NCBI RefSeq assembly: GCF_900091495.1
Contig: NZ_LT607413.1
Span: 1,302,001 to 1,366,000 of the forward strand
Direction: 5' to 3'
Length of the DNA stretch: 64,000 nucleotides
DNA from: Micromonospora echinospora
Lineage (GTDB): Bacteria; Actinomycetota; Actinomycetes; Mycobacteriales; Micromonosporaceae
Part shown: positions 1-64,000 of the stretch, piece by piece
Layout: each line of letters opens with the position of its first letter
How positions within the stretch are numbered: the stretch's first letter is position 1
Translations under genes and position numbers: made by a program
Notes under the pieces: generated by a model
What the model was told of the DNA's origin: nothing
Seen by the model: the letters and a program-made list of their open reading frames with translations, nothing else
The model's database searches: none

Positions 1-430
1 TGTCGACCGCCACGTCGTCCGGTGCGACCAGGGCGTCACCGGGGTGGTAGACCACCTCGCCGACCAGGTACCCGAGGTTGTCGACCACCGGGATGTCCGG
101 GTGGATCACCGCGTGCCGGCCGCCGTAGGCGCGGACCGGGACACCGGCGGCGGTGAACGACTGCCCCGGCTCGACCGGGGTCAGCACGTCCGGCAGGCCG
201 TCCACGGTGGTGGCCAGCGACGCCGGCCCGTACAGGGTGAAGGGGCGCCGGTCGAGCTGGCGAGTCAGCGCCGCCACGTCGACGTGGTCCGGGTGCTGGT
301 GGGTGATCAGCACCGCGTCGACCCCGTCAAGCGCCTCGGCGGTCTCGCTGAACGTTCCCGGGTCGATGACGAGCACTCCCCCGTCGTGCTCGACCCGGAC
401 GCAGGAGTGGCCGTACTTCGTCAGCCGCAT
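1..430 (-). CDS. MBL-fold metal-dependent hydrolase (3' part missing)
   Basis: This is the N-terminal 143 residues of a metallo-beta-lactamase-fold hydrolase whose end lies outside the window. It begins MRLTKYGHSCVRVE and has the metal-binding motif HQHPDH near residue 54, the HxHxDH signature of the superfamily. The order of a short N-terminal sheet followed directly by this motif resembles the UlaG-like L-ascorbate-6-phosphate lactonase branch. The ATG at 428-430 is the first plausible start. The substrate cannot be read from the sequence. The family call is secure; UlaG-like is a weaker inference. Confidence 0.85.
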   Translation of the reverse strand, partial: MRLTKYGHSCVRVEHDGGVLVIDPGTFSETAEALDGVDAVLITHQHPDHVDVAALTRQLDRRPFTLYGPASLATTVDGLPDVLTPVEPGQSFTAAGVPVRAYGGRHAVIHPDIPVVDNLGYLVGEVVYHPGDALVAPDDVAVD

Positions 431-574
431 TCGTGACTCCTCGACAACCAAATCGTGATCTCTTGACCGCAGTTTGCCGGAACGAAGGCGGCACCGCGCC
501 TCGTCTGATCGAACGCTCCGGCGGGTCGGGTCAACGGACCCGAACCGCCGGGACCGCGAGGATCGGAGAAAACA

Positions 575-1675
575 ATGGTGGATAACGGACGACGGCGGTG
601 GGGCGCACCGCTGGTGGCTCTCGGCCTGGTGGCACTGGTCGCTGTCGGCGGATGCTCGGCCGACCGGGGCAGCGACAGCGAGCGGGCCGCCTCGGACAAC
701 GCGGCTGGCGGTGCCCCGGCGCCGGCGGCACCGGAGGCGGGCCGGGACGCCGCCGGATCGGACGCCGCGCCGGGCGGAGCCGGAGGCGTGGACCTGCGGG
801 TGGACCAACGCGCCATCGTCTACACCGGATCGGTACGGGTGCAGGTCGACGATGTCGACCGGGCCGCCCAGGACACCGTCGCGCTGGTCACCGCGGCCGG
901 CGGCTTCGTCGGTGGGGACGAGCGGCGCGGGGTCGACGAGGACGCCCGCGCCCAGTTGGAGTTGCGGGTGCCGGCGGCGCGGTTCACCGGGGTGGTCGAC
1001 GGGATCGCCAAGCTGGGCGAGCAGCAGTGGCGGGAGATCCGCACCGAGGACGTGACCGAGCAGACGGTCGACCTGGACGCGCGGATCACCACGCAGCGGG
1101 CCCGCGTGGAGAGCGCCCGCCGGCTGCTGGCCCGGGCCTCCTCGATCAGCGACCTGGTCCAGTTGGAGAACGAACTGGGCCGGCGGGAGGCCGACCTCGC
1201 CTCGCTGGAGGCGAAGAAGCGCCGGCTGGCCGACCTGACCGCGCTCTCCACCATCAACGTCTCGCTGGTCACCGAGAACACCCGGACCAGCGACACGGAC
1301 GAGACCGGTTTCCTGGCCGGGCTCGCCAGTGGCTGGCGGACCTTCCTGGACTCGGTGACCGTCCTGGTCACCGTGCTCGGCGCGCTGCTGCCGTGGCTGG
1401 TCGTACTCGCCGTACCGGTGGTGCTGGTCTGGCGGTTGGCGCGTCGACGGCGTCAGCGGCGTGGCGCGCAGGTCGTTCCCGGCGCTCCGGCGTACCCGAT
1501 GATGCCCGGCCCGGTGCCCGCCGGGGTCGGTGCCGCGCCACGGCCGGCGCCGCCCGCCCAGCGGTCGCCCGGGAGCGGCACGTCACCCCGGCCGGCGACG
1601 CCCGCCCCGCCGTCGACCGGAGGCGGTACGCCGCCGTCGCCGGGTGGGGTCAGCGAGTCTCCGCCAGCGCCCTGA
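575..1675 (+). CDS. DUF4349-domain lipoprotein, membrane-anchored at the C-terminus
   Basis: This is a 366-residue exported protein. It has a positively charged start, a hydrophobic core and a lipobox ending VGGC, with Cys27 as the likely lipidation site. A low-complexity Ala/Gly/Pro linker follows. Residues of about 75-245 form the DUF4349 domain, with a coiled-coil-like stretch around RRLLARASSISDLVQLENEL. A transmembrane helix lies at about 255-285, followed by an Arg-rich stop and a Pro-rich cytoplasmic tail. GGAGAA lies 5 bases before the ATG. The function of DUF4349 proteins is unknown. The 3' end overlaps the convergent M20 gene by 26 bases. Confidence 0.85.
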   Translation: MVDNGRRRWGAPLVALGLVALVAVGGCSADRGSDSERAASDNAAGGAPAPAAPEAGRDAAGSDAAPGGAGGVDLRVDQRAIVYTGSVRVQVDDVDRAAQDTVALVTAAGGFVGGDERRGVDEDARAQLELRVPAARFTGVVDGIAKLGEQQWREIRTEDVTEQTVDLDARITTQRARVESARRLLARASSISDLVQLENELGRREADLASLEAKKRRLADLTALSTINVSLVTENTRTSDTDETGFLAGLASGWRTFLDSVTVLVTVLGALLPWLVVLAVPVVLVWRLARRRRQRRGAQVVPGAPAYPMMPGPVPAGVGAAPRPAPPAQRSPGSGTSPRPATPAPPSTGGGTPPSPGGVSESPPAP

Positions 1676-2909
1676 GCGCGGTCTGCACCATGAGCCGGAC
1701 GCCGACCGCGATGGCCCGCTCGTCCACGTCGAACGAGGGGCGGTGCAGGTCGAGGCTGGGCCCGGACCGGCCGACCCCGAGCCGGGCCAGCGCGCCGGGG
1801 ACGTATTCCAGGTACCAGGAGAAGTCCTCGCCGCCCATGCTCTGCGGCGTCTCGGCGACCCCGTCGGGGCCGAGCGCGGTGACCGTGGCGGCGGTGAGCA
1901 CCTGGATCGCCCGCGCGTCGTTGCTGACCGGCGGGCGTCCCCGCAGGTACTCCAGGTCGACCGTGGCGCCGGTGGGGGCGAGGACGTCCCGGACCACCTG
2001 GCCCACGATCTTCGGCGCCTCCTCCCAGGCCTCCCGGGTCATGGCGCGCAGGGTGCCGGAGGCGACCGCCTCGGACGGGATGACGTTGTAGCGGGTGCCG
2101 GCCGAGGCCTGCCCGAACACCAGCAGCAGGCCGCTGTTGGCCGGCACCCGGCGGCTGACCAGCGCCGGGACCTCGGTGACCAGCCGACCGAGGGCGTCGA
2201 CCATGTCGACGGTGAGGTGGGGCCGGGCGGTGTGACCGCCCGGCCCGCTCAGCCGGACGGTGACGTTGTCGGCGGCGGCGGTGATCGGACCGACCCGCAG
2301 GCCGATCTTGCCGACCGGCAGGTTGGGGTCGCAGTGCAGGGCGAAGATCCGGGTCACGTCCTCCAGCCCGCCGGCCTCGATGACCTCCAGCGAGCCGCAG
2401 GGCAGGATCTCCTCGGCCGGCTGGAAGATCAGCCGGACCCGGCCGGGCAGTTCGCCGAGGTCGGCGAGCTGGGCGAGGAGCATGCCGACGCCGAGCAGCA
2501 CGGTGGTGTGCACGTCGTGTCCGCAGGCGTGGCAGACCCCGTCGACCGTGGAGCGGTACGGCACGTCCTTCACGTCGGTCAGCGGCAGCGCGTCGATGTC
2601 GGCGCGCAGCGCGACCACCGGGCCGTCCGGGCGTCCGTCGATGTCGCAGATCACCCCGTTGCCCTTGGGCAGCATGCGGGGTTGCAGCCCGGCCAGGGAG
2701 AGTTCCCGGGCGATCAGCGCGGCCGTCTCGAACTCCTCACCGGAGAGTTCCGGGTGCGAGTGGAGGTGCCGACGGGTGGCGATGAGGCCGGGTGTCCGGA
2801 GCGCGAGCAGATGGTCGAGCTCGAACGGCAGGGGTTGGGATCCCGGCGGCGCCTCGTGCCAGGACGACGCCAGGTGGCTGCCGTTGGGCAGCGTCAACGC
2901 ACTCGTCAC
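1650..2909 (-). CDS. M20 family amidohydrolase (M20D type)
   Basis: This 419-residue metal-dependent amidohydrolase belongs to the IAA-amino-acid hydrolase / N-acyl-amino-acid amidohydrolase group, which hydrolyses amide bonds of N-acylated amino acids. Visible family motifs are HSHPELSGEE, HACGHDVHTT, FQPAEE and the metal-ligand region ALHCDP. A MGGEDFSWYL motif lies near the C-terminus. The frame stays open to about 3290, but the upstream part has no family similarity, so the GTG at 2907-2909 (VTSALTLP) is chosen as start. The substrate is unknown. An inverted repeat lies about 60 bases upstream. Confidence 0.88.
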   Translation of the reverse strand: MTSALTLPNGSHLASSWHEAPPGSQPLPFELDHLLALRTPGLIATRRHLHSHPELSGEEFETAALIARELSLAGLQPRMLPKGNGVICDIDGRPDGPVVALRADIDALPLTDVKDVPYRSTVDGVCHACGHDVHTTVLLGVGMLLAQLADLGELPGRVRLIFQPAEEILPCGSLEVIEAGGLEDVTRIFALHCDPNLPVGKIGLRVGPITAAADNVTVRLSGPGGHTARPHLTVDMVDALGRLVTEVPALVSRRVPANSGLLLVFGQASAGTRYNVIPSEAVASGTLRAMTREAWEEAPKIVGQVVRDVLAPTGATVDLEYLRGRPPVSNDARAIQVLTAATVTALGPDGVAETPQSMGGEDFSWYLEYVPGALARLGVGRSGPSLDLHRPSFDVDERAIAVGVRLMVQTALRALAETR

Positions 2910-2966
2910 GTCGATTTCTCGATCACTGTGGATGGGATGGGACTCGGACAGCCTAGACCTTCGACG

Positions 2967-3016
2967 GTGACGCTGCGCAACTTCGTTACGGTGATCGTCA
3001 GTGCGCGCAGCGTCAC
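2967..3016. repeat. Inverted repeat upstream of the M20 gene
   Basis: Perfect 12-base arms GTGACGCTGCGC (2967-2978) and GCGCAGCGTCAC (3005-3016) flank a 26-base spacer. Read on the minus strand, a TAGGCT hexamer (2952-2957) that could be a -10 box follows just downstream, so the dyad sits over the presumed promoter of the amidohydrolase gene. It could be an operator or an RNA hairpin. The remaining bases between 2910 and 3378 show no convincing gene. Confidence 0.45.
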
Positions 3017-3378
3017 GAAAAGCCTGGTGGGAGCGCTCGCAGACCTGCGGGACAGCAGGTAGATCACCCTCGGGAGCCTCCATCCGCCCCACACCTCCTA
3101 CACCCCGTAACCGTCTGTCAACCGACGACGAGCGCGTCGACCAACAAACCATTGCTCCCGAATTGTCGCATTGGCCGGTTCCGGAACGACGCCTCCGACA
3201 AGGACCCGACACCGGGACTTCCCGGCACCCGGGAAGCTCCGGACGCGAGGCAGATCCCGACGATCCCACCAACGGACGGTGCCCCACCACACATCCTGTC
3301 CGTTCCCGTCACCGGGTGGGATTACCCGTCCCGTCCGTAACACTCACCCGTCCAGTGCGGTTTCGACGCGCGACGACA

Positions 3379-3407
3379 TCCGCCGCCCCGGAGGCCGGGG
3401 CGGCGGA
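3379..3407 (-). terminator. Terminator after the mutase gene
   Basis: Perfect 13-base arms (3379-3391 and 3395-3407) with a 3-base AGG loop form a very stable GC hairpin 24 bases beyond the mutase stop codon. No T-run follows, as is usual in high-GC actinobacteria. Confidence 0.75.
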
Positions 3408-3430
3408 CGAGGAAAGCGGCGCGGTGGGGG

Positions 3431-5014
<1,584 letters not shown>

Positions 5015-5221
5015 CCCCGGATGGTAGGACGCGCAGCTCGACCCGCGGATGAGGGATAGCGCACACCCCGGTGGACGAGCCCGGACGGGCGGCCCCGGGA
5101 GCAGCACGTATGGTCGACGGTGAAAGAACGCCCGCCGCGTCGGCTTTCGCATCGGGTGTCGGAACCCGCAAGATAGAGGGGTTGTGTCCCAGCCCCCTCG
5201 ATTTACTCCGGTGGCTTTTCT

Positions 5222-7423
5222 GTGACTCAGATCCCGACGTGGAGCGGCGGACCGGCCAGTCCTCCCAGCGGCCGCGCAGCCCCCGGCACCACCATAGGTG
5301 GTCGCTACGAGCTGCGCTCCCCGGTGGGTAACGGTGGCATGGGCACGGTCTGGCGGGCCACAGACACCCTTCTCCGACGTGACGTGGCGGTCAAGGAGGT
5401 CGTCCTCCCGCCGGGCCTCGCGCCCAGCGACCGCGACGCGATGTACGAACGCACACTCCGGGAGGCGCGCGCCGCCGCAGCCATCCAGCACCCTGCCGTG
5501 GTGCAGGTCTACGACGTGGTCACCGAGGGCGGCCGGCCGTGGATCGTGATGGAGCTGCTCGACGCCCGCAGCCTGGCCGACATGGTCATCGAGGACGGTC
5601 CGGTCGCCCCGCGCGCGGTCGCCAAGATCGGCATCGCGCTGCTCGGCGCACTGGAGGTGGCGCACGCGATGAGCGTGCTGCACCGGGACGTGAAGCCGGC
5701 CAACGTGCTGATCTGCACCGACGGTCGCTGCGTGCTCACCGACTTCGGCGTCGCCCGGATGCCCACCGACGTCCAGCTCACCACCCCGGGGATGGTGCTC
5801 GGCTCACCACACTTCATCTCCCCCGAACGGGCCATGGGGCAGGACTTCGGTCCCCCCAGCGACCTGTTCTCGCTGGGCGTGACCCTCTACACGGCGGTCG
5901 AGGGGCGACCCCCCTTCGACAAGGGCGACCCGATCGAGACGATGCACTCGGTCGTCGAGGACGAGCCGGCCACGCCGATCCGCAGCGGGCCGCTGACCCG
6001 GGTGCTGATGGGGCTGCTGGAGAAGGATCCGGCCCGCCGCTTCGACGTGCACACCTCCCGGGCCATGCTGCGGGAACTGCTCGCCGGCCCGCTGGCGAGC
6101 AACGCGGCGGCGGTCAACTCGGTCACCGACCCGTACGCGGTGGTGCCGGTGCAGCGGCCCGCCACGCCGCCCCCGGTCCCGGTGGAGGCCGAGGAGCCGA
6201 AGCCGACCGGCCAGATCGGCGGCCGGGCGATGCTCGCGCCCGGCGAGTCCCTGACCGACCGGCTCGCCGCGCTGCGGCGGGGCGAGACGCCGCAGGGGGT
6301 CACCCCGAAGCCGGCCGCCGCGCTCGACGACACCAGCGCGGACGCGCTCGCCGGGCCGCTGCACACCCCGACCGGCGCGATGCCGGCGCCCAGCGCACAC
6401 GCCGACCGGCCGGGCACCACCTACGGCACGCGCGCCGACGCCGGTCCGGCGACCACCGACGCCCCGCCGCCGGCCGTCCGGGAGGACACCGCGCCCACGG
6501 TCAACCTCGGGCGTGCGCCCGGGGCCAAGGGCGGCTTCGGAGCCGACCCGACCGTCGCGCTCGGCCGGCAGACCGAGACGCCCCGCCCGGTCACCTACGG
6601 CCGGTCGGCGGACGCCACCCAGCAGGTGCCGGCGGGTCGTCCGCCGGAGTCCACCGCGCGCCTGGGCTCGCCGTACGGCTCCACCTACGGCGCACCGGCC
6701 GGTAACCAGTGGTCGGTGCCGGGCACCGGCCAGCCGTGGGCCGTGCCGGCCGCCACCGGGCCGTCCGCCGTCCCCGCTGCTGGCGGCGACGGCCGGAGCG
6801 GCGGCGTCGGACGGGTGCTGGACCAGGTCCGCCGCTGGCCCCGCAAGGTGCAGCTCGCCGCCGCCGGTGGACTGGCCGTGGTGCTGCTGATCGGCCTGGT
6901 CGCCATGTTCAGCGGCGACGACCCGGAGCCACCGACCACGCCGCAGGCCCAGCCGAGCGCCTCCGAGCCGGCCGCGCCCGCCCTCGATTTTCAGGAGCAC
7001 TCGGCGCGCGGCGTCACGATGATGGTGCCCAAGGGCTGGACCCGGGCCAGCGGCGGCAGCTACACCGACTACACCGACCCGGAGGACAGCGGCCGACGGG
7101 TCCGCATCATCATCGAGCCGTTCCGGACCACCTCGATGCGGTGGGCGGAGGTCGCCGCGGACGGTCTGCGCACCCGGGACTCCTGCGCCAAGCCGTACAA
7201 CCAGCTCGCCCTGGAGGAGCAGGAACTGGCCGGCAAGCCGGCCGCCCAGCTCGAGTACACCTGCGGCGAGGGCGACGGCATGCGGCACGGGGTGTGGCGC
7301 GGCGTCGTGCACGACGGCAAGGCGTACTCCTTCTACCTGACCGCAAACGACTCCCGCTTCGCCGAGAGCAAGCCGATCTTCGACGAGATGGTGAAGTCGT
7401 TCCAACTGAGCAGCGCCGGCTGA
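5222..7423 (+). CDS. Membrane-anchored Ser/Thr protein kinase (PknB family)
   Basis: This 733-residue Hanks-type kinase has its catalytic domain at about 28-295. Visible motifs are the Gly-rich loop VGNGGMG (35-41), Lys58 in [14 protein letters not shown] (154-161), DFG (174-176) and [10 protein letters not shown] long Pro/Thr-rich juxtamembrane region follows to about 535, then one transmembrane helix (about 543-565). The extracytoplasmic domain of about 165 residues has no PASTA repeats and is probably a sensor of unknown ligand. The start is GTG. The low-complexity linker is a likely autophosphorylation region by analogy with mycobacterial kinases. Confidence 0.92.
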
Positions 7424-7470
7424 GTCGAACCGACAGGACGTGGTGATCCGCCGCCGTGCTATCAAGAGGC

Positions 7471-9144
7471 ATGGCGGCGGATCTCACTGACACCATCGAC
7501 GACCTTCGCGAGCGCGCCCGGCGCTGGCTCGACGACGACCCCGACCCGGCCAGCCGGGAAGAACTCCAGGCGGTGCTCGACCGGCTCCCGGAGAGCGGCC
7601 CCGAGCTGGCCGACCGGTTCGCCGGGCCGCTGACCTTCGGCACCGCCGGGCTGCGCGGTCCGCTGCGCGCCGGCCCGAACGGGATGAACCTCGCGGTGGT
7701 CACCCAGGCTGCGGCCGGGCTGGTCACCTGGCTCGCCGCCGAGGGCGCCACCGGCCCCCTGGTGATCGGGTACGACGCCCGGCGCGGCTCCAAGGAGTTC
7801 GCCGAGCGCACCGCCGAGGTCGCCACCGGAGCGGGTCGCGCCGCGATGCTCCTGCCCCGACCGTTGCCCACCCCCGTGCTCGCGTACGCCGTCCGCCACC
7901 TCGACGCAGCGGCCGGGGTGATGGTCACCGCCAGCCACAACCCGCCCGAGGACAACGGATACAAGGTCTACCTCGGCGCGCGGCTCGGCGGGGAGACCGG
8001 CGCGGGCGCGCAGATCGTGCCGCCCGCCGACCGGGGCATCGAGGCGGCGATCCGCGCGGTCGGACCGCTCGCCGAGGTGCCGCTCGGACCGCCCGGCGAG
8101 GTGCTCGGCGACGACCTGGCCGTCGCGTACGTCAAGCAGGCGGCGGAGGTGGTCGACCCAAACGGCCCCCGGGGCCTGAGGGTCGCGTACACGCCCCTGC
8201 ACGGGGTGGGCGCGGCGGTGCTCACCGCCGCCTTCAGCCGGGCCGGTTTCGGCGTGCCCGGGGTGGTACCCGACCAGGCCGAGCCGGACGGAACCTTCCC
8301 GACCGTCTCCTTCCCCAACCCGGAGGAGCCGGGCGCGGTGGACCGGCTGGTCGCGCTCGCCGAGTCGACCCGGGCGGACCTGGCCATCGCCAACGACCCG
8401 GACGCCGACCGGTGCGCCGTGGTCGTCCCGGACCCCGCCGCCGGCGGGTGGCGGATGCTGCGCGGGGACGAGGTCGGCGTGCTCCTCGCCGACCACCTCA
8501 TGCGCCGGGGTGTCCGTGGCCTGTACGCCACGACGATCGTGTCGTCCGCGCTGCTGCGGGCCATGTGCACGGCCCGGGACCTGCCGTACGACGAGACGCT
8601 GACCGGGTTCAAGTGGATCGTCCGGGCCGGCGACGGCAGCGCGCCGCTGGTCTTCGGGTACGAGGAGGCGCTCGGTTACTGCGTCGCGCCGGAACACGTC
8701 CGGGACAAGGACGGCATCACCGCCGCGCTGACCGTCGCCGAACTGGCCGCCGGCCTGAAGGCCGAGGGCCGGACCCTCACCGACCGGCTGGACGAACTGG
8801 CCGCCGAGTTCGGTGTGCACCACACTGACCAGTACAGCGTCCGGGTGACCGACCTGCGGCTGATCGCCGACGCGATGGCCCGGGTCCGGGCCGCCACCCC
8901 GACGACGCTGCTCGGCCGTCCGGTCACCGAGACCCGGGACCTGCTCCCCGAGGCCGACGTGGTGATCCTGCGGACCGACACCGCCCGGGTGGTGATCCGG
9001 CCCTCCGGCACCGAGCCGAAGCTCAAGGCGTACCTGGAGGTCGTGCAGCCGGTCGCGGAGGGCGACGTCGCTGCGGCGCGGGAGCGGGCCGGCACCGCCG
9101 TCGCCGCCCTGCGCACCGAGATCGCCGCCGCGCTCGGCCTGTAG
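7471..9144 (+). CDS. Phosphosugar mutase (phosphoglucomutase/phosphomannomutase family)
   Basis: This 557-residue alpha-D-phosphohexomutase-superfamily enzyme moves phosphate between C1 and C6 (or C5) of a sugar phosphate. It carries all four superfamily signatures: the phosphoserine loop TASHNPPEDNGYK, the metal loop NDPDADR, the sugar-binding loop GYEEALGY and the phosphate-binding RPSGTEPK. Its length matches the long bacterial PgmB/PMM2-like group, some of which act as phosphopentomutases. That role would fit the nearby upp and deoC genes but is inference. ATG 7471 is chosen over an in-frame GTG at 7456 because AGAGG lies just before it, although the spacing is short. Confidence 0.9.
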   Translation: MAADLTDTIDDLRERARRWLDDDPDPASREELQAVLDRLPESGPELADRFAGPLTFGTAGLRGPLRAGPNGMNLAVVTQAAAGLVTWLAAEGATGPLVIGYDARRGSKEFAERTAEVATGAGRAAMLLPRPLPTPVLAYAVRHLDAAAGVMVTASHNPPEDNGYKVYLGARLGGETGAGAQIVPPADRGIEAAIRAVGPLAEVPLGPPGEVLGDDLAVAYVKQAAEVVDPNGPRGLRVAYTPLHGVGAAVLTAAFSRAGFGVPGVVPDQAEPDGTFPTVSFPNPEEPGAVDRLVALAESTRADLAIANDPDADRCAVVVPDPAAGGWRMLRGDEVGVLLADHLMRRGVRGLYATTIVSSALLRAMCTARDLPYDETLTGFKWIVRAGDGSAPLVFGYEEALGYCVAPEHVRDKDGITAALTVAELAAGLKAEGRTLTDRLDELAAEFGVHHTDQYSVRVTDLRLIADAMARVRAATPTTLLGRPVTETRDLLPEADVVILRTDTARVVIRPSGTEPKLKAYLEVVQPVAEGDVAAARERAGTAVAALRTEIAAALGL

Positions 9145-9161
9145 GCAACGTCCGGCCTCCT

Positions 9162-9190
9162 GGCGTCGCGGTGCCAGACACCGCGACGCC
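9162..9190. terminator. Bidirectional terminator
   Basis: Perfect 12-base arms (9162-9173 and 9179-9190) around a CCAGA loop lie between the convergent phosphosugar mutase and GPP34 genes and could serve both. Confidence 0.75.
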
Positions 9191-9227
9191 GGACCGGGGG
9201 CGATGACCGCGGGCGGACAGACGGGGG

Positions 9228-9908
9228 TCAGGCGCGCTTGCCGAGCGCCTGGTCGACGGCCTGGCCGAGGGCGGCGATGACCAGCGCCACCGACGGACGG
9301 ACGACGGAGTCGTCCATGCCCACGGTGCCGGAGAAGCCGGCCCCACCGGCGATCTCCTCCAGCCGGCGGTGGGCGTCGGCGGCGGCCTCCCCGGTCAGCC
9401 CGAGGACGTACTCCATCCGCACCGCGCAGACCAGGGTGGCCAGGGCGGCGGTCCGCTCGTCCGGCACCGGGCCACCGGTGAGCGCCTCGGCGAGGCGGCG
9501 GCGGGTGTCCTGCTCCACCGACGGGTCGACCATCGGGTAGCGGTGGACGTGGATGAAACCCAGCTCGGTCTCGTCGACGTCCCGCACGACCCCGCGCCCG
9601 CAGAGATCCCCGAGGATCCGGTCGCGCAGACCGTGGCGGAGCCGCTGCACCCAGGAGGAGGGGCTGCGGGGGCTGTCGTCGGCGGCGATCCGCGCCAGCA
9701 CGTCGTCGATGATCGGCTCACCGGTCGGGGACGGGTCGGCCACCACCAGGGAGCCGTCGGAGTAGGCGATCCGGCCGGCGAGGGCGAGTTCCACCAGGAC
9801 CGCGGCGGCCATGCCGAGGTCCAGGCTGATCCGCGGCATCGTCGCCTTGCCGGTTTCGTCGTCGTACGCGAGGAGCAGCAGCTCTTCGGCAAGCGCAACA
9901 CCAGTCAT
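9228..9908 (-). CDS. GPP34 (GOLPH3-like) family phosphoprotein
   Basis: This 226-residue protein has the pattern of the GPP34/GOLPH3 family, which is common in actinobacteria. It starts with ALAEELLLLAYDDETGK, has a mid-region LxxRGVVRxxD, and carries a C-terminal helical repeat. Eukaryotic GOLPH3 binds phosphatidylinositol-4-phosphate; bacterial members have no agreed function. The ATG at 9906-9908 lies at the conserved N-terminus, and the longer upstream frame is not conserved in character. It lies 108 bases after upp on the same strand and could be cotranscribed with it. Confidence 0.85.
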   Translation of the reverse strand: MTGVALAEELLLLAYDDETGKATMPRISLDLGMAAAVLVELALAGRIAYSDGSLVVADPSPTGEPIIDDVLARIAADDSPRSPSSWVQRLRHGLRDRILGDLCGRGVVRDVDETELGFIHVHRYPMVDPSVEQDTRRRLAEALTGGPVPDERTAALATLVCAVRMEYVLGLTGEAAADAHRRLEEIAGGAGFSGTVGMDDSVVRPSVALVIAALGQAVDQALGKRA

Positions 9909-10016
9909 GGCCCGAGACGGTAGCGGGTGCACACCGCCTCCCGCACCCGTCTGGCGCGAGCCGTCGCCCGGATGCCCGTACCGGGCGACGGAACCGCTGG
10001 TCAACGGGGTCGCCGA

Positions 10017-10649
10017 CTAGAAGCGGGGCATCCCGCCGAACTGCCGGTCGCCGGCGTCCCCGAGCCCGGGCACGATGAACATCTGGTCGTTCAACCCCTT
10101 GTCGATCGAGGCGGTGACCAGACGCAGGGGCAGGCCGGACCGTTCCAGCCGCTCGATGCCCGCCGGCGCGGCCAGCACGCAGAGCACGGTGATGTCGGTG
10201 CAGCCCCGGTCGGCGAGCAGCCGGCAGCAGTGCTCCAGCGAGCCGCCGGTGGCGAGCATCGGGTCGAGCACCAGCACCGGCAGCCCGGCCAGGTCGCGCG
10301 GGAGCGACTCCATGTACGCGCGGGGCTCGTACGTCTCCTCGTCGCGAGCAAGCCCGACGAAGCCCATCGAGGACTCCGGCAGCAGACCGAGCGCGGCGTC
10401 GGCCATCCCCAGGCCGGCCCGGAGCACCGGCACCAGCAGCGGCGGGTTGGCCAGCCGGGTGCCCTCGGTGTCGGTGACCGGCGTGCTCACCGGGTACTTC
10501 TCCACCGGGAAGGAGCGCGCGGCCTCGTACACCAGCATGGTGGTGAGTTCGTGCAGCGCCGCCCGGAACGTGGAGGAGTCGGTGCGGGCGTCGCGCATCG
10601 CGGTGAGTCGCGACTGGGCGAGCGGATGGTCGATCACGTGTACGTCCAC
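10017..10649 (-). CDS. upp: Uracil phosphoribosyltransferase
   Basis: This 210-residue enzyme makes UMP from uracil and PRPP. The PRPP loop [11 protein letters not shown] and the uracil-binding C-terminus ([22 protein letters not shown]) are canonical. The GTG at 10647-10649 ([10 protein letters not shown]) gives the standard N-terminus. It is divergent from deoC across a short shared promoter region, which places uracil salvage beside deoxynucleoside breakdown. It is also the reference for the divergent paralogue at 34665-35276, which has lost several of these features. Confidence 0.96.
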
Positions 10650-10791
10650 GGTCGTCCAACCTACCGAACTCCGCTGCGGACGGGCACCGGCCCGGCAGAG
10701 CCGACCAGCGCTTTCGCGGCCGTGCCCGGCCCGCTCCCCCGGTCCGGGCAGCCGGGGCACGTGATGAGGATCACCGATGTCTTGGGATGCG

Positions 10792-10804
10792 TAGACTTCC
10801 CGGC
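10792..10804 (+). promoter_or_regulatory. Leaderless-type -10 element of deoC
   Basis: TAGACT (10792-10797) lies 7 bases before the deoC ATG. Transcription would therefore begin at or next to the start codon, and no Shine-Dalgarno sequence is present. No good -35 is visible. Confidence 0.45.
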
Positions 10805-11764
10805 ATGACGGCGACAACGACGTCGGCCCGGTCGGACCTCTCCGAGCTGGGACGATCCGAGACCGCTCTGCGGACCTTCCTGCACGGCCTGCCGGGCGTG
10901 GACCAGGTCGGCGCGGAGCAGCGGGCGGCCCAGCTCGGCACCCGCTCCATCAAGACCACGGCCAAGGCCCAGGCGATCGACCTGGCCATCCGCATGGTCG
11001 ACCTGACCACCCTGGAGGGAGCGGACACCCCGGGCAAGGTACGGGCGCTGGCCGCCAAGGCGCTGCGCCCCGACCCGGCGGACCCGTCCTGCCCGCACGT
11101 CGGCGCGGTCTGCGTCTACCCGGCGATGGTTCCGTACGTGGCCGAGGTGCTGCGCGGCAGCGACGTGCACCTGGCGAGCGTGGCGACCGCGTTCCCGTCC
11201 GGGCAGGCCCCGCTGGAGGTCAAGCTCGCCGACACCCGGGCCGCCGTCACGGCCGGCGCGGACGAGATCGACATGGTGATCAGCCGGGGCGACTTCCTCT
11301 CCGGCCGGTACCGGGCCGTCTACGACGAGATCGTGGCGGTCAAGGAGGCCTGCGGCGAGGCCCACCTCAAGGTCATCCTGGAGACCGGCGAGCTGGTCAC
11401 CTACGACAACGTGCGGCGGGCGTCCTGGCTGGCGATGCTGGCCGGCGGCGACTTCATCAAGACCTCCACCGGCAAGGTCCCGTCGGCGGCCACCCTGCCG
11501 GTGACGCTGGTGATGCTGGAGGCGGTCCGCGACTTCCGGGCCGCCACCGGGCGGCAGGTCGGCGTGAAGCCGGCCGGCGGCATCAAGACCACCAAGGACG
11601 CCATCAAGTACCTCGTCATGGTCAACGAGACCGTCGGCGCGGACTGGCTCGACCCGGACTGGTTCCGGTTCGGCGCGTCCAGCCTCCTCAACGACCTGCT
11701 CATGCAGCGCACCAAGCTGACGACCGGCGTCTACTCCGGTCCCGACTACTTCACCCTGGACTAG
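10805..11764 (+). CDS. deoC: Deoxyribose-phosphate aldolase
   Basis: This 319-residue class I aldolase splits 2-deoxyribose-5-phosphate into glyceraldehyde-3-phosphate and acetaldehyde. The Schiff-base lysine is in DFIKTSTGK (about residue 218), and the second catalytic lysine is in [10 protein letters not shown]. The Asp-containing EIDMVISRG segment is also present. The N-terminus is about 60 residues longer than in E. coli DeoC, which is common in actinobacteria. ATG 10805 is preferred because a -10-like box lies just before it. The following ALDH gene starts 5 bases later, so the acetaldehyde made here can be oxidised by its neighbours. Confidence 0.95.
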
Positions 11765-11769
11765 GAGCG

Positions 11770-13200
11770 ATGTTCGAATACGCACCCGCCCCCGAGTCCC
11801 GCTCGGTGGTGGACATCAAGGCCTCGTACGGGCTCTTCGTCGACGGTGAGTTCGTCGACCCGGCCGACGGCGGCAGCCTCAAGTCGATCAACCCGGCCTC
11901 GGAGGAGGTCCTGGCCGAGGTCGCCGAGGGCGGCACGGCGGACGTGGACCGCGCGGTCCGGGCCGCGCGGAAGGCGTACGAGAAGGTCTGGGGTCCGATG
12001 TCGGGTCGGGACCGGGCGAAGTACCTGTTCCGGATCGCCCGGATCATCCAGGAGCGCTCCCGCGAGCTGGCGGTGCTGGAGTCGCTGGACAACGGCAAGC
12101 CGATCAAGGAGTCCCGGGACGTCGACCTGCCGCTGGTCGCCGCGCACTTCTTCTACTACGCCGGCTGGGCCGACAAGCTGCCGTACGCCGGCTTCGGCCC
12201 GAACCCGCAGCCGCTCGGCGTGGCCGCCCAGGTCATCCCGTGGAACTTCCCGCTGCTCATGCTGGCCTGGAAGATCGCCCCGGCGCTGGCCGCCGGCAAC
12301 ACGGTGGTGCTGAAGCCGGCCGAGACCACCCCGCTGACCGCGCTGGTCTTCGCCGAGATCTGCCAGCAGGCCGACCTGCCGCCCGGCGTGGTCAACATCG
12401 TCACCGGGGCCGGCGAGACCGGCCGCGCGCTGGTCGAGCACCCCGGCGCCGACAAGGTCGCCTTCACCGGCTCCACCGAGGTCGGCCGGGCCATCGCCCG
12501 CGCGGTGGCCGGCACCCGCAAGAAGCTCACCCTGGAGCTGGGCGGCAAGGCGGCGAACATCGTCTTCGACGACGCCCCGGTCGACCAGGCGGTCGAGGGG
12601 ATCGTCAACGGCATCTTCTTCAACCAGGGGCATGTCTGCTGCGCCGGTTCCCGGCTGTTGCTCCAGGAATCGGTCGCCGAGCCGGTCCTGGAGTCGCTGA
12701 AGCGGCGGATGGCGCAGCTCCGCGTCGGTGACCCACTGGACAAGAACACCGACATCGGTGCGATCAACTCGGCCGCTCAGCTGGCCCGGATCACCGAGCT
12801 GTCCGACGCCGGCGCGGCCGAGGGCGCCGAGCGCTGGTCGCCCGCGTGCGAGCTGCCCGAGCGGGGCTTCTGGTTCGCCCCGACCATCTTCACCGGGGTC
12901 ACCCAGGCACACCGGATCGCCCGGGAGGAGATCTTCGGCCCGGTGCTGTCCGTGCTGACCTTCCGCACCCCGGCCGAGGCCGTCGAGAAGGCCAACAACA
13001 CGCCGTACGGGCTGTCGGCCGGGATCTGGACCGAGAAGGGCTCCCGGATCCTGTGGATGGCCGACCGGCTGCGCGCCGGGGTGGTCTGGGCCAACACGTT
13101 CAACAAGTTCGACCCGACCTCGCCGTTCGGCGGCTACAAGGAGTCGGGCTACGGCCGCGAGGGCGGCCGGCACGGGCTGGAGGCGTACCTCAATGTCTGA
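11770..13200 (+). CDS. Aldehyde dehydrogenase (catalytic half of an ALDH16-like pair)
   Basis: This 476-residue NAD(P)-dependent aldehyde dehydrogenase is complete. It contains the cofactor region IPWNFPLLM, the general base in LELGGKAANIVFDDA (about residue 257), the nucleophile region GHVCCAGSR (about 287-295) and the C-terminal motif PFGGYKESGYGRE. AGGAG lies just before the ATG and 5 bases separate it from deoC, so the two are one operon. The likely physiological substrate is acetaldehyde from the aldolase reaction. Its 3' end overlaps the next gene by 8 bases. Confidence 0.93.
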   Translation: MFEYAPAPESRSVVDIKASYGLFVDGEFVDPADGGSLKSINPASEEVLAEVAEGGTADVDRAVRAARKAYEKVWGPMSGRDRAKYLFRIARIIQERSRELAVLESLDNGKPIKESRDVDLPLVAAHFFYYAGWADKLPYAGFGPNPQPLGVAAQVIPWNFPLLMLAWKIAPALAAGNTVVLKPAETTPLTALVFAEICQQADLPPGVVNIVTGAGETGRALVEHPGADKVAFTGSTEVGRAIARAVAGTRKKLTLELGGKAANIVFDDAPVDQAVEGIVNGIFFNQGHVCCAGSRLLLQESVAEPVLESLKRRMAQLRVGDPLDKNTDIGAINSAAQLARITELSDAGAAEGAERWSPACELPERGFWFAPTIFTGVTQAHRIAREEIFGPVLSVLTFRTPAEAVEKANNTPYGLSAGIWTEKGSRILWMADRLRAGVVWANTFNKFDPTSPFGGYKESGYGREGGRHGLEAYLNV

Positions 13201-14059
13201 CAGGTCGGGTGCGAAGGCCAAGGCGAAGCCGCCAGCGCCGCAGCGGGTCACGGTACGCAAGACGTACAAGCTCTTCATCGGCGGGAAGTTCCCCCGCAGC
13301 GAGTCGGGACGGTCGTATCCGGTGCAGAACGCCAATGTCGCCCTCTCCTCCCGCAAGGACGTCCGGGACGCGGTGGTCGCCGCCCGCGCCGCCGTGAAGG
13401 GCTGGTCCGGTGCGACCGCGTACAACCGGGGGCAGATCCTCTACCGGGTCGCCGAGATGCTGGAGGGGCGGCGCGAGCAGTTCGTCGCGCTCGGCGTGCC
13501 GGGCGACGAGGTGGACGCGGCCACCGACCGCTGGGTCTGGTACGCCGGCTGGTCCGACAAGCTCCCCCAGGTGTACGGCGGCGCGAACCCGGTCGCCGGG
13601 CCGTACTTCAACCTCTCCGCGCCGGAGCCGACCGGCGTGGTCGGCGTGGTGGCCCCGGAGCGGCCGGCGCTGCTCGGCCTGGTCAGCGTGATCGCCCCGG
13701 CGATCGTCACCGGCAACACGGTGGTGGTGCTCGCCTCGCCGACCGAGCCGCTGGCCGCGATCACCCTGGCCGAGGTGCTCGCCACCTCCGACCTGCCCGG
13801 TGGGGTGGTCAACCTGCTCACCGGTCGGGTCGCCGAGACGGCACCGCCGCTCGCCGGTCACATGGACGTCAACGCGTTGGACCTGACCGGTGTCGCCGAC
13901 TCCGAGCTGGCCGCCGAGCTGGAGGTCGCCGCCGCGCAGAACCTCAAGCGTGTCCTGCGGCCGGCGTCGCCCGACCACGACTGGTCCACCGATCCCGGTC
14001 TGACCCGGATGACCAGCCTGTTGGAGACGAAGACCGTGTGGCATCCCAAGGGGGTGTGA
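13193..14059 (+). CDS. Non-catalytic aldehyde-dehydrogenase-like protein
   Basis: This 288-residue protein resembles only the N-terminal cofactor-binding half of an ALDH (KLFIGGKF, GVVGVVAPERPALLGL, TGNTVVVLAS, LPGGVVNLLTG). It has neither the catalytic Cys nor the conserved Glu region and ends about 190 residues early. There is no sign of a frameshift, so the short form looks native. Overlap with the active ALDH implies coupled translation. ALDH16 proteins join an active ALDH domain to a degenerate second one, so this pair may be a split ALDH16. The role would then be structural. The function is inference. Confidence 0.8.
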   Translation: MSDRSGAKAKAKPPAPQRVTVRKTYKLFIGGKFPRSESGRSYPVQNANVALSSRKDVRDAVVAARAAVKGWSGATAYNRGQILYRVAEMLEGRREQFVALGVPGDEVDAATDRWVWYAGWSDKLPQVYGGANPVAGPYFNLSAPEPTGVVGVVAPERPALLGLVSVIAPAIVTGNTVVVLASPTEPLAAITLAEVLATSDLPGGVVNLLTGRVAETAPPLAGHMDVNALDLTGVADSELAAELEVAAAQNLKRVLRPASPDHDWSTDPGLTRMTSLLETKTVWHPKGV

Positions 14060-14101
14060 GTCGCGGGTTCGTCCGGGTCTGGGTTTCCGGGGTCGCGCGC
14101 G

Positions 14102-14173
14102 GGTTTCCGGGGGAGCCCGCCCACTCCGGGCGGTCAGGCTTGGTCCCTGCGTGGGCAGGCTCCCCCGGAAACC
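14102..14173 (+). terminator. Long hairpin after the deoC-ALDH operon
   Basis: Arms of 22 bases (14102-14123 and 14152-14173) pair with a single mismatch around a 28-base spacer. They lie about 40 bases after the last ALDH stop. The core GGTTTCCGGGG of the left arm is also present once more just upstream. A terminator between this operon and blaI is the simplest reading. Confidence 0.6.
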
Positions 14174-14235
14174 TGTTCCGGTTGCGGTCCGCTGGGGGTG
14201 AACGGGCTCCGGGGTGCTGCCGTGGGGAGGGGTTC

Positions 14236-14252
14236 TACTACGGGGGGTAGGA
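14236..14252. promoter_or_regulatory. BlaI-type operator over the blaI promoter
   Basis: TACTACGGGGGGTAGGA is a dyad of the form TACTAC-N5-GTAG(T/G)A. A -10-like TAGGAT (14248-14253) overlaps the right half-site and lies 6 bases before the GTG start. Binding by the BlaI-like protein would therefore block its own leaderless promoter. The same architecture occurs before cydA. Confidence 0.7.
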
Positions 14253-14259
14253 TTGGGGC

Positions 14260-14664
14260 GTGACGCGGCTGGGGGACCTTGAGCGGGCGGTGATGGACGT
14301 GCTGTGGGACGGCGCGTCCGGCGACACCGGGGGCGGGGTGACCGTCCGCGAGGTGGCCGACGCGCTGGCCGGACGCGAGCTGGCGTACACCACGGTGATG
14401 ACCGTGCTGGACCGGCTCGCGGGCAAGGGCATGGTGGAACGCGAGCGGGAGGGCCGGGCCTGGCGCTACCGGGCGGCGGCCACCCGCGAGGCGCACATCG
14501 CCCAGCTCATGCTCGACGCGCTCGACCTCGGCGGCAGCCGGGACGCGGCCCTGGTGCGCTTCGCCCGGTCCGTCACCGGCACCGAGGCGGACGTGCTCCG
14601 GGCCGCCCTGAACGCGCAGGCGACGCGGGCGGCGGTCCCGGTCGACGAGGGCCCGGACCGGTAG
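14260..14664 (+). CDS. BlaI/MecI/CopY-family transcriptional repressor
   Basis: This 134-residue winged-helix repressor has the family hallmarks LGDLERAVMDVLW, then VREVADAL and YTTVMTVLDRLAGKGMVERE in the recognition region, followed by a C-terminal dimerisation helix. BlaI proteins bind TACTAC-type dyads and are usually released when a partner M56 protease cleaves them. The M56 gene follows 10 bases downstream. In Mycobacterium tuberculosis the homologue Rv1846c controls blaC and respiratory genes. Here the matching operator before cydA suggests control of cytochrome bd. The start is GTG and looks leaderless. Confidence 0.9.
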   Translation: MTRLGDLERAVMDVLWDGASGDTGGGVTVREVADALAGRELAYTTVMTVLDRLAGKGMVEREREGRAWRYRAAATREAHIAQLMLDALDLGGSRDAALVRFARSVTGTEADVLRAALNAQATRAAVPVDEGPDR

Positions 14665-14674
14665 GGCGCGGGCC

Positions 14675-15580
14675 GTGGCGTACGCGCTGCACTTCGCCGT
14701 GACGGTGCTGGCCTGCTGGCTGACCGCCCAGGTGCTCGCCGCCGCCACCTGGCCGGGGCGCAGCCCCCGGGTGGCGATCCTCTGCTGGCAGGGGGTCGGG
14801 CTGGCGCTCGGCCTCTCCGCGATGGGGGTGCCGATCGCCCTCGGGCTGGCGCCGTACGACCTGCCGACCGGCAGCGCGCTGCTGGCCCTCGCCGACGACC
14901 TGGTCCACGACACCCTGCCGCCCGGCCTGGGGGTGCTCCACCTGGCGGGGGTCGGCATCGGGTTCGGCATCGGCACGATGCTGCTGGCCACCACCTTCCG
15001 CAGCATCCTCGGCACGGTACGCGCCCAGCGCCGGCACCGGGAGCTGCTCACCCTGGTCGCCCGGGACGATCCGGCGGCCCCCGGCGCGCTGGTGCTCGAC
15101 CATCCGTGCGCGGCGGCGTACTGCCTGCCCGGGATGCGGCCCCGGGTGGTGGTCAGTGCCGGAACCCTCGACCTGCTGGACCACGCCGAGCTGGCTGCCG
15201 TGCTCGCCCACGAGCGGGCACACGCGCAGGAGCGGCACGACCTGGTGCTGCTGCCGTTCACCGCGCTGTGCCGGGCGCTGCCCTGGTTCGGCTGGGTGCG
15301 CGCGGCGCACGAGCGGGTGGCGCTGCTGGTCGAGATGCGCGCCGACGACAAGGCCCGCCAGGCACACGCCGAGGCACCGCTGGCCGGCGCGCTGCGCCGG
15401 TTCGCCGCCGCCGGCAACCGGGTCACCCCGGCCGGCGCGCTCGGGCTCGGTGACCGTGACCTCGACCTGCGGGTACGCCGCCTGCTGGTCGCCGAACGGC
15501 CGCCCCGGGTCCTCGGGGCCACGGTGCTCGCCCTGACCACCACGCTGGCCGCGCTGCCGATCAGCCTCTTCCTGAGCTGA
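14675..15580 (+). CDS. M56-family membrane metallopeptidase (BlaR1/MecR1-like, no sensor domain)
   Basis: This 301-residue membrane zinc protease has the motif HERAH (179-183) in a cytoplasmic loop. Predicted membrane helices lie at about 5-25, 32-58 and 85-108 and at the C-terminus (VLALTTTLAALPISLFL). It lacks the penicillin-binding sensor domain of BlaR1, as do many actinobacterial members such as Rv1845c. It probably cleaves the BlaI-like repressor encoded just upstream in response to an unknown membrane or respiratory signal. The pairing is established for the family; the signal here is unknown. Confidence 0.87.
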   Translation: MAYALHFAVTVLACWLTAQVLAAATWPGRSPRVAILCWQGVGLALGLSAMGVPIALGLAPYDLPTGSALLALADDLVHDTLPPGLGVLHLAGVGIGFGIGTMLLATTFRSILGTVRAQRRHRELLTLVARDDPAAPGALVLDHPCAAAYCLPGMRPRVVVSAGTLDLLDHAELAAVLAHERAHAQERHDLVLLPFTALCRALPWFGWVRAAHERVALLVEMRADDKARQAHAEAPLAGALRRFAAAGNRVTPAGALGLGDRDLDLRVRRLLVAERPPRVLGATVLALTTTLAALPISLFLS

Positions 15581-15644
15581 CGTCGGTCGGGGGCGATCCT
15601 CCCGGCATGGACCGGTGTCGAACCGATCCCGCGACACGCCAAAG

Positions 15645-15661
15645 TACTACGACAAGTAGTA
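15645..15661. promoter_or_regulatory. BlaI-type operator upstream of cydA
   Basis: TACTACGACAAGTAGTA is a perfect 6-5-6 dyad located 73 bases before the cydA ATG. Two TAGGCT hexamers (15676-15681 and 15691-15696) could be -10 boxes. With the first, the operator would cover the -35 region. It shares architecture with the site before blaI. Confidence 0.75.
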
Positions 15662-15734
15662 AAGATGTGGATGAGTAGGCTAACTACCTGTAGGCTGCCG
15701 GCAAAATGCGACTCCCCCCATTGGAGAGCCGGCC

Positions 15735-16988
15735 ATGGATCCGCTCCTGTTAGCCCGCCTGCAGTTCGCCACCACGACCTCGATCCACTTCCTCTTCGTC
15801 CTCGTGACACTCGGCCTGATCACGTTACTCGTCTATCTCCAGACGGCGTGGGTGGTCACCAAGAAGCCGGTGTACGAGCGACTCACCCGCTTCTGGGGCA
15901 CGCTCTACGTGATCAACTACGTGCTCGGCATCGCCGCCGGCGTGGTCATGGAGTTCCAGTTCGGACTCAACTGGAGCGGCCTGTCGAAGTACGTCGGCAA
16001 CGTCTTCGGCGCCCCGCTGGCGATCGAGACGCTGACCGCGTTCTTCCTGGAGTCCACCTTCCTCGGCATGTGGATCTTCGGGTGGCACCGGCTGCGCCGG
16101 GGCGTCCACCTGGCGCTGCTGTGGGGCGTCGCGCTGACCGCGTACATCTCGGCTTTCTGGATCATGGCCGGCAACGCCTGGATGCAGAACCCGGTCGGGT
16201 ACGAGATGCGCGACGGCATCGCCCACCTCACCGAGTTCTCCGCCCTGGTGACCAACCCCGCCTTCCGGATGGCGTTCGTGCACACGATGCTCGCCGCGCT
16301 GGTCACCGGCGGCATCCTGATGGCCTCGATCAGCTCCTGGCACCTGATCCGGCGCACCGCCGACTTCGAGCTGTTCCGCAAGTCGCTGCGGATCGGCCTG
16401 GTCACCGCCGCGCTCACCGTCGGCCCGCTGCTGCACTTCGGCTTCATCCAGCTCGCCGACATGGCTCCGCTCCAGCCGACCAAGTACGGCACCCCGGAGG
16501 AGAAGGAAGCCAAAATTGCCGAGCTGACCACCGCCTTCGGTCCCGGCGACTACGAACCGCCGACCATCTTCCTGAGCAGCCTCAGTTTCATGTTCATCAT
16601 CGGCTTCCTGCTGGTGCTGATCTGCCTCCAGTTCGTGCTGCTCCCCAAGGACCTGCTCATCCGGCTCCGCTTCCCGCTCTGGATCCTGCTGTTCGCCCTG
16701 CCGCTGCCCTTCGTCGCGGCCATCCTCGGCTGGATCACCCGCGAGGTGGGCCGCCAGCCCTGGGCCGTCTACGGGCTGCTCCGGGTGGAGGACGCGGTCT
16801 CACCGGTCAGTGGCGGTGTGATGTTCACCTCGTTCCTCGGCTTCACCCTGCTTCTCGGCACCCTCGCGATCACCAACTGGGTGCTGATCGCCAAGCACGC
16901 CGCGCGGGGCGCGCACGACGACCTCGCCCTCGGCCGGCCGCCCGAGCAGGAGCCCGCCGACGACCGCCCCGACCCCGCCTTCGTCTGA
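15735..16988 (+). CDS. cydA: Cytochrome bd oxidase subunit I
   Basis: This 417-residue multi-helix protein carries the haem groups and quinol site of cytochrome bd, which reduces oxygen to water without pumping protons. Seen are the haem-ligand His in TTSIHFLFVLVTLG (about residue 18), the acidic pair region ETLTAFFLESTFLG (about 96-109) and the GRQPW signature. The Q-loop is of the short type. CydB follows after 10 bases. The order cydABDC is typical of actinobacteria. The BlaI-type operator upstream suggests repression until the M56 protease is activated. Confidence 0.96.
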   Translation: MDPLLLARLQFATTTSIHFLFVLVTLGLITLLVYLQTAWVVTKKPVYERLTRFWGTLYVINYVLGIAAGVVMEFQFGLNWSGLSKYVGNVFGAPLAIETLTAFFLESTFLGMWIFGWHRLRRGVHLALLWGVALTAYISAFWIMAGNAWMQNPVGYEMRDGIAHLTEFSALVTNPAFRMAFVHTMLAALVTGGILMASISSWHLIRRTADFELFRKSLRIGLVTAALTVGPLLHFGFIQLADMAPLQPTKYGTPEEKEAKIAELTTAFGPGDYEPPTIFLSSLSFMFIIGFLLVLICLQFVLLPKDLLIRLRFPLWILLFALPLPFVAAILGWITREVGRQPWAVYGLLRVEDAVSPVSGGVMFTSFLGFTLLLGTLAITNWVLIAKHAARGAHDDLALGRPPEQEPADDRPDPAFV

Positions 16989-16998
16989 GGAGCCGACC

Positions 16999-18006
16999 GT
17001 GGAACTCGCCTGGTACGCCCTCCTGGGCGTCTTCTTCGCCGCCTACCTGGTGCTCGGCGGCTACGACTACGGGACCGGCCTGATGCTCGCCCGGTCCGGT
17101 GACCCGGCCGCCCGGCGTGGCCTGCTCAACGCGGTCGGCCCGTTCTTCCTCGGCAACGAGGTCTGGCTGATCGCCGCCGTCGGCATCCTCTTCGGGGCCT
17201 TCCCGATCCTGGAGGGGGAACTCCTCGCCGGGCTCTACCCGGCCTTCGCCGGCGCGGTCACCGGCGTGATCCTGGTCACCGCCGCCGTGCAGCTGCGCAG
17301 CCGTCCGGCGAGCCGGTGGGCGCGTACCGCCTGGGACCGCGTGATCGTCGTCGGCTCCGCGCTCGCCGCGCTGGGCTGGGGCGCGGTGCTCGCCGGGATG
17401 CTCCAGGGCGTACCGCTCAACGAGGAGGGACGGGTGGAGGGCATCGGTCACCTCTTCACGCCGTTCGCGCTGGCCGCAGCGGTGACCATGGTGGCGCTGG
17501 TGGCCGTGCACGGCGCGGCCTTCCTGGCCCTGCGGCTCCCCGTCGACGAGGCCGGACCGGTCGCCGCGCTGGGCCGCCGGCTGGTGCCGGTCGCCCTCGC
17601 CGCGGGCGTCGTGACCACCGTCGTGGCGCTGCTCTCCGACCGGGTACGCGACGCGGCGCAGCAGCCGCTCGCCGCGATCGCCATGCCCGTACTGCTGGTG
17701 GTGGCCCTGCTGGTGGCGTGGGTCGGCTTCGGTCGGCGGAGCCCCGGCCTGGCCTTCACCGCCACCAGCGTGACGCTGGCGCTGCCGGTGCTGCTGGTCG
17801 GGGCGACCCTCTGGCCCAACGCGCTGTACTCCACCATCGACCCGGCGGCCAGCCTGACCGTCGCCGACGCGGCGGCCAGCGGGCCGACCCTGCGGCTGCT
17901 GACCTGGCTGACGGTGCCCCTCCTGCCGGCCCTACTAGGCTTCCAGGTGATGTTGTGGTGGGTGTTCCGGGGACGGACCGGCGGCAGGGCACCGGTGTAC
18001 TGGTGA
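16999..18006 (+). CDS. cydB: Cytochrome bd oxidase subunit II
   Basis: This 335-residue integral membrane subunit of cytochrome bd has the family start LLGVFFAAYLVLGGYDYGTG and the motif GPFFLGNEVWLIAAVG. It has about nine predicted helices. It starts with GTG 10 bases after cydA and is followed 7 bases later by cydD, so the whole block is probably one transcript. Subunit II forms the heterodimer with CydA but carries no haem iron ligand essential to catalysis in most family members. Confidence 0.95.
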   Translation: MELAWYALLGVFFAAYLVLGGYDYGTGLMLARSGDPAARRGLLNAVGPFFLGNEVWLIAAVGILFGAFPILEGELLAGLYPAFAGAVTGVILVTAAVQLRSRPASRWARTAWDRVIVVGSALAALGWGAVLAGMLQGVPLNEEGRVEGIGHLFTPFALAAAVTMVALVAVHGAAFLALRLPVDEAGPVAALGRRLVPVALAAGVVTTVVALLSDRVRDAAQQPLAAIAMPVLLVVALLVAWVGFGRRSPGLAFTATSVTLALPVLLVGATLWPNALYSTIDPAASLTVADAAASGPTLRLLTWLTVPLLPALLGFQVMLWWVFRGRTGGRAPVYW

Positions 18007-18013
18007 TGCATCG

Positions 18014-19834
18014 GTGAACCGTCGTCCCTTCGACCCGCGTCTGCTGCGCCGGGTCCCCGCGGTCCGGCGCCATCTCGCCGTGCTCGCCGGGCTCGGCGTG
18101 CTCACCGCGCTCCTGGTCATCGCCCAGGCCACCGCGCTGGCCGTCCTCCTCGCCACCGCCTTCGACGGGCGGTTGCACCGGGAGGCGCTCGCCGGCCTCG
18201 TCGCGGCGGTCGCCGCCCGCGCGGCGGTGGTCTGGGCCCAGGGGGCGGTGGCGGCGCGGGCCGCGGCGACGGTCAAGGCCACCCTCCGCGCCGACCTGCT
18301 CGGCGCGGTGGGACGGCACGGGCCGGGCTGGGTGGCCGGGCAGCGGGCCGGGCAACTCGCCACCCTGGCCGGCCGAGGGCTGGACGCCCTGGACGCCTAC
18401 TTCACCGGCTACCTTCCCCAGCTCGTACTGAGCGTCACGGTGCCGGTCGCGGTGCTGGCCCGGCTGGTCTTCGCCGACTGGAGTTCGGCGCTGATCATCC
18501 TGGTGACGCTGCCGCTGATCCCGATCTTCGGCGCGCTGCTCGGCTGGCAGGCGCAGGCCGCCACGGAACGGCAGTGGCGTCGTCTCTCCCGCCTCGGCGG
18601 GCACTTCCTCGACATGGTGGCCGGACTGGCCACCCTGCGCGCCTTCGGGCGCTCCCGGGCCCAGGTGGACGTGGTACGGCGGATGGCCGACGGACACCGA
18701 GTCGCCACCATGCGGACCCTGCGCATCGCCTTCCTCTCCGGGCTGGTGCTGGAACTGGTCGCCACCCTGTCGGTGGCGCTGGTCGCCGTCCCGGTGGGCA
18801 TCCGGCTGCTCGACGGCGGCCTCACCCTCACCACCGCGCTGCTGGTGCTCCTGCTCACCCCGGAGGCGTACCTCCCCCTGCGGGCGGCCGGCGCCCGGTT
18901 CCACGCCAGCATGGAGGGACTGAGCGCGCTCAGCGACGCCTTCGCCGTGCTGGAGGGGCCCGACGCGCCGCGCGCGCCGGCTGGAGCTGAGACGCCGGCC
19001 GGGGCCGAGATGCCGGCCGGGGCCGAGATGCCGGCAGGAGCTGAGGTGCCGGCGAGGGCTGAGGTGCCGGGTGCACCGGCTGCGGCTGAGGTGCCTGCAG
19101 GGGCCCCCTGTTCGACAAAAAGCGGTAACAGGGGACCCCTGCTACCACCCCGGCCCGGTGAGATCCGGTTCGAGGCGGTCACCGTGGCGTACGAGCGGAC
19201 CACCGCGCTGCGGGACGTCACGCTGACCATCCGCCCCGGCGAGCGGATCGCCGTCGTCGGGCCGAGCGGGGCGGGCAAGAGCACCCTGCTCGGCCTCCTT
19301 CTGGGCTTCGTCACCCCGACCGGCGGGCGGGTCACCGTGGACGGGGTCGACCTGGCCACCGTCGACCTGGACGAGTGGCGTCGCCGGCTGGCCTGGGTGC
19401 CCCAGCGGGCCCACCTGTTCGCCGCCACCCTGGCCGACAACATCCGCCTCGGCGCACCGGAGACCCGCCCGGAGGCGCTCACCGCCGCGGTCCGGGCCGC
19501 CGCGCTGGACGAGGTGGTCGCCGCCCTGCCCGACGGGCTGGAGACCCGGCTCGGCGAACGCGGCCACGGCCTCTCCAGCGGCCAGCGGCAGCGGGTGGCG
19601 CTGGCCCGGGCGTTCCTGCGGGACGCCCCGGTCGTCCTTCTCGACGAGCCCACCGCCCGACTCGACACCGCCTCGGAGGCCGTGGTGCTGGAGGCGACCC
19701 GTCGACTCGTCGCGGGGCGTACCGCCCTGCTGGTGGCCCACCGCCCGGCGTTGCTCGCCGACGCCGACCGGATCCTGCGGGTGGTCGACGGGCGGGTCGT
19801 CGAGCTGACCCGGACCGGGGAGGTGGTCGGATGA
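18014..19834 (+). CDS. cydD: Thiol reductant ABC exporter subunit CydD, with repeat-expanded linker
   Basis: This 606-residue half-transporter (membrane domain then ATPase) pairs with CydC to export cysteine/glutathione needed for cytochrome bd assembly. The ATPase has Walker A GPSGAGKST, signature LSSGQRQR and Walker B VVLLDEPTA. Between the two domains (about residues 318-377) lies an unusual linker. Six 18-base repeats encode (P)AGAE(M/V/T)P units, and a palindromic element then encodes APCSTKSGNRGPLLPP. The frame is kept throughout. The start is GTG. ATGA overlap with cydC indicates translational coupling. Confidence 0.93.
   Translation: MNRRPFDPRLLRRVPAVRRHLAVLAGLGVLTALLVIAQATALAVLLATAFDGRLHREALAGLVAAVAARAAVVWAQGAVAARAAATVKATLRADLLGAVGRHGPGWVAGQRAGQLATLAGRGLDALDAYFTGYLPQLVLSVTVPVAVLARLVFADWSSALIILVTLPLIPIFGALLGWQAQAATERQWRRLSRLGGHFLDMVAGLATLRAFGRSRAQVDVVRRMADGHRVATMRTLRIAFLSGLVLELVATLSVALVAVPVGIRLLDGGLTLTTALLVLLLTPEAYLPLRAAGARFHASMEGLSALSDAFAVLEGPDAPRAPAGAETPAGAEMPAGAEMPAGAEVPARAEVPGAPAAAEVPAGAPCSTKSGNRGPLLPPRPGEIRFEAVTVAYERTTALRDVTLTIRPGERIAVVGPSGAGKSTLLGLLLGFVTPTGGRVTVDGVDLATVDLDEWRRRLAWVPQRAHLFAATLADNIRLGAPETRPEALTAAVRAAALDEVVAALPDGLETRLGERGHGLSSGQRQRVALARAFLRDAPVVLLDEPTARLDTASEAVVLEATRRLVAGRTALLVAHRPALLADADRILRVVDGRVVELTRTGEVVG
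18986..19102 (+). repeat. Six 18-base tandem repeats inside cydD
   Basis: Units of the type GCTGAGGTGCCGGCNGGG begin at 18986, 19004, 19022, 19040, 19058 and 19085, the last after a 9-base spacer. They are in frame and encode AE(T/M/V)PAG-like hexapeptides in the linker between the CydD membrane and ATPase domains. Divergence between units is low, which suggests recent expansion. Confidence 0.85.
19097..19142. repeat. Palindromic dispersed element, coding copy in cydD
   Basis: Arms of 16 bases (19097-19112 and 19127-19142, one mismatch) flank the 14-base loop CGACAAAAAGCGGT. The same loop core, arm type and following CCACCCC occur in an intergenic copy at 48847-48904. The copy here lies inside an open reading frame and is translated. 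Confidence 0.8.
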
Positions 19835-21627
19835 GCCGGGACAGCGGGCCGTCGCCCCAGCCCGCCACGCCCGTGGGGTCGACGGGGCGGCTGGGGGCCG
19901 AGCGGGCCGTGCTGCGGCTGGCCCGGCCGTACCTTCGCCGGTTGCTCGGCGCGGGGCTGCTCGCCACCGCCACCGAACTGGCCGCGCTGGCGCTGATGTC
20001 CACCGCCACCTGGTTGCTGATGAGCGCCGCCGGTCGGCCGCCCCTGGACCGGCTGACCGTGGCGATCGTCGCGGTCCGGGCGCTCGCGATCGGCCGGGGC
20101 GTGCTGCGCTACACCGAACGACTCGCCGGGCACGACGCGGTGCTGCGCATCGTCACCGACGTACGCACCCGGGTCTTCGCCACCCTGGCGGCCCGCCGGG
20201 CCACCGCCGACCAGCGCTCCGGGGACACCCTCAGCCGGCTGGTCTCCGACGTGGACACCGTCCAGGACCTGATGCTGCGGGTGCTCGTGCCGGGAACGGC
20301 GGCGGCCCTGGTCAGCGTGCTCGCGATCGGCGGGGCGGCGGTGGTGTCCCCGGCGGCGGCCGGGGTGCTCGCGGTGGGACTGCTGCTGGCCGGCGTCGCG
20401 CTGCCGGTCCTGGCGACGGTGCTGACCCGGCGCGGTGCCGCCGAGGTGGCGCCACTGCGCGGCGCGCTCGCCTCGGACGCGGTGGACCTGACCCACGGAG
20501 CCGCCGACCTGGCTGCCTTCGGGGCGACCGACGCGGCCCTGCGCGCGGCGACCGGACGAGCCGACCGGCTCGCCCGGTTGGAGCGTCGCCTCGCCGCGAC
20601 CGGTTTCGCGGTGGACGCCCTCGGGGTGCTGGTCGCCGGAGCGACCAGCGCGGCGGTGGTGGTCGCCGCCCTCCGGGCCGACGTCTCCGGCGTGCTGGTC
20701 GGCGTCCTCGCGGTCGGCACGCTCGCCGCCGTGGAGGTGGCGTCGGCACTGGTCGGCGCCGCCCGGCAGTGGAGCGGGCTACGGGCCGGGCTGACCCGGG
20801 TGGCCGCGTTGCTGACCGCCCCGACGGACGCCCCGACGGCCGGGGACCGGCCGGTGCCCACCGCAGCCCACCACGTACGGCTCGACGGGGTACGGGTCCG
20901 CTACCGGGAGGGTGCCCCGCCCGCGCTGGACGGGGTGGACCTGGACCTGCCCCCTGGCCGGCGGATCGCCGTCGTCGGGCCGAGCGGGGCGGGCAAGAGC
21001 ACCCTGGCGGCCGTCCTCACCGGGGCGGTGGAACCGGACCGGGGCCGGGTGACCCTGGACGGGGCCGACCTGTCGGCGTACCGGGTGGAGGAGTTGCCCC
21101 GGGCGGTCGGCGGCCTGCTAGCCGAGGCACACGTCTTCCACGCCACCGTCCGGGAGAACCTCCTCCTCGGCCGGGGCGGGGCCGACGACGTGGCGCTCGA
21201 CTCGGCCGCCCGGGCGGCCGGGCTGCTCGACTGGGTACGCGCCCAGCCGGAGCAGTGGGACACCGTGGTGGGCGAGGACGGCGGGCAGCTCTCCGGCGGC
21301 CAGCGGCAGCGGCTGGCGCTGGCCCGGGCGCTGCTGGCCGCGCCGGGCCTGCTGGTGCTGGACGAGCCGACCGAGGGACTGGACCCCGCCGCCGCCGACG
21401 CGGTGCTCGCCTCGACCCTGGCCGCGGTGCCGGCCGACCATTCGGTGCTGCTGATCAGCCACCGGCTCAGCGGCCTCGCCGGCTTCGACGAGGTCGTGGT
21501 GCTGGACGCCGGCCGGGTGACCCAGCGGGGGCACCACGACGAGCTGGTGGCGGCGCCGGGCTGGTACCGCGACCAGTGGCTGATCCAGGTGGCGGCCGAG
21601 CAGGGCTATCTGGCCCTGGCCCCCTGA
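19831..21627 (+). CDS. cydC: Thiol reductant ABC exporter subunit CydC
   Basis: This 598-residue half-transporter forms the heterodimeric exporter with CydD. It has an N-terminal six-helix domain (LLATATELAALALMSTATWL onward), Walker A GPSGAGKST, signature LSGGQRQRLALARA, Walker B LLVLDEPTEGLD and a switch His in LLISHRLS. Its ATG overlaps the cydD stop in ATGA; the same frame is open further upstream but only as an antiparallel reading of cydD sequence. Its linker is of normal length, unlike that of CydD. Confidence 0.93.
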   Translation: MSRDSGPSPQPATPVGSTGRLGAERAVLRLARPYLRRLLGAGLLATATELAALALMSTATWLLMSAAGRPPLDRLTVAIVAVRALAIGRGVLRYTERLAGHDAVLRIVTDVRTRVFATLAARRATADQRSGDTLSRLVSDVDTVQDLMLRVLVPGTAAALVSVLAIGGAAVVSPAAAGVLAVGLLLAGVALPVLATVLTRRGAAEVAPLRGALASDAVDLTHGAADLAAFGATDAALRAATGRADRLARLERRLAATGFAVDALGVLVAGATSAAVVVAALRADVSGVLVGVLAVGTLAAVEVASALVGAARQWSGLRAGLTRVAALLTAPTDAPTAGDRPVPTAAHHVRLDGVRVRYREGAPPALDGVDLDLPPGRRIAVVGPSGAGKSTLAAVLTGAVEPDRGRVTLDGADLSAYRVEELPRAVGGLLAEAHVFHATVRENLLLGRGGADDVALDSAARAAGLLDWVRAQPEQWDTVVGEDGGQLSGGQRQRLALARALLAAPGLLVLDEPTEGLDPAAADAVLASTLAAVPADHSVLLISHRLSGLAGFDEVVVLDAGRVTQRGHHDELVAAPGWYRDQWLIQVAAEQGYLALAP

Positions 21628-21690
21628 CGCGGTCGGCGTCGTTCACCCGGAGCCCGGGAGCCACCGACGTGGGGTGGCTGCCGGCGGCCG

Positions 21691-21748
21691 GACGGGTCAG
21701 GCGGTCGCCGGCGGCGGCCAGACGGGTCAGGCGGTCGCCGGCGGCGGC
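21691..21748. repeat. 30-base tandem duplication at the 3' end of padR
   Basis: The 28-base block at 21691-21718 is repeated exactly at 21721-21748, a 30-base period. The stop codon of the PadR gene lies in the second copy, so the first copy is outside the coding region. It looks like a recent slippage duplication. Confidence 0.8.
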
Positions 21749-22068
21749 ACGTCCGGGTTGAGGAACCGACCGACGGTGGAACTGAACTCACGCCAGCCGG
21801 CCCGCTCGCCGGCCAGCGCCCGCCGTCCCGCGTCGGTGAGCTCGTAGGTGCGCCGTTCTCGCCCGTTGACCGTGTGCCAGGAGCTGGCCACGTAACCGGC
21901 GCGTTCCAGCCGGCGCAACGCCGGATAGGTCGTGCCGGTGGGCAGGTCCAGGCTGCCGCCGCTGCGCACCCGCAGTGCCTCGATGATCGCGTATCCGTGC
22001 AGCGCACCGTCCTCGAGCACCGCCAGGAGCAGGGCGTCGAGGTGTCCGTGCAGCGTCTGGCCCCTCAC
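21727..22068 (-). CDS. PadR-family transcriptional regulator
   Basis: This 113-residue winged-helix protein has the PadR pattern: LDALLLAVLEDGALHGYAIIEAL, then the wing region TYPALRRLERAGYV and YELTDAGRRAL. PadR regulators respond to phenolic or drug-like compounds, but the ligand cannot be inferred here. The GTG at 22066-22068 gives the usual N-terminus VRGQTLHGHLDALL; an upstream GTG is possible. It is convergent with cydC and divergent from the acidic protein gene, so its targets may be elsewhere. Confidence 0.85.
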   Translation of the reverse strand: MRGQTLHGHLDALLLAVLEDGALHGYAIIEALRVRSGGSLDLPTGTTYPALRRLERAGYVASSWHTVNGRERRTYELTDAGRRALAGERAGWREFSSTVGRFLNPDVPPPATA

Positions 22069-22215
22069 AGCACACCACGCTACTGACTGTCCGGGACGTA
22101 GCCAACGGGGTGCGGGCACCGGTCCCGCCGGATCGCCCACTAGGGTATGTGCGCAGAGTCACCCGACGGCACGGACTACCGCCGGGTCAGCAGCCCGAAG
22201 CACACGGAGGTCAGC

Positions 22216-23145
22216 GTGGCCCGCCAGTCGCCCCAACGGCCCGACGCCGACGAGCCCCAGCTCGACGAAGCGACCGCAGCGACCGAGTCGGAGGAGGCCG
22301 GCGACACCGCCGCCAGCTCCGGCGAGGCGGACCGGTCGCTCTGGGAGGAGCTGCGGATCGATCCGGTGGAGATCGCGCTGCCGGCCGGTTCCGGCTTCAC
22401 GCTGCGGGCGTACCGGCCGGCCCGGGAGCTGACCCCCACCGACGTCGCCGAGCGGGACGCCGACGACCCGTTCCTGGCGCGTGGCCGGGAGGTCGTCGAG
22501 GATGACGACGACGACGACGAGACCGTCGTGATCCTCGACGAGGAGCTCGCCGAGGAGTTCGCCGAGGCCGACGAGGAGGAGAAGCAGTCGGCCCGCAAGG
22601 GCGACAAGGCCGAGGCGGACGCCGAGGACGAGAGCGAGGACGAGGACGCCGCCGCTGACGAGGAGGTGCCCCTCTTCCTCAGCCACCGGGGTCGCCTGCT
22701 GCTGTTCAAGACGCCCGAGTCCCTGGTCAGCTTCATCCGTTCCGGCGCTCCGCACGACATGTCCCAGCTGGACGGCTGGAATGAACTGTCCGAACGGGTG
22801 GAGCCGGCGGACATCGCCCCCCTCGACGAGGACACCTACGAGCTCGACCTCGTGGTGGAGAACCTGCGCGGCGGGCACGACACCTGGGACCCGACCCTGC
22901 TCATCGAGGCCGGCGAGGCGGCCCGTGACCTGGCGTACGCGCTGCGGCTCCCCGCCGTGCTCGACATGCTCTCCGCCGGATCCAGCCTGGACGACCTGGA
23001 CGAGGCGCTGCGGGCCACGGTCGGCGGCGGGATCGGCGGTTTCATGGGCCGGCGGCGGCTCAAGAAAATCGGCGCCCAGACCGCCAGCCTGGGGTGGCGG
23101 ACCATTGTCGGGAAGATCTCTGCGGTCGTGGACTGGCGCGACTGA
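22216..23145 (+). CDS. Acidic actinobacterial protein of unknown function
   Basis: This 309-residue protein is not one I can assign to a characterised family. The N-terminal half is very acidic, with runs such as DDDDDDE and EEFAEADEEE, and is probably disordered. The C-terminal half (from about PLFLSHRGRLLLF) looks folded and ends with a basic Gly-rich segment, GGGIGGFMGRRRLKK. GTG 22216 is chosen because GGAGG lies 5 bases upstream; an in-frame ATG at 22147 would add 23 residues. It precedes the IS110-like gene by 55 bases and is probably cotranscribed with it. Confidence 0.75.
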   Translation: MARQSPQRPDADEPQLDEATAATESEEAGDTAASSGEADRSLWEELRIDPVEIALPAGSGFTLRAYRPARELTPTDVAERDADDPFLARGREVVEDDDDDDETVVILDEELAEEFAEADEEEKQSARKGDKAEADAEDESEDEDAAADEEVPLFLSHRGRLLLFKTPESLVSFIRSGAPHDMSQLDGWNELSERVEPADIAPLDEDTYELDLVVENLRGGHDTWDPTLLIEAGEAARDLAYALRLPAVLDMLSAGSSLDDLDEALRATVGGGIGGFMGRRRLKKIGAQTASLGWRTIVGKISAVVDWRD

Positions 23146-23200
23146 GCTGTAACAGGGAGCATCAGTCTCTGGCACAGAAACCCGGGAGGAGGACGACGCC

Positions 23201-25597
23201 GTGGCGCTCGTGCGCGTGTACTGCGGTCTTGCCTCGGCCGACTCGGCAGACCGACCGGCTTCGGCCAGTTCGACGCTGACGTCCGCTGTGGTCGACGACG
23301 CAGGCCGGCTGCTCCACGTCTGCGAGATCAGCGACGACCCGGCCGGTTACGCCCGGCTCGTGGCGTTGCTCGTGGAACGGTCAGGCGGCCCGAGCGGTGC
23401 GGCGATCGCCGCCGACAGTGACGACCACACGGTCACCTCGCTGCTCAGCGCGGCCGGTCGGCCGCTCGCGATAGCCGACGACGACTCCGTCGACGACTTC
23501 GCCGAGCGGTTCGCCGACGACGACTCGCTGGAGGAGATGCAGTCGCCGCCGGCCGAGCGCCGGGCGGTCGGGCTGGCGCGGGCCCTCCAGGCCGGCGCGC
23601 TCTCCGCGGTCACCCTGCCCGTGCCCCGCGACCTCGCCGGCTACAAGCAGGTCCTCGCCGCGCACGCCGCGCTCGCCAACGGCCGGCACACCGCCGCCGT
23701 GGCGCTCCGCGAGGTGCTGCGTGAGCTCTACCCGGCCGCCCTGCGGGCCTACCCCGACCCGGCCGAGCCGGTCTCGCTGGCCGTGCTCGACGCGCTCCCG
23801 GAGCCCGGCATGCTGGGCGGCACCGTCGCCCGGGGCCGGGACGTCTCGGTCGCCGCGGACGCCATCGTCGCCCACCTGGCCGCCGACGGGGTGGCCGACG
23901 CCGACTCGATCAACGACGCGGTGACCGCGCTGCGGGTGGCCATCGCCGAGACCCCGCGCCGGGCGGCGGTCAGCCGGGCGCTCACCTCGGCGGTGGCCGA
24001 GACGGTACGCCAGGCCGTCGCCGCCGTCCGCGCCTGCGACGCCGGGTGCGACGCCCTGGTCGGGGCGCTCCGTGCCCGGGTCAGCGCCCCTTCCCCCGGC
24101 CGGCGTGCCGCGCCGTCCGACGACCGCGCCGAGTTCGGGACCGGTGGCGGGCTCCGCGCGGTCGACCCGGTGCCACCGCAGCCGACCGGACGACGCAGCC
24201 GACCGGAGCCGGTCGGTGGCACTCCGCCCACCCCACCGCGTCCGCTCGGCCCGCCCCCGGTGGCGCCGGCCCCGATCGCGCCGCCGCCGTCCGCACCGGC
24301 TCCGGTCACCCCGGCCGCCTCGGTCAAGCCGCCGGTCAACGGGGTGCCGGGCCGGGGCGACACCCCTGCTCTCCCGGCAGCACGTCAGGTGGACGGGCCG
24401 ACGAACCGGCCGGTCTCCTCGCCACCGCCCCCGCCCGGGATCACCCCGATCGCCCCGGCGCAGCGGAGCAACTCGCCGGCCGACGCGGGTGAGCCGTTCC
24501 GGCCCACCCTCACTACGGCCGCGATCAACAACGCCCGGGCCGAGCGGCAGCGGACCGTCATCCCGCCGCGTCCCAAGACCACCGGCGACACCCCGACCGG
24601 CGGGTTCGCGGTCACCGACCTCAGCGTGCCGGTGCCGGCCCCGCGTCCGGAGCAGGAGGCTCCGGCACCCGGGTCCCGGGCCAACTGGCCGCTGGTCAAC
24701 AATCCGGAGGACCCGGCCGACAGCTCGCCGCGCAACCCGGTCGCGCAGTCCGCACCGGAGCGGGACGAACGGCAGATCGACGCGCACACCGACCCGGGCC
24801 GCCCCGAGGGCCGGATCACGCCGCCCTGGCTGGCGGACGACCTGCCCCAGGAGCCGCCGATGCTGCGCCTGGTGGAGCCACCGCTGCACGACCGGACGGC
24901 CGCGCCGGTCGACCGTGGCGCACGCACCGTCCCCCGCCCGGAGCGCGGCGGTGACCGGGTCGACCCGAACGCCGAGCGGAGCGCCCGCCCCGCGTTCGAG
25001 GCCCCGGCCGACGACCGGACCGTCCTCCATCCCACCTCCGGCTCCCGTCCGGAGAACCCACCGCTGCGCCCGGAGAACCCACCGCTGCGGCTGGTGGACC
25101 GGAAGGACGCGCCGCCTCTTCCCGAGCGGCCCACCGCCGAACGCCGCCGGGGTCCGATCTCCGACGAGAACGACGGTGACCTGCTCATCTTCGCGCAGGC
25201 GAAGTCGGCCTGGTTCGTCGGGCACTCGGACGAGACCGACCTCGACTGGTCCAGCATGGCCGACACCGGTTGGCAGGCCGCCGAGCAGGCCGCGCAGCCG
25301 GTCAAGGGCGACGAGACGCCGGCCGGGCTCCCCCGCCGGGTTCCGCAGGCCAACCTGGTGCCCGGCTCGCCGCTGCGCGAGGAGCGTCCGCTGCGGATCG
25401 TCCGGGACGCGGCGCGCATCGCCGAGAACACCACCGGCTACTTCCGGGGCTGGCGCCGCGGGCAGGAGATCGGCGGGTTCGCGGTGGGTGGCCGACCCGG
25501 TCGTGAGGCGGCCGGCGGCTGGGACTTCACTCGCGATCACGGCGACCGCGACGATGACAGGGAGTACGAGTACCGCTCCGCCGGCTACCGCTCCTGA
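23201..25597 (+). CDS. Domesticated IS110-transposase-like protein with long Pro-rich tail
   Basis: This is a 798-residue protein. Residues of about 1-300 follow the layout of IS110-family transposases: an RNase H-like start (VRVYCGLASADS, VVDDAGRLLHVCEISDDPAGYARLVALL) and the AAGRPLAIADDDS segment. Next comes the helical stretch PRDLAGYKQVLAAHAALANGR, and then LREVLRELYPAALRAYPD. The catalytic DEDD residues are not all retained; the first Asp position reads Leu-Ala. A Pro-rich disordered region spans about 300-650, and the C-terminus is a conserved-looking segment. No terminal repeats flank it. GGGAGGAGGA precedes the GTG start. A host function is inferred, not known. Confidence 0.7.
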   Translation: MALVRVYCGLASADSADRPASASSTLTSAVVDDAGRLLHVCEISDDPAGYARLVALLVERSGGPSGAAIAADSDDHTVTSLLSAAGRPLAIADDDSVDDFAERFADDDSLEEMQSPPAERRAVGLARALQAGALSAVTLPVPRDLAGYKQVLAAHAALANGRHTAAVALREVLRELYPAALRAYPDPAEPVSLAVLDALPEPGMLGGTVARGRDVSVAADAIVAHLAADGVADADSINDAVTALRVAIAETPRRAAVSRALTSAVAETVRQAVAAVRACDAGCDALVGALRARVSAPSPGRRAAPSDDRAEFGTGGGLRAVDPVPPQPTGRRSRPEPVGGTPPTPPRPLGPPPVAPAPIAPPPSAPAPVTPAASVKPPVNGVPGRGDTPALPAARQVDGPTNRPVSSPPPPPGITPIAPAQRSNSPADAGEPFRPTLTTAAINNARAERQRTVIPPRPKTTGDTPTGGFAVTDLSVPVPAPRPEQEAPAPGSRANWPLVNNPEDPADSSPRNPVAQSAPERDERQIDAHTDPGRPEGRITPPWLADDLPQEPPMLRLVEPPLHDRTAAPVDRGARTVPRPERGGDRVDPNAERSARPAFEAPADDRTVLHPTSGSRPENPPLRPENPPLRLVDRKDAPPLPERPTAERRRGPISDENDGDLLIFAQAKSAWFVGHSDETDLDWSSMADTGWQAAEQAAQPVKGDETPAGLPRRVPQANLVPGSPLREERPLRIVRDAARIAENTTGYFRGWRRGQEIGGFAVGGRPGREAAGGWDFTRDHGDRDDDREYEYRSAGYRS

Positions 25598-25604
25598 GCG
25601 GACC

Positions 25605-25628
25605 GGACCGCCGGACCGCCGGACCGCC
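25605..25628. repeat. Three 8-base tandem repeats
   Basis: GGACCGCC is repeated three times exactly, followed by a partial fourth unit, directly after the stop codon of the IS110-like gene. Confidence 0.7.
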
Positions 25629-25649
25629 GGACCGTACGACCGGACATCC

Positions 25650-26203
25650 GGGACGACGCCGGCGATCCGCGTCTGGCCGCCCGGCTGGCCGGCTCGGCGG
25701 GGTCCACGTCCTGGTCGGCGGGGTGCTCGCCGAGGTCTCGATGGCCGTCGTGACGGTGGCCGAGGAGCAGCGGATCCCTCGTCTCGCTCGCGGCGGGCGA
25801 CACTGTCGTGCCGCCGGCCACCGAGCGCGCCTTCGTCTGCGAACTCGCCCCGGACGCCACCGACGGCGGGGCGGCTGGGCCGCCTGATCCGCGCGCAGGG
25901 AGCCCGGCGGATGACGTTGGTGGCCGAGAGCCGGGCTACCCGGCGACTCGGGCGTACGGGCCGTTCCGGAGGCGCTGCGGGCGACCAGGGTGGACCTGCT
26001 CCGGACGGTCCGGTGTTGCCCGTCGGTACGACGGGTCACATCCGCGTCGCGGAGGACACCTGGCCGGCCGGAACGCGGAGGCGGTCGAGGGGCCTTCGGG
26101 GTGCACCGGATCGGCCTGGCCCCGTCCACGCTCACCAACACCACGGCAGCGACGACCCACCCGGATTCCGTGTTCCGCTACGTCCAGCGGCACAACGGGA
26201 CGT
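25650..26203 (+). pseudogene. Frameshifted solute-binding protein remnant (Peripla_BP_6 type)
   Basis: No intact frame exists, but reading across frames gives a recognisable branched-chain-amino-acid-type binding protein. The segments in order are DIRDDAGDPRLAARL, VHVLVGGVLAEVSMAVVTVA, PLVSLAAGDTVVPPATERAF (one base lost from a C-run near 25770), GRLIRAQGARRMTLVAES, GDSGVRAVPEALRATRVDLL and a tail ending FRYVQRHNGT. At least four frameshifts separate them, and both ends of the gene are missing. It lies between the IS110-like gene and the conservon. The family call rests on motif order and is moderately sure. Confidence 0.6.
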
Positions 26204-26219
26204 AGCGCCTCGGGAACGA

Positions 26220-26262
26220 CGTACCGCCCGGTGCGCGGCCGGAGCCGGCACCGGGCGGTACG
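26220..26262 (-). terminator. Terminator of the conservon operon
   Basis: Perfect 15-base arms (26220-26234 and 26248-26262) with a 13-base loop lie 10 bases beyond the cvnD stop codon. Confidence 0.8.
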
Positions 26263-26271
26263 CAGGTCGCC

Positions 26272-26889
26272 TCAGGCCGGCGCGACCGCGCGCGAACGGC
26301 GCATCGTGAGCACGTACTCGACCAGCGAGATCAGCACGTGCTTGGTCGACTCCCGCTGCCGGGCGTCACAGGCCACCACCGGCACCTCCGGAGAGATCGC
26401 CAGCGCGTCCCGGACGTCCTGCGGGTCGTGGTACTGCATCCCGTCGAAGCAGTTGATGGCGATCAGGTACGGCAGCCGCCGGTGCTCGAAGAAGTCGATG
26501 GCCGCGAAGCAGTCGGCCAACCGGCGGGTGTCGACCAGGACCACGGCGCCGATGGCGCCCCGGACCAGCTCGTCCCACATGAACCAGAACCGCGTCTGAC
26601 CGGGTGTACCGAAGAGGTACAGGATCAGGTCACGGTCGATCGAGATACGACCGAAGTCCATCGCCACCGTGGTCGTCGTCTTGCCCGGCACCTGCCGGGT
26701 GTCGTCGACGCCCACACCGGCCGAGGTCATGATCGCCTCGGTGGTCAGTGGCGTGATCTCCGAAACCGAGCCGACCAGCGTCGTCTTGCCAACGCCGAAG
26801 CCACCGGCGATAACGATCTTCGCCGATGTCACGCGCCCGCTCGACGGAGTCGGCGGCCGGTGCGACATGTCAGAGCCTGCGAAGTCCAC
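26272..26889 (-). CDS. cvnD: Conservon GTPase (CvnD, MglA/Ras-like)
   Basis: This 205-residue small GTPase has P-loop GGFGVGKTT (29-37), the switch region LFGTPGQTRFWFMWDEL and, in place of NKxD, INCFDG. Conservon GTPases act with a histidine-kinase-like protein, a roadblock protein and a DUF742 protein in a membrane complex proposed to resemble eukaryotic G-protein signalling in Streptomyces. GTG 26889 is preferred to ATG 26868 because GGAGAGGG lies 6 bases before it; this gives a 20-base overlap with cvnC. It is the last gene of the operon. Confidence 0.92.
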   Translation of the reverse strand: MDFAGSDMSHRPPTPSSGRVTSAKIVIAGGFGVGKTTLVGSVSEITPLTTEAIMTSAGVGVDDTRQVPGKTTTTVAMDFGRISIDRDLILYLFGTPGQTRFWFMWDELVRGAIGAVVLVDTRRLADCFAAIDFFEHRRLPYLIAINCFDGMQYHDPQDVRDALAISPEVPVVACDARQRESTKHVLISLVEYVLTMRRSRAVAPA

Positions 26890-27280
26890 TCAGCACCCTC
26901 TCCAGCAGTTCAGTGCCCACCGCGTCATCGGAGTCGTCCAGGATGGTCGGCTCGTGCACCGCGACCAGGCCGTCCGTAGCCATGTCGGCAATGAGCACCC
27001 GGGCCACCCCGAGTGGCAGCTGCATCCGCGCCGCGATCTCGGCGAGCGACTGCAACCGTCCGTCACACAGCGCGGCGATGTACTGGTGCTCCCGGCCCTG
27101 ACCACCGTTGCCGTTGGCAGCGGTCCGACCGCGCACCGTCGTCTCGACGAGCGCCTCCAGCGCGATGTCGAGACGGGGACGGGTACGACCGCGGGTGACG
27201 GCGTATGGACGGACCAGAGCCCCGGTGGGCTCATCACGATCGACCACGTCGCCGCTCACCTCCTCCCGCGTACCCGCCAC
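26870..27280 (-). CDS. cvnC: Conservon DUF742 protein (CvnC)
   Basis: This 136-residue DUF742 protein has the family pattern LVRPYAVTRGRTRP, then a winged-helix-like core SLAEIAARMQLPLGVARVLIADM and the end LLERVLSGLRRL. It is the third member of conserved cvnABCD operons and is thought to bridge the roadblock protein and the GTPase. It starts with GTG about 70 bases after cvnB and overlaps cvnD. Confidence 0.92.
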   Translation of the reverse strand: MAGTREEVSGDVVDRDEPTGALVRPYAVTRGRTRPRLDIALEALVETTVRGRTAANGNGGQGREHQYIAALCDGRLQSLAEIAARMQLPLGVARVLIADMATDGLVAVHEPTILDDSDDAVGTELLERVLSGLRRL

Positions 27281-27349
27281 CGGCTCGCTCCGGTGGAACT
27301 CGTCGACTTTTCCGTTGTTGGTCCGCCGACCCTACGGTCAGCGCCCGTC

Positions 27350-27754
27350 TCAACCCAGCATTCCTGCGGCGGCGCGCGGCTGCGGGGTCAGCGCGTCGCC
27401 GACCCGGTCGACCAGCAGCGCCATTTCGTACCCGACCTGCCCCACGTCGCAGCTCCGGGCGGCGAGCACCGCGAACGACGACCCGTCCGAGATGGACATG
27501 AGGAACAGGAAGCCATTGTCCATCTCGACCACTGTCTGGAGCACCGCACCACCCTCGAAGCAGCGAGCCGCTCCCTGGGTGAGGCTGACCAGGCCGGACG
27601 CGATCGCGGCCAACTGGTCGGCGCGGTCACGCGGCAGGTCCCGTGACGACGCGAGGAGCAGGCCGTCCGCGGAGACGGCGACCGCATGCGCGACACCGGG
27701 CACCCGGTCGGCGAAGTTGGCCAGCAGCCAACCGAGATCCTGCGTAGTTGTCAT
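27350..27754 (-). CDS. cvnB: Conservon roadblock/LC7 protein (CvnB)
   Basis: This 134-residue roadblock/LC7-domain protein starts [19 protein letters not shown] and contains [20 protein letters not shown] and the strand [14 protein letters not shown], as in MglB-type proteins. MglB-like proteins act as GTPase-activating partners of MglA-like GTPases, so it probably controls CvnD. The start overlaps the end of cvnA by 4 bases, implying coupled translation. Confidence 0.93.
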
Positions 27755-30700
27755 CCTTCTTGCTCCTTCTGCCTGCTCCCGGCCAGGGGGCCTGAGCCAG
27801 ACTGCGAGGACTGCTGCCCACCCGGAGTCGCCCCCAGGCCGGACGAGTGGCTGTCAGCGTGGTTGCTTCGGCCGCGTTGCACGCCACGATGGTATGCCGA
27901 GAGAAGTCCGCGTACCGCCTCCGGCGTACGTCGTTGCACCGACGTCACCGGCTTCTCGATCCCGCCCGGCACGAGCTGCGCCATGGGCTTGCGCTTGGGC
28001 AGGCCGGTCTGGGTGGTCTCGACCACCGGCACCTCGTTGGCCGCGCTGGCGGCACGCCAGCCGTCGTCCGCGGCGGTCTGCCAACCGCCGGGTGGCTGCG
28101 GGGTGCGCCGGCCGGCGAGGCTCTCGGCGTACGCGGAACGGTCGCTCCCGTTGGTCGCCGCACCGTTGTCGTGCGACGCGCCTCCGGTGTTCGTTGCCAT
28201 CGGTGCGTTACCTGTCGTCCCTGCTGGTTCCTTGGCGGCCGGACGGCCCCGTTCGACTGCGGCGAGCTGCTGCGTCTGGGCAGCGTCCGGGCTCCCGAGG
28301 GTGACCCGGGCACCACCGGCGGCCGTCTCGTCGTTGACCGGTCGCCGAGTGCGGAACCAGGCGGATTCCAGCTCCCGGAAGATCGGCAGTTCCATCGTCT
28401 CGTCCGCGTACCGCTGCCGGTCGGGGACCGCCGGGGCCGGTGCGGGCTGCCCGGCCGGGCTGGGGTGGCCGGCCGTTCCGGCCGGTGACTCGCCTGCCGA
28501 GCGCGGCACGCGGGGCAGCTCGGTGGTCATGTCGAGCGCTGCGGCGAGCCGCTCGGGCACGGGCGGGGTGGGCGCCTCCCGCTCCGTTCCGGCCACCGGC
28601 GGCCAGACCGGTGGAGCCGGCGTGGCCGGAGCCGGTCGGGTCGGCGGCGCGGACATCGGTGGCCCGGAGACCGGCGGAGCCGACACGGGCGGGCCGGAGA
28701 CCGGCGGGGCCGGCGGGGCCGACACCGGCGGCGGGACCTGCGGATGGGCGGTGCGCGCCTCCGGGTTCGACGGCACCTGCCGCGGCACGGCGGGTGGCTG
28801 ACCGAACCCGGCCGGTTCCTCGTCACCGGTCGCGCGCCGCTGCGGCAGCGCGTCCACCTGCTGTCCGTTCGCCGGACGGGGCGTGAAGGCGTCGCCGCCG
28901 CTGGCCCGCACGTCCGCACCGGTCAGGTCGGACCAGGCGGGCAGCGGTCGGCCGGCGCCCGGCGTGCCGTTGCGCGGCTCCGGCTCGAAGGGCCGCCCAC
29001 CGAGGGTGACCTGGTTGCCGGAGCCTCCCGGACGGGGGGCCGGCGCCGGGGCGTTGCCCAGTGCCGGCAGCGTGCCGACGGTGGGCAGCGGGGTCGCTGG
29101 AGCAGGACCGGACGCGGGCAGCCCCGGCGGTTGCTGCACCCGGCCGGAGAGCGCACGTGGCACCAGGACCGTGGTGGGCAGGTCGACCTCGGCGACCGTG
29201 CCCCGCTCGGTGCCCGGCCGTAGCTCGACCCGGACCCCGTGCCGGGCGGCCAGCCGGGCGACCACGACCAGGCCCATCATCCGGGAGACCGCGACGTCCA
29301 CCTGCGGCGGCGTGGCGAGCCGCTCGTTCAGGTCGGCGATCTGCTCGGCGCTGATGCCGATGCCCCGGTCCTCGACGTAGAGCGACGCGCGGTCGCCGAC
29401 CCGGCGGGCCTCGACCATGACCTGGGAGTCCGGCGGCGAGAACGCGGTGGCGTTGTCGAACAGCTCGGCGACCAGGTGGACCAGGTCGTTGACCGCGTGC
29501 GCGGCGACCTCGATGTCCCGGTCGATCACGCCGAACTCGATCCGGGTGTAGTGCTCGACCTCGGACTGCGCGGCCCGGAGCACGTCGATCAGGGCGGCCG
29601 GCTGCCGCTGCACCCGGGTGGAGTCCGCACCGGCGAGGACCAGCAGGTTCTCGTCGTTGCGGCGCATCCGGGTGGCCAGGTGGTCGAGTTGGAACAGCTC
29701 GGCCAGCCGGTCCGGGTCCTCCTCGCCGCGCTCCAGCCGGTCGAGGTGACCGATCAGCCGGTCGACCAGGATCTGGGACCGGCGGGCCAGGTTGACGAAC
29801 ATGGTCGCCACGGAGGCGCGGAGCGCGGCCTGCTCGGCCGCCGTCCGGACCGCCTCCAGGTGGACGGCGTTGAACGCCTCGGTCACCTGGCCGAACTCGT
29901 CCTTGCTGCGCACCGGGAGCGGCTCGGCGATCTGGTTGGCGAGCTGCATCGGGGTGAGCTGGCCGGTGACCTTCGGATCCCGCAGCCGGGCCACCGCATG
30001 GGGCAGGCCGTACTGGGCGATGGAGAGCGCTCCCTGCCGCAGGTCGCGCAGGGAGCGGGCCATCGACCGGGCGACCAGGTAGGCGAAGAAGATCGCCAGT
30101 AGCAGCATGCTGAGCAGCAGGCCGGTCTCCAGGAAGACCCGGCGCTGCACGTCGGAGCGGAGCTGGTCGGCCAGGCCGATCACGTCGCCGTCGAGTTTGG
30201 CCTCCACGGTACGGATCAGTTTGGCGTTGGCGACCATCGCGGCGTCCCACTCGTTCGCCCCGAACGGCGCGCCGGCCATGCTGTCGCTGGTGTTGCCGTT
30301 GATCCAGCCGAGGTAGTTCTCGACCTGGCGCTGGTCCGATCCGGCGACGGTCTGCTGGTACAGCTCGGACTCGGCCTGGTTGGCGACCGCCTGGAAACTC
30401 TGTAGCGCCTGCTGCTGGCCGGTGCCGGTGGCGATGTAGTCGGTGCGCAACACCGGGCTCATCGACCCCTGGATCAGCGCCCTGTGCACCACGACCCGAC
30501 GGACCGAGAGGAACTCCTTGGCCCGGGCGCTGGCGGCCACCGCGCGCATCCGCTCGCTCAGGTCGGTGTCCCCGGCGAGCTGGCTGGCCGAGTCCCGGAT
30601 GTCCAGCAGGTCGTTGATCAGACCCTCGTAGGACCGGGCGGCGTCGGTGAGCGGCAGCCGGTTGTTGAAGACCTGGCTGCGAGTGCCGGGAAGGTCCTGC

Positions 30701-31131
30701 AGGCTCTGGTCGATCCGGTCGAGGACCTTCTCGAGGTTGCCGGGGAGCCCGTCGAGCTCGGCCCGCTGCCGGGAGTACGGCGCCCGGGCCCGGTCGACCC
30801 GCTCGTGCACGTCGGTGTAGGCCTTGTTGTACTGCTCCCGGGTCTGCGCGTTCGCCCCGAGCAACAGCACGGCGGCGGCCCGCTCGTCCTGGAGGGTGTC
30901 GACCAGCTCACCGGAGTGACCGGTGAGGTGCGCCAGGTCGCCGGCGCGGTTGGCACCGTTGAGCGTGTCAAGGTGGTCGATCAGGCCGTTGGTGCCGACG
31001 ACCACCGTGGCGATGGTCGGCACGATCATGATGAGGCCGAGCTTCGACCAGATCGGCATGTCGCGGAGCCGACCAGCCGGCCGGCGCATTCGCGACAGGA
31101 AGGAGCCCGCCGTCTTTGGTCGTTTGCTCAC
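27751..31131 (-). CDS. cvnA: Conservon sensor kinase-like protein (CvnA) with nitrate-sensing-type domain
   Basis: This 1126-residue membrane sensor has a first helix at about 28-50 ([19 protein letters not shown]), an extracytoplasmic NIT-type helical domain to about 335, and a second helix ([19 protein letters not shown]). A HAMP-like linker follows, then a GHKL ATPase domain ([29 protein letters not shown]). From about 640 the chain is Pro/Ala-rich and probably disordered, with short repeats of VS(A/G)PP type near 790-830. There is no clear phosphoacceptor His box, as usual for CvnA. The signal is unknown; nitrate is only a family label. Confidence 0.92.
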
Positions 31132-31325
31132 GTCACCGCCCTCGCGATCTCAGCGTCCGCCGTGTTGCCCCGGGCAACGCCCAGCGACCGACCCGGCGGG
31201 TCGGACCTCCGAGATTCCATCACGCCGCCTCTCAAAGAGAAAGCCCAGGCTGTCCCTCGCCCGGGGTGTGATGAGATGTTGAGACAGTTTGATCGCAGCC
31301 CGTCTGGCCGGAGTCACCTACCGTA

Positions 31326-31931
31326 ATGAAGCCCCCGCACCGCGTCGTCCTGCTCGCCGGCCCTTCGGGCTCCGGAAAGTCCTACGTCGCACGCCGAACC
31401 GGACTCCCCGTGCTCTGTCTCGACGATTTCTACAAGGACGGCGACGACCCTACGTTGCCACGTCGGCACGACCGAATCGACTGGGATTCGCCGCATGCCT
31501 GGGATGCCGGCTTCGCCGTGGAAACCATTGCTCGACTGGCTCGTGACGGCAAGGCCGAAGTGCCGGTTTATGCAATCGGCGAAGACCGCCGAGTGGGTAC
31601 CCGGACGTTCGATCTCGCCGGAGCGCCATTCTTCGTCGCCGAGGGGATTTTCGCCGCCGAGATCGTCGCCGAATGCCGTGATCGGGGTCTTCTCGCCGGC
31701 GCGTACGCCCTTCGTCGGCCGCGCGGCGCGACATTCCTCCGCCGACTCACCCGGGACCTCGCCGAACAGCGCAAGGCACCGGGGGTGCTTCTCCGGCGCG
31801 GCCTGACGTTGCTGCGCGAGGAGCCGGCGGTGCTGCGCCGGCAGACCGGACTGGGCGCGGAGGCGGCGCGGGCCCGCGAGGTGCTGCGGCGGGTGGCCAT
31901 GCTGCTCGCCGGCCACCCCCGCCGGTCCTGA
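31326..31931 (+). CDS. Uridine kinase-like P-loop kinase
   Basis: This 201-residue protein has Walker A AGPSGSGKS (11-19), followed by LCLDDFYKDGDDPTLP as in uridine/cytidine kinases, and RIDWDSPHAWD, then a lid-like Arg-rich region. Members of this actinobacterial group are annotated as uridine kinases, but substrates have seldom been tested. Its place beside adenosine deaminase, convergent with a 27-base gap, fits nucleoside salvage. It is divergent from cvnA across a 194-base promoter region in which I see no clear motif. Confidence 0.8.
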   Translation: MKPPHRVVLLAGPSGSGKSYVARRTGLPVLCLDDFYKDGDDPTLPRRHDRIDWDSPHAWDAGFAVETIARLARDGKAEVPVYAIGEDRRVGTRTFDLAGAPFFVAEGIFAAEIVAECRDRGLLAGAYALRRPRGATFLRRLTRDLAEQRKAPGVLLRRGLTLLREEPAVLRRQTGLGAEAARAREVLRRVAMLLAGHPRRS

Positions 31932-31958
31932 ATCCCGCCCGCTGGCGACCCGGCCGGG

Positions 31959-33038
31959 TCAGGAGAGCAGCTTCGCGTACGCCGGCTTGATCACGTCGTC
32001 GATGATCCGCAGCCGCTCGTCGAACGGGATGAAGGCGCTCTTCATCGCGTTGATGGTGAACCACTGGAGTTCCTTCCAGCCGTAGCCGAAGGCGTCCACC
32101 AGCAGCGCCATCTCCCGTGACATCGAGGTGCCGCTCATCAGCCGGTTGTCGGTGTTGACCGTCACCCGGAACCGCAGGTCGCGCAGGAGACCGATCGGGT
32201 GCTCGGCGATCGACGCGGCCGCCCCGGTCTGCACGTTGGACGACGGGCACAACTCCAGCGGGATCCGCTTGTCCCGCACGTACGCGGCCAGCCGGCCGAG
32301 CTGCGGACGGTCGTCGGTGAGGGTGATGTCGTCGACGATCCGTACCCCGTGCCCGAGGCGGTCCGCGCCGCACCACTGGATCGCCTGCCAGATCGACGGC
32401 AGACCGAACGCCTCACCGGCGTGGATGGTGAAGTGGAAGTTCTCCCGCTGGAGGTACTCGAAGGCGTCCAGGTGCCGGGTGGGCGGGAACCCGGCCTCGG
32501 CGCCGGCGATGTCGAAGCCGACCACGCCGGTGTCCCGGTGCCGGACGGCCAGTTCGGCGATCTCCTGCGACCGGGCGGCGTGCCGCATCGCGGTCAGCAG
32601 GGTGCCGACCCGGATCGGGTTGCCGGCCTGGGCGGCCAGCTCGCTGCCCTCGGCGAAGCCGGCGAGCACCGCCTCGACCACCTGGTCCAGGGTGAGGTCC
32701 TGTTCCAGGTGCTGCTCGGGGGCGAAGCGCACCTCGGCGTAGACGACTCCGTCGGCGGCCAGGTCCAGGGCGCACTCCCGGGCCACCCGGGCCAGCGCCG
32801 GTGCGGTCTGCATGACCGCCACCGTGTGCGCGAAGGTCTCCAGGTAACGCTCCAGCGAACCGGAGTTCGCCGCCTCGACGAACCACCTGCCGAGTTCGTC
32901 CGGATCGGTGCTGGGCAGCTCGTGGCCCACCTCGGCGGCCAGCTCGATGATCGTGGTCGGCCGCAGCCCGCCGTCCAGGTGGTCGTGGAGCAGCGCCTTG
33001 GGCGCCTGGACGATTTCTTCGTATCCGATTGCCACCAT
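31959..33038 (-). CDS. add: Adenosine deaminase
   Basis: This 359-residue zinc amidohydrolase converts adenosine or deoxyadenosine to inosine. It retains [10 protein letters not shown] (metal His pair), HAGEAFG with catalytic Glu, [17 protein letters not shown] and the metal Asp in [13 protein letters not shown]. These match functional adenosine deaminases rather than adenine deaminases or ADGF proteins. It is one part of the nucleoside catabolism set spread across this window. It is divergent from the radical SAM operon. Confidence 0.94.
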
Positions 33039-33164
33039 GACCCGACTCTAGTGGTCGGTGCCCACGGCACCGCGCCGAGCACGCCGGGCCACCCGCGACA
33101 GAGGTCAGCCCGGCCGTCCACCGCCCGGTGCGCCCGCGCGACCCCTGCCCGAGCGCACCGCCGC

Positions 33165-33193
33165 TTTCCAAAGAGTAATCGACAACCTACGAT
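33165..33193 (+). promoter_or_regulatory. Possible promoter of the radical SAM operon
   Basis: TTTCCA (33165-33170) and TACGAT (33188-33193) are spaced by 17 bases and resemble -35 and -10 boxes. Transcription would start near 33200, leaving a leader of about 175 bases before the radical SAM gene. Confidence 0.4.
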
Positions 33194-33211
33194 GGGTTGC
33201 ACTTCGAAGTG

Positions 33212-33373
33212 ATGGCTCACATCCATGATCGGCGACGCCTGGTTCCGCTGGTGACCGCCCTGACGACCGGACTATCGGGCGACTGCCGCCAGGCGCTTCC
33301 TGAACCCGTCGGACGGGGTCACGCAGGCCCGCCAATTTTCTGCGCCGCCTGCTGGCGGCGACGGGGGAGGTAG
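33212..33373 (+). other. Possible 53-codon leader ORF before the radical SAM gene
   Basis: An ATG frame starts about 12 bases after the predicted transcription start, runs through the leader and ends 2 bases before the radical SAM GTG. It would end with PPIFCAACWRRRGR. Its third-position GC is about 70 percent, far below that of neighbouring genes, and no strong ribosome site precedes it. It may therefore be chance. If real it could be a regulatory leader peptide or, less likely, a peptide substrate. A 7-base hairpin (33343-33349 with 33354-33360) and the ribosome site GGGGGAGG (33363-33370) lie at its end. Confidence 0.2.
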
Positions 33374-33375
33374 AA

Positions 33376-34668
33376 GTGTCAGAAACCGCGCTCGAAGCCG
33401 CGTTCGTCACACCGCAGTCGACCCGGGAGAGCCTGATCGGGGCTTTCAAGCCGCGGAGCTCGGAACTGCCGACCACCGGGTCGAGCTTCTTCATCCACCT
33501 CAGCGAGCTCTGTCCGGTCGCGTGCCTGCACTGCATGTACTCCTCGGACCTGCAACGCAAGTCGGCGAAGGACTCGTTGTCCCGGGACGAGCTGACCAAG
33601 GCGATCGATTTCATCAACGAATCTCGATCCCAGAAGCTCAACATCACCGGCGGCGGAGAGCCGTTCCTCAAATTCAACAGCATCCTGCGGCTGCTCACCG
33701 AGGTGACCACGCCGAAGATCGATGTCGTCAGCGCCGGCTACTGGGGCAAGGAGCCGACGCGGGCGAACACGCTCATCCGCCGACTCGACGCCGCCCTGGC
33801 GGACAACCCGGCCGGGCCCGAGGTCATCCTGCGGCTGAGCCTGGACCGCTACCACCTCGAAGCGCCCCGACCGGTACGGCTGGAGCACTACGGCAACGTC
33901 GCCCGGGCGTGGGCCGAGCAGCGGCCCGGCTTCGGGCTCGGCTTCCGCAGCATCGAGCCGGACTGGAACATCGTCGACCGGCAGATCGCCGAGGAGCTCG
34001 GGGCCCGTCTCGTCGACGTCAACGACTGGAACCGCAAGCTCGTCCTCCCCGACGGCCGGGAAATACCCATCACGTTCAACGTGTTCCGCCGCAGCGGCAA
34101 GGCCAGCGAGCTGGCGGAGGGCCACCACGACACGTCCCGCTCCATCCACGAGTACTACAACCCCTTCGAGACCGGCAGCAGGCGGCTCTCCCTGGCGACC
34201 ACGGTCAACGACGCCATCCGCGGCAACTATGCCGCGAGTTCGGGGGTGGCCGTCACCCTGAACTCGGACGGCACCTTCTGGATCTTCTGCGGCACCGCGC
34301 CGGACCGGCGGTTGCTGCTCGGCCAGGAGAGCTTCGCCGAGGCGGTCGCCACCTTCTTCCAGGACCCGATCACCCATCTGCTCGTGGAGGAGGGGGTGTG
34401 GTCCCTGTCGGACCTGGTGATCGAACTGGACAAGGAGGCGCACGCCGCGGCGATGGCGAAGAACGACGTCGCGTCGCTGGTCGAGGACCTGCTCGACGCC
34501 GAGGACGTCCGACTCGCGGTGACTCTGGTGGCCACCCAGAAGCTCCTGGCCGAAGATCGGGCCACGCTGGACGGGTCGCACCCGCTCGGTGCGGTGTTGG
34601 CCGCCCCGCACCGGGACCTGCTCGCCGAATGCCGGGCGCTCATCGCCGAACGTCGGGCCCGGCGATGA
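33376..34668 (+). CDS. Radical SAM enzyme of unknown reaction
   Basis: This 430-residue radical SAM protein has the cluster motif CPVACLHC (Cys46, Cys50, Cys53), the SAM-binding NITGGGEP (89-96) and a complete half-barrel. A C-terminal part of about 150 residues shows no SPASM cysteine set; only one Cys is seen there (FCGTAPD). GTG start with GGGGGAGG 5 bases upstream. It overlaps the next gene by 4 bases (ATGA). Nothing in the sequence fixes the substrate, but its three coupled partners handle a nucleobase-like compound. See the finding on this operon. Confidence 0.88.
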   Translation: MSETALEAAFVTPQSTRESLIGAFKPRSSELPTTGSSFFIHLSELCPVACLHCMYSSDLQRKSAKDSLSRDELTKAIDFINESRSQKLNITGGGEPFLKFNSILRLLTEVTTPKIDVVSAGYWGKEPTRANTLIRRLDAALADNPAGPEVILRLSLDRYHLEAPRPVRLEHYGNVARAWAEQRPGFGLGFRSIEPDWNIVDRQIAEELGARLVDVNDWNRKLVLPDGREIPITFNVFRRSGKASELAEGHHDTSRSIHEYYNPFETGSRRLSLATTVNDAIRGNYAASSGVAVTLNSDGTFWIFCGTAPDRRLLLGQESFAEAVATFFQDPITHLLVEEGVWSLSDLVIELDKEAHAAAMAKNDVASLVEDLLDAEDVRLAVTLVATQKLLAEDRATLDGSHPLGAVLAAPHRDLLAECRALIAERRARR

Positions 34669-35276
34669 TGCCGGCGGTGGAGATCGGCGACCCGGATCAC
34701 CTGTACGCGCGGATTCTGCGGGCCCGCCGACCGAGTGGCGAGATCCGGCGTCGCACCACCGAGTTGGGGACGCTGCTCGCCCGACACACGCGCGACTCCG
34801 TACGGACCTGGTCCGGTCCGGACAGCCGGGTGCTCGCCGTGGTCATCCTGCGGGGTGGCGCGCTGCTCTACCCCGGTTTCGTCGCCATGTTCGAGGACGC
34901 CGACTTCTGTTTCGTCGGCATGAGCCGCGACGCGCAGATGCGGTCCGTCCGGGCCGACTACATGACCCCCGTTCCGCAGGACGACTACGACGTGGTCATC
35001 TACCTGGACGGGGTGTGCGCCACCGGCGGCACCCTGCTGGAGACCCGGCGACTGGTCCAGAAGGAATGCGATGGCAGGTACGAGGTGGCGGCGGTGATCA
35101 GCAGTTCCGCGTCCGCGACCAGACTGCTGCGCGAGGCCGGGGTGGCCGTCGTCGGGTTGAGCCTGTACGAGTCGCTCAAGGGTGGCCTCGTCCTGCCCGA
35201 CCTCGGTGAACTGGACGCCGGTGACCTGCTGAGCGGTGTCGGGTTCCCGGGCCGGCAGGAGGAGCCGGAGCGGTGA
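34665..35276 (+). CDS. Divergent uracil-phosphoribosyltransferase-like protein
   Basis: This 203-residue type I PRTase fold protein resembles Upp (AVVILRGGALLYPG and the PRPP loop YLDGVCATGGTLLE, 113-126). The loop reads LDG where Upp has VDPM. The C-terminal base-binding part, SLYESLKGGLVLPDLGELDAG, lacks the canonical GLNDxG and [10 protein letters not shown] features of the true Upp at 10017-10649. It probably attaches ribose 5-phosphate to, or removes it from, a base other than uracil. Either ATG 34665 or 34668 may be used. Both ends overlap neighbours by 4 bases. Confidence 0.78.
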   Translation: MMPAVEIGDPDHLYARILRARRPSGEIRRRTTELGTLLARHTRDSVRTWSGPDSRVLAVVILRGGALLYPGFVAMFEDADFCFVGMSRDAQMRSVRADYMTPVPQDDYDVVIYLDGVCATGGTLLETRRLVQKECDGRYEVAAVISSSASATRLLREAGVAVVGLSLYESLKGGLVLPDLGELDAGDLLSGVGFPGRQEEPER

Positions 35277-36622
35277 GCCTTCCTCCGTCGACGAGCGACC
35301 GCCAGGGTCCTGCGGTGGACCGCCGGGAGACCGGTGAGCGGCCGGTGCCGGTCAGCCGGGCACCCGACCCGGAGGCCGACGGGCTGTTGCTGGCCGGCCC
35401 CCGGTTGGCCACCGGCGAGGTGGTCGACGTCCTGTTGAGCGGCGGGCGGATCGCTGTCGTCCGGCCGGCGGGCACCCCGGTCGCCGACGGAGTACCGCGG
35501 CTCGACCTCTCGGGTCATCTGCTGCTGCCGGCCCCGGCCGAACCGCACTCGCACTTCGACAAGGTGCTCACCGGTACGGTGCTGGGCAACCGGACCGGTG
35601 ACCTGGCCGGCGCGGTCGACGCCTGGTACGCGTACCGGCGGTCGGTGTCCCGGTCGGACGTCCGCGAACGGGCGCTACGCGCGGCGTACGAGTTGCTGGG
35701 CAGCGGGGCCACCGCGATCCGTACCCACGTGGACGTCGGTGTCGCCACCGGGCTGGGGATGCTGGAGGCGCTGCTCGAGGTGCGTGAGGAACTCGCCGGA
35801 CAGGTGGAGCTACAGGTCGTCGCCATGGTCGACCGCCCCGTGACCGGCCCCGACGGCGCGGGCAACCGGGCGATGCTGGTCGAGGCGGTACGGTCGGGCG
35901 CCGACGTGATCGGGGCGGCGCCCTACAGTCACCCGGATCCGCCCGCCTGCCTGCGGCTGCTGCTCGACGTCGCGGCGGAATTCGGTCGGCCGGTGGACCT
36001 GCACACCGACGAGACACTGGACCCGGCCGTCGACACCCTGAGCGAGCTGGCCGAGCTGGTGTTGGCCACCGGCTTCCGACCGGCCGTCACCGCCAGCCAC
36101 TGCGTCAGCCTGGGCGTACGCGGGGAGGAAGCCACCCGCGCGGTGGTCGCCCGGGTGGCCGCCGCCGGGATCGGTGTGATCACCTGCCCGTCCACCAACC
36201 TCTTCCTCCAGGGCCGGGGGCACGGGCACTCCGTACCCCGTGGCCTGACCGCGATCGTGGCGCTGCGGGCCGCCGGGGTGGCCGTCGCCGGTGCTGGCGA
36301 CAACATGCGGGACCCGTTCAACCCGGTCGGCCGGGGTGATCCACTGGAGACGGCGTCGCTGCTGGTCACCGCAGGGCACCTGGACCCCGCGGAGGCCTAT
36401 GACGCGGTCAGCGCCCAGGCCCGTACGGTGATGGGCCTGCCGGCCGTACGGATCGAGGCGGGTGCGCCGGCCGAGTTGCTGGCGATCCGGGCGCAATCGT
36501 TGACCGACGCGATCGCAGCGGCCAACATGGACCGAATGGTGATTCATCGGGGCCGGCTGGTCAGCCGGACACGGGTGGAACGCACTTTCTCGCCGCCGCT
36601 GCCGGCGGCGGCCCGGCGATGA
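35273..36622 (+). CDS. CodA-type amidohydrolase (cytosine-deaminase-like)
   Basis: This 449-residue metal-dependent hydrolase has the pattern of cytosine deaminase and isocytosine/N-isopropylammelide-type enzymes: PAEPHSHFDKV (His92, His94), HVDVG, DLHTDET, SHCVSL and AGAGDNMRDPFNP with the metal Asp. It most likely deaminates or opens a heterocyclic base. The GTG start overlaps the upstream stop in GTGA. The first 30 residues are extra relative to CodA and look disordered. Substrate assignment is inference from the family and its partners. Confidence 0.82.
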   Translation: MSLPPSTSDRQGPAVDRRETGERPVPVSRAPDPEADGLLLAGPRLATGEVVDVLLSGGRIAVVRPAGTPVADGVPRLDLSGHLLLPAPAEPHSHFDKVLTGTVLGNRTGDLAGAVDAWYAYRRSVSRSDVRERALRAAYELLGSGATAIRTHVDVGVATGLGMLEALLEVREELAGQVELQVVAMVDRPVTGPDGAGNRAMLVEAVRSGADVIGAAPYSHPDPPACLRLLLDVAAEFGRPVDLHTDETLDPAVDTLSELAELVLATGFRPAVTASHCVSLGVRGEEATRAVVARVAAAGIGVITCPSTNLFLQGRGHGHSVPRGLTAIVALRAAGVAVAGAGDNMRDPFNPVGRGDPLETASLLVTAGHLDPAEAYDAVSAQARTVMGLPAVRIEAGAPAELLAIRAQSLTDAIAAANMDRMVIHRGRLVSRTRVERTFSPPLPAAARR

Positions 36623-37878
36623 CGGCCACCATGTCCGCCGGTCCGGTGCTCCGGACCAACTGGAGCCGGGTGCTGCTCACCTATCTCGCCGGGGTGCTGG
36701 CAGCGGCCGCCCTCGGCAAGATCGGCCCGGTGTTCGGGCCGCTCCAGTCGGATCTCGGCCTCTCGCTGCCCGCCGTCGGCTGGGCGGCGTCCGCCATGAC
36801 CGGGGTCGCGGCGGCCCTGGGTCTGATCGGTGGCGTGTGGACCGACCGGCTGGGCGACCGGCGCAGCCTGTTGGCCGGGCTGGTCCTGCTCGCCGTGACC
36901 GGCGCCGCCGGGGCACTCGCCTGGGACGCGACGAGCCTGCTCGTCCTGCGGCTGTTCGAAGGCACCGGATACCTGCTGGTCGTGGTCGCGGCGCCAGCGC
37001 TGATCATGCGGCTGACCACCGGCGCCGACCGGGTGACCGCGCTCTCGGTGTGGGGGACGTTCATCCCGGTCGGATTGGCCGTCGGCTCGGGGGCCGGCGG
37101 AGTCGTCGCCGGTGGTGTGGGCTGGCGCTCCTGGTTCCTCCTGCTCGGCGCGGGCGTCGCGGCGGTCGCGGCGGTCGCAGCGGTCCGGCTCCCCGGCCCC
37201 GGCCGGTACGCCGGCCGGGCGGGACGAGCCGACGAAGGACCAGACCTGACGGTCGGGAAGCCGGACGGCCACACCGGCGTTCCGGCCACCCGTCCCCGGA
37301 TCCGGGCGGCTGTGCTGGCCCGGATACTGGCGCTCTCCGCCGGGTTCGGCGCGGTGTCGATGATCAGCGTGGCGATGCTGACCCTGCTGCCCACGTTCCT
37401 CTCCACCGACGTGGGTCTCGGCTCGTCGACAGCCGGGCTGGCCGTCGCGCTGGTCTCGCTCGTCAGCGTGCCCGGCGGGATCGTCGCCGGATGGTTGTTA
37501 CGCCGCCTGGCCGGGATCCCGGTGCTCGGCCCGCTGGCCCTCACCATGCCGCTCCTGGCCATCGTGATCTTCAGCGGAGCCCGGATCCCCGCCCTGGCCA
37601 TCGGGGCCGCCGCCGTGCTGCTGTTCGTCAACGGGATCCTGGTGGCGGTGGCGTTCGCCGCCGTGCCGCAGGTGGTCGACGGCGCGGATCAGCTCGGCAT
37701 GGGCAACGGGCTGCTGGTGCAGTTGGGCAGCTGCGGGTCACTGCTCGGGCCGCCGCTGTTCGCCGCCACGGTGGACCGGTTCGGCTGGGGGCCGGTGCCG
37801 GTCGTGGTCGGCGTCGCCGCCGTCCTCGGCCTGGTCCTGTTCCTCATCGCCCACCGGTCTCCGGCGCCCCGGCGGTGA
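36619..37878 (+). CDS. MFS transporter (CynX/NNP-like)
   Basis: This 419-residue protein has about 12 predicted membrane helices and the loop motif GVWTDRLGDRRS between helices 2 and 3, as in major facilitator proteins. A charged central loop (about 195-225) divides the two halves. It is the last gene of a four-gene coupled operon (ATGA overlap with the amidohydrolase) and so probably moves the substrate or product of that pathway; direction is unknown. The 3' end overlaps the convergent IMPase gene by 35 bases. Confidence 0.85.
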   Translation: MTATMSAGPVLRTNWSRVLLTYLAGVLAAAALGKIGPVFGPLQSDLGLSLPAVGWAASAMTGVAAALGLIGGVWTDRLGDRRSLLAGLVLLAVTGAAGALAWDATSLLVLRLFEGTGYLLVVVAAPALIMRLTTGADRVTALSVWGTFIPVGLAVGSGAGGVVAGGVGWRSWFLLLGAGVAAVAAVAAVRLPGPGRYAGRAGRADEGPDLTVGKPDGHTGVPATRPRIRAAVLARILALSAGFGAVSMISVAMLTLLPTFLSTDVGLGSSTAGLAVALVSLVSVPGGIVAGWLLRRLAGIPVLGPLALTMPLLAIVIFSGARIPALAIGAAAVLLFVNGILVAVAFAAVPQVVDGADQLGMGNGLLVQLGSCGSLLGPPLFAATVDRFGWGPVPVVVGVAAVLGLVLFLIAHRSPAPRR

Positions 37879-38683
37879 ACAGCCCGCAGAGCTGGTCGAA
37901 GGTGGGACGGTCGGCGGCGGCCAGCAGTGGCAGGGCGTTGCCGCCGGTGACCCGGTAGGGGGTGCCGTCAGCGGCACCGGCGCAGCCACCGGCCCGCTCG
38001 TACAGAAACAGCCCGGCCGCGTGGTCCCACGGTTTCTCCCAGCTCACCGCGAGCGCGTCGGCCCGGCCGGTGACCAGGTCGAGATAGCTGTGACCGATCC
38101 CGTCGCAGGGGACGACGGTCGCGCCGAGTCCGGCGAGCCGGTCGACCACCAACTGGTCGACCGGGGTGTGGTAGCGCGGATCGGTGTTGACCACCCGCAG
38201 CCCCGGCCACCCGGCCCCAGCGGGGACGGTGACCGGCCGGCCGTCCAGCCAGGCACCACCCGCCGACCCTGCCGAGGCGGTGGCCAACGTCCCGCTGACC
38301 GGGGCGTAGACCCAGGACGCCACGGTCCGTCCGGCCACGGAGAGTGCCACCATGGTGCTGAACCGGGTGCCGCCGGCGACGAAACCAGCCGTACCGTCGA
38401 CGGGGTCGATGATCCAGACCGGCGCCGGCCCGCCGAGCGCAGCCAGCACGGCCGGGTCGCGGGCGACCGCCTCCTCACCGACGGCGGTGGAGCCGGGGAG
38501 CAGCCGAACCAGTTCCTCGGTGAGCCGCTGCTCGGTCAGCGTGTCGGCGACGGTCACCAGGTCGCCGGGGGCCTTCTCCGCGATGCTGGCGGCGTCCAGC
38601 CGGCGGAACCGGGTCATCACCACCTCGTCGACGACCCGCCTGACCAACTGACCCACTGCGGTGAACCGGGCGAGATCCAGCAT
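37844..38683 (-). CDS. Inositol-monophosphatase-family phosphatase
   Basis: This 279-residue Mg-dependent phosphatase has the family motifs GEEAV, WIIDPVDGTAGF (metal Asps) and SWEKPWDHAAG. The family includes inositol, histidinol, fructose-1,6-bisphosphate and adenosine-bisphosphate phosphatases, so a 5'-nucleotide or sugar phosphate is possible. It is transcribed towards the MFS gene and overlaps it by 35 bases. That linkage suggests but does not prove membership of the radical SAM pathway, where it could dephosphorylate a nucleotide product. Confidence 0.87.
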   Translation of the reverse strand: MLDLARFTAVGQLVRRVVDEVVMTRFRRLDAASIAEKAPGDLVTVADTLTEQRLTEELVRLLPGSTAVGEEAVARDPAVLAALGGPAPVWIIDPVDGTAGFVAGGTRFSTMVALSVAGRTVASWVYAPVSGTLATASAGSAGGAWLDGRPVTVPAGAGWPGLRVVNTDPRYHTPVDQLVVDRLAGLGATVVPCDGIGHSYLDLVTGRADALAVSWEKPWDHAAGLFLYERAGGCAGAADGTPYRVTGGNALPLLAAADRPTFDQLCGLFTAGAPETGGR

Positions 38684-38759
38684 CGCCCGATGCTAGTGGT
38701 CGGCGCCGCGTCCGGCTGACCCGCTCAGCGTCGCCGGCCGACGACCCTAGGCTGACCGG

Positions 38760-39647
38760 GTGCACCCCGACCTGCTCCCCCACCTCCGCTGCCCGGTCTG
38801 CGGCCAGCCGCTGCACCAGGCCGACGCGGCGCCGCCCCGCGCCCTGCGGTGCCCGGCCGGGCACAGCTTCGACATCGCCCGACAGGGTTACGTCAACCTG
38901 CTGACGGGCCGGGCACCGCACGTCGGCGACACCGCCGAGATGATCGCCGCCAGGGAGGAGTTCCTGGCCGCCGGGCACTACGACCCGTTCTCGGCGGCAC
39001 TCGCCACCGTGGCCGCACGGGCGGTGCCGCGTCCTGTCCGGTCCGGCGACGGCGTGGCCGAACCGGTGGCGTACCCGGATCTGGTGGTGGACGCCGGAGC
39101 CGGCACCGGCCGGCACCTCGCCGCGGTGCTCGACGCCGTGCCGACCGCCGTCGGCCTGGCGCTGGACGTCTCGAAGCCCGCACTACGCCGGGCGGCCCGG
39201 GCGCATCCCCGGGCCGGCGCGGCCGTCTGCGACACCTGGGGCCGGTTGCCGCTGGCCGACGCCACGGTCGCGGTACTGGTCAACGTCTTCGCCCCGCGCA
39301 ACGGGCCGGAATTCCGTCGGGTACTCCGGCCGGACGGCGTCCTGCTCGTGGTGACACCGACCGCCGAACACCTGGTCGAGCTGGTGGACCGGCTGGGGCT
39401 GCTGCGGGTCGACCCGACCAAGGACGCCCGAGTGGCCGGCAGCCTCGCGAAACACTTCGAACCGGCCGGGCAGAGCACCCACCGGCACCGGCTCCAGCTG
39501 ACCCGGAAGGAGGTGCGGACCCTGGTCGGTATGGGGCCGAGCGCCTGGCACACCGACCCGGCCCGGCTCACCGCGCGGATCGCCACCCTGCCCGAGCCGG
39601 TCACGGTGACCGCCGCCGTCCGGCTCACCCACTACCGCCCGACCTGA
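38760..39647 (+). CDS. RlmA-type 23S rRNA guanine-N1 methyltransferase
   Basis: This 295-residue SAM-dependent methyltransferase has an N-terminal zinc knuckle (CPVCGQPL and RCPAGHSFD) and the start segment GYVNLL. It also has the SAM motif VVDAGAGTGRH and a late VNVFAPRNGPEFRRVLRPDG. RlmA(I)/RlmA(II) enzymes methylate G745 or G748 of 23S rRNA; the actinobacterial TlrB form gives macrolide resistance. RlmA(I) and RlmA(II) cannot be told apart here by eye. The start is GTG, divergent from the IMPase gene across 76 bases. Confidence 0.85.
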   Translation: MHPDLLPHLRCPVCGQPLHQADAAPPRALRCPAGHSFDIARQGYVNLLTGRAPHVGDTAEMIAAREEFLAAGHYDPFSAALATVAARAVPRPVRSGDGVAEPVAYPDLVVDAGAGTGRHLAAVLDAVPTAVGLALDVSKPALRRAARAHPRAGAAVCDTWGRLPLADATVAVLVNVFAPRNGPEFRRVLRPDGVLLVVTPTAEHLVELVDRLGLLRVDPTKDARVAGSLAKHFEPAGQSTHRHRLQLTRKEVRTLVGMGPSAWHTDPARLTARIATLPEPVTVTAAVRLTHYRPT

Positions 39648-39659
39648 CCGCCCGGCCCG

Positions 39660-39760
39660 CCACCCGGCCGTCCCGGGTCGGCGGGCCGAAGCCGGCAGCC
39701 CCAGGTGGCGGGCCGAAGCTGGCAGCCCCGCGCGCCGAACCGGGCCGGCAGCCCCGGGTG
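39660..39760. repeat. Degenerate short tandem repeat
   Basis: Imperfect copies of GGCGGGCCGAAGCYGGCAGCCCC follow one another between the rlmA-type and DUF4272 genes. It lies in a 131-base convergent gap and no gene is seen there. Confidence 0.5.
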
Positions 39761-39778
39761 TCTCGGGCGGCGAGGTCC

Positions 39779-40462
39779 TCAGGTGGAGAGGTCGACCTCT
39801 TCCCAGCCCGGGGGCGGGTCGTGGTACGGACCGCGCAGCACCACGGCCCACTCCAACGCCCAGCGACGCTGGCCGATGGCGTGCGAGTCGATCACCCCCG
39901 GCAACGGCAGCCCTTCCCGCTCCGATTCCAGGTACGCCCAGTCCAGGCAGTAGTGCAGGTCGAGCAGGGCCGCCGCGTCGGCGGGATGCTGCGGGGCGAC
40001 GAGCAGCCGTGCCCGCCAACCGTCGAACGTCTCCCCGCCGGCGATGTTGGGCAGCTTCGCCACCAGGTCGTCGTCGACCGGCAGGGACGGGTCGAGCTGC
40101 CGGGTCAGGCCGAGCACCCAGGTCAGCGCGAAGAGGGCGTCGTGGTGCAGCACGAACGAGCGGTGGTCGCCCTTGCCGGCGGTGACGAAGTCCCACTCCG
40201 GCGGGGTGACCGAGTCCATCAGCCGCGAGTTGAGCAGCCAGCCCATCGCCGCCTCGGCCGGCATGCCGAAGCAGCGGGCCAGGATCAGGTGCAGGACGGC
40301 GATCCGCGCCTCGACCTCGCTGACCGGCCGCACATCGATCTCGTCCCCCGGCTCCCAGACCAGCGGGAAGTTCTCCGGCGGCAACGGCAGCCCGAGCCGG
40401 CTCAGCTCGTCGAGACTCGCCTCCCGGACGTCACCCGGGTCGGGCGCGGGTACGGCGGTCAC
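39779..40462 (-). CDS. DUF4272-domain protein
   Basis: This 227-residue protein matches the DUF4272 pattern: EARIAVLHLILARCFGMP, then WLLNSRLMDSVTPPEWDFV and LDLHYCLDWAYLESEREG near the end. It has no signal peptide or membrane helix. The family function is unknown. The GTG start lies 15 bases after deoA, so it is the last gene of the cdd-deoA transcript. Confidence 0.85.
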   Translation of the reverse strand: MTAVPAPDPGDVREASLDELSRLGLPLPPENFPLVWEPGDEIDVRPVSEVEARIAVLHLILARCFGMPAEAAMGWLLNSRLMDSVTPPEWDFVTAGKGDHRSFVLHHDALFALTWVLGLTRQLDPSLPVDDDLVAKLPNIAGGETFDGWRARLLVAPQHPADAAALLDLHYCLDWAYLESEREGLPLPGVIDSHAIGQRRWALEWAVVLRGPYHDPPPGWEEVDLST

Positions 40463-40477
40463 CTCGGCCCGCCCGCC

Positions 40478-41758
40478 TCAGGCGATCCGCTCGATCACCA
40501 GCGGGTTCGCCGCTGGCGCGGTCGGGGTGATCCGGACCGCCTCCGCCGCCTCGGCCCGGGCGGCCGGGATCCGGCCGGCGTCCTCGGCCCGCAACTCGTA
40601 GAGGGGTTCACCGGCCCGGACCGGGTCACCGGGGCGCTTGTGCAGCACCACCCCGGCCGGGACGCTGACCGGGTCCTCCTTGCGGGCCCGGCCCGCGCCG
40701 AGTCGCCAGGCGGCCACCCCGATCGCGTACGCGTCGACCGCGGCGACGAACCCGCCTGCCTCGGCACGGACCACCTCGACCTCGTTGGCCTTCGGCATCG
40801 GGGCGTCCGGGTCGCCGCCCTGGGCCCGGACCATCGCCCGCCAGGCGTCCATCGCCCGACCGCTGCGGAGCGCGGCGGCCGGGTCGGCGTCCGGCAGTCC
40901 GGCGGCGTCGAGCATCTCCCGGGCCAGGGCGAGGGTCAGCTCCACCACGTCGGCCGGGCCGCCCCCGGCGAGCACCTCCACCGACTCGGTCACCTCGACC
41001 GCGTTGCCGACCGCGAGACCGAGCGGGGTGGACATGTCGGTGAGCAGGGCGACCGTCCGCACGCCGTGCGCGTCTCCCAGCCCGACCATGGTGCGGGCCA
41101 GTTCCCGGGCCTGGTCGACGGACTTCATGAACGCCCCGGAGCCGACCTTCACGTCGAGCACCAGCGCGCCGGTGCCCTCGGCGATCTTCTTGCTCATGAT
41201 CGAGCTGGCGATCAGTGGGATCGCCTCGACGGTGCCGGTGACGTCGCGCAGCGCGTAGAGCTTGCGGTCGGCCGGGGCGAGCCCCTCCCCGGCGGCGCAG
41301 ACCACCGCGCCGACGTCGCGGAGCTGGGCGATGAACTCGTCGTTGGTCAGCGCGGCCCGCCAGCCGGGGATCGACTCCAGCTTGTCGAGGGTGCCGCCGG
41401 TGTGCCCGAGGCCCCGCCCGGAGAGTTGCGGCACCGCCGCCCCGCAGGCCGCGACCAGCGGGGTCAGCGGGAGCGTGATCTTGTCGCCGACCCCGCCGGT
41501 GGAGTGCTTGTCGACGGTGGGTCGATGCACGGCGGAGAGGTCCAGCCGCTCGCCGCTGGCGATCATCGCGGCCGTCCAGCGGGCGATCTCCGGAAGGGTC
41601 ATGCCGCGCAGCAGGATCGCCATGGCCAGCGCGGACATCTGCTCGTCGGCCACCAGCCCCCGGGTGTACGCGTCGACCACCCAGTCGATCTGCGCGTCGG
41701 AGAGCACGCCGCCGTCCCGCTTGGCGCGGATGACGTCGACCGCCGCGAAACCGCTCAT
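40478..41758 (-). CDS. deoA: Thymidine phosphorylase
   Basis: This 426-residue pyrimidine-nucleoside phosphorylase cleaves thymidine or deoxyuridine with phosphate to the base and 2-deoxyribose-1-phosphate. It has the family signature SGRGLGHTGGTLDKLE, KHSTGGVGDKITLPL for phosphate binding, and the C-terminal biotinyl-like domain ending ERIA. The product, after a mutase step, feeds DeoC encoded 30 kb away. The ATG overlaps the cdd stop by 4 bases. Confidence 0.96.
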   Translation of the reverse strand: MSGFAAVDVIRAKRDGGVLSDAQIDWVVDAYTRGLVADEQMSALAMAILLRGMTLPEIARWTAAMIASGERLDLSAVHRPTVDKHSTGGVGDKITLPLTPLVAACGAAVPQLSGRGLGHTGGTLDKLESIPGWRAALTNDEFIAQLRDVGAVVCAAGEGLAPADRKLYALRDVTGTVEAIPLIASSIMSKKIAEGTGALVLDVKVGSGAFMKSVDQARELARTMVGLGDAHGVRTVALLTDMSTPLGLAVGNAVEVTESVEVLAGGGPADVVELTLALAREMLDAAGLPDADPAAALRSGRAMDAWRAMVRAQGGDPDAPMPKANEVEVVRAEAGGFVAAVDAYAIGVAAWRLGAGRARKEDPVSVPAGVVLHKRPGDPVRAGEPLYELRAEDAGRIPAARAEAAEAVRITPTAPAANPLVIERIA

Positions 41759-42483
41759 CGCTCCCCCTCCCCAGCCTGCTGGCCGGGCCAGCGGGCCGGG
41801 ATCTCCGTCGGCGGTTCGCCCTCGCCGGCCCAGTACATGGTGCCGGTCGCGTCGACCACCACCACCCGGGGCGTCCGGGCGTGTCCCCAGGTGATCGCCG
41901 CAGCCGGGTCGTCCCAGGTGGGGCCCTCCTCCAGCACGCCGGTCTCGGCGCCCACGTCGTCACCGGCCGACCGTTCCCAGTACGCCGTCCAGACCTGCTG
42001 CCCGGCGTTCAGGTCCGGATGCACGAAGACGGTGCCCCGGCCCCGCCAGGCGGCCAGCCGCTCCGGCACCACCGGCACCGGGACCTCGCCGACCACCGCC
42101 TCCAGGTCGGCCACGTCGAACGCGTGCGGCAACAGTTCGGCCATCCGCAGCGGGCCGCCCTTCGCCTCGATCAGGCACTCCGGTCCGCCGTGCTCCCAGA
42201 GGATCTGCCGGCACCGGCCGCACGGCATCAGCGGCTCGCCGGTGGCGTCCACGCAGGAGAGGGCCACCAGCCGCCCGCCGCCGGAGGAGTGCAGCGCGGA
42301 GACCACGCCGCACTCGGCGCAGAGCACCACCCCGTACGCGGCGTTCTCGACGTTGCAGCCGACCACCACCCGACCGTCGTCGACCAGGGCTGCGGCCCCG
42401 ACCGGGAACCTCGAGTAGGGCACGTAGGCGTGCCGCATGGCCTCGGTGGCGGCGGCGCGCAGCCGCTCCCAGTCGATGTCCAT
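41755..42483 (-). CDS. cdd: Cytidine deaminase with C-terminal extension
   Basis: Residues 1-130 form a standard homotetrameric-type cytidine deaminase: NVENAAYG, zinc ligands Cys55 (CAE, with catalytic Glu57), and Cys88 and Cys91 (PCGRC). Typical enzymes end at about 130 residues, but this chain continues to 242. The tail contains GTVFVHPDLNAGQQVWTAYW and RTPRVVVVDATGTMYWAGEG and seems folded rather than low-complexity. Its role is unknown. It converts cytidine or deoxycytidine to uridine forms, upstream of DeoA in the same operon. Confidence 0.93.
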   Translation of the reverse strand: MDIDWERLRAAATEAMRHAYVPYSRFPVGAAALVDDGRVVVGCNVENAAYGVVLCAECGVVSALHSSGGGRLVALSCVDATGEPLMPCGRCRQILWEHGGPECLIEAKGGPLRMAELLPHAFDVADLEAVVGEVPVPVVPERLAAWRGRGTVFVHPDLNAGQQVWTAYWERSAGDDVGAETGVLEEGPTWDDPAAAITWGHARTPRVVVVDATGTMYWAGEGEPPTEIPARWPGQQAGEGER

Positions 42484-42615
42484 GCCGGCGATTCTGCCCC
42501 ACTCCTGCGGCGGCCTGCGGCGGGGCCCGGCCTGCCCGGTTCCGGGTCGTCCTCGACACGTTAGCGACGGCGGACGGGCCCGGGGACGTACCGTCGGATC
42601 GCCGACCGGAAGGCG

Positions 42616-42651
42616 CGTGGGCCCGGTGGGATCGATCCCACCGGGCCCACG
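42616..42651 (-). terminator. Terminator of the nucleoside ABC transporter operon
   Basis: A perfect 36-base palindrome (18-base arms, functional loop of about 4 bases) lies 11 bases beyond the last permease stop. It separates the transporter operon from the downstream cdd-deoA operon on the same strand. Confidence 0.85.
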
Positions 42652-42662
42652 GACGCGAGCGG

Positions 42663-43943
42663 TCAGCCCTTGATGTACGGCTTGCCGTCGGCGGCCGGCG
42701 CGCGGACCTTACCGACCAGGCCGGCCACCGCCAGCATCGTGGCCAGGTACGGCAGCATGGCCAGGAACTCGCCCGGGATCACGCTGTTGATCGCGCTCAG
42801 GTAGGTGCCGAGCTGGTCGGCGAAGCCGAAGAAGAGGGAGGCGAGCAGCGCCCCGGTGGGACTCCACCGGCCGAAGATCAGCGCGGCCAGCGCGATGAAG
42901 CCCTTACCTCCGATCATGTTCTTGCTGAACGAGTAGAGGGCCAGCGTGTAGGAGGCACCGCCGATCCCGGCGACCACCCCGGCCAGCAGCACGTTGCGGT
43001 ACCGCACCCGGAGCACCTGCACCCCGAGGGTGTCAGCGGCGGTGGGGTGTTCGCCGACGGCTCGGGTCCGCAGGCCCCACCGGGTACGGAACAGCCCGAA
43101 CTGCACCACCAGCACCAGGATCAGCGCCAGGTAGAGGAAGAAGTTGCCCTCGAACAGCGCCGGACCGATCACCGGGATGTCGGAGAGCAGCGGGATCGAC
43201 CAGGTCTTGGCATGCGGCGGCTGGTTGTAGGTCGGCGCGTCCGGCTGCATCAGCCGTTCGTAGATGAACCCGGTCAGGCCGACCGCCAACAGGTTGAGCA
43301 CGATCCCCATCACCACCTGGTCGACCAGGTAACGGATGGTGAAGACGGCCAGCAGCAGCGAGATGAAGGCGCCGCCCAGCGCGGCGGCGAACAGGCCCAC
43401 CCAGAGGCTGCCGGAGAGGGTGCCGAACAGTGCCCCGGCGAACGCGCCCATCAGCAGTTGGCCCTCGATCGCCACGTTCACCACGCCGGAGCGTTCACAG
43501 AGCACCCCGGCGAGCGACCCGAAGATCAGTGGCAGGGCCAGCAGGAAGGTGTTCCGGACGATGTTCACCATCGGCATGAAGTTCTGCCCCACCGGCGCGG
43601 CCGAGACCTGCCAGCAGAGGAACGAGAACACGAAACCGATCACACCGACGGCGAGCAGCAGCCGGAACCAGCCAGCGGCGGCACCGGACAGCAGCGCCAC
43701 CCCGGCCGCCGTCGCGACCAGCCCGAAGACGACCGCGCCAAGAGTGCCGTTGATCTCCAGCGCGGCGCCACCCGCATCCTCGCTGAGGGTGAACCGGGCC
43801 TGTTCCCCGGTGGCCAGCGCTCCGAAGAGCACGGTCGCCAGGACCCCGAACACCGCCAGTCCGAGGCCGACCTTACGGTCCCGGGTCCAGAACCCACGAT
43901 GCACGGGGGCGACCACGACCTCCCCGACAGTCATCGTCGACAT
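42663..43943 (-). CDS. Nucleoside ABC transporter permease (second)
   Basis: This 426-residue permease of the BPD_transp_2 family (RbsC/BmpD/NupQ type) has about ten helices. Visible is the motif LIFGSLAGVLCERSGVVNVAIEGQLLMGAF, here cited by its core GVVNVAIEGQLL, and the loop FRTRWGLRTRAVGEHPTAADTLG, whose core is RAVGEHPTAADTLG. These are standard for guanosine/nucleoside import permeases. It follows the other permease by 68 bases and is the last gene before a strong terminator. Confidence 0.92.
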   Translation of the reverse strand: MSTMTVGEVVVAPVHRGFWTRDRKVGLGLAVFGVLATVLFGALATGEQARFTLSEDAGGAALEINGTLGAVVFGLVATAAGVALLSGAAAGWFRLLLAVGVIGFVFSFLCWQVSAAPVGQNFMPMVNIVRNTFLLALPLIFGSLAGVLCERSGVVNVAIEGQLLMGAFAGALFGTLSGSLWVGLFAAALGGAFISLLLAVFTIRYLVDQVVMGIVLNLLAVGLTGFIYERLMQPDAPTYNQPPHAKTWSIPLLSDIPVIGPALFEGNFFLYLALILVLVVQFGLFRTRWGLRTRAVGEHPTAADTLGVQVLRVRYRNVLLAGVVAGIGGASYTLALYSFSKNMIGGKGFIALAALIFGRWSPTGALLASLFFGFADQLGTYLSAINSVIPGEFLAMLPYLATMLAVAGLVGKVRAPAADGKPYIKG

Positions 43944-44011
43944 CTACCCATCTCCGTTCGCAACTGCGGAGTTCATGCGCCCTGCTCGTCGGTTCCTCGT
44001 GCCCGCCACGG

Positions 44012-45355
44012 CTACCAGCCCTTCGCCAGGCTGGTCTGGAGGCGGGCGGCCCGTGCGGCGCGGAGCTGGAAGATCGCCTTCACCAGTGCCGGCGCGGCAA
44101 TGAAGATGACGATCAACGCCTGTAGCACGGTGACCAGTTCCAGTGAGATCCCGGAGTACGACTGCATCCGGTTGCCGCCGGCCTGTAGCGCGCCGAACAG
44201 CAGCGCGGCCATGGCGACCCCCCAGGGGGTGACCCGGCCCAGCAGGGCGACCAGGATGCCGTCGAAGCCGATCTGGGCCACCACGAGCGGAGTGAGCGAG
44301 TTCGCCGTGGAGCCGACCACCATGTTCGCCCCGCCGAGCCCGGCCAGCGCACCGGCGATCACCATGAGCAGCACGTACGTGCGGGTCACGCTGATCCCGG
44401 CGGTCCGGGCGGCGTCCGGGTTGGCGCCGACGGCACGCAGTTCGAACCCGAAGGTCGAGCGGTTGAGCAGCCAGGCGACCGCCCCGGTCGCCACTACGGC
44501 CAACAGGATGCCGGCGTGTACCCGCAGATCGCCGCCGAGCAACCGGGGCAGTTGGGCCGACGAGTCGACTGCGCGGCTGATCGCGTCGGACCGGTCGGGC
44601 GCGTGCACGCCGTCCTGCATGATCACCCAGGACAGCAGGTAGAACGCGACGTAGTTGAGCATGATCGTGTTGATCACCTCGTGGGCGCCGGTCCGTGCCT
44701 TGAGGAAGCCCGGGACGAATCCCCAGACCGCCCCGCCCAGCGCACCGGCGGCCAGCGCCACGAACAGGTGCACCACCGGCGGCAGCGGCAGCAGGAAGCC
44801 GGCCAGCGCGGCCATGATCACACCGAGGGTCGCCTGCCCCTGCGCGCCGATGTTGAACAGCCCACCCCGGAACGCCAGGGCCACCGACAGACCGGTGAAG
44901 ACCAGCGGCGTGGTGTAGGTGAGCGTCTCGGAGATCGGCGCGAACACCGGCTGCCAGCCGCCGGAGCCGTCGATCCACGCGGAGACCGCGGCCGGGTCGA
45001 CCACCGCGCCCTTGAACAGGTTGGCGTACGCCTCGCTGACCACGGCCCAACTGGAGCTGAGCGCGTCGGTCGGACGGGCGGTGAAGTAGGCGTAGGCGCC
45101 CAGCACCTCCGGGTCGGAGATGATGATCAAGATGGCGCCGATCACCATCGCCAACAGGATGGCCAGCACGGTGACCGTGACGGTGTTGGCCGCCCAGAGG
45201 TTGTGCAGGAACCGGCTGCCCAACGAGCCGGGCGCCTCGCCGGCGCCGTCCGGCGCCTTCGTCCCGGCCGGGGTACGGGTGCCCGGGTCGGCGCCCGCCG
45301 CCTGGTCCGCCCGCTCCTTGACCGGCGGGGCCGTCCCGCCGCCGAGCTCGCTCAT
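44012..45355 (-). CDS. Nucleoside ABC transporter permease (first)
   Basis: This 447-residue permease of the same family (NupP-like) has the core [17 protein letters not shown] and the EAA-like loop [18 protein letters not shown]. An N-terminal Pro/Gly-rich cytoplasmic stretch of about 45 residues precedes the first helix. It pairs with the permease at 42663-43943 to form the membrane channel. Its ATG overlaps the ATPase stop by 4 bases. Confidence 0.92.
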
Positions 45356-46911
45356 CGTGATGCCTCGATTGCTGAAAGGGAATCAGGAGTCGTGGGGGTG
45401 GCCGCCTCGCCGGTGATACCAGCCATCAACAGACCGATCTCTTCGCGCGGGGTGTCCGGAGAGATGATCCGTAGGATCCGGCCCCGGTACATCACCGCGA
45501 TCCGGTCGGCCAGGCCGATCACCTCGTCCAGCTCGCTGGAGACCACCAGCACCGCCGTTCCGACGTCCCGCTCGTGCACGATGCGCCGGTGGATGAACTC
45601 GATCGAGCCGACATCCACCCCCCGGGTGGGTTGCGCGGCCACGAAGAGCTTCAGCGGGCGGGACAGTTCCCGCGCCACGATCACCTTCTGCTGGTTACCG
45701 CCCGAGAGGGTGCCCACCGCGGCGTCGGCGCTGGGCGTACGGATGTCGAACTGGTCGATCCGCTCGGCGGCCGACCGGGCGATCGCGTCCGGCTTCAGCG
45801 CCAGCCCGCTGCTGAACGGCGGCTGGTCGTAGATGTCGAGAACCAGGTTCTCCGCGACCGAGAACTCCTTGACCACCCCGTCGACACTGCGGTCCTCCGG
45901 CACGTAGCCGACCCCGGCGCGGAGCACCTGCTTGGGCGACCAGCCGTCGATCCGCTCCCCGGCCAGGGTCACCGAACCGGCGAGCGCCGGCCGCAGCCCC
46001 ATGATCGCCTCGATCAGTTCGGTCTGGCCGTTGCCCTGTACGCCGGCGATACCGAGCACCTCACCGGCGCGGATGGTCAGGTCCACCCCGTCCACCGCCC
46101 GGCACTGCCGTTCGTCGTCGACGACGAGGCCGCTCACCTCCAGCACCGGCTCGCCGGGCTGGGCCGGGGTCTTGTCGACGGTGAGCTGGACGTGCCGCCC
46201 GACCATCAGGGCGGCGAGTTCGTCCCGGCTCGCCTCCGGTGAGGCGGTGCCGACGGTCCGGCCCCGGCGGATCACCGTGATCCGGTCGGCGATGGCCTTG
46301 ACCTCACCCAGCTTGTGGGTGATGAAGACGATCGACTTACCGGCCGCCTTGAGCGACCGCATGACCGTGAGCAGTTCCTCGGTCTCCTGCGGAGTGAGCA
46401 CCGCGGTCGGCTCGTCCAGGATGAGCAGGTCGACCTCTCGGGTCAGCGCCTTGACGATCTCGACCCGCTGCTGGATGCCGACCGGCAGGTCCTCGATCAC
46501 CGCGTCCGGGTCGACCCGCAGGTGGTAGCGCTCCGAGACCTCGACCACCTGACGCCGGGCACGCCGCTTGTCGAGGAAGCCGGCGATGCCGCCGCGTACC
46601 TGCTCGGCGCCGAGCATCACGTTCTCGGTGACGGTGAAGACGGGCACCAGCATGAAGTGCTGGTGCACCATGCCGATGCCGGCCGCGATCGCGTCCGACG
46701 GCCCACGCAGCTTCAGCGGCTTCCCGTCGACCAGGATCTCGCCCTCGTCCGGCTGGTAGAGCCCGTAGAGGACGTTCATCAGAGTCGACTTGCCCGCGCC
46801 GTTCTCGCCGAGCAGGGCGTGAATCTCTCCAGGCTCCACCGTCAGGTCGATGTGGTCGTTGGCAACCAGATCACCGAACCGCTTGGTGATGCCACGCAGT
46901 TCGAGTCTCAG
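45352..46911 (-). CDS. Nucleoside ABC transporter ATPase with apparent CTG start
   Basis: This protein has two tandem ATPase domains (RbsA/NupO type). The first has Walker [10 protein letters not shown] and signature [11 protein letters not shown]; the second has the degenerate Walker [10 protein letters not shown] and signature LSGGNQQKV. The first GTG in frame (46837-46839) would remove the A-loop strand. Upstream, the frame still encodes [19 protein letters not shown] but has no ATG, GTG or TTG. A CTG at 46909-46911 lies 5 bases after GGGAGG and gives a 519-residue full-length protein. It powers import of nucleosides captured by the BMP lipoprotein. Confidence 0.88.
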
Positions 46912-46993
46912 CGGAACCTCCCGAGTCCGAGCGATGGTGCAGCCTAGCCGCCGGGCGGCCCGGCGAGGAACAGGTTCGTCGATCCGCAGCGTT

Positions 46994-47037
46994 GTCGCCG
47001 CGGGCGTTCCGAGCTGGCTCGGAGCACCCGCGGCGAC
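46994..47037 (-). terminator. Intra-operon hairpin between the BMP gene and the transporter ATPase
   Basis: Arms of 21 bases (46994-47014 and 47017-47037) pair with two mismatches. It lies 70 bases past the BMP stop and 83 bases before the ATPase start. It is likely a partial terminator or 3'-stabilising stem that lets the binding protein be made in excess. Confidence 0.65.
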
Positions 47038-47106
47038 CGCATGCTCATACCGCTATGCCGGCCGGCCACCGGATCGGCGGTCGCGCCGCCGACGGCCGGT
47101 CCGGGG

Positions 47107-48189
47107 TCACTTCGGCTGGGCCGCGGAGGTGACGGTGACGGTGCCGGCGACGATGTCGGCCTTGAGCTTGTCGATCTCGGCCTTCAGCTCGGCCGGGACC
47201 TTGCTGTCGAACTCGTGGTACGAGGCGAGGCCGACACCGTTGTTCTCCAGCGTGCCGAGGAAGCCCTTGGCCTGGTCCAGCTTCTCGCCATCGGCGGCGC
47301 GGGTCACCGCTTCGGTCACCGCGTCCTTGACGTTCTTGATCACGGTGGTGATGATCGCCGCGCAGTGCGGGGTGCTCTCGCAGCCGTCGCTGTCCACCCA
47401 GATCGTCGAGAACTTGCCGCCCGAGGCCAGCGCCGCGGCGGTGGTGCCCACGCCGGAGCCACCGGCGGCCGGCATGATGATGTCCGCGCCCTGGGCGACC
47501 AGGGTGTCGCCGACCTTCTTGCCCTCGTCCTGCTTGACGAAGTCGTTGGTGAACGAGCCGTTCTGGGTGGCCTTGTCCCAGCCGATGACCTTGACGGTCT
47601 TGCCCTTGGCCCTGTTGTAGTGGGCGACCCCGTCGACGAAGCCGTCCATGAAGATGGTCACCGGCGGGATCTTCATGCCGCCGTAGGTGCCGACCGTGCC
47701 GGTCTTGGTCATACCCGCCGCCAGGTAGCCGGCCAGGAAGGCGGCCTGGGCGGTGTCGAACTGCATCGGGAAGACGTTGGTCTCCGGCACCTTCGCGTCC
47801 ACGATGCCGAACTGCTGGTTCGGGTTCGCCTTGGCGATCTTCGAGGTGGCGTCGAGCATCAGGCCGCCGACGGCCAGGACGAAGTTGCACTTCTGGTTGA
47901 CGTACTGGGTCAGGTTCGGCTCGTAGTCGGCCTCGGCCTTGGACGCCACGTACTTGATCTCGATGTTGCTGTTCTTGGCCTTGGCGGCCTCCAGGCCCGC
48001 CCAGGCCGAGGTGTTGAACGACTTGTCGTCGATGCCGCCGACGTCGGTCACCATGCAGGCGGTGTACTTCTCGCCCCCCTCGCCGGCACCGGTGTTCTCC
48101 TCCGGAGCCTCACCACACGCGGCGGCGCCGAGCACCAGCCCGCCGACCGCGAGGGCCGAGACGACCCGCATCCCACGCACAGAGCGCAA
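47107..48189 (-). CDS. BMP-family nucleoside-binding lipoprotein
   Basis: This 360-residue substrate-binding lipoprotein has a signal peptide ending in lipobox GAAAC (Cys25). The mature part has family segments CMVTDVGGIDDKSFN, VGGLMLDATSKIA, GTVGTYGGMKIPPV, IIMPAAGGSGVG and WVDSDGCES. BMP (PnrA-like) proteins bind purine or pyrimidine nucleosides. TTG 48189 is chosen because GGAGGGAG lies 6 bases upstream, whereas the inner ATG at 48171 has no ribosome site. It heads the transporter operon. Confidence 0.92.
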   Translation of the reverse strand: MRSVRGMRVVSALAVGGLVLGAAACGEAPEENTGAGEGGEKYTACMVTDVGGIDDKSFNTSAWAGLEAAKAKNSNIEIKYVASKAEADYEPNLTQYVNQKCNFVLAVGGLMLDATSKIAKANPNQQFGIVDAKVPETNVFPMQFDTAQAAFLAGYLAAGMTKTGTVGTYGGMKIPPVTIFMDGFVDGVAHYNRAKGKTVKVIGWDKATQNGSFTNDFVKQDEGKKVGDTLVAQGADIIMPAAGGSGVGTTAAALASGGKFSTIWVDSDGCESTPHCAAIITTVIKNVKDAVTEAVTRAADGEKLDQAKGFLGTLENNGVGLASYHEFDSKVPAELKAEIDKLKADIVAGTVTVTSAAQPK

Positions 48190-48338
48190 GACGACTCCCT
48201 CCCCATCGCCACCGCGTTACGACGGTGACAGTCATCAAGCCGGCCTGCGCCTTGCCGCCGGCGTCTCACGTTACGGACGCGAAGCGTAGCCGCACGCCCT
48301 CCCGCCGGCCGACAATCGTGCACGACTGTTGAACGGCT

Positions 48339-48354
48339 GTTACCGGTACGTAAC
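48339..48354. promoter_or_regulatory. Short dyad in the BMP promoter region
   Basis: GTTACCGGTACGTAAC has 5-base arms GTTAC/GTAAC and lies 150 bases upstream of the BMP gene. It could be an operator for a nucleoside-responsive regulator. The rest of 48190-48447 shows a weak hairpin downstream of the small membrane protein gene and no gene. Confidence 0.3.
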
Positions 48355-48447
48355 CGTCGCGTGCGGCAGGTCACTCGCCGGGTTCCCGGAAACCCGCCGG
48401 GCGCTGCCGGACGTGGGCTTCCACCCGGCGTCCGGCCACCCGGAGCG

Positions 48448-48798
48448 TCACCGCCAGAAGACCGCCACCGCCGCGTTGACCAGGGTCAACCCGACGATTG
48501 CCAGGAAATGCCCCCGGTTGACCGCCTCCCGCTTCCGGGAGAAGAAAACCATGACGAAGATGAGCAGCGCGAGCACCAACTTGGTAACAAGCTTCGCCGG
48601 CGCCGGTTCGTCACCGTCCCGCAGCGGGGCGGAGAGACCCAGGCCGGTCACCAGTTGGATGATCGATCCCCAGAGCATCGCGGGATTGATCCTGATCCGT
48701 CCGGAGACGAGTTGGGCGACGCCACCGCCGAGCAGCAAGGCGAAACCGATCAGGTGGACATAGAGGAGTACGAGCCGGATAGCTTCCACGCCGTACAT
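48448..48798 (-). CDS. Small four-helix membrane protein
   Basis: This 116-residue protein has four predicted membrane helices (about 8-30, 40-58, 66-86 and 97-114) with few charged loops. I do not recognise a characterised family. GGGGAGG lies 2-3 bases before the ATG. A half-conserved BlaI-type dyad (48810-48826) lies just upstream, which would tie it to the cytochrome bd regulator if real. Confidence 0.75.
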   Translation of the reverse strand: MYGVEAIRLVLLYVHLIGFALLLGGGVAQLVSGRIRINPAMLWGSIIQLVTGLGLSAPLRDGDEPAPAKLVTKLVLALLIFVMVFFSRKREAVNRGHFLAIVGLTLVNAAVAVFWR

Positions 48799-48809
48799 CC
48801 TCCCCCATC

Positions 48810-48826
48810 AACGACACGTCGTAGTA
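48810..48826. promoter_or_regulatory. Weak BlaI-type operator candidate
   Basis: On the minus strand the sequence is TACTACGACGTGTCGTT. The first nine bases match the cydA operator exactly and the right half matches in four of six positions. It lies 11 bases before the start of the small membrane protein gene. Confidence 0.35.
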
Positions 48827-48846
48827 GCCGCCCCGGGGTGCGATTC

Positions 48847-48904
48847 GTGGTTGCAGGGGGCCCTTCCTCGGCAAAAAGCGGTAGCAAGGGCCCCCTGCAA
48901 CCAC
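48847..48904. repeat. Palindromic dispersed element, intergenic copy
   Basis: Perfect 19-base arms (48847-48865 and 48886-48904) surround a 20-base loop containing CGGCAAAAAGCGGTAGC. It is the same element as the copy inside cydD. Here it lies between the small membrane protein gene and the next gene's stop, where it may also act as a terminator. Confidence 0.85.
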
Positions 48905-48916
48905 CCCAGGCGGGCG

Positions 48917-49921
48917 TCAGCCGGTGACCGTCGCCGGCTTCGCCCGCCCGGGGACGGGGGCGGGCAGCGCCCGGGTGGCGTCCGCCGGGGCGCGCCGGCC
49001 GAGCAGGGTCAGACCGACTCCGATCACGGCGTAGCCGGCCAGCGTGGCGAGCGCGTGACCGGCGCCGGCACCGTCGAAGAACGCGGCCGAGCGGAGCAGG
49101 GTGCCGCCGGAACCGGCCGGCAGCCACTGCCCGACCGCGCCCCACGGCTGCGGCAGCAGCTCGGGGGCGGCGGAAACCGCCGAGAGCGGGTTACCGGCCA
49201 GGAACACCAGCAGCGCGCCGAGACCGATCCCCGCTCGCCCGAGCAGCGCGGCGAGGCCGGCGACGGTGGCGGACGCGGCCAGCGCGAACAACCCCATGGC
49301 GCCCGCCTCGGCGAGCAGCCCGCCGTCGAGGACGCCCAGCCAGCCATGCAGCACGAGAAGACCACCCGCCCCGGCCAGCACCGCGTAGCCGAGCAGGCCG
49401 ACCAGCCGGGCGACGCGACCGGCGACCAGGAGGGCGAGCGCCGCCCCGGCGACCAGGCTGGTCAACGTGAGCGGCAGGAACCCGGCGGCGAGGCCGGTGC
49501 CACGCGGGTCGTCGGGCGCGGCGGGCACCACCTCCACCACGGACACCGGTCGACCCCCGGCCAGACCGCCGACCGCCTCGGTGAGCAGCGCGGCGACCGT
49601 GGGGCTGGCCGCGGGGGCGGTGTGCAGCGCCAACCCGTCCGGACCGACGACCAGGGCCGCGTACGCCTCGCGGTCGCGCAGCGCCTCGTCGGCCGCAGCC
49701 GCGTCCGGGCGGGTGGTGACCGCGAAGCCACCCGGCCGGGCGGCGGTCAGCCGGGCGACGATGTCGTCCACGGCGGGGGCTGGCCCGGCGACGACGACCG
49801 GCAGGTCACGCGGGGCCAGGTTCGCCGCCGGAGCCGCGAACAGGGGTACCAGCAACGCCTGCACACCGACCACGAAGCCGGCGACCAGCAGGGCGAGCAT
49901 CAGGGGCGACCGGGCACGCAT
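48917..49921 (-). CDS. Integral membrane protein controlled by the adjacent TetR regulator
   Basis: This 334-residue protein has one N-terminal helix (LMLALLVAGFVVGVQALLVP), an extracytoplasmic domain of about 125 residues, then about six helices. The topology resembles YhgE/Pip or ABC-2-type permeases, but no decisive motif is seen. It is divergent from a TetR gene, with matching operators on both sides, so it is probably an efflux or envelope component induced by the regulator's ligand. ATG 49919-49921 is preferred to the longer frame, which would start inside the TetR promoter. Confidence 0.75.
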   Translation of the reverse strand: MRARSPLMLALLVAGFVVGVQALLVPLFAAPAANLAPRDLPVVVAGPAPAVDDIVARLTAARPGGFAVTTRPDAAAADEALRDREAYAALVVGPDGLALHTAPAASPTVAALLTEAVGGLAGGRPVSVVEVVPAAPDDPRGTGLAAGFLPLTLTSLVAGAALALLVAGRVARLVGLLGYAVLAGAGGLLVLHGWLGVLDGGLLAEAGAMGLFALAASATVAGLAALLGRAGIGLGALLVFLAGNPLSAVSAAPELLPQPWGAVGQWLPAGSGGTLLRSAAFFDGAGAGHALATLAGYAVIGVGLTLLGRRAPADATRALPAPVPGRAKPATVTG

Positions 49922-49937
49922 CTCCCGCTCCTTCCAA

Positions 49938-49952
49938 AACGAACGCTCATTC
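49938..49952. promoter_or_regulatory. TetR operator copy near the membrane protein gene
   Basis: AACGAACGCTCATTC matches 12 of 15 bases of the stronger site at 49995-50009 and lies 17 bases upstream of the membrane protein start. Confidence 0.55.
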
Positions 49953-49994
49953 TCTTTTAAGTCGAGGCTCCTCCCCCGGTGACGAAAAATCAAG

Positions 49995-50009
49995 AACGAA
50001 CGTTCGCTC
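49995..50009. promoter_or_regulatory. TetR operator copy over its own promoter
   Basis: AACGAACGTTCGCTC contains the perfect palindrome CGAACGTTCG and abuts the -10 box TACAAT at 50010-50015. Bound repressor would block tetR transcription. Confidence 0.7.
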
Positions 50010-50022
50010 TACAATGTGTGGC
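50010..50022 (+). promoter_or_regulatory. Leaderless promoter of the TetR gene
   Basis: TACAAT (50010-50015) lies 7 bases before GTG 50023, so the transcript should begin at the start codon. The in-frame ATG at 50014 overlaps the -10 box and is therefore unlikely to be used. Confidence 0.6.
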
Positions 50023-50616
50023 GTGCCCCGCGTCTCGGAGGAACACCTCGCCGCCCGCCGCCAGCAGATCCTCGACGCGGCCCGGCGCTGTTTCCTGCGC
50101 AACGGCTTCCACCAGACCACCATGCAGGACGTGATCGCCGAGGCGGGGCTCTCGGTGGGCGCGGTCTACCGGTACTTCCGCAGCAAGAACGACCTGATCG
50201 CGGCGATCGCCGAGTCGGTCGTCGGCGGCGCCGGCCGGATCTTCGCCGAGCTGGCCGAGGTGGAGCCGCCGCTCCCGGTGATCGAGGTGCTGAGCCGGGC
50301 GCTGGACTACGTCGACACCCACACCGGTCCGGACGGCCAGCTCCGGATCGGCCTCCAGGTGTGGGCGGAGTCGCTGCGCGACCCGGCACTGGCCGAGTTG
50401 GTCGCGTCGAAGTACACCGGCATCCGTGGCCACTTCGCGGTGGTCGTCCGGCGCGCCCAGCGCAGCGGCGAACTGCCCGTCGACGCCGACGTCGAGGGAG
50501 TCGCCGCCGCGCTGTTCGGCATGATCCTCGGCTACCTGCTACAGCGGATCCTCACCGGTCGCCCGGACCGGGCCAGCTACCTCGCCGGCGTCCGGGCCCT
50601 CCTCGCCAACGCCTGA
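50023..50616 (+). CDS. TetR/AcrR-family repressor
   Basis: This 197-residue regulator has the N-terminal helix-turn-helix ILDAARRCFLRNGFHQTTM followed by VIAEAGLSVGAVYRYFRSK, typical of TetR proteins. The C-terminal ligand domain is not recognisable. The two AACGAACG operators in the 101 bases between it and the membrane protein gene suggest it represses both. GTG 50023 is preferred on promoter grounds. Confidence 0.9.
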   Translation: MPRVSEEHLAARRQQILDAARRCFLRNGFHQTTMQDVIAEAGLSVGAVYRYFRSKNDLIAAIAESVVGGAGRIFAELAEVEPPLPVIEVLSRALDYVDTHTGPDGQLRIGLQVWAESLRDPALAELVASKYTGIRGHFAVVVRRAQRSGELPVDADVEGVAAALFGMILGYLLQRILTGRPDRASYLAGVRALLANA

Positions 50617-50666
50617 CCCCGGGGCCCCGACCACGGCAGCACCGGCGGCAGCCCGGTGGCCGGGCC

Positions 50667-52487
50667 TCACCCCTGGCGCCAGACCTGGAACGTGGGGCCG
50701 TCGCCGGGGAGGGTGACGGTGCCGTCGGCGGCCGGACGCAGGGACGGCGCGCCGCCGTGGACGTTGTCGGCGGCGGGCAGGCCGGTGAGACGGACCGGAC
50801 GGCCGGGCGCCCGGCGGGCCAGCACCACGGCGCTGCCCTCGACCGCCTCCCGGGCGAAGACCAGCGTATCGGCGTCGGCGTACAGCCAGCGCAGGCCGCC
50901 GTGGCGCAGCGCGGGCTCGGCCCGGCGCAGCGCGATCAACGACCGGTACGTCTCGAACGTCCGGCTGTCCCAGGTCTCCGGCCGGTGCCAGGGCATCGGG
51001 GTACGCGACCCCTCCCCGTTCGTGCCGGTCAGGCCCAGCTCGTCCCCCGCGAAGATCATCGGGGTGCCGGGCATGGTGGCGAGCAGCCCGGCGGCGACCT
51101 CCTGCCGGGCCGCGTCCCCGACCACGGTGCGGATCCGGGCCGAGTCGTGCGAGCCGAGCAGTTGCCACGAGTGGGTGTACGACCGCCAGGACACCAGCGA
51201 CCGGTAGGTGTTCATGGTGGCGAGCACCACGTCCGCGTCCCGCCGCACCACCCCGCCCGGGGTGCCGAGGAAGTTGGGCAGCGGCTCGTCCCCGGCGCGC
51301 AGCCAGCTCCACACCGGGTCGGTGAAGCCGACGTAGTTCATCGTCCCGTGCCAGCCGTTCCGGTCCAGGTCGCCGGTGTGGTCGTGACCGTGTTCGGCCA
51401 TCACCAGGGCGTCCGGGCGGGTGTCGGTGGCCACCGCCCGCAGTAGCGCCGCCACCTCGTGGGTGTACGCGTCGGCGCCCCGCCGGCCGGTCATGTTCGC
51501 CACGTCCACCCGCCAGCCGTCCAGTCCGTACGGCGGGCGCAGCCAGCGCCGCAGCAGCGAGTCCGGGTCGGTGGCGAACCGGCGGCACAGCTCGGCGCTC
51601 CCCCAGTTCAGCTTCGGCAGCGACCGGACTCCGTTCCAGGACTCGTAGTCGCCGTCCGCGTCGAAGTAGTACAGCTCCCGCTCGACAGCGTGCGCGTCGG
51701 CGCGGGCCCGGGTGAACCACTCGTGCCCGTCGCCGGTGTGGTTGCTGGTGATGTCGCCGAGCAGCCGCCAGCCCCGGGCGTGCACCGCGTCGGCGAGTCG
51801 GGCCAGCGCGGCGTCCCCGCCGAGGAGCGGGTCGATCCGGTCGAAGCCGGCCGCGTCGTACCGGTGGTTGGAGCGGGCCGGGAAGACCGGGGTGAGGTAG
51901 ACGGTGTTGACCCCGAGCCGGTCCAGGTGGTCCAGGTGTTCGGTGATCCCGTCCAGGTCGCCGCCGTAGAACTGGTAGGGGGTCTCCGGGCCGCGCCCGA
52001 TCACCGGGGTGTCCCAGTCGCAGGGGATCGCCCAGTCGGGGGCCGTCCGGGACGCCGCCGCCGCCGAGCGGGCGAACCGGTCCGGGAAGATCTGGTAGAT
52101 CACCGCGTCCCGGGCCCAGGCCGGCGGCGGGTCGTGGGCGACCAGCCGGAAGTCGGCGTTGTCGGGCACGTCGTGGTCGACCGGCCCGGCGGCGTTGAGC
52201 CACCGGTAGCCGCGCCGGCCGGTCAGCATGAAGCGGTAGTTGGTGACCGGGTTGCGTACGTCCACCTGGGCCCGCCACCAGACGGTGTCGCCGTCGGTGT
52301 GGTCGACGACGGCCTCGGTGAAGCGCGGCTCCCCGTCCGGGGTGGTACGCACGTGCACCTGGCGGACGTCGGCGCCGGCCGGCACCCGGACGAGGACCGG
52401 CACGGCGTCGCCGAGTTCCGGGGCCTGCTCGGGCACGTAGCGGGCGGATCCGTCGTGGTGCGGTGCGACGGGATGGGACATGGACAT
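50667..52487 (-). CDS. GH13 neopullulanase/maltogenic-amylase-like enzyme
   Basis: This 606-residue protein has an N-terminal beta domain (about 1-125, CBM34-like) and then a GH13 barrel. GH13 motifs are DITSNHTG, the nucleophile region DGWRVDVANM, the acid/base VMAEHGHD and LGSHDSARI. It has no signal peptide, so it acts on imported maltodextrins in the cytoplasm. ATG 52485-52487 has GAAAGGG 6 bases upstream; the frame open further upstream is not homologous. It lies after malG on the same strand but beyond a hairpin. Confidence 0.9.
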   Translation of the reverse strand: MSMSHPVAPHHDGSARYVPEQAPELGDAVPVLVRVPAGADVRQVHVRTTPDGEPRFTEAVVDHTDGDTVWWRAQVDVRNPVTNYRFMLTGRRGYRWLNAAGPVDHDVPDNADFRLVAHDPPPAWARDAVIYQIFPDRFARSAAAASRTAPDWAIPCDWDTPVIGRGPETPYQFYGGDLDGITEHLDHLDRLGVNTVYLTPVFPARSNHRYDAAGFDRIDPLLGGDAALARLADAVHARGWRLLGDITSNHTGDGHEWFTRARADAHAVERELYYFDADGDYESWNGVRSLPKLNWGSAELCRRFATDPDSLLRRWLRPPYGLDGWRVDVANMTGRRGADAYTHEVAALLRAVATDTRPDALVMAEHGHDHTGDLDRNGWHGTMNYVGFTDPVWSWLRAGDEPLPNFLGTPGGVVRRDADVVLATMNTYRSLVSWRSYTHSWQLLGSHDSARIRTVVGDAARQEVAAGLLATMPGTPMIFAGDELGLTGTNGEGSRTPMPWHRPETWDSRTFETYRSLIALRRAEPALRHGGLRWLYADADTLVFAREAVEGSAVVLARRAPGRPVRLTGLPAADNVHGGAPSLRPAADGTVTLPGDGPTFQVWRQG

Positions 52488-52526
52488 GGTCGGCCCTTTC
52501 CGGGTCGGGTACGGGGAAGAGGCGAA

Positions 52527-52558
52527 CTGCCCGCCGGGTCGGGTGACCCGACGGGCAG
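52527..52558 (-). terminator. Hairpin between malG and the amylase gene
   Basis: Arms of 14 bases (52527-52540 and 52545-52558) pair with two mismatches around a GGGT loop. The position, 40 bases before the amylase start and 143 bases after malG, suits an attenuator or partial terminator. The remaining bases of the 213-base gap show no feature. Confidence 0.6.
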
Positions 52559-52700
52559 CTCTCGACTGCTCCGGTGTACGCCGTCGCCGACGACGCCCTT
52601 GCCGGTAGGGATGTCCACGGAGCGGCGCCACTCGCCTCAGGATGCCCGCGAACCAGCACCCCTCGCCTCGCCCACGACGGCGAGCGGCCACCTATCCGAT

Positions 52701-53597
52701 CTATCCCTTGACCGCTCCGGCGGTGAGGCCGGAGACGATGTAACGCTGGACGAACTGGAAGACCAGCACCGTCGGGATCGCGGTGAGCAGGGTGCCCGCC
52801 GCGAAGATGCCGAAGTTGTTGTTCCGCTCCCCGGCCACCAGGCCGAACATGCCGACCGCGAGGGTCTTCGACTCGGCGCTGGTGAGGAACACGTTCGCCA
52901 TCAGGAACTCGTTGATCGTGCCGATGAAGGCGAGCAGACCGGTCACCGCCAGGATCGGCGCCACCAGCGGCAGCATGATCCGGAAGAAGACCTGGGCGTG
53001 CGAGGCGCCGTCCATGGTGGCCGACTCGTCCAGCTCCCGGGGGAGCGTGTCGAAGAAGCCCTTCATCAGCCAGGTGTTCACCCCGAGCGCCCCACCGAGG
53101 TAGAGCAGGAGCAGGCCCCACGGGGTGTTGAAGCCGATCGCCGGCCAGAGGTCGGTGACCGTCGTGAAGATCAGGAAGATCGCCACGATCGCCAGGAACT
53201 GCGGGAACATCTGGATCAGCAGCAGCGCGAGCAGCCCCGGCCGCCGGCCGGCGAACCGCATCCGGGAGAACGCGTACGCGGCCAGCGCGGAGAGGAAGAC
53301 CGACACCAAGCTGGCCACCCCGGCCACCAGCAGGGAGTTGAGGAACCACCGCTCGAAGGCGGTCCGCTCGAACAGGCCGGTGAAGTTCTCGAAGGACACG
53401 CCCTCGGTGGGCACCAGGCCGGTGGAGCTGAGGGTGCCCAGCGGGTTGAGCGCGGCGGAGAGCACGAACAGGATCGGGAAGAGACTGAACACCACCGCGA
53501 GCACCCCGACCAGGTGCCGCCAGCCGACCTGGGCGAACCAGCGGCCCCGGGGTCGGCCGGCGGTCCGGTCGGCGACCGGTGTCTGTGCGACCGTCAC
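52701..53597 (-). CDS. malG: Maltodextrin ABC transporter permease MalG-like
   Basis: This 298-residue permease has six predicted helices and the EAA loop DELDESATMDGASHAQVFFRIMLP, whose core is ATMDGASHAQVFF. The N-terminal about 20 residues are Arg/Pro-rich. It is typical of MalG/CUT1-class carbohydrate importers. It overlaps malF by 4 bases. No dedicated ATPase gene is in the cluster, so a shared MsiK-type ATPase is likely, as known in Streptomyces. Confidence 0.92.
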   Translation of the reverse strand: MTVAQTPVADRTAGRPRGRWFAQVGWRHLVGVLAVVFSLFPILFVLSAALNPLGTLSSTGLVPTEGVSFENFTGLFERTAFERWFLNSLLVAGVASLVSVFLSALAAYAFSRMRFAGRRPGLLALLLIQMFPQFLAIVAIFLIFTTVTDLWPAIGFNTPWGLLLLYLGGALGVNTWLMKGFFDTLPRELDESATMDGASHAQVFFRIMLPLVAPILAVTGLLAFIGTINEFLMANVFLTSAESKTLAVGMFGLVAGERNNNFGIFAAGTLLTAIPTVLVFQFVQRYIVSGLTAGAVKG

Positions 53598-55234
53598 GAG
53601 TACACCTCCTCCTGCTGCCGGGTGCGTCGGAAGCTGACCGCCGAGACCACCGCCACGATGGTGAAGATGAAGATCGACACCGCCGCCGCCAGACCGTACT
53701 CCGCGCCCTGCGCACCGAAGGCCAACCGGTAGGTGTAGGTGATCAGCAGGTCGGTGGCGCCGCTGGTCGGGTTGTCCGCCGGGAACGGTCCACCCTCGGT
53801 GGTCAGGTAGATCGCGTTGAAGTTGTTGAAGTTGTACGCGAACGACGAGATCAGCAGCGGGGAGAGGGCGACCAGCAGCAGCGGCAGGGTGACCGACCGG
53901 AACGACTGCCAGGGTGACGCCCCGTCGACCGAGGTCGCCTCGGTCAGTTCCCGGGGGATGGCCTGCAACGCTCCGGTGGCGACCAGGAACATGTACGGGT
54001 AGCCGAGCCAGAGCTGCACCAGGATCACCGCCGCCCGGGCCGACCAGTCCTGCCCGAACCAGTCCACGCCGAGACCGAACAGGTTGTTGATCAGGCCGAA
54101 GTCGGTGTTGAACATGTCCCGCCAGACCAGCAGCATCGCGAACGACGGCATGGCGTACGGCAGGATCAGCAGGACCCGGTAGATGTTGGTGCCGCGCATC
54201 CGGGGCGAGTGCAGCGCCAGCGCGATGGCCATGCCGAGGACGAAGGTGAGTCCAGTGGAGCCAAGCGCGAAGGCGAAGTTCCAGAGCAGGGTGCCGAAGA
54301 ACGGCCCGGAGATGTTCGGGTCGGTGAGCACCCGGCTGAAGTTGCGCAGCCCGACGTTGACCTTCCAGCCCTGGGCCAGCCGCTCGCCGTCGGCGGCGAC
54401 GAACGCGCCGGTCTCGGCGTCGGCCGTCCAGGTCTTGCCGCTCTCGGTGTCCCGGATGCAGTCGCAGCCCTCGTCGTACGCCCGGACCGCCTTGCCCTCG
54501 TAGGCGCGGGAGAGGCCGGACGAACGCAGCGCGCCCGACTCGGTCGGCACCACCAGCCCGGTGATCTCCGCACTGCGCGCGCTGGCCTGGCCGAAGTTGA
54601 GCACGGTGTAGCCCTCGGCCGCGGTGACCTTGCCGCCGGTGGCGACGGTGACGTCCGCCGCGTCCAGCTCCCGCAGGCCGTTCGCGTCACCAGCGGAGAC
54701 CTTCCCGCTCTGCGGGTCGCTGACCAGGAAGACCAACGGGCCGGTGGCCGGGTCGCCCTGGGTGGCGACGGAGAGGGCGTACTCGGTGGAGCCGGGCACC
54801 TGCTTGACCGAGGCGGTCTGGATGGCGACGATCGCGTCGTCCTTGGTGCCCCGGTGGCCGTCGCCGAAGTTGGTGAACGCGGTGCTCGCCGTGTAGAGCA
54901 CCGGGAAGATCTGGAACGCGATCAGGAAGAGCGTGCCGGGGACCAGGTACTTGGCCGGGACGTGCCGGCGGCTCAGGTAGAGGTAGAACAGGCCGGCGGT
55001 GGTCGCCAGCAGCAGGGCCAGCCCGGCCCACTTCTCGGCCTCGATGAGCGGGAAGGCCGCCCAGACCGCGATCCCGGCGGTCAGCCCGAGCAGGACCACC
55101 TTCACCGCGAGGCCGGTGGCGGTGATCGGCGTGTCGTTGCGCGCGGCGCGGCGCGTGCGCGCGGGCCGGGAGCCGGTGGGCTCCCGGCCCGGGGTCTGTG
55201 TGCCAGACCCCGAGCCGGACAGCGACGTGCTCAT
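53594..55234 (-). CDS. malF: Maltodextrin ABC transporter permease MalF-like
   Basis: This 546-residue permease has a long N-terminal helical part and a large extracytoplasmic loop (about 110-280), similar to the P2 loop of E. coli MalF. The EAA loop ELTEATSVDGASPWQSFRSV is present near residue 430. The long loop favours a maltose/maltodextrin role over other CUT1 importers. The ATG shares one base with the malE stop codon (TAATG), so the two are coupled. Confidence 0.92.
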   Translation of the reverse strand: MSTSLSGSGSGTQTPGREPTGSRPARTRRAARNDTPITATGLAVKVVLLGLTAGIAVWAAFPLIEAEKWAGLALLLATTAGLFYLYLSRRHVPAKYLVPGTLFLIAFQIFPVLYTASTAFTNFGDGHRGTKDDAIVAIQTASVKQVPGSTEYALSVATQGDPATGPLVFLVSDPQSGKVSAGDANGLRELDAADVTVATGGKVTAAEGYTVLNFGQASARSAEITGLVVPTESGALRSSGLSRAYEGKAVRAYDEGCDCIRDTESGKTWTADAETGAFVAADGERLAQGWKVNVGLRNFSRVLTDPNISGPFFGTLLWNFAFALGSTGLTFVLGMAIALALHSPRMRGTNIYRVLLILPYAMPSFAMLLVWRDMFNTDFGLINNLFGLGVDWFGQDWSARAAVILVQLWLGYPYMFLVATGALQAIPRELTEATSVDGASPWQSFRSVTLPLLLVALSPLLISSFAYNFNNFNAIYLTTEGGPFPADNPTSGATDLLITYTYRLAFGAQGAEYGLAAAVSIFIFTIVAVVSAVSFRRTRQQEEVYS

Positions 55235-56487
55235 TACTTGATCTGCTCGGAGATCGTCTTACCGGCGGCGGTGATGGTCTTCGCCGGGTCGGCGCCACCG
55301 ATGATGGCGGCCTCGGCCTTGCCGAACGGGTCCCAGATCGCGGCCATGGCCGGGATCGCCGGGAGCGGCTGGCCGTTCTTGCCGGCCTCCTGGAACTTGG
55401 CCAGGTCCGGGTCGCTGCCCTTGACCTGGTCGAGAGCGGCGGTCAGCGCCGGCGGGCGTGGCTCGGCGTTGTAGAGCGCCACGGCCAGGTCGGCGGTGGT
55501 GACGTGGTTCGCGACGAACTCCTGGGCCAGGGCCTTGTTCTTGCCCTTGGCGGCGACGTAGAACGCCTGGACACCGACGAACGGCTGGGCCTCCTTGCCA
55601 CCGGCGAAGCCGGGGACCGGGGAGATGTCGTACTTGATGCCGGCCTTCTTGGCGTCGGTGATGGCCCACGGCCCGGAGACCAGGAAGGCGCACTTCTTGC
55701 CGGTGAAGGTGGCGATGGAGTTCTCGCCGGTGATCGAGCGCTTGAGCGCGCCCTCGCCCTTCTCGCCCAGCTTGGCGATCTTCTGGAACGCCGCGATCGA
55801 CTCCGGCTTGCCGACGCCCAGGTCCTTGGGGTCGTAGTCGCCGTTGGCCGCGGTGCCGAAGAGGTAGCCGCCGGCCGAGGTGTACAGCGGGTAGATGTGG
55901 TACGCGTCGCCGTTCTGGCCGGACTGGAGGCAGAGGATCTCGCTGGCCTTCTTCTCGGCCTTGAGCTTCTTGCCGGCGGCCACGAGGTCCTCGATGGTCT
56001 TCGGCGCCTCGGGGGCCAGCTCGGTGTTGCGGATCAGCGCCAGGTTCTCCATCGCGTACGGGACGCCGTAGAGCTGGCCGTTGAAGGTGACCGCCTTGAC
56101 GGCGGTCTCGTTGAAGGCGCTCTTCTGCTCGGCGGCGAGCTGCACCGGCTCGATGGCGCCGTTCTGCACCATGTTGCCGATCCAGTCGTGTGCGCCGACC
56201 ACGACGTCCGGGCCGCTGCTCTGCTGGGCGGCGGTCACGAAGTTGGTCTGGAGGTCCTTGGAGACGGCCTCGACCTTGACGGTGACGCCGTTCTCCTGGC
56301 CGAACTTCTCGGCGAAGGGCTGGAGGGCGGCGGCCCGCTTGTCGTCGGCCCAGATCACCAGTTCGCCGCCGGAGGCCTTGGCGGACTCCTTGGCGGCCGG
56401 TTCGTCGTTGTCGTCGCTGCCGCCGCAGCCGGACGCGGCGAGCGCCAGGGCGACGGCGGCGACCACACCCGCGGTACGGATGCGCAT
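55234..56487 (-). CDS. malE: Maltose/maltodextrin-binding lipoprotein
   Basis: This 417-residue binding protein has signal peptide MRIRTAGVVAAVALALAASG then Cys21 as lipidation site. The mature part has the MalE pattern ELVIWADDKRAAAL, VVVGAHDWIGNMVQNG, YGVPYAMENLALIRN and FAGGKEAQPFVGVQAF. ATG 56485-56487 is selected because AGGAG lies 6 bases before it; the upstream ATG at 56505 has none. It heads the malEFG operon and is divergent from the MalR-type regulator. Confidence 0.94.
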   Translation of the reverse strand: MRIRTAGVVAAVALALAASGCGGSDDNDEPAAKESAKASGGELVIWADDKRAAALQPFAEKFGQENGVTVKVEAVSKDLQTNFVTAAQQSSGPDVVVGAHDWIGNMVQNGAIEPVQLAAEQKSAFNETAVKAVTFNGQLYGVPYAMENLALIRNTELAPEAPKTIEDLVAAGKKLKAEKKASEILCLQSGQNGDAYHIYPLYTSAGGYLFGTAANGDYDPKDLGVGKPESIAAFQKIAKLGEKGEGALKRSITGENSIATFTGKKCAFLVSGPWAITDAKKAGIKYDISPVPGFAGGKEAQPFVGVQAFYVAAKGKNKALAQEFVANHVTTADLAVALYNAEPRPPALTAALDQVKGSDPDLAKFQEAGKNGQPLPAIPAMAAIWDPFGKAEAAIIGGADPAKTITAAGKTISEQIK

Positions 56488-56612
56488 CGGTACTCCTGTC
56501 GTCATGGCAGGCCCGCCCGGGGGAAGGGCGGCCCGCCAGGGTAAACATCGGTAGAATTTCGTGCCAACCGGCGCAGTGCCGCGCCGCTGCTCTCGCGTGT
56601 TGCGGGGACGTT

Positions 56613-56667
56613 AGCAAGAGGTTGCAGATAATGGAAGGGCTTGCAGAAGTGTTCGCAAGAAGTTGCG
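56613..56667. promoter_or_regulatory. MalR/LacI operator cluster between malE and the regulator
   Basis: AGCAAGAGGTTGCAG (56613-56627) and CGCAAGAAGTTGCG (56654-56667) share the dyad GCAA-N4-TTGC, and CTTGCAG (56640-56646) is a further half-site. CTTGCAG repeats are the known binding motif of MalR in Streptomyces. The second dyad overlaps the presumed regulator promoter. Confidence 0.7.
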
Positions 56668-56674
56668 GTTGAGC

Positions 56675-56687
56675 TAGAGTGCGGCCC
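56675..56687 (+). promoter_or_regulatory. Leaderless promoter of the LacI-family gene
   Basis: TAGAGT (56675-56680) lies 7 bases before ATG 56688 and just after the operator dyad, so the transcript should be leaderless and autorepressed. This favours ATG 56688 over GTG 56679. Confidence 0.5.
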
Positions 56688-57773
56688 ATGCGCGCTCGAC
56701 TGTCCGACATCGCCCAACAGGCCGAAGTCAGCGAGGCCACGGTGTCGCGGGTGCTCAACGACCGCCCCGGCGTGGCCCCCGAGACCCGGCAGGCCGTGCT
56801 GACCGCCCTCGACGTGCTCGGTTACGAGCGTCCCGCCCGGCTGCGCAAGCGCAGCGCCGGACTGGTCGGCCTGGTCGTGCCCGAGCTGGACAACCCCATC
56901 TTCCCCGCCTTCGCGCAGACCATCGAGTCGACGCTGGCGCAGAGCGGGTTCACCCCGGTGCTATGCACCCAGACCCCCGGCGGGGTCACCGAGGACGAGT
57001 ACGTCGAGATGCTGCTGGACCGGCAGGTCTCCGGGATCGTCTTCGTCTCCGGCCTGCACGCCGACACGGCCGCCAACCACGACCGGTACCGCGCCCTGAT
57101 CGGTCGCCCGCTGCCGATCGTGATGATCAACGGGTGGGCGCCCGGCATCGCGGCGCCCTTCGTCTCCTGCGACGACCGGGAGGCCACCGAGTTGGCCGTG
57201 GCCCACCTGGTCGCCCTCGGACACCGGCGGATCGGCCTGATCACCGGCCCGGACCGGTTCGTGCCCGTGCAGCGCCGGGTCGCCGGCTACAAGGCCGCCA
57301 TGCGGCGTCTGGTCGAACTGGACGACACCGAGCTGGAGCCGCTGGCCGAGCTCTCCCTCTTCGGTGTGGAGGGCGGCGAGGCCGCCGCCAGCCGGCTGCT
57401 CGACCGGGGCGTGACCGGCATCGTCTGCGGCTCCGACCTGATGGCGCTGGGCGCGATCCGGGCCGCCCGGCAGCGCGGGCTCTCCGTCCCGGCGGACCTC
57501 TCCGTGGTCGGGTACGACGACTCTCCCCTGATGGCCTTCACCGACCCGCCGTTGACCACGATGCGGCAGCCGGTGGTGGCGATGTCGGTGGCCGCCGTCC
57601 GGGCCCTGGTCGACGAGATCAACGGGCATGGCGCCCCGCACTCGGAGTACCTTTTCCGCCCGGAACTCGTGGTCCGGGGCTCCACCGCGGTCGCCCCGGC
57701 CGACGCGACCCGGCCCGGGCCGCCCCCGACCCGGCAGCGTCCGGTGCCGCCGGCGCTGGCCGTACCGGCCTGA
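56688..57773 (+). CDS. LacI-family repressor (MalR-like)
   Basis: This 361-residue regulator has an N-terminal helix-turn-helix (LSDIAQQAEVSEATVSRVLN) and a periplasmic-binding-protein-like effector domain (GLVVPELDNPIFPAFAQ onward). The C-terminal tail is Pro-rich. It lies between malEFG (divergent) and an alpha-glucosidase gene, with GCAA/TTGC dyads on both sides, so it most likely represses maltose uptake and hydrolysis in the absence of maltose or maltodextrin. The effector is inferred. Confidence 0.9.
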   Translation: MRARLSDIAQQAEVSEATVSRVLNDRPGVAPETRQAVLTALDVLGYERPARLRKRSAGLVGLVVPELDNPIFPAFAQTIESTLAQSGFTPVLCTQTPGGVTEDEYVEMLLDRQVSGIVFVSGLHADTAANHDRYRALIGRPLPIVMINGWAPGIAAPFVSCDDREATELAVAHLVALGHRRIGLITGPDRFVPVQRRVAGYKAAMRRLVELDDTELEPLAELSLFGVEGGEAAASRLLDRGVTGIVCGSDLMALGAIRAARQRGLSVPADLSVVGYDDSPLMAFTDPPLTTMRQPVVAMSVAAVRALVDEINGHGAPHSEYLFRPELVVRGSTAVAPADATRPGPPPTRQRPVPPALAVPA

Positions 57774-57829
57774 GAAGGGACCGGCCGGGGCCGGCGCGCG
57801 CCAGCGGATGACGGCAACCCGCGACATTT

Positions 57830-57858
57830 CTTGCGCAAGTCCTGCTTGACTCTTGCAG
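57830..57858. promoter_or_regulatory. MalR/LacI-type sites before the alpha-glucosidase gene
   Basis: CTTGCGCAAG (57830-57839) is a perfect palindrome and CTTGCAG (57852-57858) a half-site. Both match the motif cluster upstream of malE, so the glucosidase gene is probably in the same regulon. Confidence 0.65.
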
Positions 57859-57949
57859 CGCCGGGCCGGCATTCTGCACCCACAACCGCGCCCGCACCGA
57901 CTCCGTGCGGTGCGTCACCGTCCCGCGCCACAGAACGGGGTACGCCACC

Positions 57950-59593
57950 GTGACCGCCACCCACCCGACGCCGTCCGCCACCGACCTCGACTGGTGGCGC
58001 TCCGCGGTCGTCTACCAGGTCTACGTCCGCAGTTTCGCCGACTCCAACGCCGACGGCGTGGGCGATCTCCAGGGCATCCGGGAACGCCTGCCCTACCTGC
58101 GGGACCTGGGCGTGGACGCGCTCTGGCTGACCCCCTTCTACACCTCCCCGATGGTCGACGGCGGCTACGACGTGGCCGACTACCGCGACGTCGACCCGAT
58201 GTTCGGCAACCTGACCGACTTCGACAACATGATCGCCGACGCGCACGCCCTCGGCCTGCGGATCATCGTGGACCTGGTGCCGAACCACACCTCCGACGCG
58301 CACGCCTGGTTCCAGGCCGCCCTCGCCGCCGGCCCCGGCTCCCCGGAGCGGGAGCGGTACCTCTTCGCCGACGGCCGCGGCGCGACCGGCGAGGAGCCCC
58401 CCAACGACTGGGAGAGCATCTTCGGGGGGCCGGCCTGGACCCGGGTCGCCGACGGCCAGTGGTACCTCCACCTGTTCGACCCGGCCCAGCCCGACCTGAA
58501 CTGGCGGCACCCCGAGGTCCGCGCCGAGTTCGAGGACATCCTGCGGTTCTGGCTCGACCGGGGCGTGGACGGATTCCGGATCGACGTGGCCCACGGCATG
58601 ATCAAGGAGGAGGGCCTGCCGGACGTCGGGTTCAGCACCATGACCACCGGCCAGCGGCAGGTGGAGCTGCTCGGCAAGGGCCGGCTCCCCTACTTCGACC
58701 AGGACGAGGTACACGACATCTACCGGTCCTGGCGACCGATCCTGGACAGCTACCCGGGCGGCCGGATGGCGGTGGCCGAGGCGTGGGCGGAGACCCCGCA
58801 GCGGCTCGCCCGCTACATCGGCCCGGACGAGCTGCACCAGGCCTTCAGCTTCGACTTCCTCGACGCGACCTGGTCGGCCGACTCGTTCCGCAAGGTCATC
58901 GACACCGCCCTGGCCGAGTCGACCATCGTCGGCGCGCCCACCACCTGGGTGCTCTCCAACCACGACAAGAAGCGGCACGTCACCCGCTACGGCGACGGCG
59001 AGGTCGGCCTGCGCCGGGCCCGCGCCGCCACCCTGCTGATGCTCGCCCTGCCCGGCTGCGCGTACATCTACCAGGGCGAGGAACTGGGCCTGCCGGAGGT
59101 GCTCGACCTCCCGGACGAGCTGCGACAGGACCCGTCGTTCCTGCGCACCGGGGAGAGCCGGGACGGCTGCCGGGTGCCGATCCCGTGGAGCGGTCAGCTC
59201 GCCCCGTACGGCTTCGGCCCGGCCGGCAGCGAGCTGAGCTGGCTGCCGGCCCCCGCCACCTGGGCCGCCCTCTCGGTCGCCGCCCAGACCGGGGTGCCCG
59301 GATCGACCCTGGAGCTGTACCGCACCGCGCTGCGGATCCGGCGTGACCACCCGGCGCTGGCCCTCGGCGACGGCGGGATCACCTGGCGGGAGACCGACCC
59401 CGGTGTGCTGGCGTTCAGCCGCTCGGCCGGCGACGTCGAGCTGACCTGCGTGGTCAACCTCAGCGGCGCCCCGGCGCGGATCAGCGGGTACGGCACCCCG
59501 ATGGTCGCCAGCGCGCCGCTCGCCGAGGAGGGTGACGGGCATCTCCTGCCGATCGACGCCGCAGTGTGGTTCGAGCGGCCTCTGGTCGGGTAG
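57950..59593 (+). CDS. GH13 alpha-glucosidase
   Basis: This 547-residue cytoplasmic GH13 enzyme of the oligo-1,6-glucosidase/alpha-glucosidase group has VVYQVYVRSFADSNADG (QPDLN-type neighbour AQPDLNW), IIVDLVPNHTSD, nucleophile GFRIDVAHG, acid/base AVAEAW and LSNHDK. The motif QPDLNW is typical of enzymes acting on alpha-1,4 bonds. GTG 57950 (VTATHPTPSATDLDWWR) gives the usual start, although an upstream GTG at 57905 is possible. It would release glucose from imported maltodextrin. Confidence 0.92.
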   Translation: MTATHPTPSATDLDWWRSAVVYQVYVRSFADSNADGVGDLQGIRERLPYLRDLGVDALWLTPFYTSPMVDGGYDVADYRDVDPMFGNLTDFDNMIADAHALGLRIIVDLVPNHTSDAHAWFQAALAAGPGSPERERYLFADGRGATGEEPPNDWESIFGGPAWTRVADGQWYLHLFDPAQPDLNWRHPEVRAEFEDILRFWLDRGVDGFRIDVAHGMIKEEGLPDVGFSTMTTGQRQVELLGKGRLPYFDQDEVHDIYRSWRPILDSYPGGRMAVAEAWAETPQRLARYIGPDELHQAFSFDFLDATWSADSFRKVIDTALAESTIVGAPTTWVLSNHDKKRHVTRYGDGEVGLRRARAATLLMLALPGCAYIYQGEELGLPEVLDLPDELRQDPSFLRTGESRDGCRVPIPWSGQLAPYGFGPAGSELSWLPAPATWAALSVAAQTGVPGSTLELYRTALRIRRDHPALALGDGGITWRETDPGVLAFSRSAGDVELTCVVNLSGAPARISGYGTPMVASAPLAEEGDGHLLPIDAAVWFERPLVG

Positions 59594-59674
59594 ACCTGAC
59601 TCACCTGGTCGTTCGCCGTGCTCCGCGCCGGCGGGCGACTGGGGCTGACGACCCCTTGTGGTGGGGGGTGAGGG

Positions 59675-59712
59675 CACCGGCGCCCCGGGGAGCGTTCCCC
59701 GGGGCGCCGGTG
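59675..59712. terminator. Bidirectional terminator
   Basis: Perfect 16-base arms (59675-59690 and 59697-59712) with loop AGCGTT lie between the convergent alpha-glucosidase and acidic protein genes. Confidence 0.85.
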
Positions 59713-59738
59713 TTCGTCCGGGCCCCGCTCGGGGCGGG

Positions 59739-60182
59739 TCAGTCCTCCGGGCCGGTCAGCCGGGCGGCGATCCGCCGGAACCCGGCCCGCAACTGCTCCT
59801 CGGTCGGCGGGGTGCGCGGCTCGCCGTGCGGCTCCCGGGCCGCCGCCTCCTCCAGCTCCTCGTCGATGGTGTCCTCGAAGTCGCCGTACAGGTCCGCCTC
59901 CTCGACCTCGGCGGTCTCGTCCTCGGCGGCGATCCGCGCCGAGGTGATCTCGCCCCGGATCTCGTCGGCGGAGACCGCCGGCAACAGCGGCTCGACCACC
60001 GCCATCAACTGCTCGTCGGCCACCACCGACTCGGCCAGGGCCAGCGCGTGCGGGCGCTCGTACGGCCCGCAGACCACCGGTTCCCACTCCTCGGCGTCGC
60101 CCAGCGGGCCGAACGTGATGATCCACGGCAGGCTGAGCATCGGCGAGTCGTCCGGCAGGTCCAACGTCACGAGTGCGCCCAC
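59739..60182 (-). CDS. Small acidic protein of unknown function
   Basis: This 147-residue soluble protein is not one I recognise. The first half looks folded (VTLDLPDDSPMLSLPWIITFGP) and the second half is very acidic (EVEEADLYGDFEDTIDEELEE) with a short basic end. GTG 60180-60182 is chosen because it gives the hydrophobic start VGALVTLDL; the open frame extends 15 codons further. It follows the YihY gene by 62 bases on the same strand. Confidence 0.65.
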   Translation of the reverse strand: MGALVTLDLPDDSPMLSLPWIITFGPLGDAEEWEPVVCGPYERPHALALAESVVADEQLMAVVEPLLPAVSADEIRGEITSARIAAEDETAEVEEADLYGDFEDTIDEELEEAAAREPHGEPRTPPTEEQLRAGFRRIAARLTGPED

Positions 60183-60244
60183 GCGCCCATCATGGTCCCC
60201 CGTGGCGGGATGGCGAGCCGGATTCACGCTAATTCCCGGGTACG

Positions 60245-61180
60245 TCAGCCGGTCGCGGGGGCGGGACGCTCCGGGGGATCCGGTGCCGGGTCGCCGACCG
60301 GGGCGACCGGACGGGCGCCGTCCGCCATGTCGAGCACCTGCCCGGTCCGGCTGGTCGCGGCGAGCGCCGCGCCGAAGAGCACCAACTGGTTGAGCAGGTA
60401 GAGGTAGAGCAGCAGCCCGACCGCGCCGGCCACCACCGTGTAGGCCGGGTTCCGCTCGGTCCGGACCACGTAGTAGCGGCCGACCGTGTTGAGCAGGGTG
60501 ATGCCGACGGCGACCACCAGGACCACCGGCCGCAGCCGACGGCGACTTATCCGCAGCCGGGGCACCAGCACCAGGAAGGCACTGGCCAGCACCAGGTTGA
60601 TCAGGACGCTGAGCAGCGCGCTCACCGTGGTCAGCCCCACCGAGCCGGTGCTGCGCAGCAGGAAGCGCAGCAGGGACTCCAGCGCGTCGACGGCGGCCAC
60701 GGACACCCCGAGCAGCACGAAGAGCGCGACCAGGATGCCGAGGTCCACCAGACGGCGGACCACCAGGTTGCCCGGCTGCTCGTTGAGGCCGTAGATCAGC
60801 CGCTGCGAGGAACGGATCGCCTCGACCCAGCCGATGCCGGTGAGGGCCAGGAGGACCAGACCGATCACGCCGACCCGGCCGCTGCTGTCGGCGATCTGCA
60901 CCGGGTCGAGGAAGGGCAGGTTCTCCCGGAGGAAGCCGGCCGCCGCCTCACTGACCTCGTCGTTGTCCTCGACGACCGCGCCGAAGACCGCGTACCCGAT
61001 CAGGGCGAGAGCGAAGGCCGCGAAGAACCCGTAGTAGGCGATGGCCGCGGCGAGCCGTCCGGCGAGCACGTCGTTGTAGCGCACCCCGGCCCGCCAGACG
61101 TGGTCGAACAGCCGGGACCGTCGGCGCGCCGACGTGATCCGCCGGTTGGCCCCGGCCTCGATCCGCCCGAACACGTTCAC
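60245..61180 (-). CDS. YihY/BrkB-family inner membrane protein
   Basis: This 311-residue protein has six predicted helices and the family pattern DVLAGRLAAAIAYYGFFAAFAL at the first helix, a central GxxxWxxA-like stretch (GIGWVEAIRSSQRLIYGL) and the C-terminal AYTVVAGAVGLLLYLYLLNQLVLFGA core. The family was once called ribonuclease BN, which was wrong; the true function is unknown, perhaps lipid or envelope transport. The ATG lies at 61178-61180. Confidence 0.88.
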   Translation of the reverse strand: MNVFGRIEAGANRRITSARRRSRLFDHVWRAGVRYNDVLAGRLAAAIAYYGFFAAFALALIGYAVFGAVVEDNDEVSEAAAGFLRENLPFLDPVQIADSSGRVGVIGLVLLALTGIGWVEAIRSSQRLIYGLNEQPGNLVVRRLVDLGILVALFVLLGVSVAAVDALESLLRFLLRSTGSVGLTTVSALLSVLINLVLASAFLVLVPRLRISRRRLRPVVLVVAVGITLLNTVGRYYVVRTERNPAYTVVAGAVGLLLYLYLLNQLVLFGAALAATSRTGQVLDMADGARPVAPVGDPAPDPPERPAPATG

Positions 61181-61258
61181 CCGGTCATCCTCGCCGATCC
61201 ATGTCCCCGCCGCCCTCCGGTACGGCGAGCCGCGTCAATCACCCCATCCCGGGATTCG

Positions 61259-62092
61259 TCACCGCACCACTTGGTCGAGTCCAACGCAGTACGCGAGAGT
61301 GGCGTCGTCGAAGGTTTTTCCACGTGGCCATTTCGCGCCGCGCGGGTCGCTGGTTTCCGCGTCACGAACCCTCCGGATGACCTCGGTCGGACCCGCTGTG
61401 GCGAGTAGCGCGAGGGCTCCGGGCCAGTCCGCGAGCCGGAACCGGTCGACGAGTCGGCTGGCTCCGTCACTCAGCAGGGTCACGGAGGCAATGCCGTGGG
61501 TGGGCAGGTCCCCGGTCAGCGCCTGGGCAGCGGCTCGTGGGTCGTCGGCGGCGACCCAGAATCCGCCGGGCTGGTTCCGATGGCCGCGCATGGCCTCGAT
61601 GTACTCCCGGCGGGCCTGGTGGTGTTCTGGGGTGTCGTTGACTGCGGCATCCATGGCGGCCCGGTAGCGGCGACCAATTTCCGCCTCGCGGTCGTCGGTC
61701 ATAACGAGGGGCTTGCCCTCGTCCCGCTCGACAACGAGAACGGAGTCGGCGAGAACCAGGTAGTCGGCACGGTCGCCGATGACCCGGAAGATGACGACGG
61801 TTGCGGACGGGCTGCTCGGATCATGAACGTCACAGGTGTGCCGGTGGCTGTCAGTCACCTGGGTGATGGCATCGGCCAGGAGAGCGGTGAGGTCGTGGTC
61901 GTCGGCGGCCAACCGGGAGAGCAACGCGCCACCGAGACGGCGGGTGTACCAGGCGACGCCGTGCGAACAGGTCGACGTCGTGCCCGACGCGCCCGCGCCG
62001 TCGAGCAGCACGACGGCGTTCGGGACCGCGCCGGCGAAGTCTTCGTTGGGCTCGCCGCGCTGGGCAGGACTGGTCGCCATGGTGACCTGCAT
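61259..62092 (-). CDS. PP2C-like serine/threonine phosphatase domain protein
   Basis: This 277-residue protein shows PP2C/PPM-type motifs in order: NEDF (about 17-20), LLDGAGASG (metal Asp region), SATVVIFRV, LVLADS in place of VGDSR, and LLSDGASRLVD. The first Asp of the metal site appears retained, but the middle part with a long charged helix is unlike canonical PP2C. It starts 2 bases after the HTH gene stop, so both are one operon. It may dephosphorylate a partner or be a non-catalytic sensor. The call is by motif order and not certain. Confidence 0.7.
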   Translation of the reverse strand: MQVTMATSPAQRGEPNEDFAGAVPNAVVLLDGAGASGTTSTCSHGVAWYTRRLGGALLSRLAADDHDLTALLADAITQVTDSHRHTCDVHDPSSPSATVVIFRVIGDRADYLVLADSVLVVERDEGKPLVMTDDREAEIGRRYRAAMDAAVNDTPEHHQARREYIEAMRGHRNQPGGFWVAADDPRAAAQALTGDLPTHGIASVTLLSDGASRLVDRFRLADWPGALALLATAGPTEVIRRVRDAETSDPRGAKWPRGKTFDDATLAYCVGLDQVVR

Positions 62093-62094
62093 GC

Positions 62095-62937
62095 TCAGCC
62101 TTCCGGCAGCCGGTAGAACGGTGTGAGGATCGTGACCTCGCGGGGCTCGTTCGTTTCCGGTTCGTACTCCGTGCCGATCAGTACGGAGAAGTTGGCCGTG
62201 TCGACCTGGGCGAAGAGTTCGGTGAGTCGCGTGCAGATCAGGTGGATCACGCCGAGTGAGCCGGGCGGGTGGATACCCGTGAGGACGATCAGTGAGCCAC
62301 GTCCGTCGGGCCGTGGTAGCCGACCGAGGTAGGCGACGTCCGAGGCGACCGGTGGGTTTTGGTCCTGCCCGGACCGGTAGACAGCACCGGTCTCCCGGTC
62401 GACGAGTGTCCACGGGCCCTCGCTGACTCGCTCGAACTGCAGGACCGGGTCCTGGGCGAGGACCTGGGCGACGGGCTCGGAGATGCGGGGTCCGCAGATC
62501 ACCACCAGGTTCGGCCGGTTGAGGTCGATCGCTCCCCCGGCCGGGATGTGCTCGAACGAGGGCTCCAGTCCCAGACTCCGCGCAAGCTCGCCGAGCCGTT
62601 GTGCTGCGGCAACGTCCTCGATGGCGATGACGGGCCGGCCTCTGATCGCCTCTTCCTTCAGCGGCGTAGCGACGACCACGCGACCCGATCCGAAGAAGGC
62701 ACCCTCGGGAGCGGGACCACCATGGCGGATCTGGTGAATGCGACCCCGGGTGAGCCCCACGCGTTGCGCGATCTGGGCATACGACACGCCCGCGTCGTGC
62801 AGTTCCTGGATGACCTTCCGGCGCAGGCGGGCAAGCTCGGTCACCTCTTCCTGAGCTGCCGCCATGCGGGCCGTGGCTTCCCGCAGCAGATCGAACGGAT
62901 CGCCTATCGCAGCGATCCTGTCCACTTCGCCTGGCAT
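62095..62937 (-). CDS. HTH protein with C-terminal sensor-like domain
   Basis: Residues of about 45-72 (VSYAQIAQRVGLTRGRIHQI) form a sigma-70-region-4-like helix-turn-helix. Residues of about 80-280 form an alpha/beta domain starting VVVATPLKEEAIRGRPVIAIED, with NRPNLVVICGPRIS and a late GSLIVLTGIHPPGSLGVIHL. It looks Rossmann-like and could bind a nucleotide. I do not recognise a characterised family. Three GTCTA-N6-TAGAC sites upstream are its likely operators. It is coupled to a PP2C-like gene. Confidence 0.72.
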   Translation of the reverse strand: MPGEVDRIAAIGDPFDLLREATARMAAAQEEVTELARLRRKVIQELHDAGVSYAQIAQRVGLTRGRIHQIRHGGPAPEGAFFGSGRVVVATPLKEEAIRGRPVIAIEDVAAAQRLGELARSLGLEPSFEHIPAGGAIDLNRPNLVVICGPRISEPVAQVLAQDPVLQFERVSEGPWTLVDRETGAVYRSGQDQNPPVASDVAYLGRLPRPDGRGSLIVLTGIHPPGSLGVIHLICTRLTELFAQVDTANFSVLIGTEYEPETNEPREVTILTPFYRLPEG

Positions 62938-62964
62938 ATCGCCTCTCGCGGTCGACGTAAGAGC

Positions 62965-62980
62965 GTCTAGCCCCCTTGAC
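62965..62980. promoter_or_regulatory. Operator-like site A before the HTH gene
   Basis: GTCTAGCCCCCTTGAC is a near-palindrome of the same type as sites B and C, 28 bases upstream of the HTH gene start. Confidence 0.6.
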
Positions 62981-63005
62981 GACTCACCATACCCTTCGTA
63001 TCGTT

Positions 63006-63068
63006 GCGTCTATCCCCCTAGACATCCTCGAACAGAAACCAGCCTCGGATGTCTAGGGGGATAGACGC
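63006..63068. repeat. Perfect 22-base inverted repeat (sites B and C)
   Basis: Arms at 63006-63027 and 63047-63068 are exact reverse complements with a 19-base spacer. Each contains GTCTATCCCCCTAGAC (63008-63023, and inverted at 63051-63066), itself a dyad GTCTA-N6-TAGAC with a C-rich core. The arrangement suits paired binding of a dimeric regulator, or a cruciform or RNA hairpin. Confidence 0.8.
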
Positions 63069-63122
63069 CCTCAAGAGTCAGCTCTGCTGTCGTACTGCCG
63101 ATCGTGGCTGCGGTGGCAGGGC

Positions 63123-63163
63123 GGGGTGGCCCACCCGTACGCGGCGGGCGGGTGGGCCACCCC
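63123..63163. terminator. GC-rich hairpin upstream of the DivIVA-domain gene
   Basis: Perfect 15-base arms (63123-63137 and 63149-63163) with an 11-base loop. No gene ends just before it on either strand, so it may be an attenuator or transcription insulator. Confidence 0.55.
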
Positions 63164-63199
63164 TTCCACGTCGTTCGGTCGGGAGAGAGGCAGCGGGGT

Positions 63200-63538
63200 A
63201 TGCAGACGTTGGTGCAGCGACGGTGGCGGTCGTGCGGTGGTCGGCACCACCGGCCTGGGAGCGAGGCCAGGCCGGGTGGCGGACTGTACCGGTCGGCGGT
63301 ATGCGCGCCGCTGGGACCATGGCAGGTTCGGGGGCGGCGGTTCTCGCTGACCCACCGGTGGCGGCGCGGGCTTGACCCGGACGAGGTGCATGACTTCCTC
63401 GACCGGGTCGCCGACGACCTGGCCACCGCCTACGAGCTGCTGCACCGCAGCCAACAGGAGACCATCCGGGTCAAGGAGGCGCTACGGCGGTGGCAGTCGC
63501 AGTACGCGCCCCGGGTCAACGAACAGAGTTACCGCTGA
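63200..63538 (+). CDS. DivIVA-domain protein
   Basis: This 112-residue protein has a DivIVA/Wag31-type N-terminal pattern at about residues 50-85 (GLDPDEVHDFLDRVADDLA), followed by a coiled-coil (LHRSQQETIRVKEALRRWQ). Full DivIVA proteins are longer; this short form is common in Micromonosporaceae, often near conjugation or integrated elements. The start is uncertain. ATG 63200 has GAGAGG and GCGGGG upstream, but the first about 35 residues are Arg-rich and not conserved in character. The TGATG overlap couples it to the next gene. Confidence 0.7.
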   Translation: MQTLVQRRWRSCGGRHHRPGSEARPGGGLYRSAVCAPLGPWQVRGRRFSLTHRWRRGLDPDEVHDFLDRVADDLATAYELLHRSQQETIRVKEALRRWQSQYAPRVNEQSYR

Positions 63539-63792
63539 TGCCCGACCGCTTCGTCATCCACCTGCCGGTGATCGCCAGCGACCTGCCCGACGCGGTCCGT
63601 CTCGCCCGGGTCCTCGCCCGCTGGGCGCGAGTCCTGCCGTACACAGACCCGGGCGAGACCACCGTTTCCCACGAGGACGAGCAGGGCGTACGGCATCGGG
63701 TCTTCTGTGACGCGAGGATGCCCGACGGCCGGCGCTGCCTGCTCCGCGTCCGCCACGACGGACCCTGCACCCGCCGCCTCACCCCGCGCTGA
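63538..63792 (+). CDS. Small hypothetical protein
   Basis: This 84-residue protein has the start MPDRFVIHLPVIASDLPDAVRLARVLARWA and two Cys-containing elements (FCDARMPDGRRCLL and GPCTRR) that could form a zinc site, with Cys at about 57, 66 and 76. I do not recognise a characterised family. Its ATG overlaps the previous stop codon (TGATG), so it is cotranslated with the DivIVA-domain protein. Confidence 0.65.
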   Translation: MPDRFVIHLPVIASDLPDAVRLARVLARWARVLPYTDPGETTVSHEDEQGVRHRVFCDARMPDGRRCLLRVRHDGPCTRRLTPR

Positions 63793-63809
63793 CGGGACCG
63801 GGAGCACGC

Positions 63810-63856
63810 AATCTTGGACAGTTTCCGCTGGCATACGACGGAAACTGTCCAAGATT
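63810..63856. terminator. Bidirectional terminator-like inverted repeat
   Basis: Perfect 18-base arms (63810-63827 and 63839-63856) with an 11-base loop lie between convergent genes. The arms are unusually AT-rich for the region, which suggests a dispersed element or a terminator with sequence constraint. Confidence 0.75.
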
Positions 63857-63885
63857 CACAACACCGCCCACGGCAGCGCGCCGGG

Positions 63886-64000
63886 TCAGGGGCCCAGGCG
63901 GAAGTCGCGGCGGGGTTGCCAGCGGATCTGGCCGGAGTGCGAGAAGAGGGTGAAGGCCTCCACCTCGAAGATGGCGGAGAAGTCGGCCAGGTCCTCGTAG
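63886..64000 (-). CDS. C-terminal end of an unidentified protein (5' part outside window)
   Basis: On the minus strand, a frame reading YEDLADFSAIFEVEAF and ending QPRRDFRLGP then TGA (63886-63888) shows strong GC bias at third positions. Only 38 residues are visible. I do not recognise the family. The inverted repeat at 63810-63856 follows it and suits a terminator. Confidence 0.5.
   Translation of the reverse strand, partial: YEDLADFSAIFEVEAFTLFSHSGQIRWQPRRDFRLGP

Follow-up and report, generated by a model that had tools for sequence, protein, structure and literature searches.

A candidate mobile gene cassette for an unusual nucleoside in Micromonospora echinospora, with a radical SAM protein and a divergent phosphoribosyltransferase as its core

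The biosynthesis of tubercidin involves the radical SAM protein TubB, the PRPP transferase TubE, the Nudix phosphohydrolase TubG and the MFS protein TubI (PMC6112128). The self-resistance set of minimycin comprises the uracil phosphoribosyltransferase MinD, the MinC phosphatase domain and the transporter MinT (PMC8724604), and the peptide epimerase EpeE is described with two clusters (PMC8326336). Here, a block of five genes of Micromonospora echinospora was compared with these systems, within a window of 64,000 nucleotides (the whole stretch of DNA that was analysed; all positions are counted from its first letter). On balance, the block is probably a cassette that moves horizontally and serves the production of an unusual nucleoside; it would make a base or nucleotide, dephosphorylate it and export the nucleoside. 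The earlier note on this DNA had allowed for a link to a known pathway; among the matches listed from the open-licence literature, judged by titles and the starts of abstracts, no paper describing this gene set was found.

Gene block, insertion site and recurrence

The layout was confirmed from the open reading frame (ORF) list and the sequence. The forward strand encodes, in order, a radical SAM protein (rSAM; 430 aa, 33376..34668, GTG start), a divergent phosphoribosyltransferase of the UPRTase fold (PRTase; 203 aa, 34665..35276), a CodA-like amidohydrolase (449 aa, start 35273, end 36622) and an MFS transporter (419 aa, 36619..37878), and the reverse strand a phosphatase of the inositol monophosphatase family (IMPase; 279 aa, 37844..38683). 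At each of the three junctions on the forward strand the neighbouring genes share 4 bases, and the ends of the convergent MFS and IMPase genes share 35 bases (37844-37878), as the earlier note had described. Its ribosome-binding site was recovered as the purine-rich GGGGGAGGT at 33363..33371 (forward strand), ahead of the rSAM GTG start; its possible promoter was not, as a scan for sigma-70-type promoters, blind to other promoter types, found none (mean of shuffles 0.1).

The block is flanked on the left by an adenosine deaminase gene (31959..33038, reverse strand) and on the right by a gene named by eye as an RlmA-like methyltransferase (38760..39647, forward strand), both outside the block and conserved in the genus. 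In the seven same-genus regions fetched these two genes are neighbours, and a comparison of the five block proteins with the corresponding region of each of the seven genomes gave no match at an E limit of 1e-3. Because of this empty site and of the direct succession of rSAM and PRTase in all 12 closer loci, from three phyla, the five genes are a real unit, beyond chance; a single insertion seems to have brought them in. An 11-base direct repeat, CTAGTGGTCGG, brackets them (left copy 33048..33058, right copy 38693..38703, forward strand). It was observed post hoc, and with at most one mismatch the pattern occurs three times in the window (shuffle mean 1.44; 16 of 100 shuffles reach 3), neither more rarely nor more commonly than in shuffles, so that only the position of the repeat is notable. 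The adenosine deaminase, a thymidine phosphorylase and nearby nucleoside genes were discarded as block members, occurring without the block in 7/7 relatives. The idea of a second adenosine deaminase as a self-resistance copy was likewise discarded, the copy adjoining the block being by position the conserved one.

The grouping proposed in the earlier note was borne out elsewhere, the set recurring whole or in part across other genera and phyla; a plasmid search gave one record. The rSAM-PRTase pair forms the invariant core of the cassette. Across the 12 closer loci, MFS genes were present at eight, IMPase genes at seven and amidohydrolase genes at five; the amidohydrolase is regarded as optional because only these five carry one. 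The counts exclude 15 of 23 rSAM loci (L014-L028), all below 30% identity, which were rejected as the same system; at an E limit of 1e-3, none of the 15 gave a PRTase match. Two lineages without the MFS gene carry another membrane protein instead, and one locus without the IMPase carries a histidine phosphatase. No phosphatase was found by eye among the neighbouring ORFs of L006, L007 and L010, and the gene run of the Geomonas locus (L012) holds neither phosphatase nor transporter; these observations count against the nucleoside reading. Membership of the IMPase, earlier argued from position, is now backed by the empty-site comparison and by its recurrence in four of seven lineages.

Radical SAM protein and divergent phosphoribosyltransferase

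Motif and fold matches place the rSAM in the radical SAM superfamily; its counterpart in M. pallida is 96% identical. Its CxxxCxxC motif corresponds to C46/C50/C53; these cysteines are conserved in 72 of 75 alignment rows, the other three rows being gapped there, and no auxiliary-cluster cysteine is conserved in the 75 rows. PF13353 was matched above its cut-off (28.6 bits) and PF04055 below (21.3). In the fold search the nearest solved fold was EpeE, with peptide-modifying enzymes ranked above viperins, MoaA, DesII and BlsE; this ranking excludes nothing. EpeE as nearest fold does not indicate a nucleoside substrate, which counts against the nucleoside reading, and the rSAM might instead be an EpeE-like epimerase for peptide modification of RiPP type, its PRTase and phosphatase neighbours serving another purpose. 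This is highly improbable, given the three conserved cysteines only, against the two clusters of EpeE (PMC8326336), a score of 30.1 against a cut-off of 300 for the YydG equivalog model, and no peptide gene common to the 12 loci among the ORFs of at least 80 aa compared.

The PRTase keeps the UPRTase fold and matched PF14681 above the cut-off (41.2 bits), with 48.6 bits against a cut-off of 208.35 for the Upp equivalog TIGR01091. Its PRPP loop is kept, D115, G121 and T123 being invariant and T120 nearly so (24 rows). On the other hand, in all 28 rows of the PRTase alignment (the window's own included; 5 of 28 hits were left unaligned) the hood reads PD(L/M/F)GxxDAGD, against PGLGDAGD in Upp, so that PDLG replaces PGLG and two residues are inserted, and the protruding arm of UPRTases is missing. 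In P0017, a Gly-Pro stretch lies where that arm would sit.

By score and motif, the PRTase is thus not an ordinary uracil enzyme, and the altered hood suggests a base other than uracil. Since uracil in the Upp hood is held largely through main-chain atoms, the change suggests, and does not prove, another base; the earlier claim that the canonical uracil-binding residues are lost is partly right. The normal upp gene announced in that note was found at 10035-10637 (reverse strand), about 24 kb from the block, and an ordinary upp is retained in 9/9 genomes. Following the minimycin precedent of MinD, the MinC phosphatase domain and MinT (PMC8724604), the PRTase might be protective rather than biosynthetic, competing with a toxic uracil-like product of the rSAM. 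We regard this as quite unlikely: an enzyme raising UMP would be expected to keep the uracil form of the hood, the PRTase directly follows the rSAM at every closer locus, and the block holds no other enzyme able to join a base to a sugar.

Downstream genes and the proposed nucleoside pathway

The amidohydrolase belongs to Amidohydro_3 and keeps the metal-ligand pattern in the alignment. With the cytosine deaminase model NF005759 (cut-off 403) it scored 236.5 bits, and at the position of FPQ in the solved relative 4r7w all five cassette amidohydrolases have FVD or MVD. The transporter belongs to MFS_1; its NCBIfam matches, all far under cut-off, mix uptake and efflux families. The IMPase matched Inositol_P at 126.9 bits (cut-off 27), with GEE, DPxDGT and WDH motifs intact in 6/6 aligned cassette IMPases. 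Judged by these matches it is a member of the inositol monophosphatase superfamily, inositol specificity not being implied. Its best match in each of ten same-genus genomes is only 41-48% identical. The cassette IMPases are set apart by a weakly supported branch (49/59), so that repeated recruitment is possible; this weak branch and the mixed direction of the MFS matches count against the nucleoside reading.

We infer reactions, step order, transport direction and product as follows. The rSAM would make an unusual heterocyclic base, or else alter the nucleotide; the PRTase would couple the base to PRPP, the IMPase would take off the 5'-phosphate and the MFS protein would export the nucleoside, with the CodA-like hydrolase possibly serving for optional trimming or self-protection. 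For hydantocidin as product, no biosynthetic gene cluster was present among the matches listed in the open-licence literature.

The same genes could be read as a salvage route, in which an unusual base or nucleoside enters the cell through the MFS protein, is recovered by the hydrolase and PRTase and is made usable through modification by the rSAM. The CodA-like and Upp-like enzymes are of salvage-type families, and the insertion sits in a core region with adenosine deaminase, thymidine phosphorylase and a cytidine-deaminase-like gene (by eye). These neighbours, however, are genus core and occur without the block, the hydrolase has no match at 7/12 loci, the ordinary upp is retained, and dephosphorylation would counter the trapping of a salvaged base as nucleotide; salvage is therefore considered unlikely.

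At the Geomonas locus the PRTase is fused to a methyltransferase, and this diverged rSAM-PRTase pair lies in an antiphage island, where it runs into an nSTAND1/HEAT NTPase gene, with SIR2/short-pAgo and Zac genes adjoining. This context, together with a weak match of the window's rSAM to the viperin model of PADLOC (22.4 bits), would agree with a core pair making an intracellular antiphage nucleotide in the manner of viperin, the phosphatase and transporter merely detoxifying. Such a role is very doubtful for the cassette: the Geomonas rSAM is merely 36% identical, the viperin/SAND model NF038283 gave 22.9 against a cut-off of 180, the PADLOC scan of four of the five window proteins matched the rSAM alone, and the 73 pattern matches in viral contigs contained no relative. 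Speculatively, and with a fairly low probability, the rSAM-PRTase pair may be a general generator of modified ribonucleotides used in two ways, in the exported-nucleoside cassette and, as a base-first viperin counterpart supplying an antiviral or signalling nucleotide, in Geomonas.

If the exported-nucleoside reading is true, four or five genes would suffice as a compact, self-contained and mobile route to an unusual nucleoside, one that could readily be expressed and tested. No curated NCBIfam model names the PRTase or the radical SAM subfamily, and each would then offer a new way of searching for natural products of the nucleoside type; the Geomonas version would tie nucleoside chemistry to phage defence.

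Comparison with known systems

In its logic the cassette resembles tubercidin biosynthesis, with a radical SAM gene, PRPP-dependent assembly, phosphate removal and an MFS transporter (PMC6112128), but its PRTase and phosphatase are of other families, compared by the names given in that source, the block has neither GTP cyclohydrolase nor CPH4 synthase, and the sole QueE-type model matching the rSAM gave 16 against a cut-off of 260.1. UPRTases also occur in actinobacterial nucleoside antibiotic clusters, as SanR of nikkomycin (PMC2787493) and MinD of minimycin (PMC8724604); compared by description only, these differ in that no radical SAM partner is named there. The PRTase shares with Upp (PF14681) the fold, the PRPP loop and the LR(A/G)G loop, and differs by the missing arm of about 14 residues and by its PDLG hood with the two-residue insertion. 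The rSAM resembles EpeE/YydG in fold but has neither conserved auxiliary-cluster cysteines nor a visible peptide partner. The amidohydrolase shares the metal-ligand pattern with the CodA family, and is set apart from it by its score below the family cut-off and by FVD/MVD in place of FPQ.

Gene layout and genomic site of the block

The five genes of the block were recovered by ORF calling with the coordinates and overlaps claimed in an earlier note: a radical SAM protein (rSAM, 33376-34668, plus strand), a divergent phosphoribosyltransferase of the UPRTase fold (PRTase, 34665-35276, plus), a CodA-like amidohydrolase (35273-36622, plus), an MFS transporter (36619-37878, plus) and an inositol-monophosphatase-family phosphatase (IMPase, 37844-38683), facing the other four. 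The plus-strand genes are joined by 4-base overlaps, and the IMPase and MFS genes share 35 bases; the rSAM/PRTase and PRTase/amidohydrolase junctions were read in the sequence and the remaining ones were taken from ORF coordinates. The ribosome site 5' of rSAM was purine-rich and, as claimed, strong; a scan for sigma-70-type promoters gave none and does not support the possible promoter. None of the five proteins reached the curated NCBIfam cut-off of any model, and thus no safe specific name can be given to any of them.

The block was compared with the adenosine deaminase regions of seven other genomes of the genus and with the region of the second deaminase of the same genome (eight regions). 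In all seven same-genus regions gene order around the site is conserved, and the flanking adenosine deaminase (31959-33038, minus) and RlmA-like methyltransferase (named by eye; 38760-39647, plus) adjoin each other, with a gap of 64 to 2204 bases between alignment ends. The five block proteins had no match at E ≤ 1e-3 in any of these seven regions. The convergent IMPase appears to have come together with the operon, because it is absent from the sites of the seven relatives and nothing closely similar is present in the genus (best match 41-48% identical in each of 10 other same-genus genomes). An IMPase paralog, 42% identical, is encoded elsewhere in the same genome.

An exact 11-base direct repeat, CTAGTGGTCGG, brackets the block at 33048-33058 and 38693-38703. 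The first copy precedes the start of the deaminase gene by 9 bases and the second precedes that of the IMPase gene by the same distance; the window contains no further exact copy. With one mismatch, the repeat pattern was not unusual in comparison with shuffles. On reading the sequence, TAGNNT was found 6 bases before the ATG of both minus-strand genes, overlapped by the repeat; TAGNNT in this position is a form of leaderless start. The repeat may be an insertion trace, or else two copies of a similar promoter.

Beside the site lies a sensor kinase, roadblock, DUF742 and GTPase set of four genes (26272-31131; names assigned by eye), conserved in the genus. The second adenosine deaminase of the genome (G000:C1:6218468-6219526; L070:8472-9527) is 91% identical and its neighbours resemble, by eye, xanthine dehydrogenase and purine breakdown genes; each of the 10 same-genus genomes searched has just one deaminase.

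Distribution and composition of the cassette

The cassette is rare and scattered. In genome-set searches using differing E-value limits, the rSAM was found only in its own genome among 101 relatives and likewise among 396 genomes of the phylum, in two of 392 genomes of the genus of locus L006 (centre counted), in three of 80 of that of L008 (two already known) and in one of 48 of the family of the Geomonas locus L012, the centre itself. Scanning genome contigs yielded 23 rSAM loci. Eight (L006-L013) had an rSAM 36-64% identical, always with the PRTase directly downstream; the remaining 15 had an rSAM below 30% identity and no PRTase match. The radical SAM proteins of loci L014-L025 belong to another family, are often larger and come without a PRTase match; several of these loci have an S51-peptidase-like gene together with an upstream gene of about 320-332 aa that resembles, by eye, the catalytic part of an alanyl-tRNA synthetase.

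Twelve loci from Actinomycetota, Pseudomonadota (Rhizobium) and Thermodesulfobacteriota (Geomonas) were compared: the window, L006-L013, the plasmid locus L030, L037 and L038. The rSAM-PRTase pair occurred in all of them (12/12), MFS in eight, IMPase in seven and amidohydrolase in five loci. All loci were found via the rSAM, so that such rSAMs have a PRTase partner and the converse is not implied. The loci are not independent; grouped at rSAM identity of at least 70%, they form seven lineages (MFS 4/7, IMPase 4/7, amidohydrolase 3/7). Since the pair is constant and the other families are swapped or missing, rSAM and PRTase constitute the fixed core.

Three lineages lack MFS: in Janibacter a SemiSWEET-family gene precedes rSAM (PF03083, 28.6 bits, cut-off 23.7), Rhizobium encodes a 145-aa protein for which hydropathy shows five hydrophobic stretches and which has no Pfam match, and Geomonas has neither. 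L037 (G592, genus of Streptomyces prunicolor) has no IMPase match, and next to its MFS gene there is a histidine phosphatase (117.9 bits). Conservation may be stricter for the transporter and phosphatase roles than for the families filling them; against this, neighbouring ORFs of L006, L007 and L010, read by eye, include no phosphatase, and the L012 run has neither phosphatase nor transporter.

The Rhizobium copy (rSAM, PRTase, membrane protein, IMPase) is flanked by transposase genes, and its plasmid is typed as conjugative; upstream, on the opposite strand, is a Fic-family protein with a winged-helix end (L030:9978-11051). LuxR-type response regulators face the MFS gene in the same place in two genera (L006:13048-13734; L010:13055-13753) and are a possible additional cassette member.

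In alignment to the solved relative 4r7w, the hydrolase conserves the CodA-type ligand pattern, and all five cassette hydrolases have Asp at the position of the 4r7w Gln in 'afpq', a base-contacting residue. GEE, DPxDGT and WDH are conserved in the six cassette IMPases aligned (L030 not included) and in the core paralog. In a tree of 20 rows, all seven cassette IMPases lie to the same side of a branch; its support is weak (49/59) and branches are long, and a single origin is possible.

The Geomonas variant

Downstream of the Geomonas rSAM (36% identical to that of the window) come, in turn, a 446-aa fusion of PRTase and SAM-dependent methyltransferase, a protein of 182 aa that belongs to no family, an nSTAND1/HEAT NTPase and a protein that matches adenine methyltransferases weakly. 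The fusion search gave 14 rows, nine of them fusion-type proteins (P0098-P0106, that of Geomonas included) and the last five methyltransferases alone. On the upstream side are a SIR2-type/short pAgo pair, ZacA, ZacB and ZacC (PADLOC E-values 7e-75, 4e-111 and 2e-256) and, after these, one 332-aa protein without match. The whole (L012:42-17465) is a defence island of Geomonas oryzae, and its run from rSAM to the methyltransferase-like gene may be an undescribed antiphage system. Because of the fusion pair, the nSTAND1/HEAT run and the upstream defence genes, an intracellular antiviral or signalling nucleotide is thinkable as the product.

Proposed pathway and described parallels

The gene set fits a pathway in which, most likely, the rSAM would form an unusual base or nucleotide and the PRTase would carry out a PRPP-dependent assembly, with dephosphorylation and export as the other steps. 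Among the open-licence papers listed, none described this gene set in its title or at the start of its abstract. The nearest described logic is that of tubercidin, with a radical SAM protein (TubB), a PRPP transferase (TubE, activity shown in vitro), a phosphohydrolase (TubG, whose activity was demonstrated in vitro on AMP as an analogue) and an MFS protein (TubI) (PMC6112128). UPRTases have been described before in nucleoside clusters: SanR in that of nikkomycin (PMC2787493) and MinD, with a protective role, in that of minimycin (PMC8724604).
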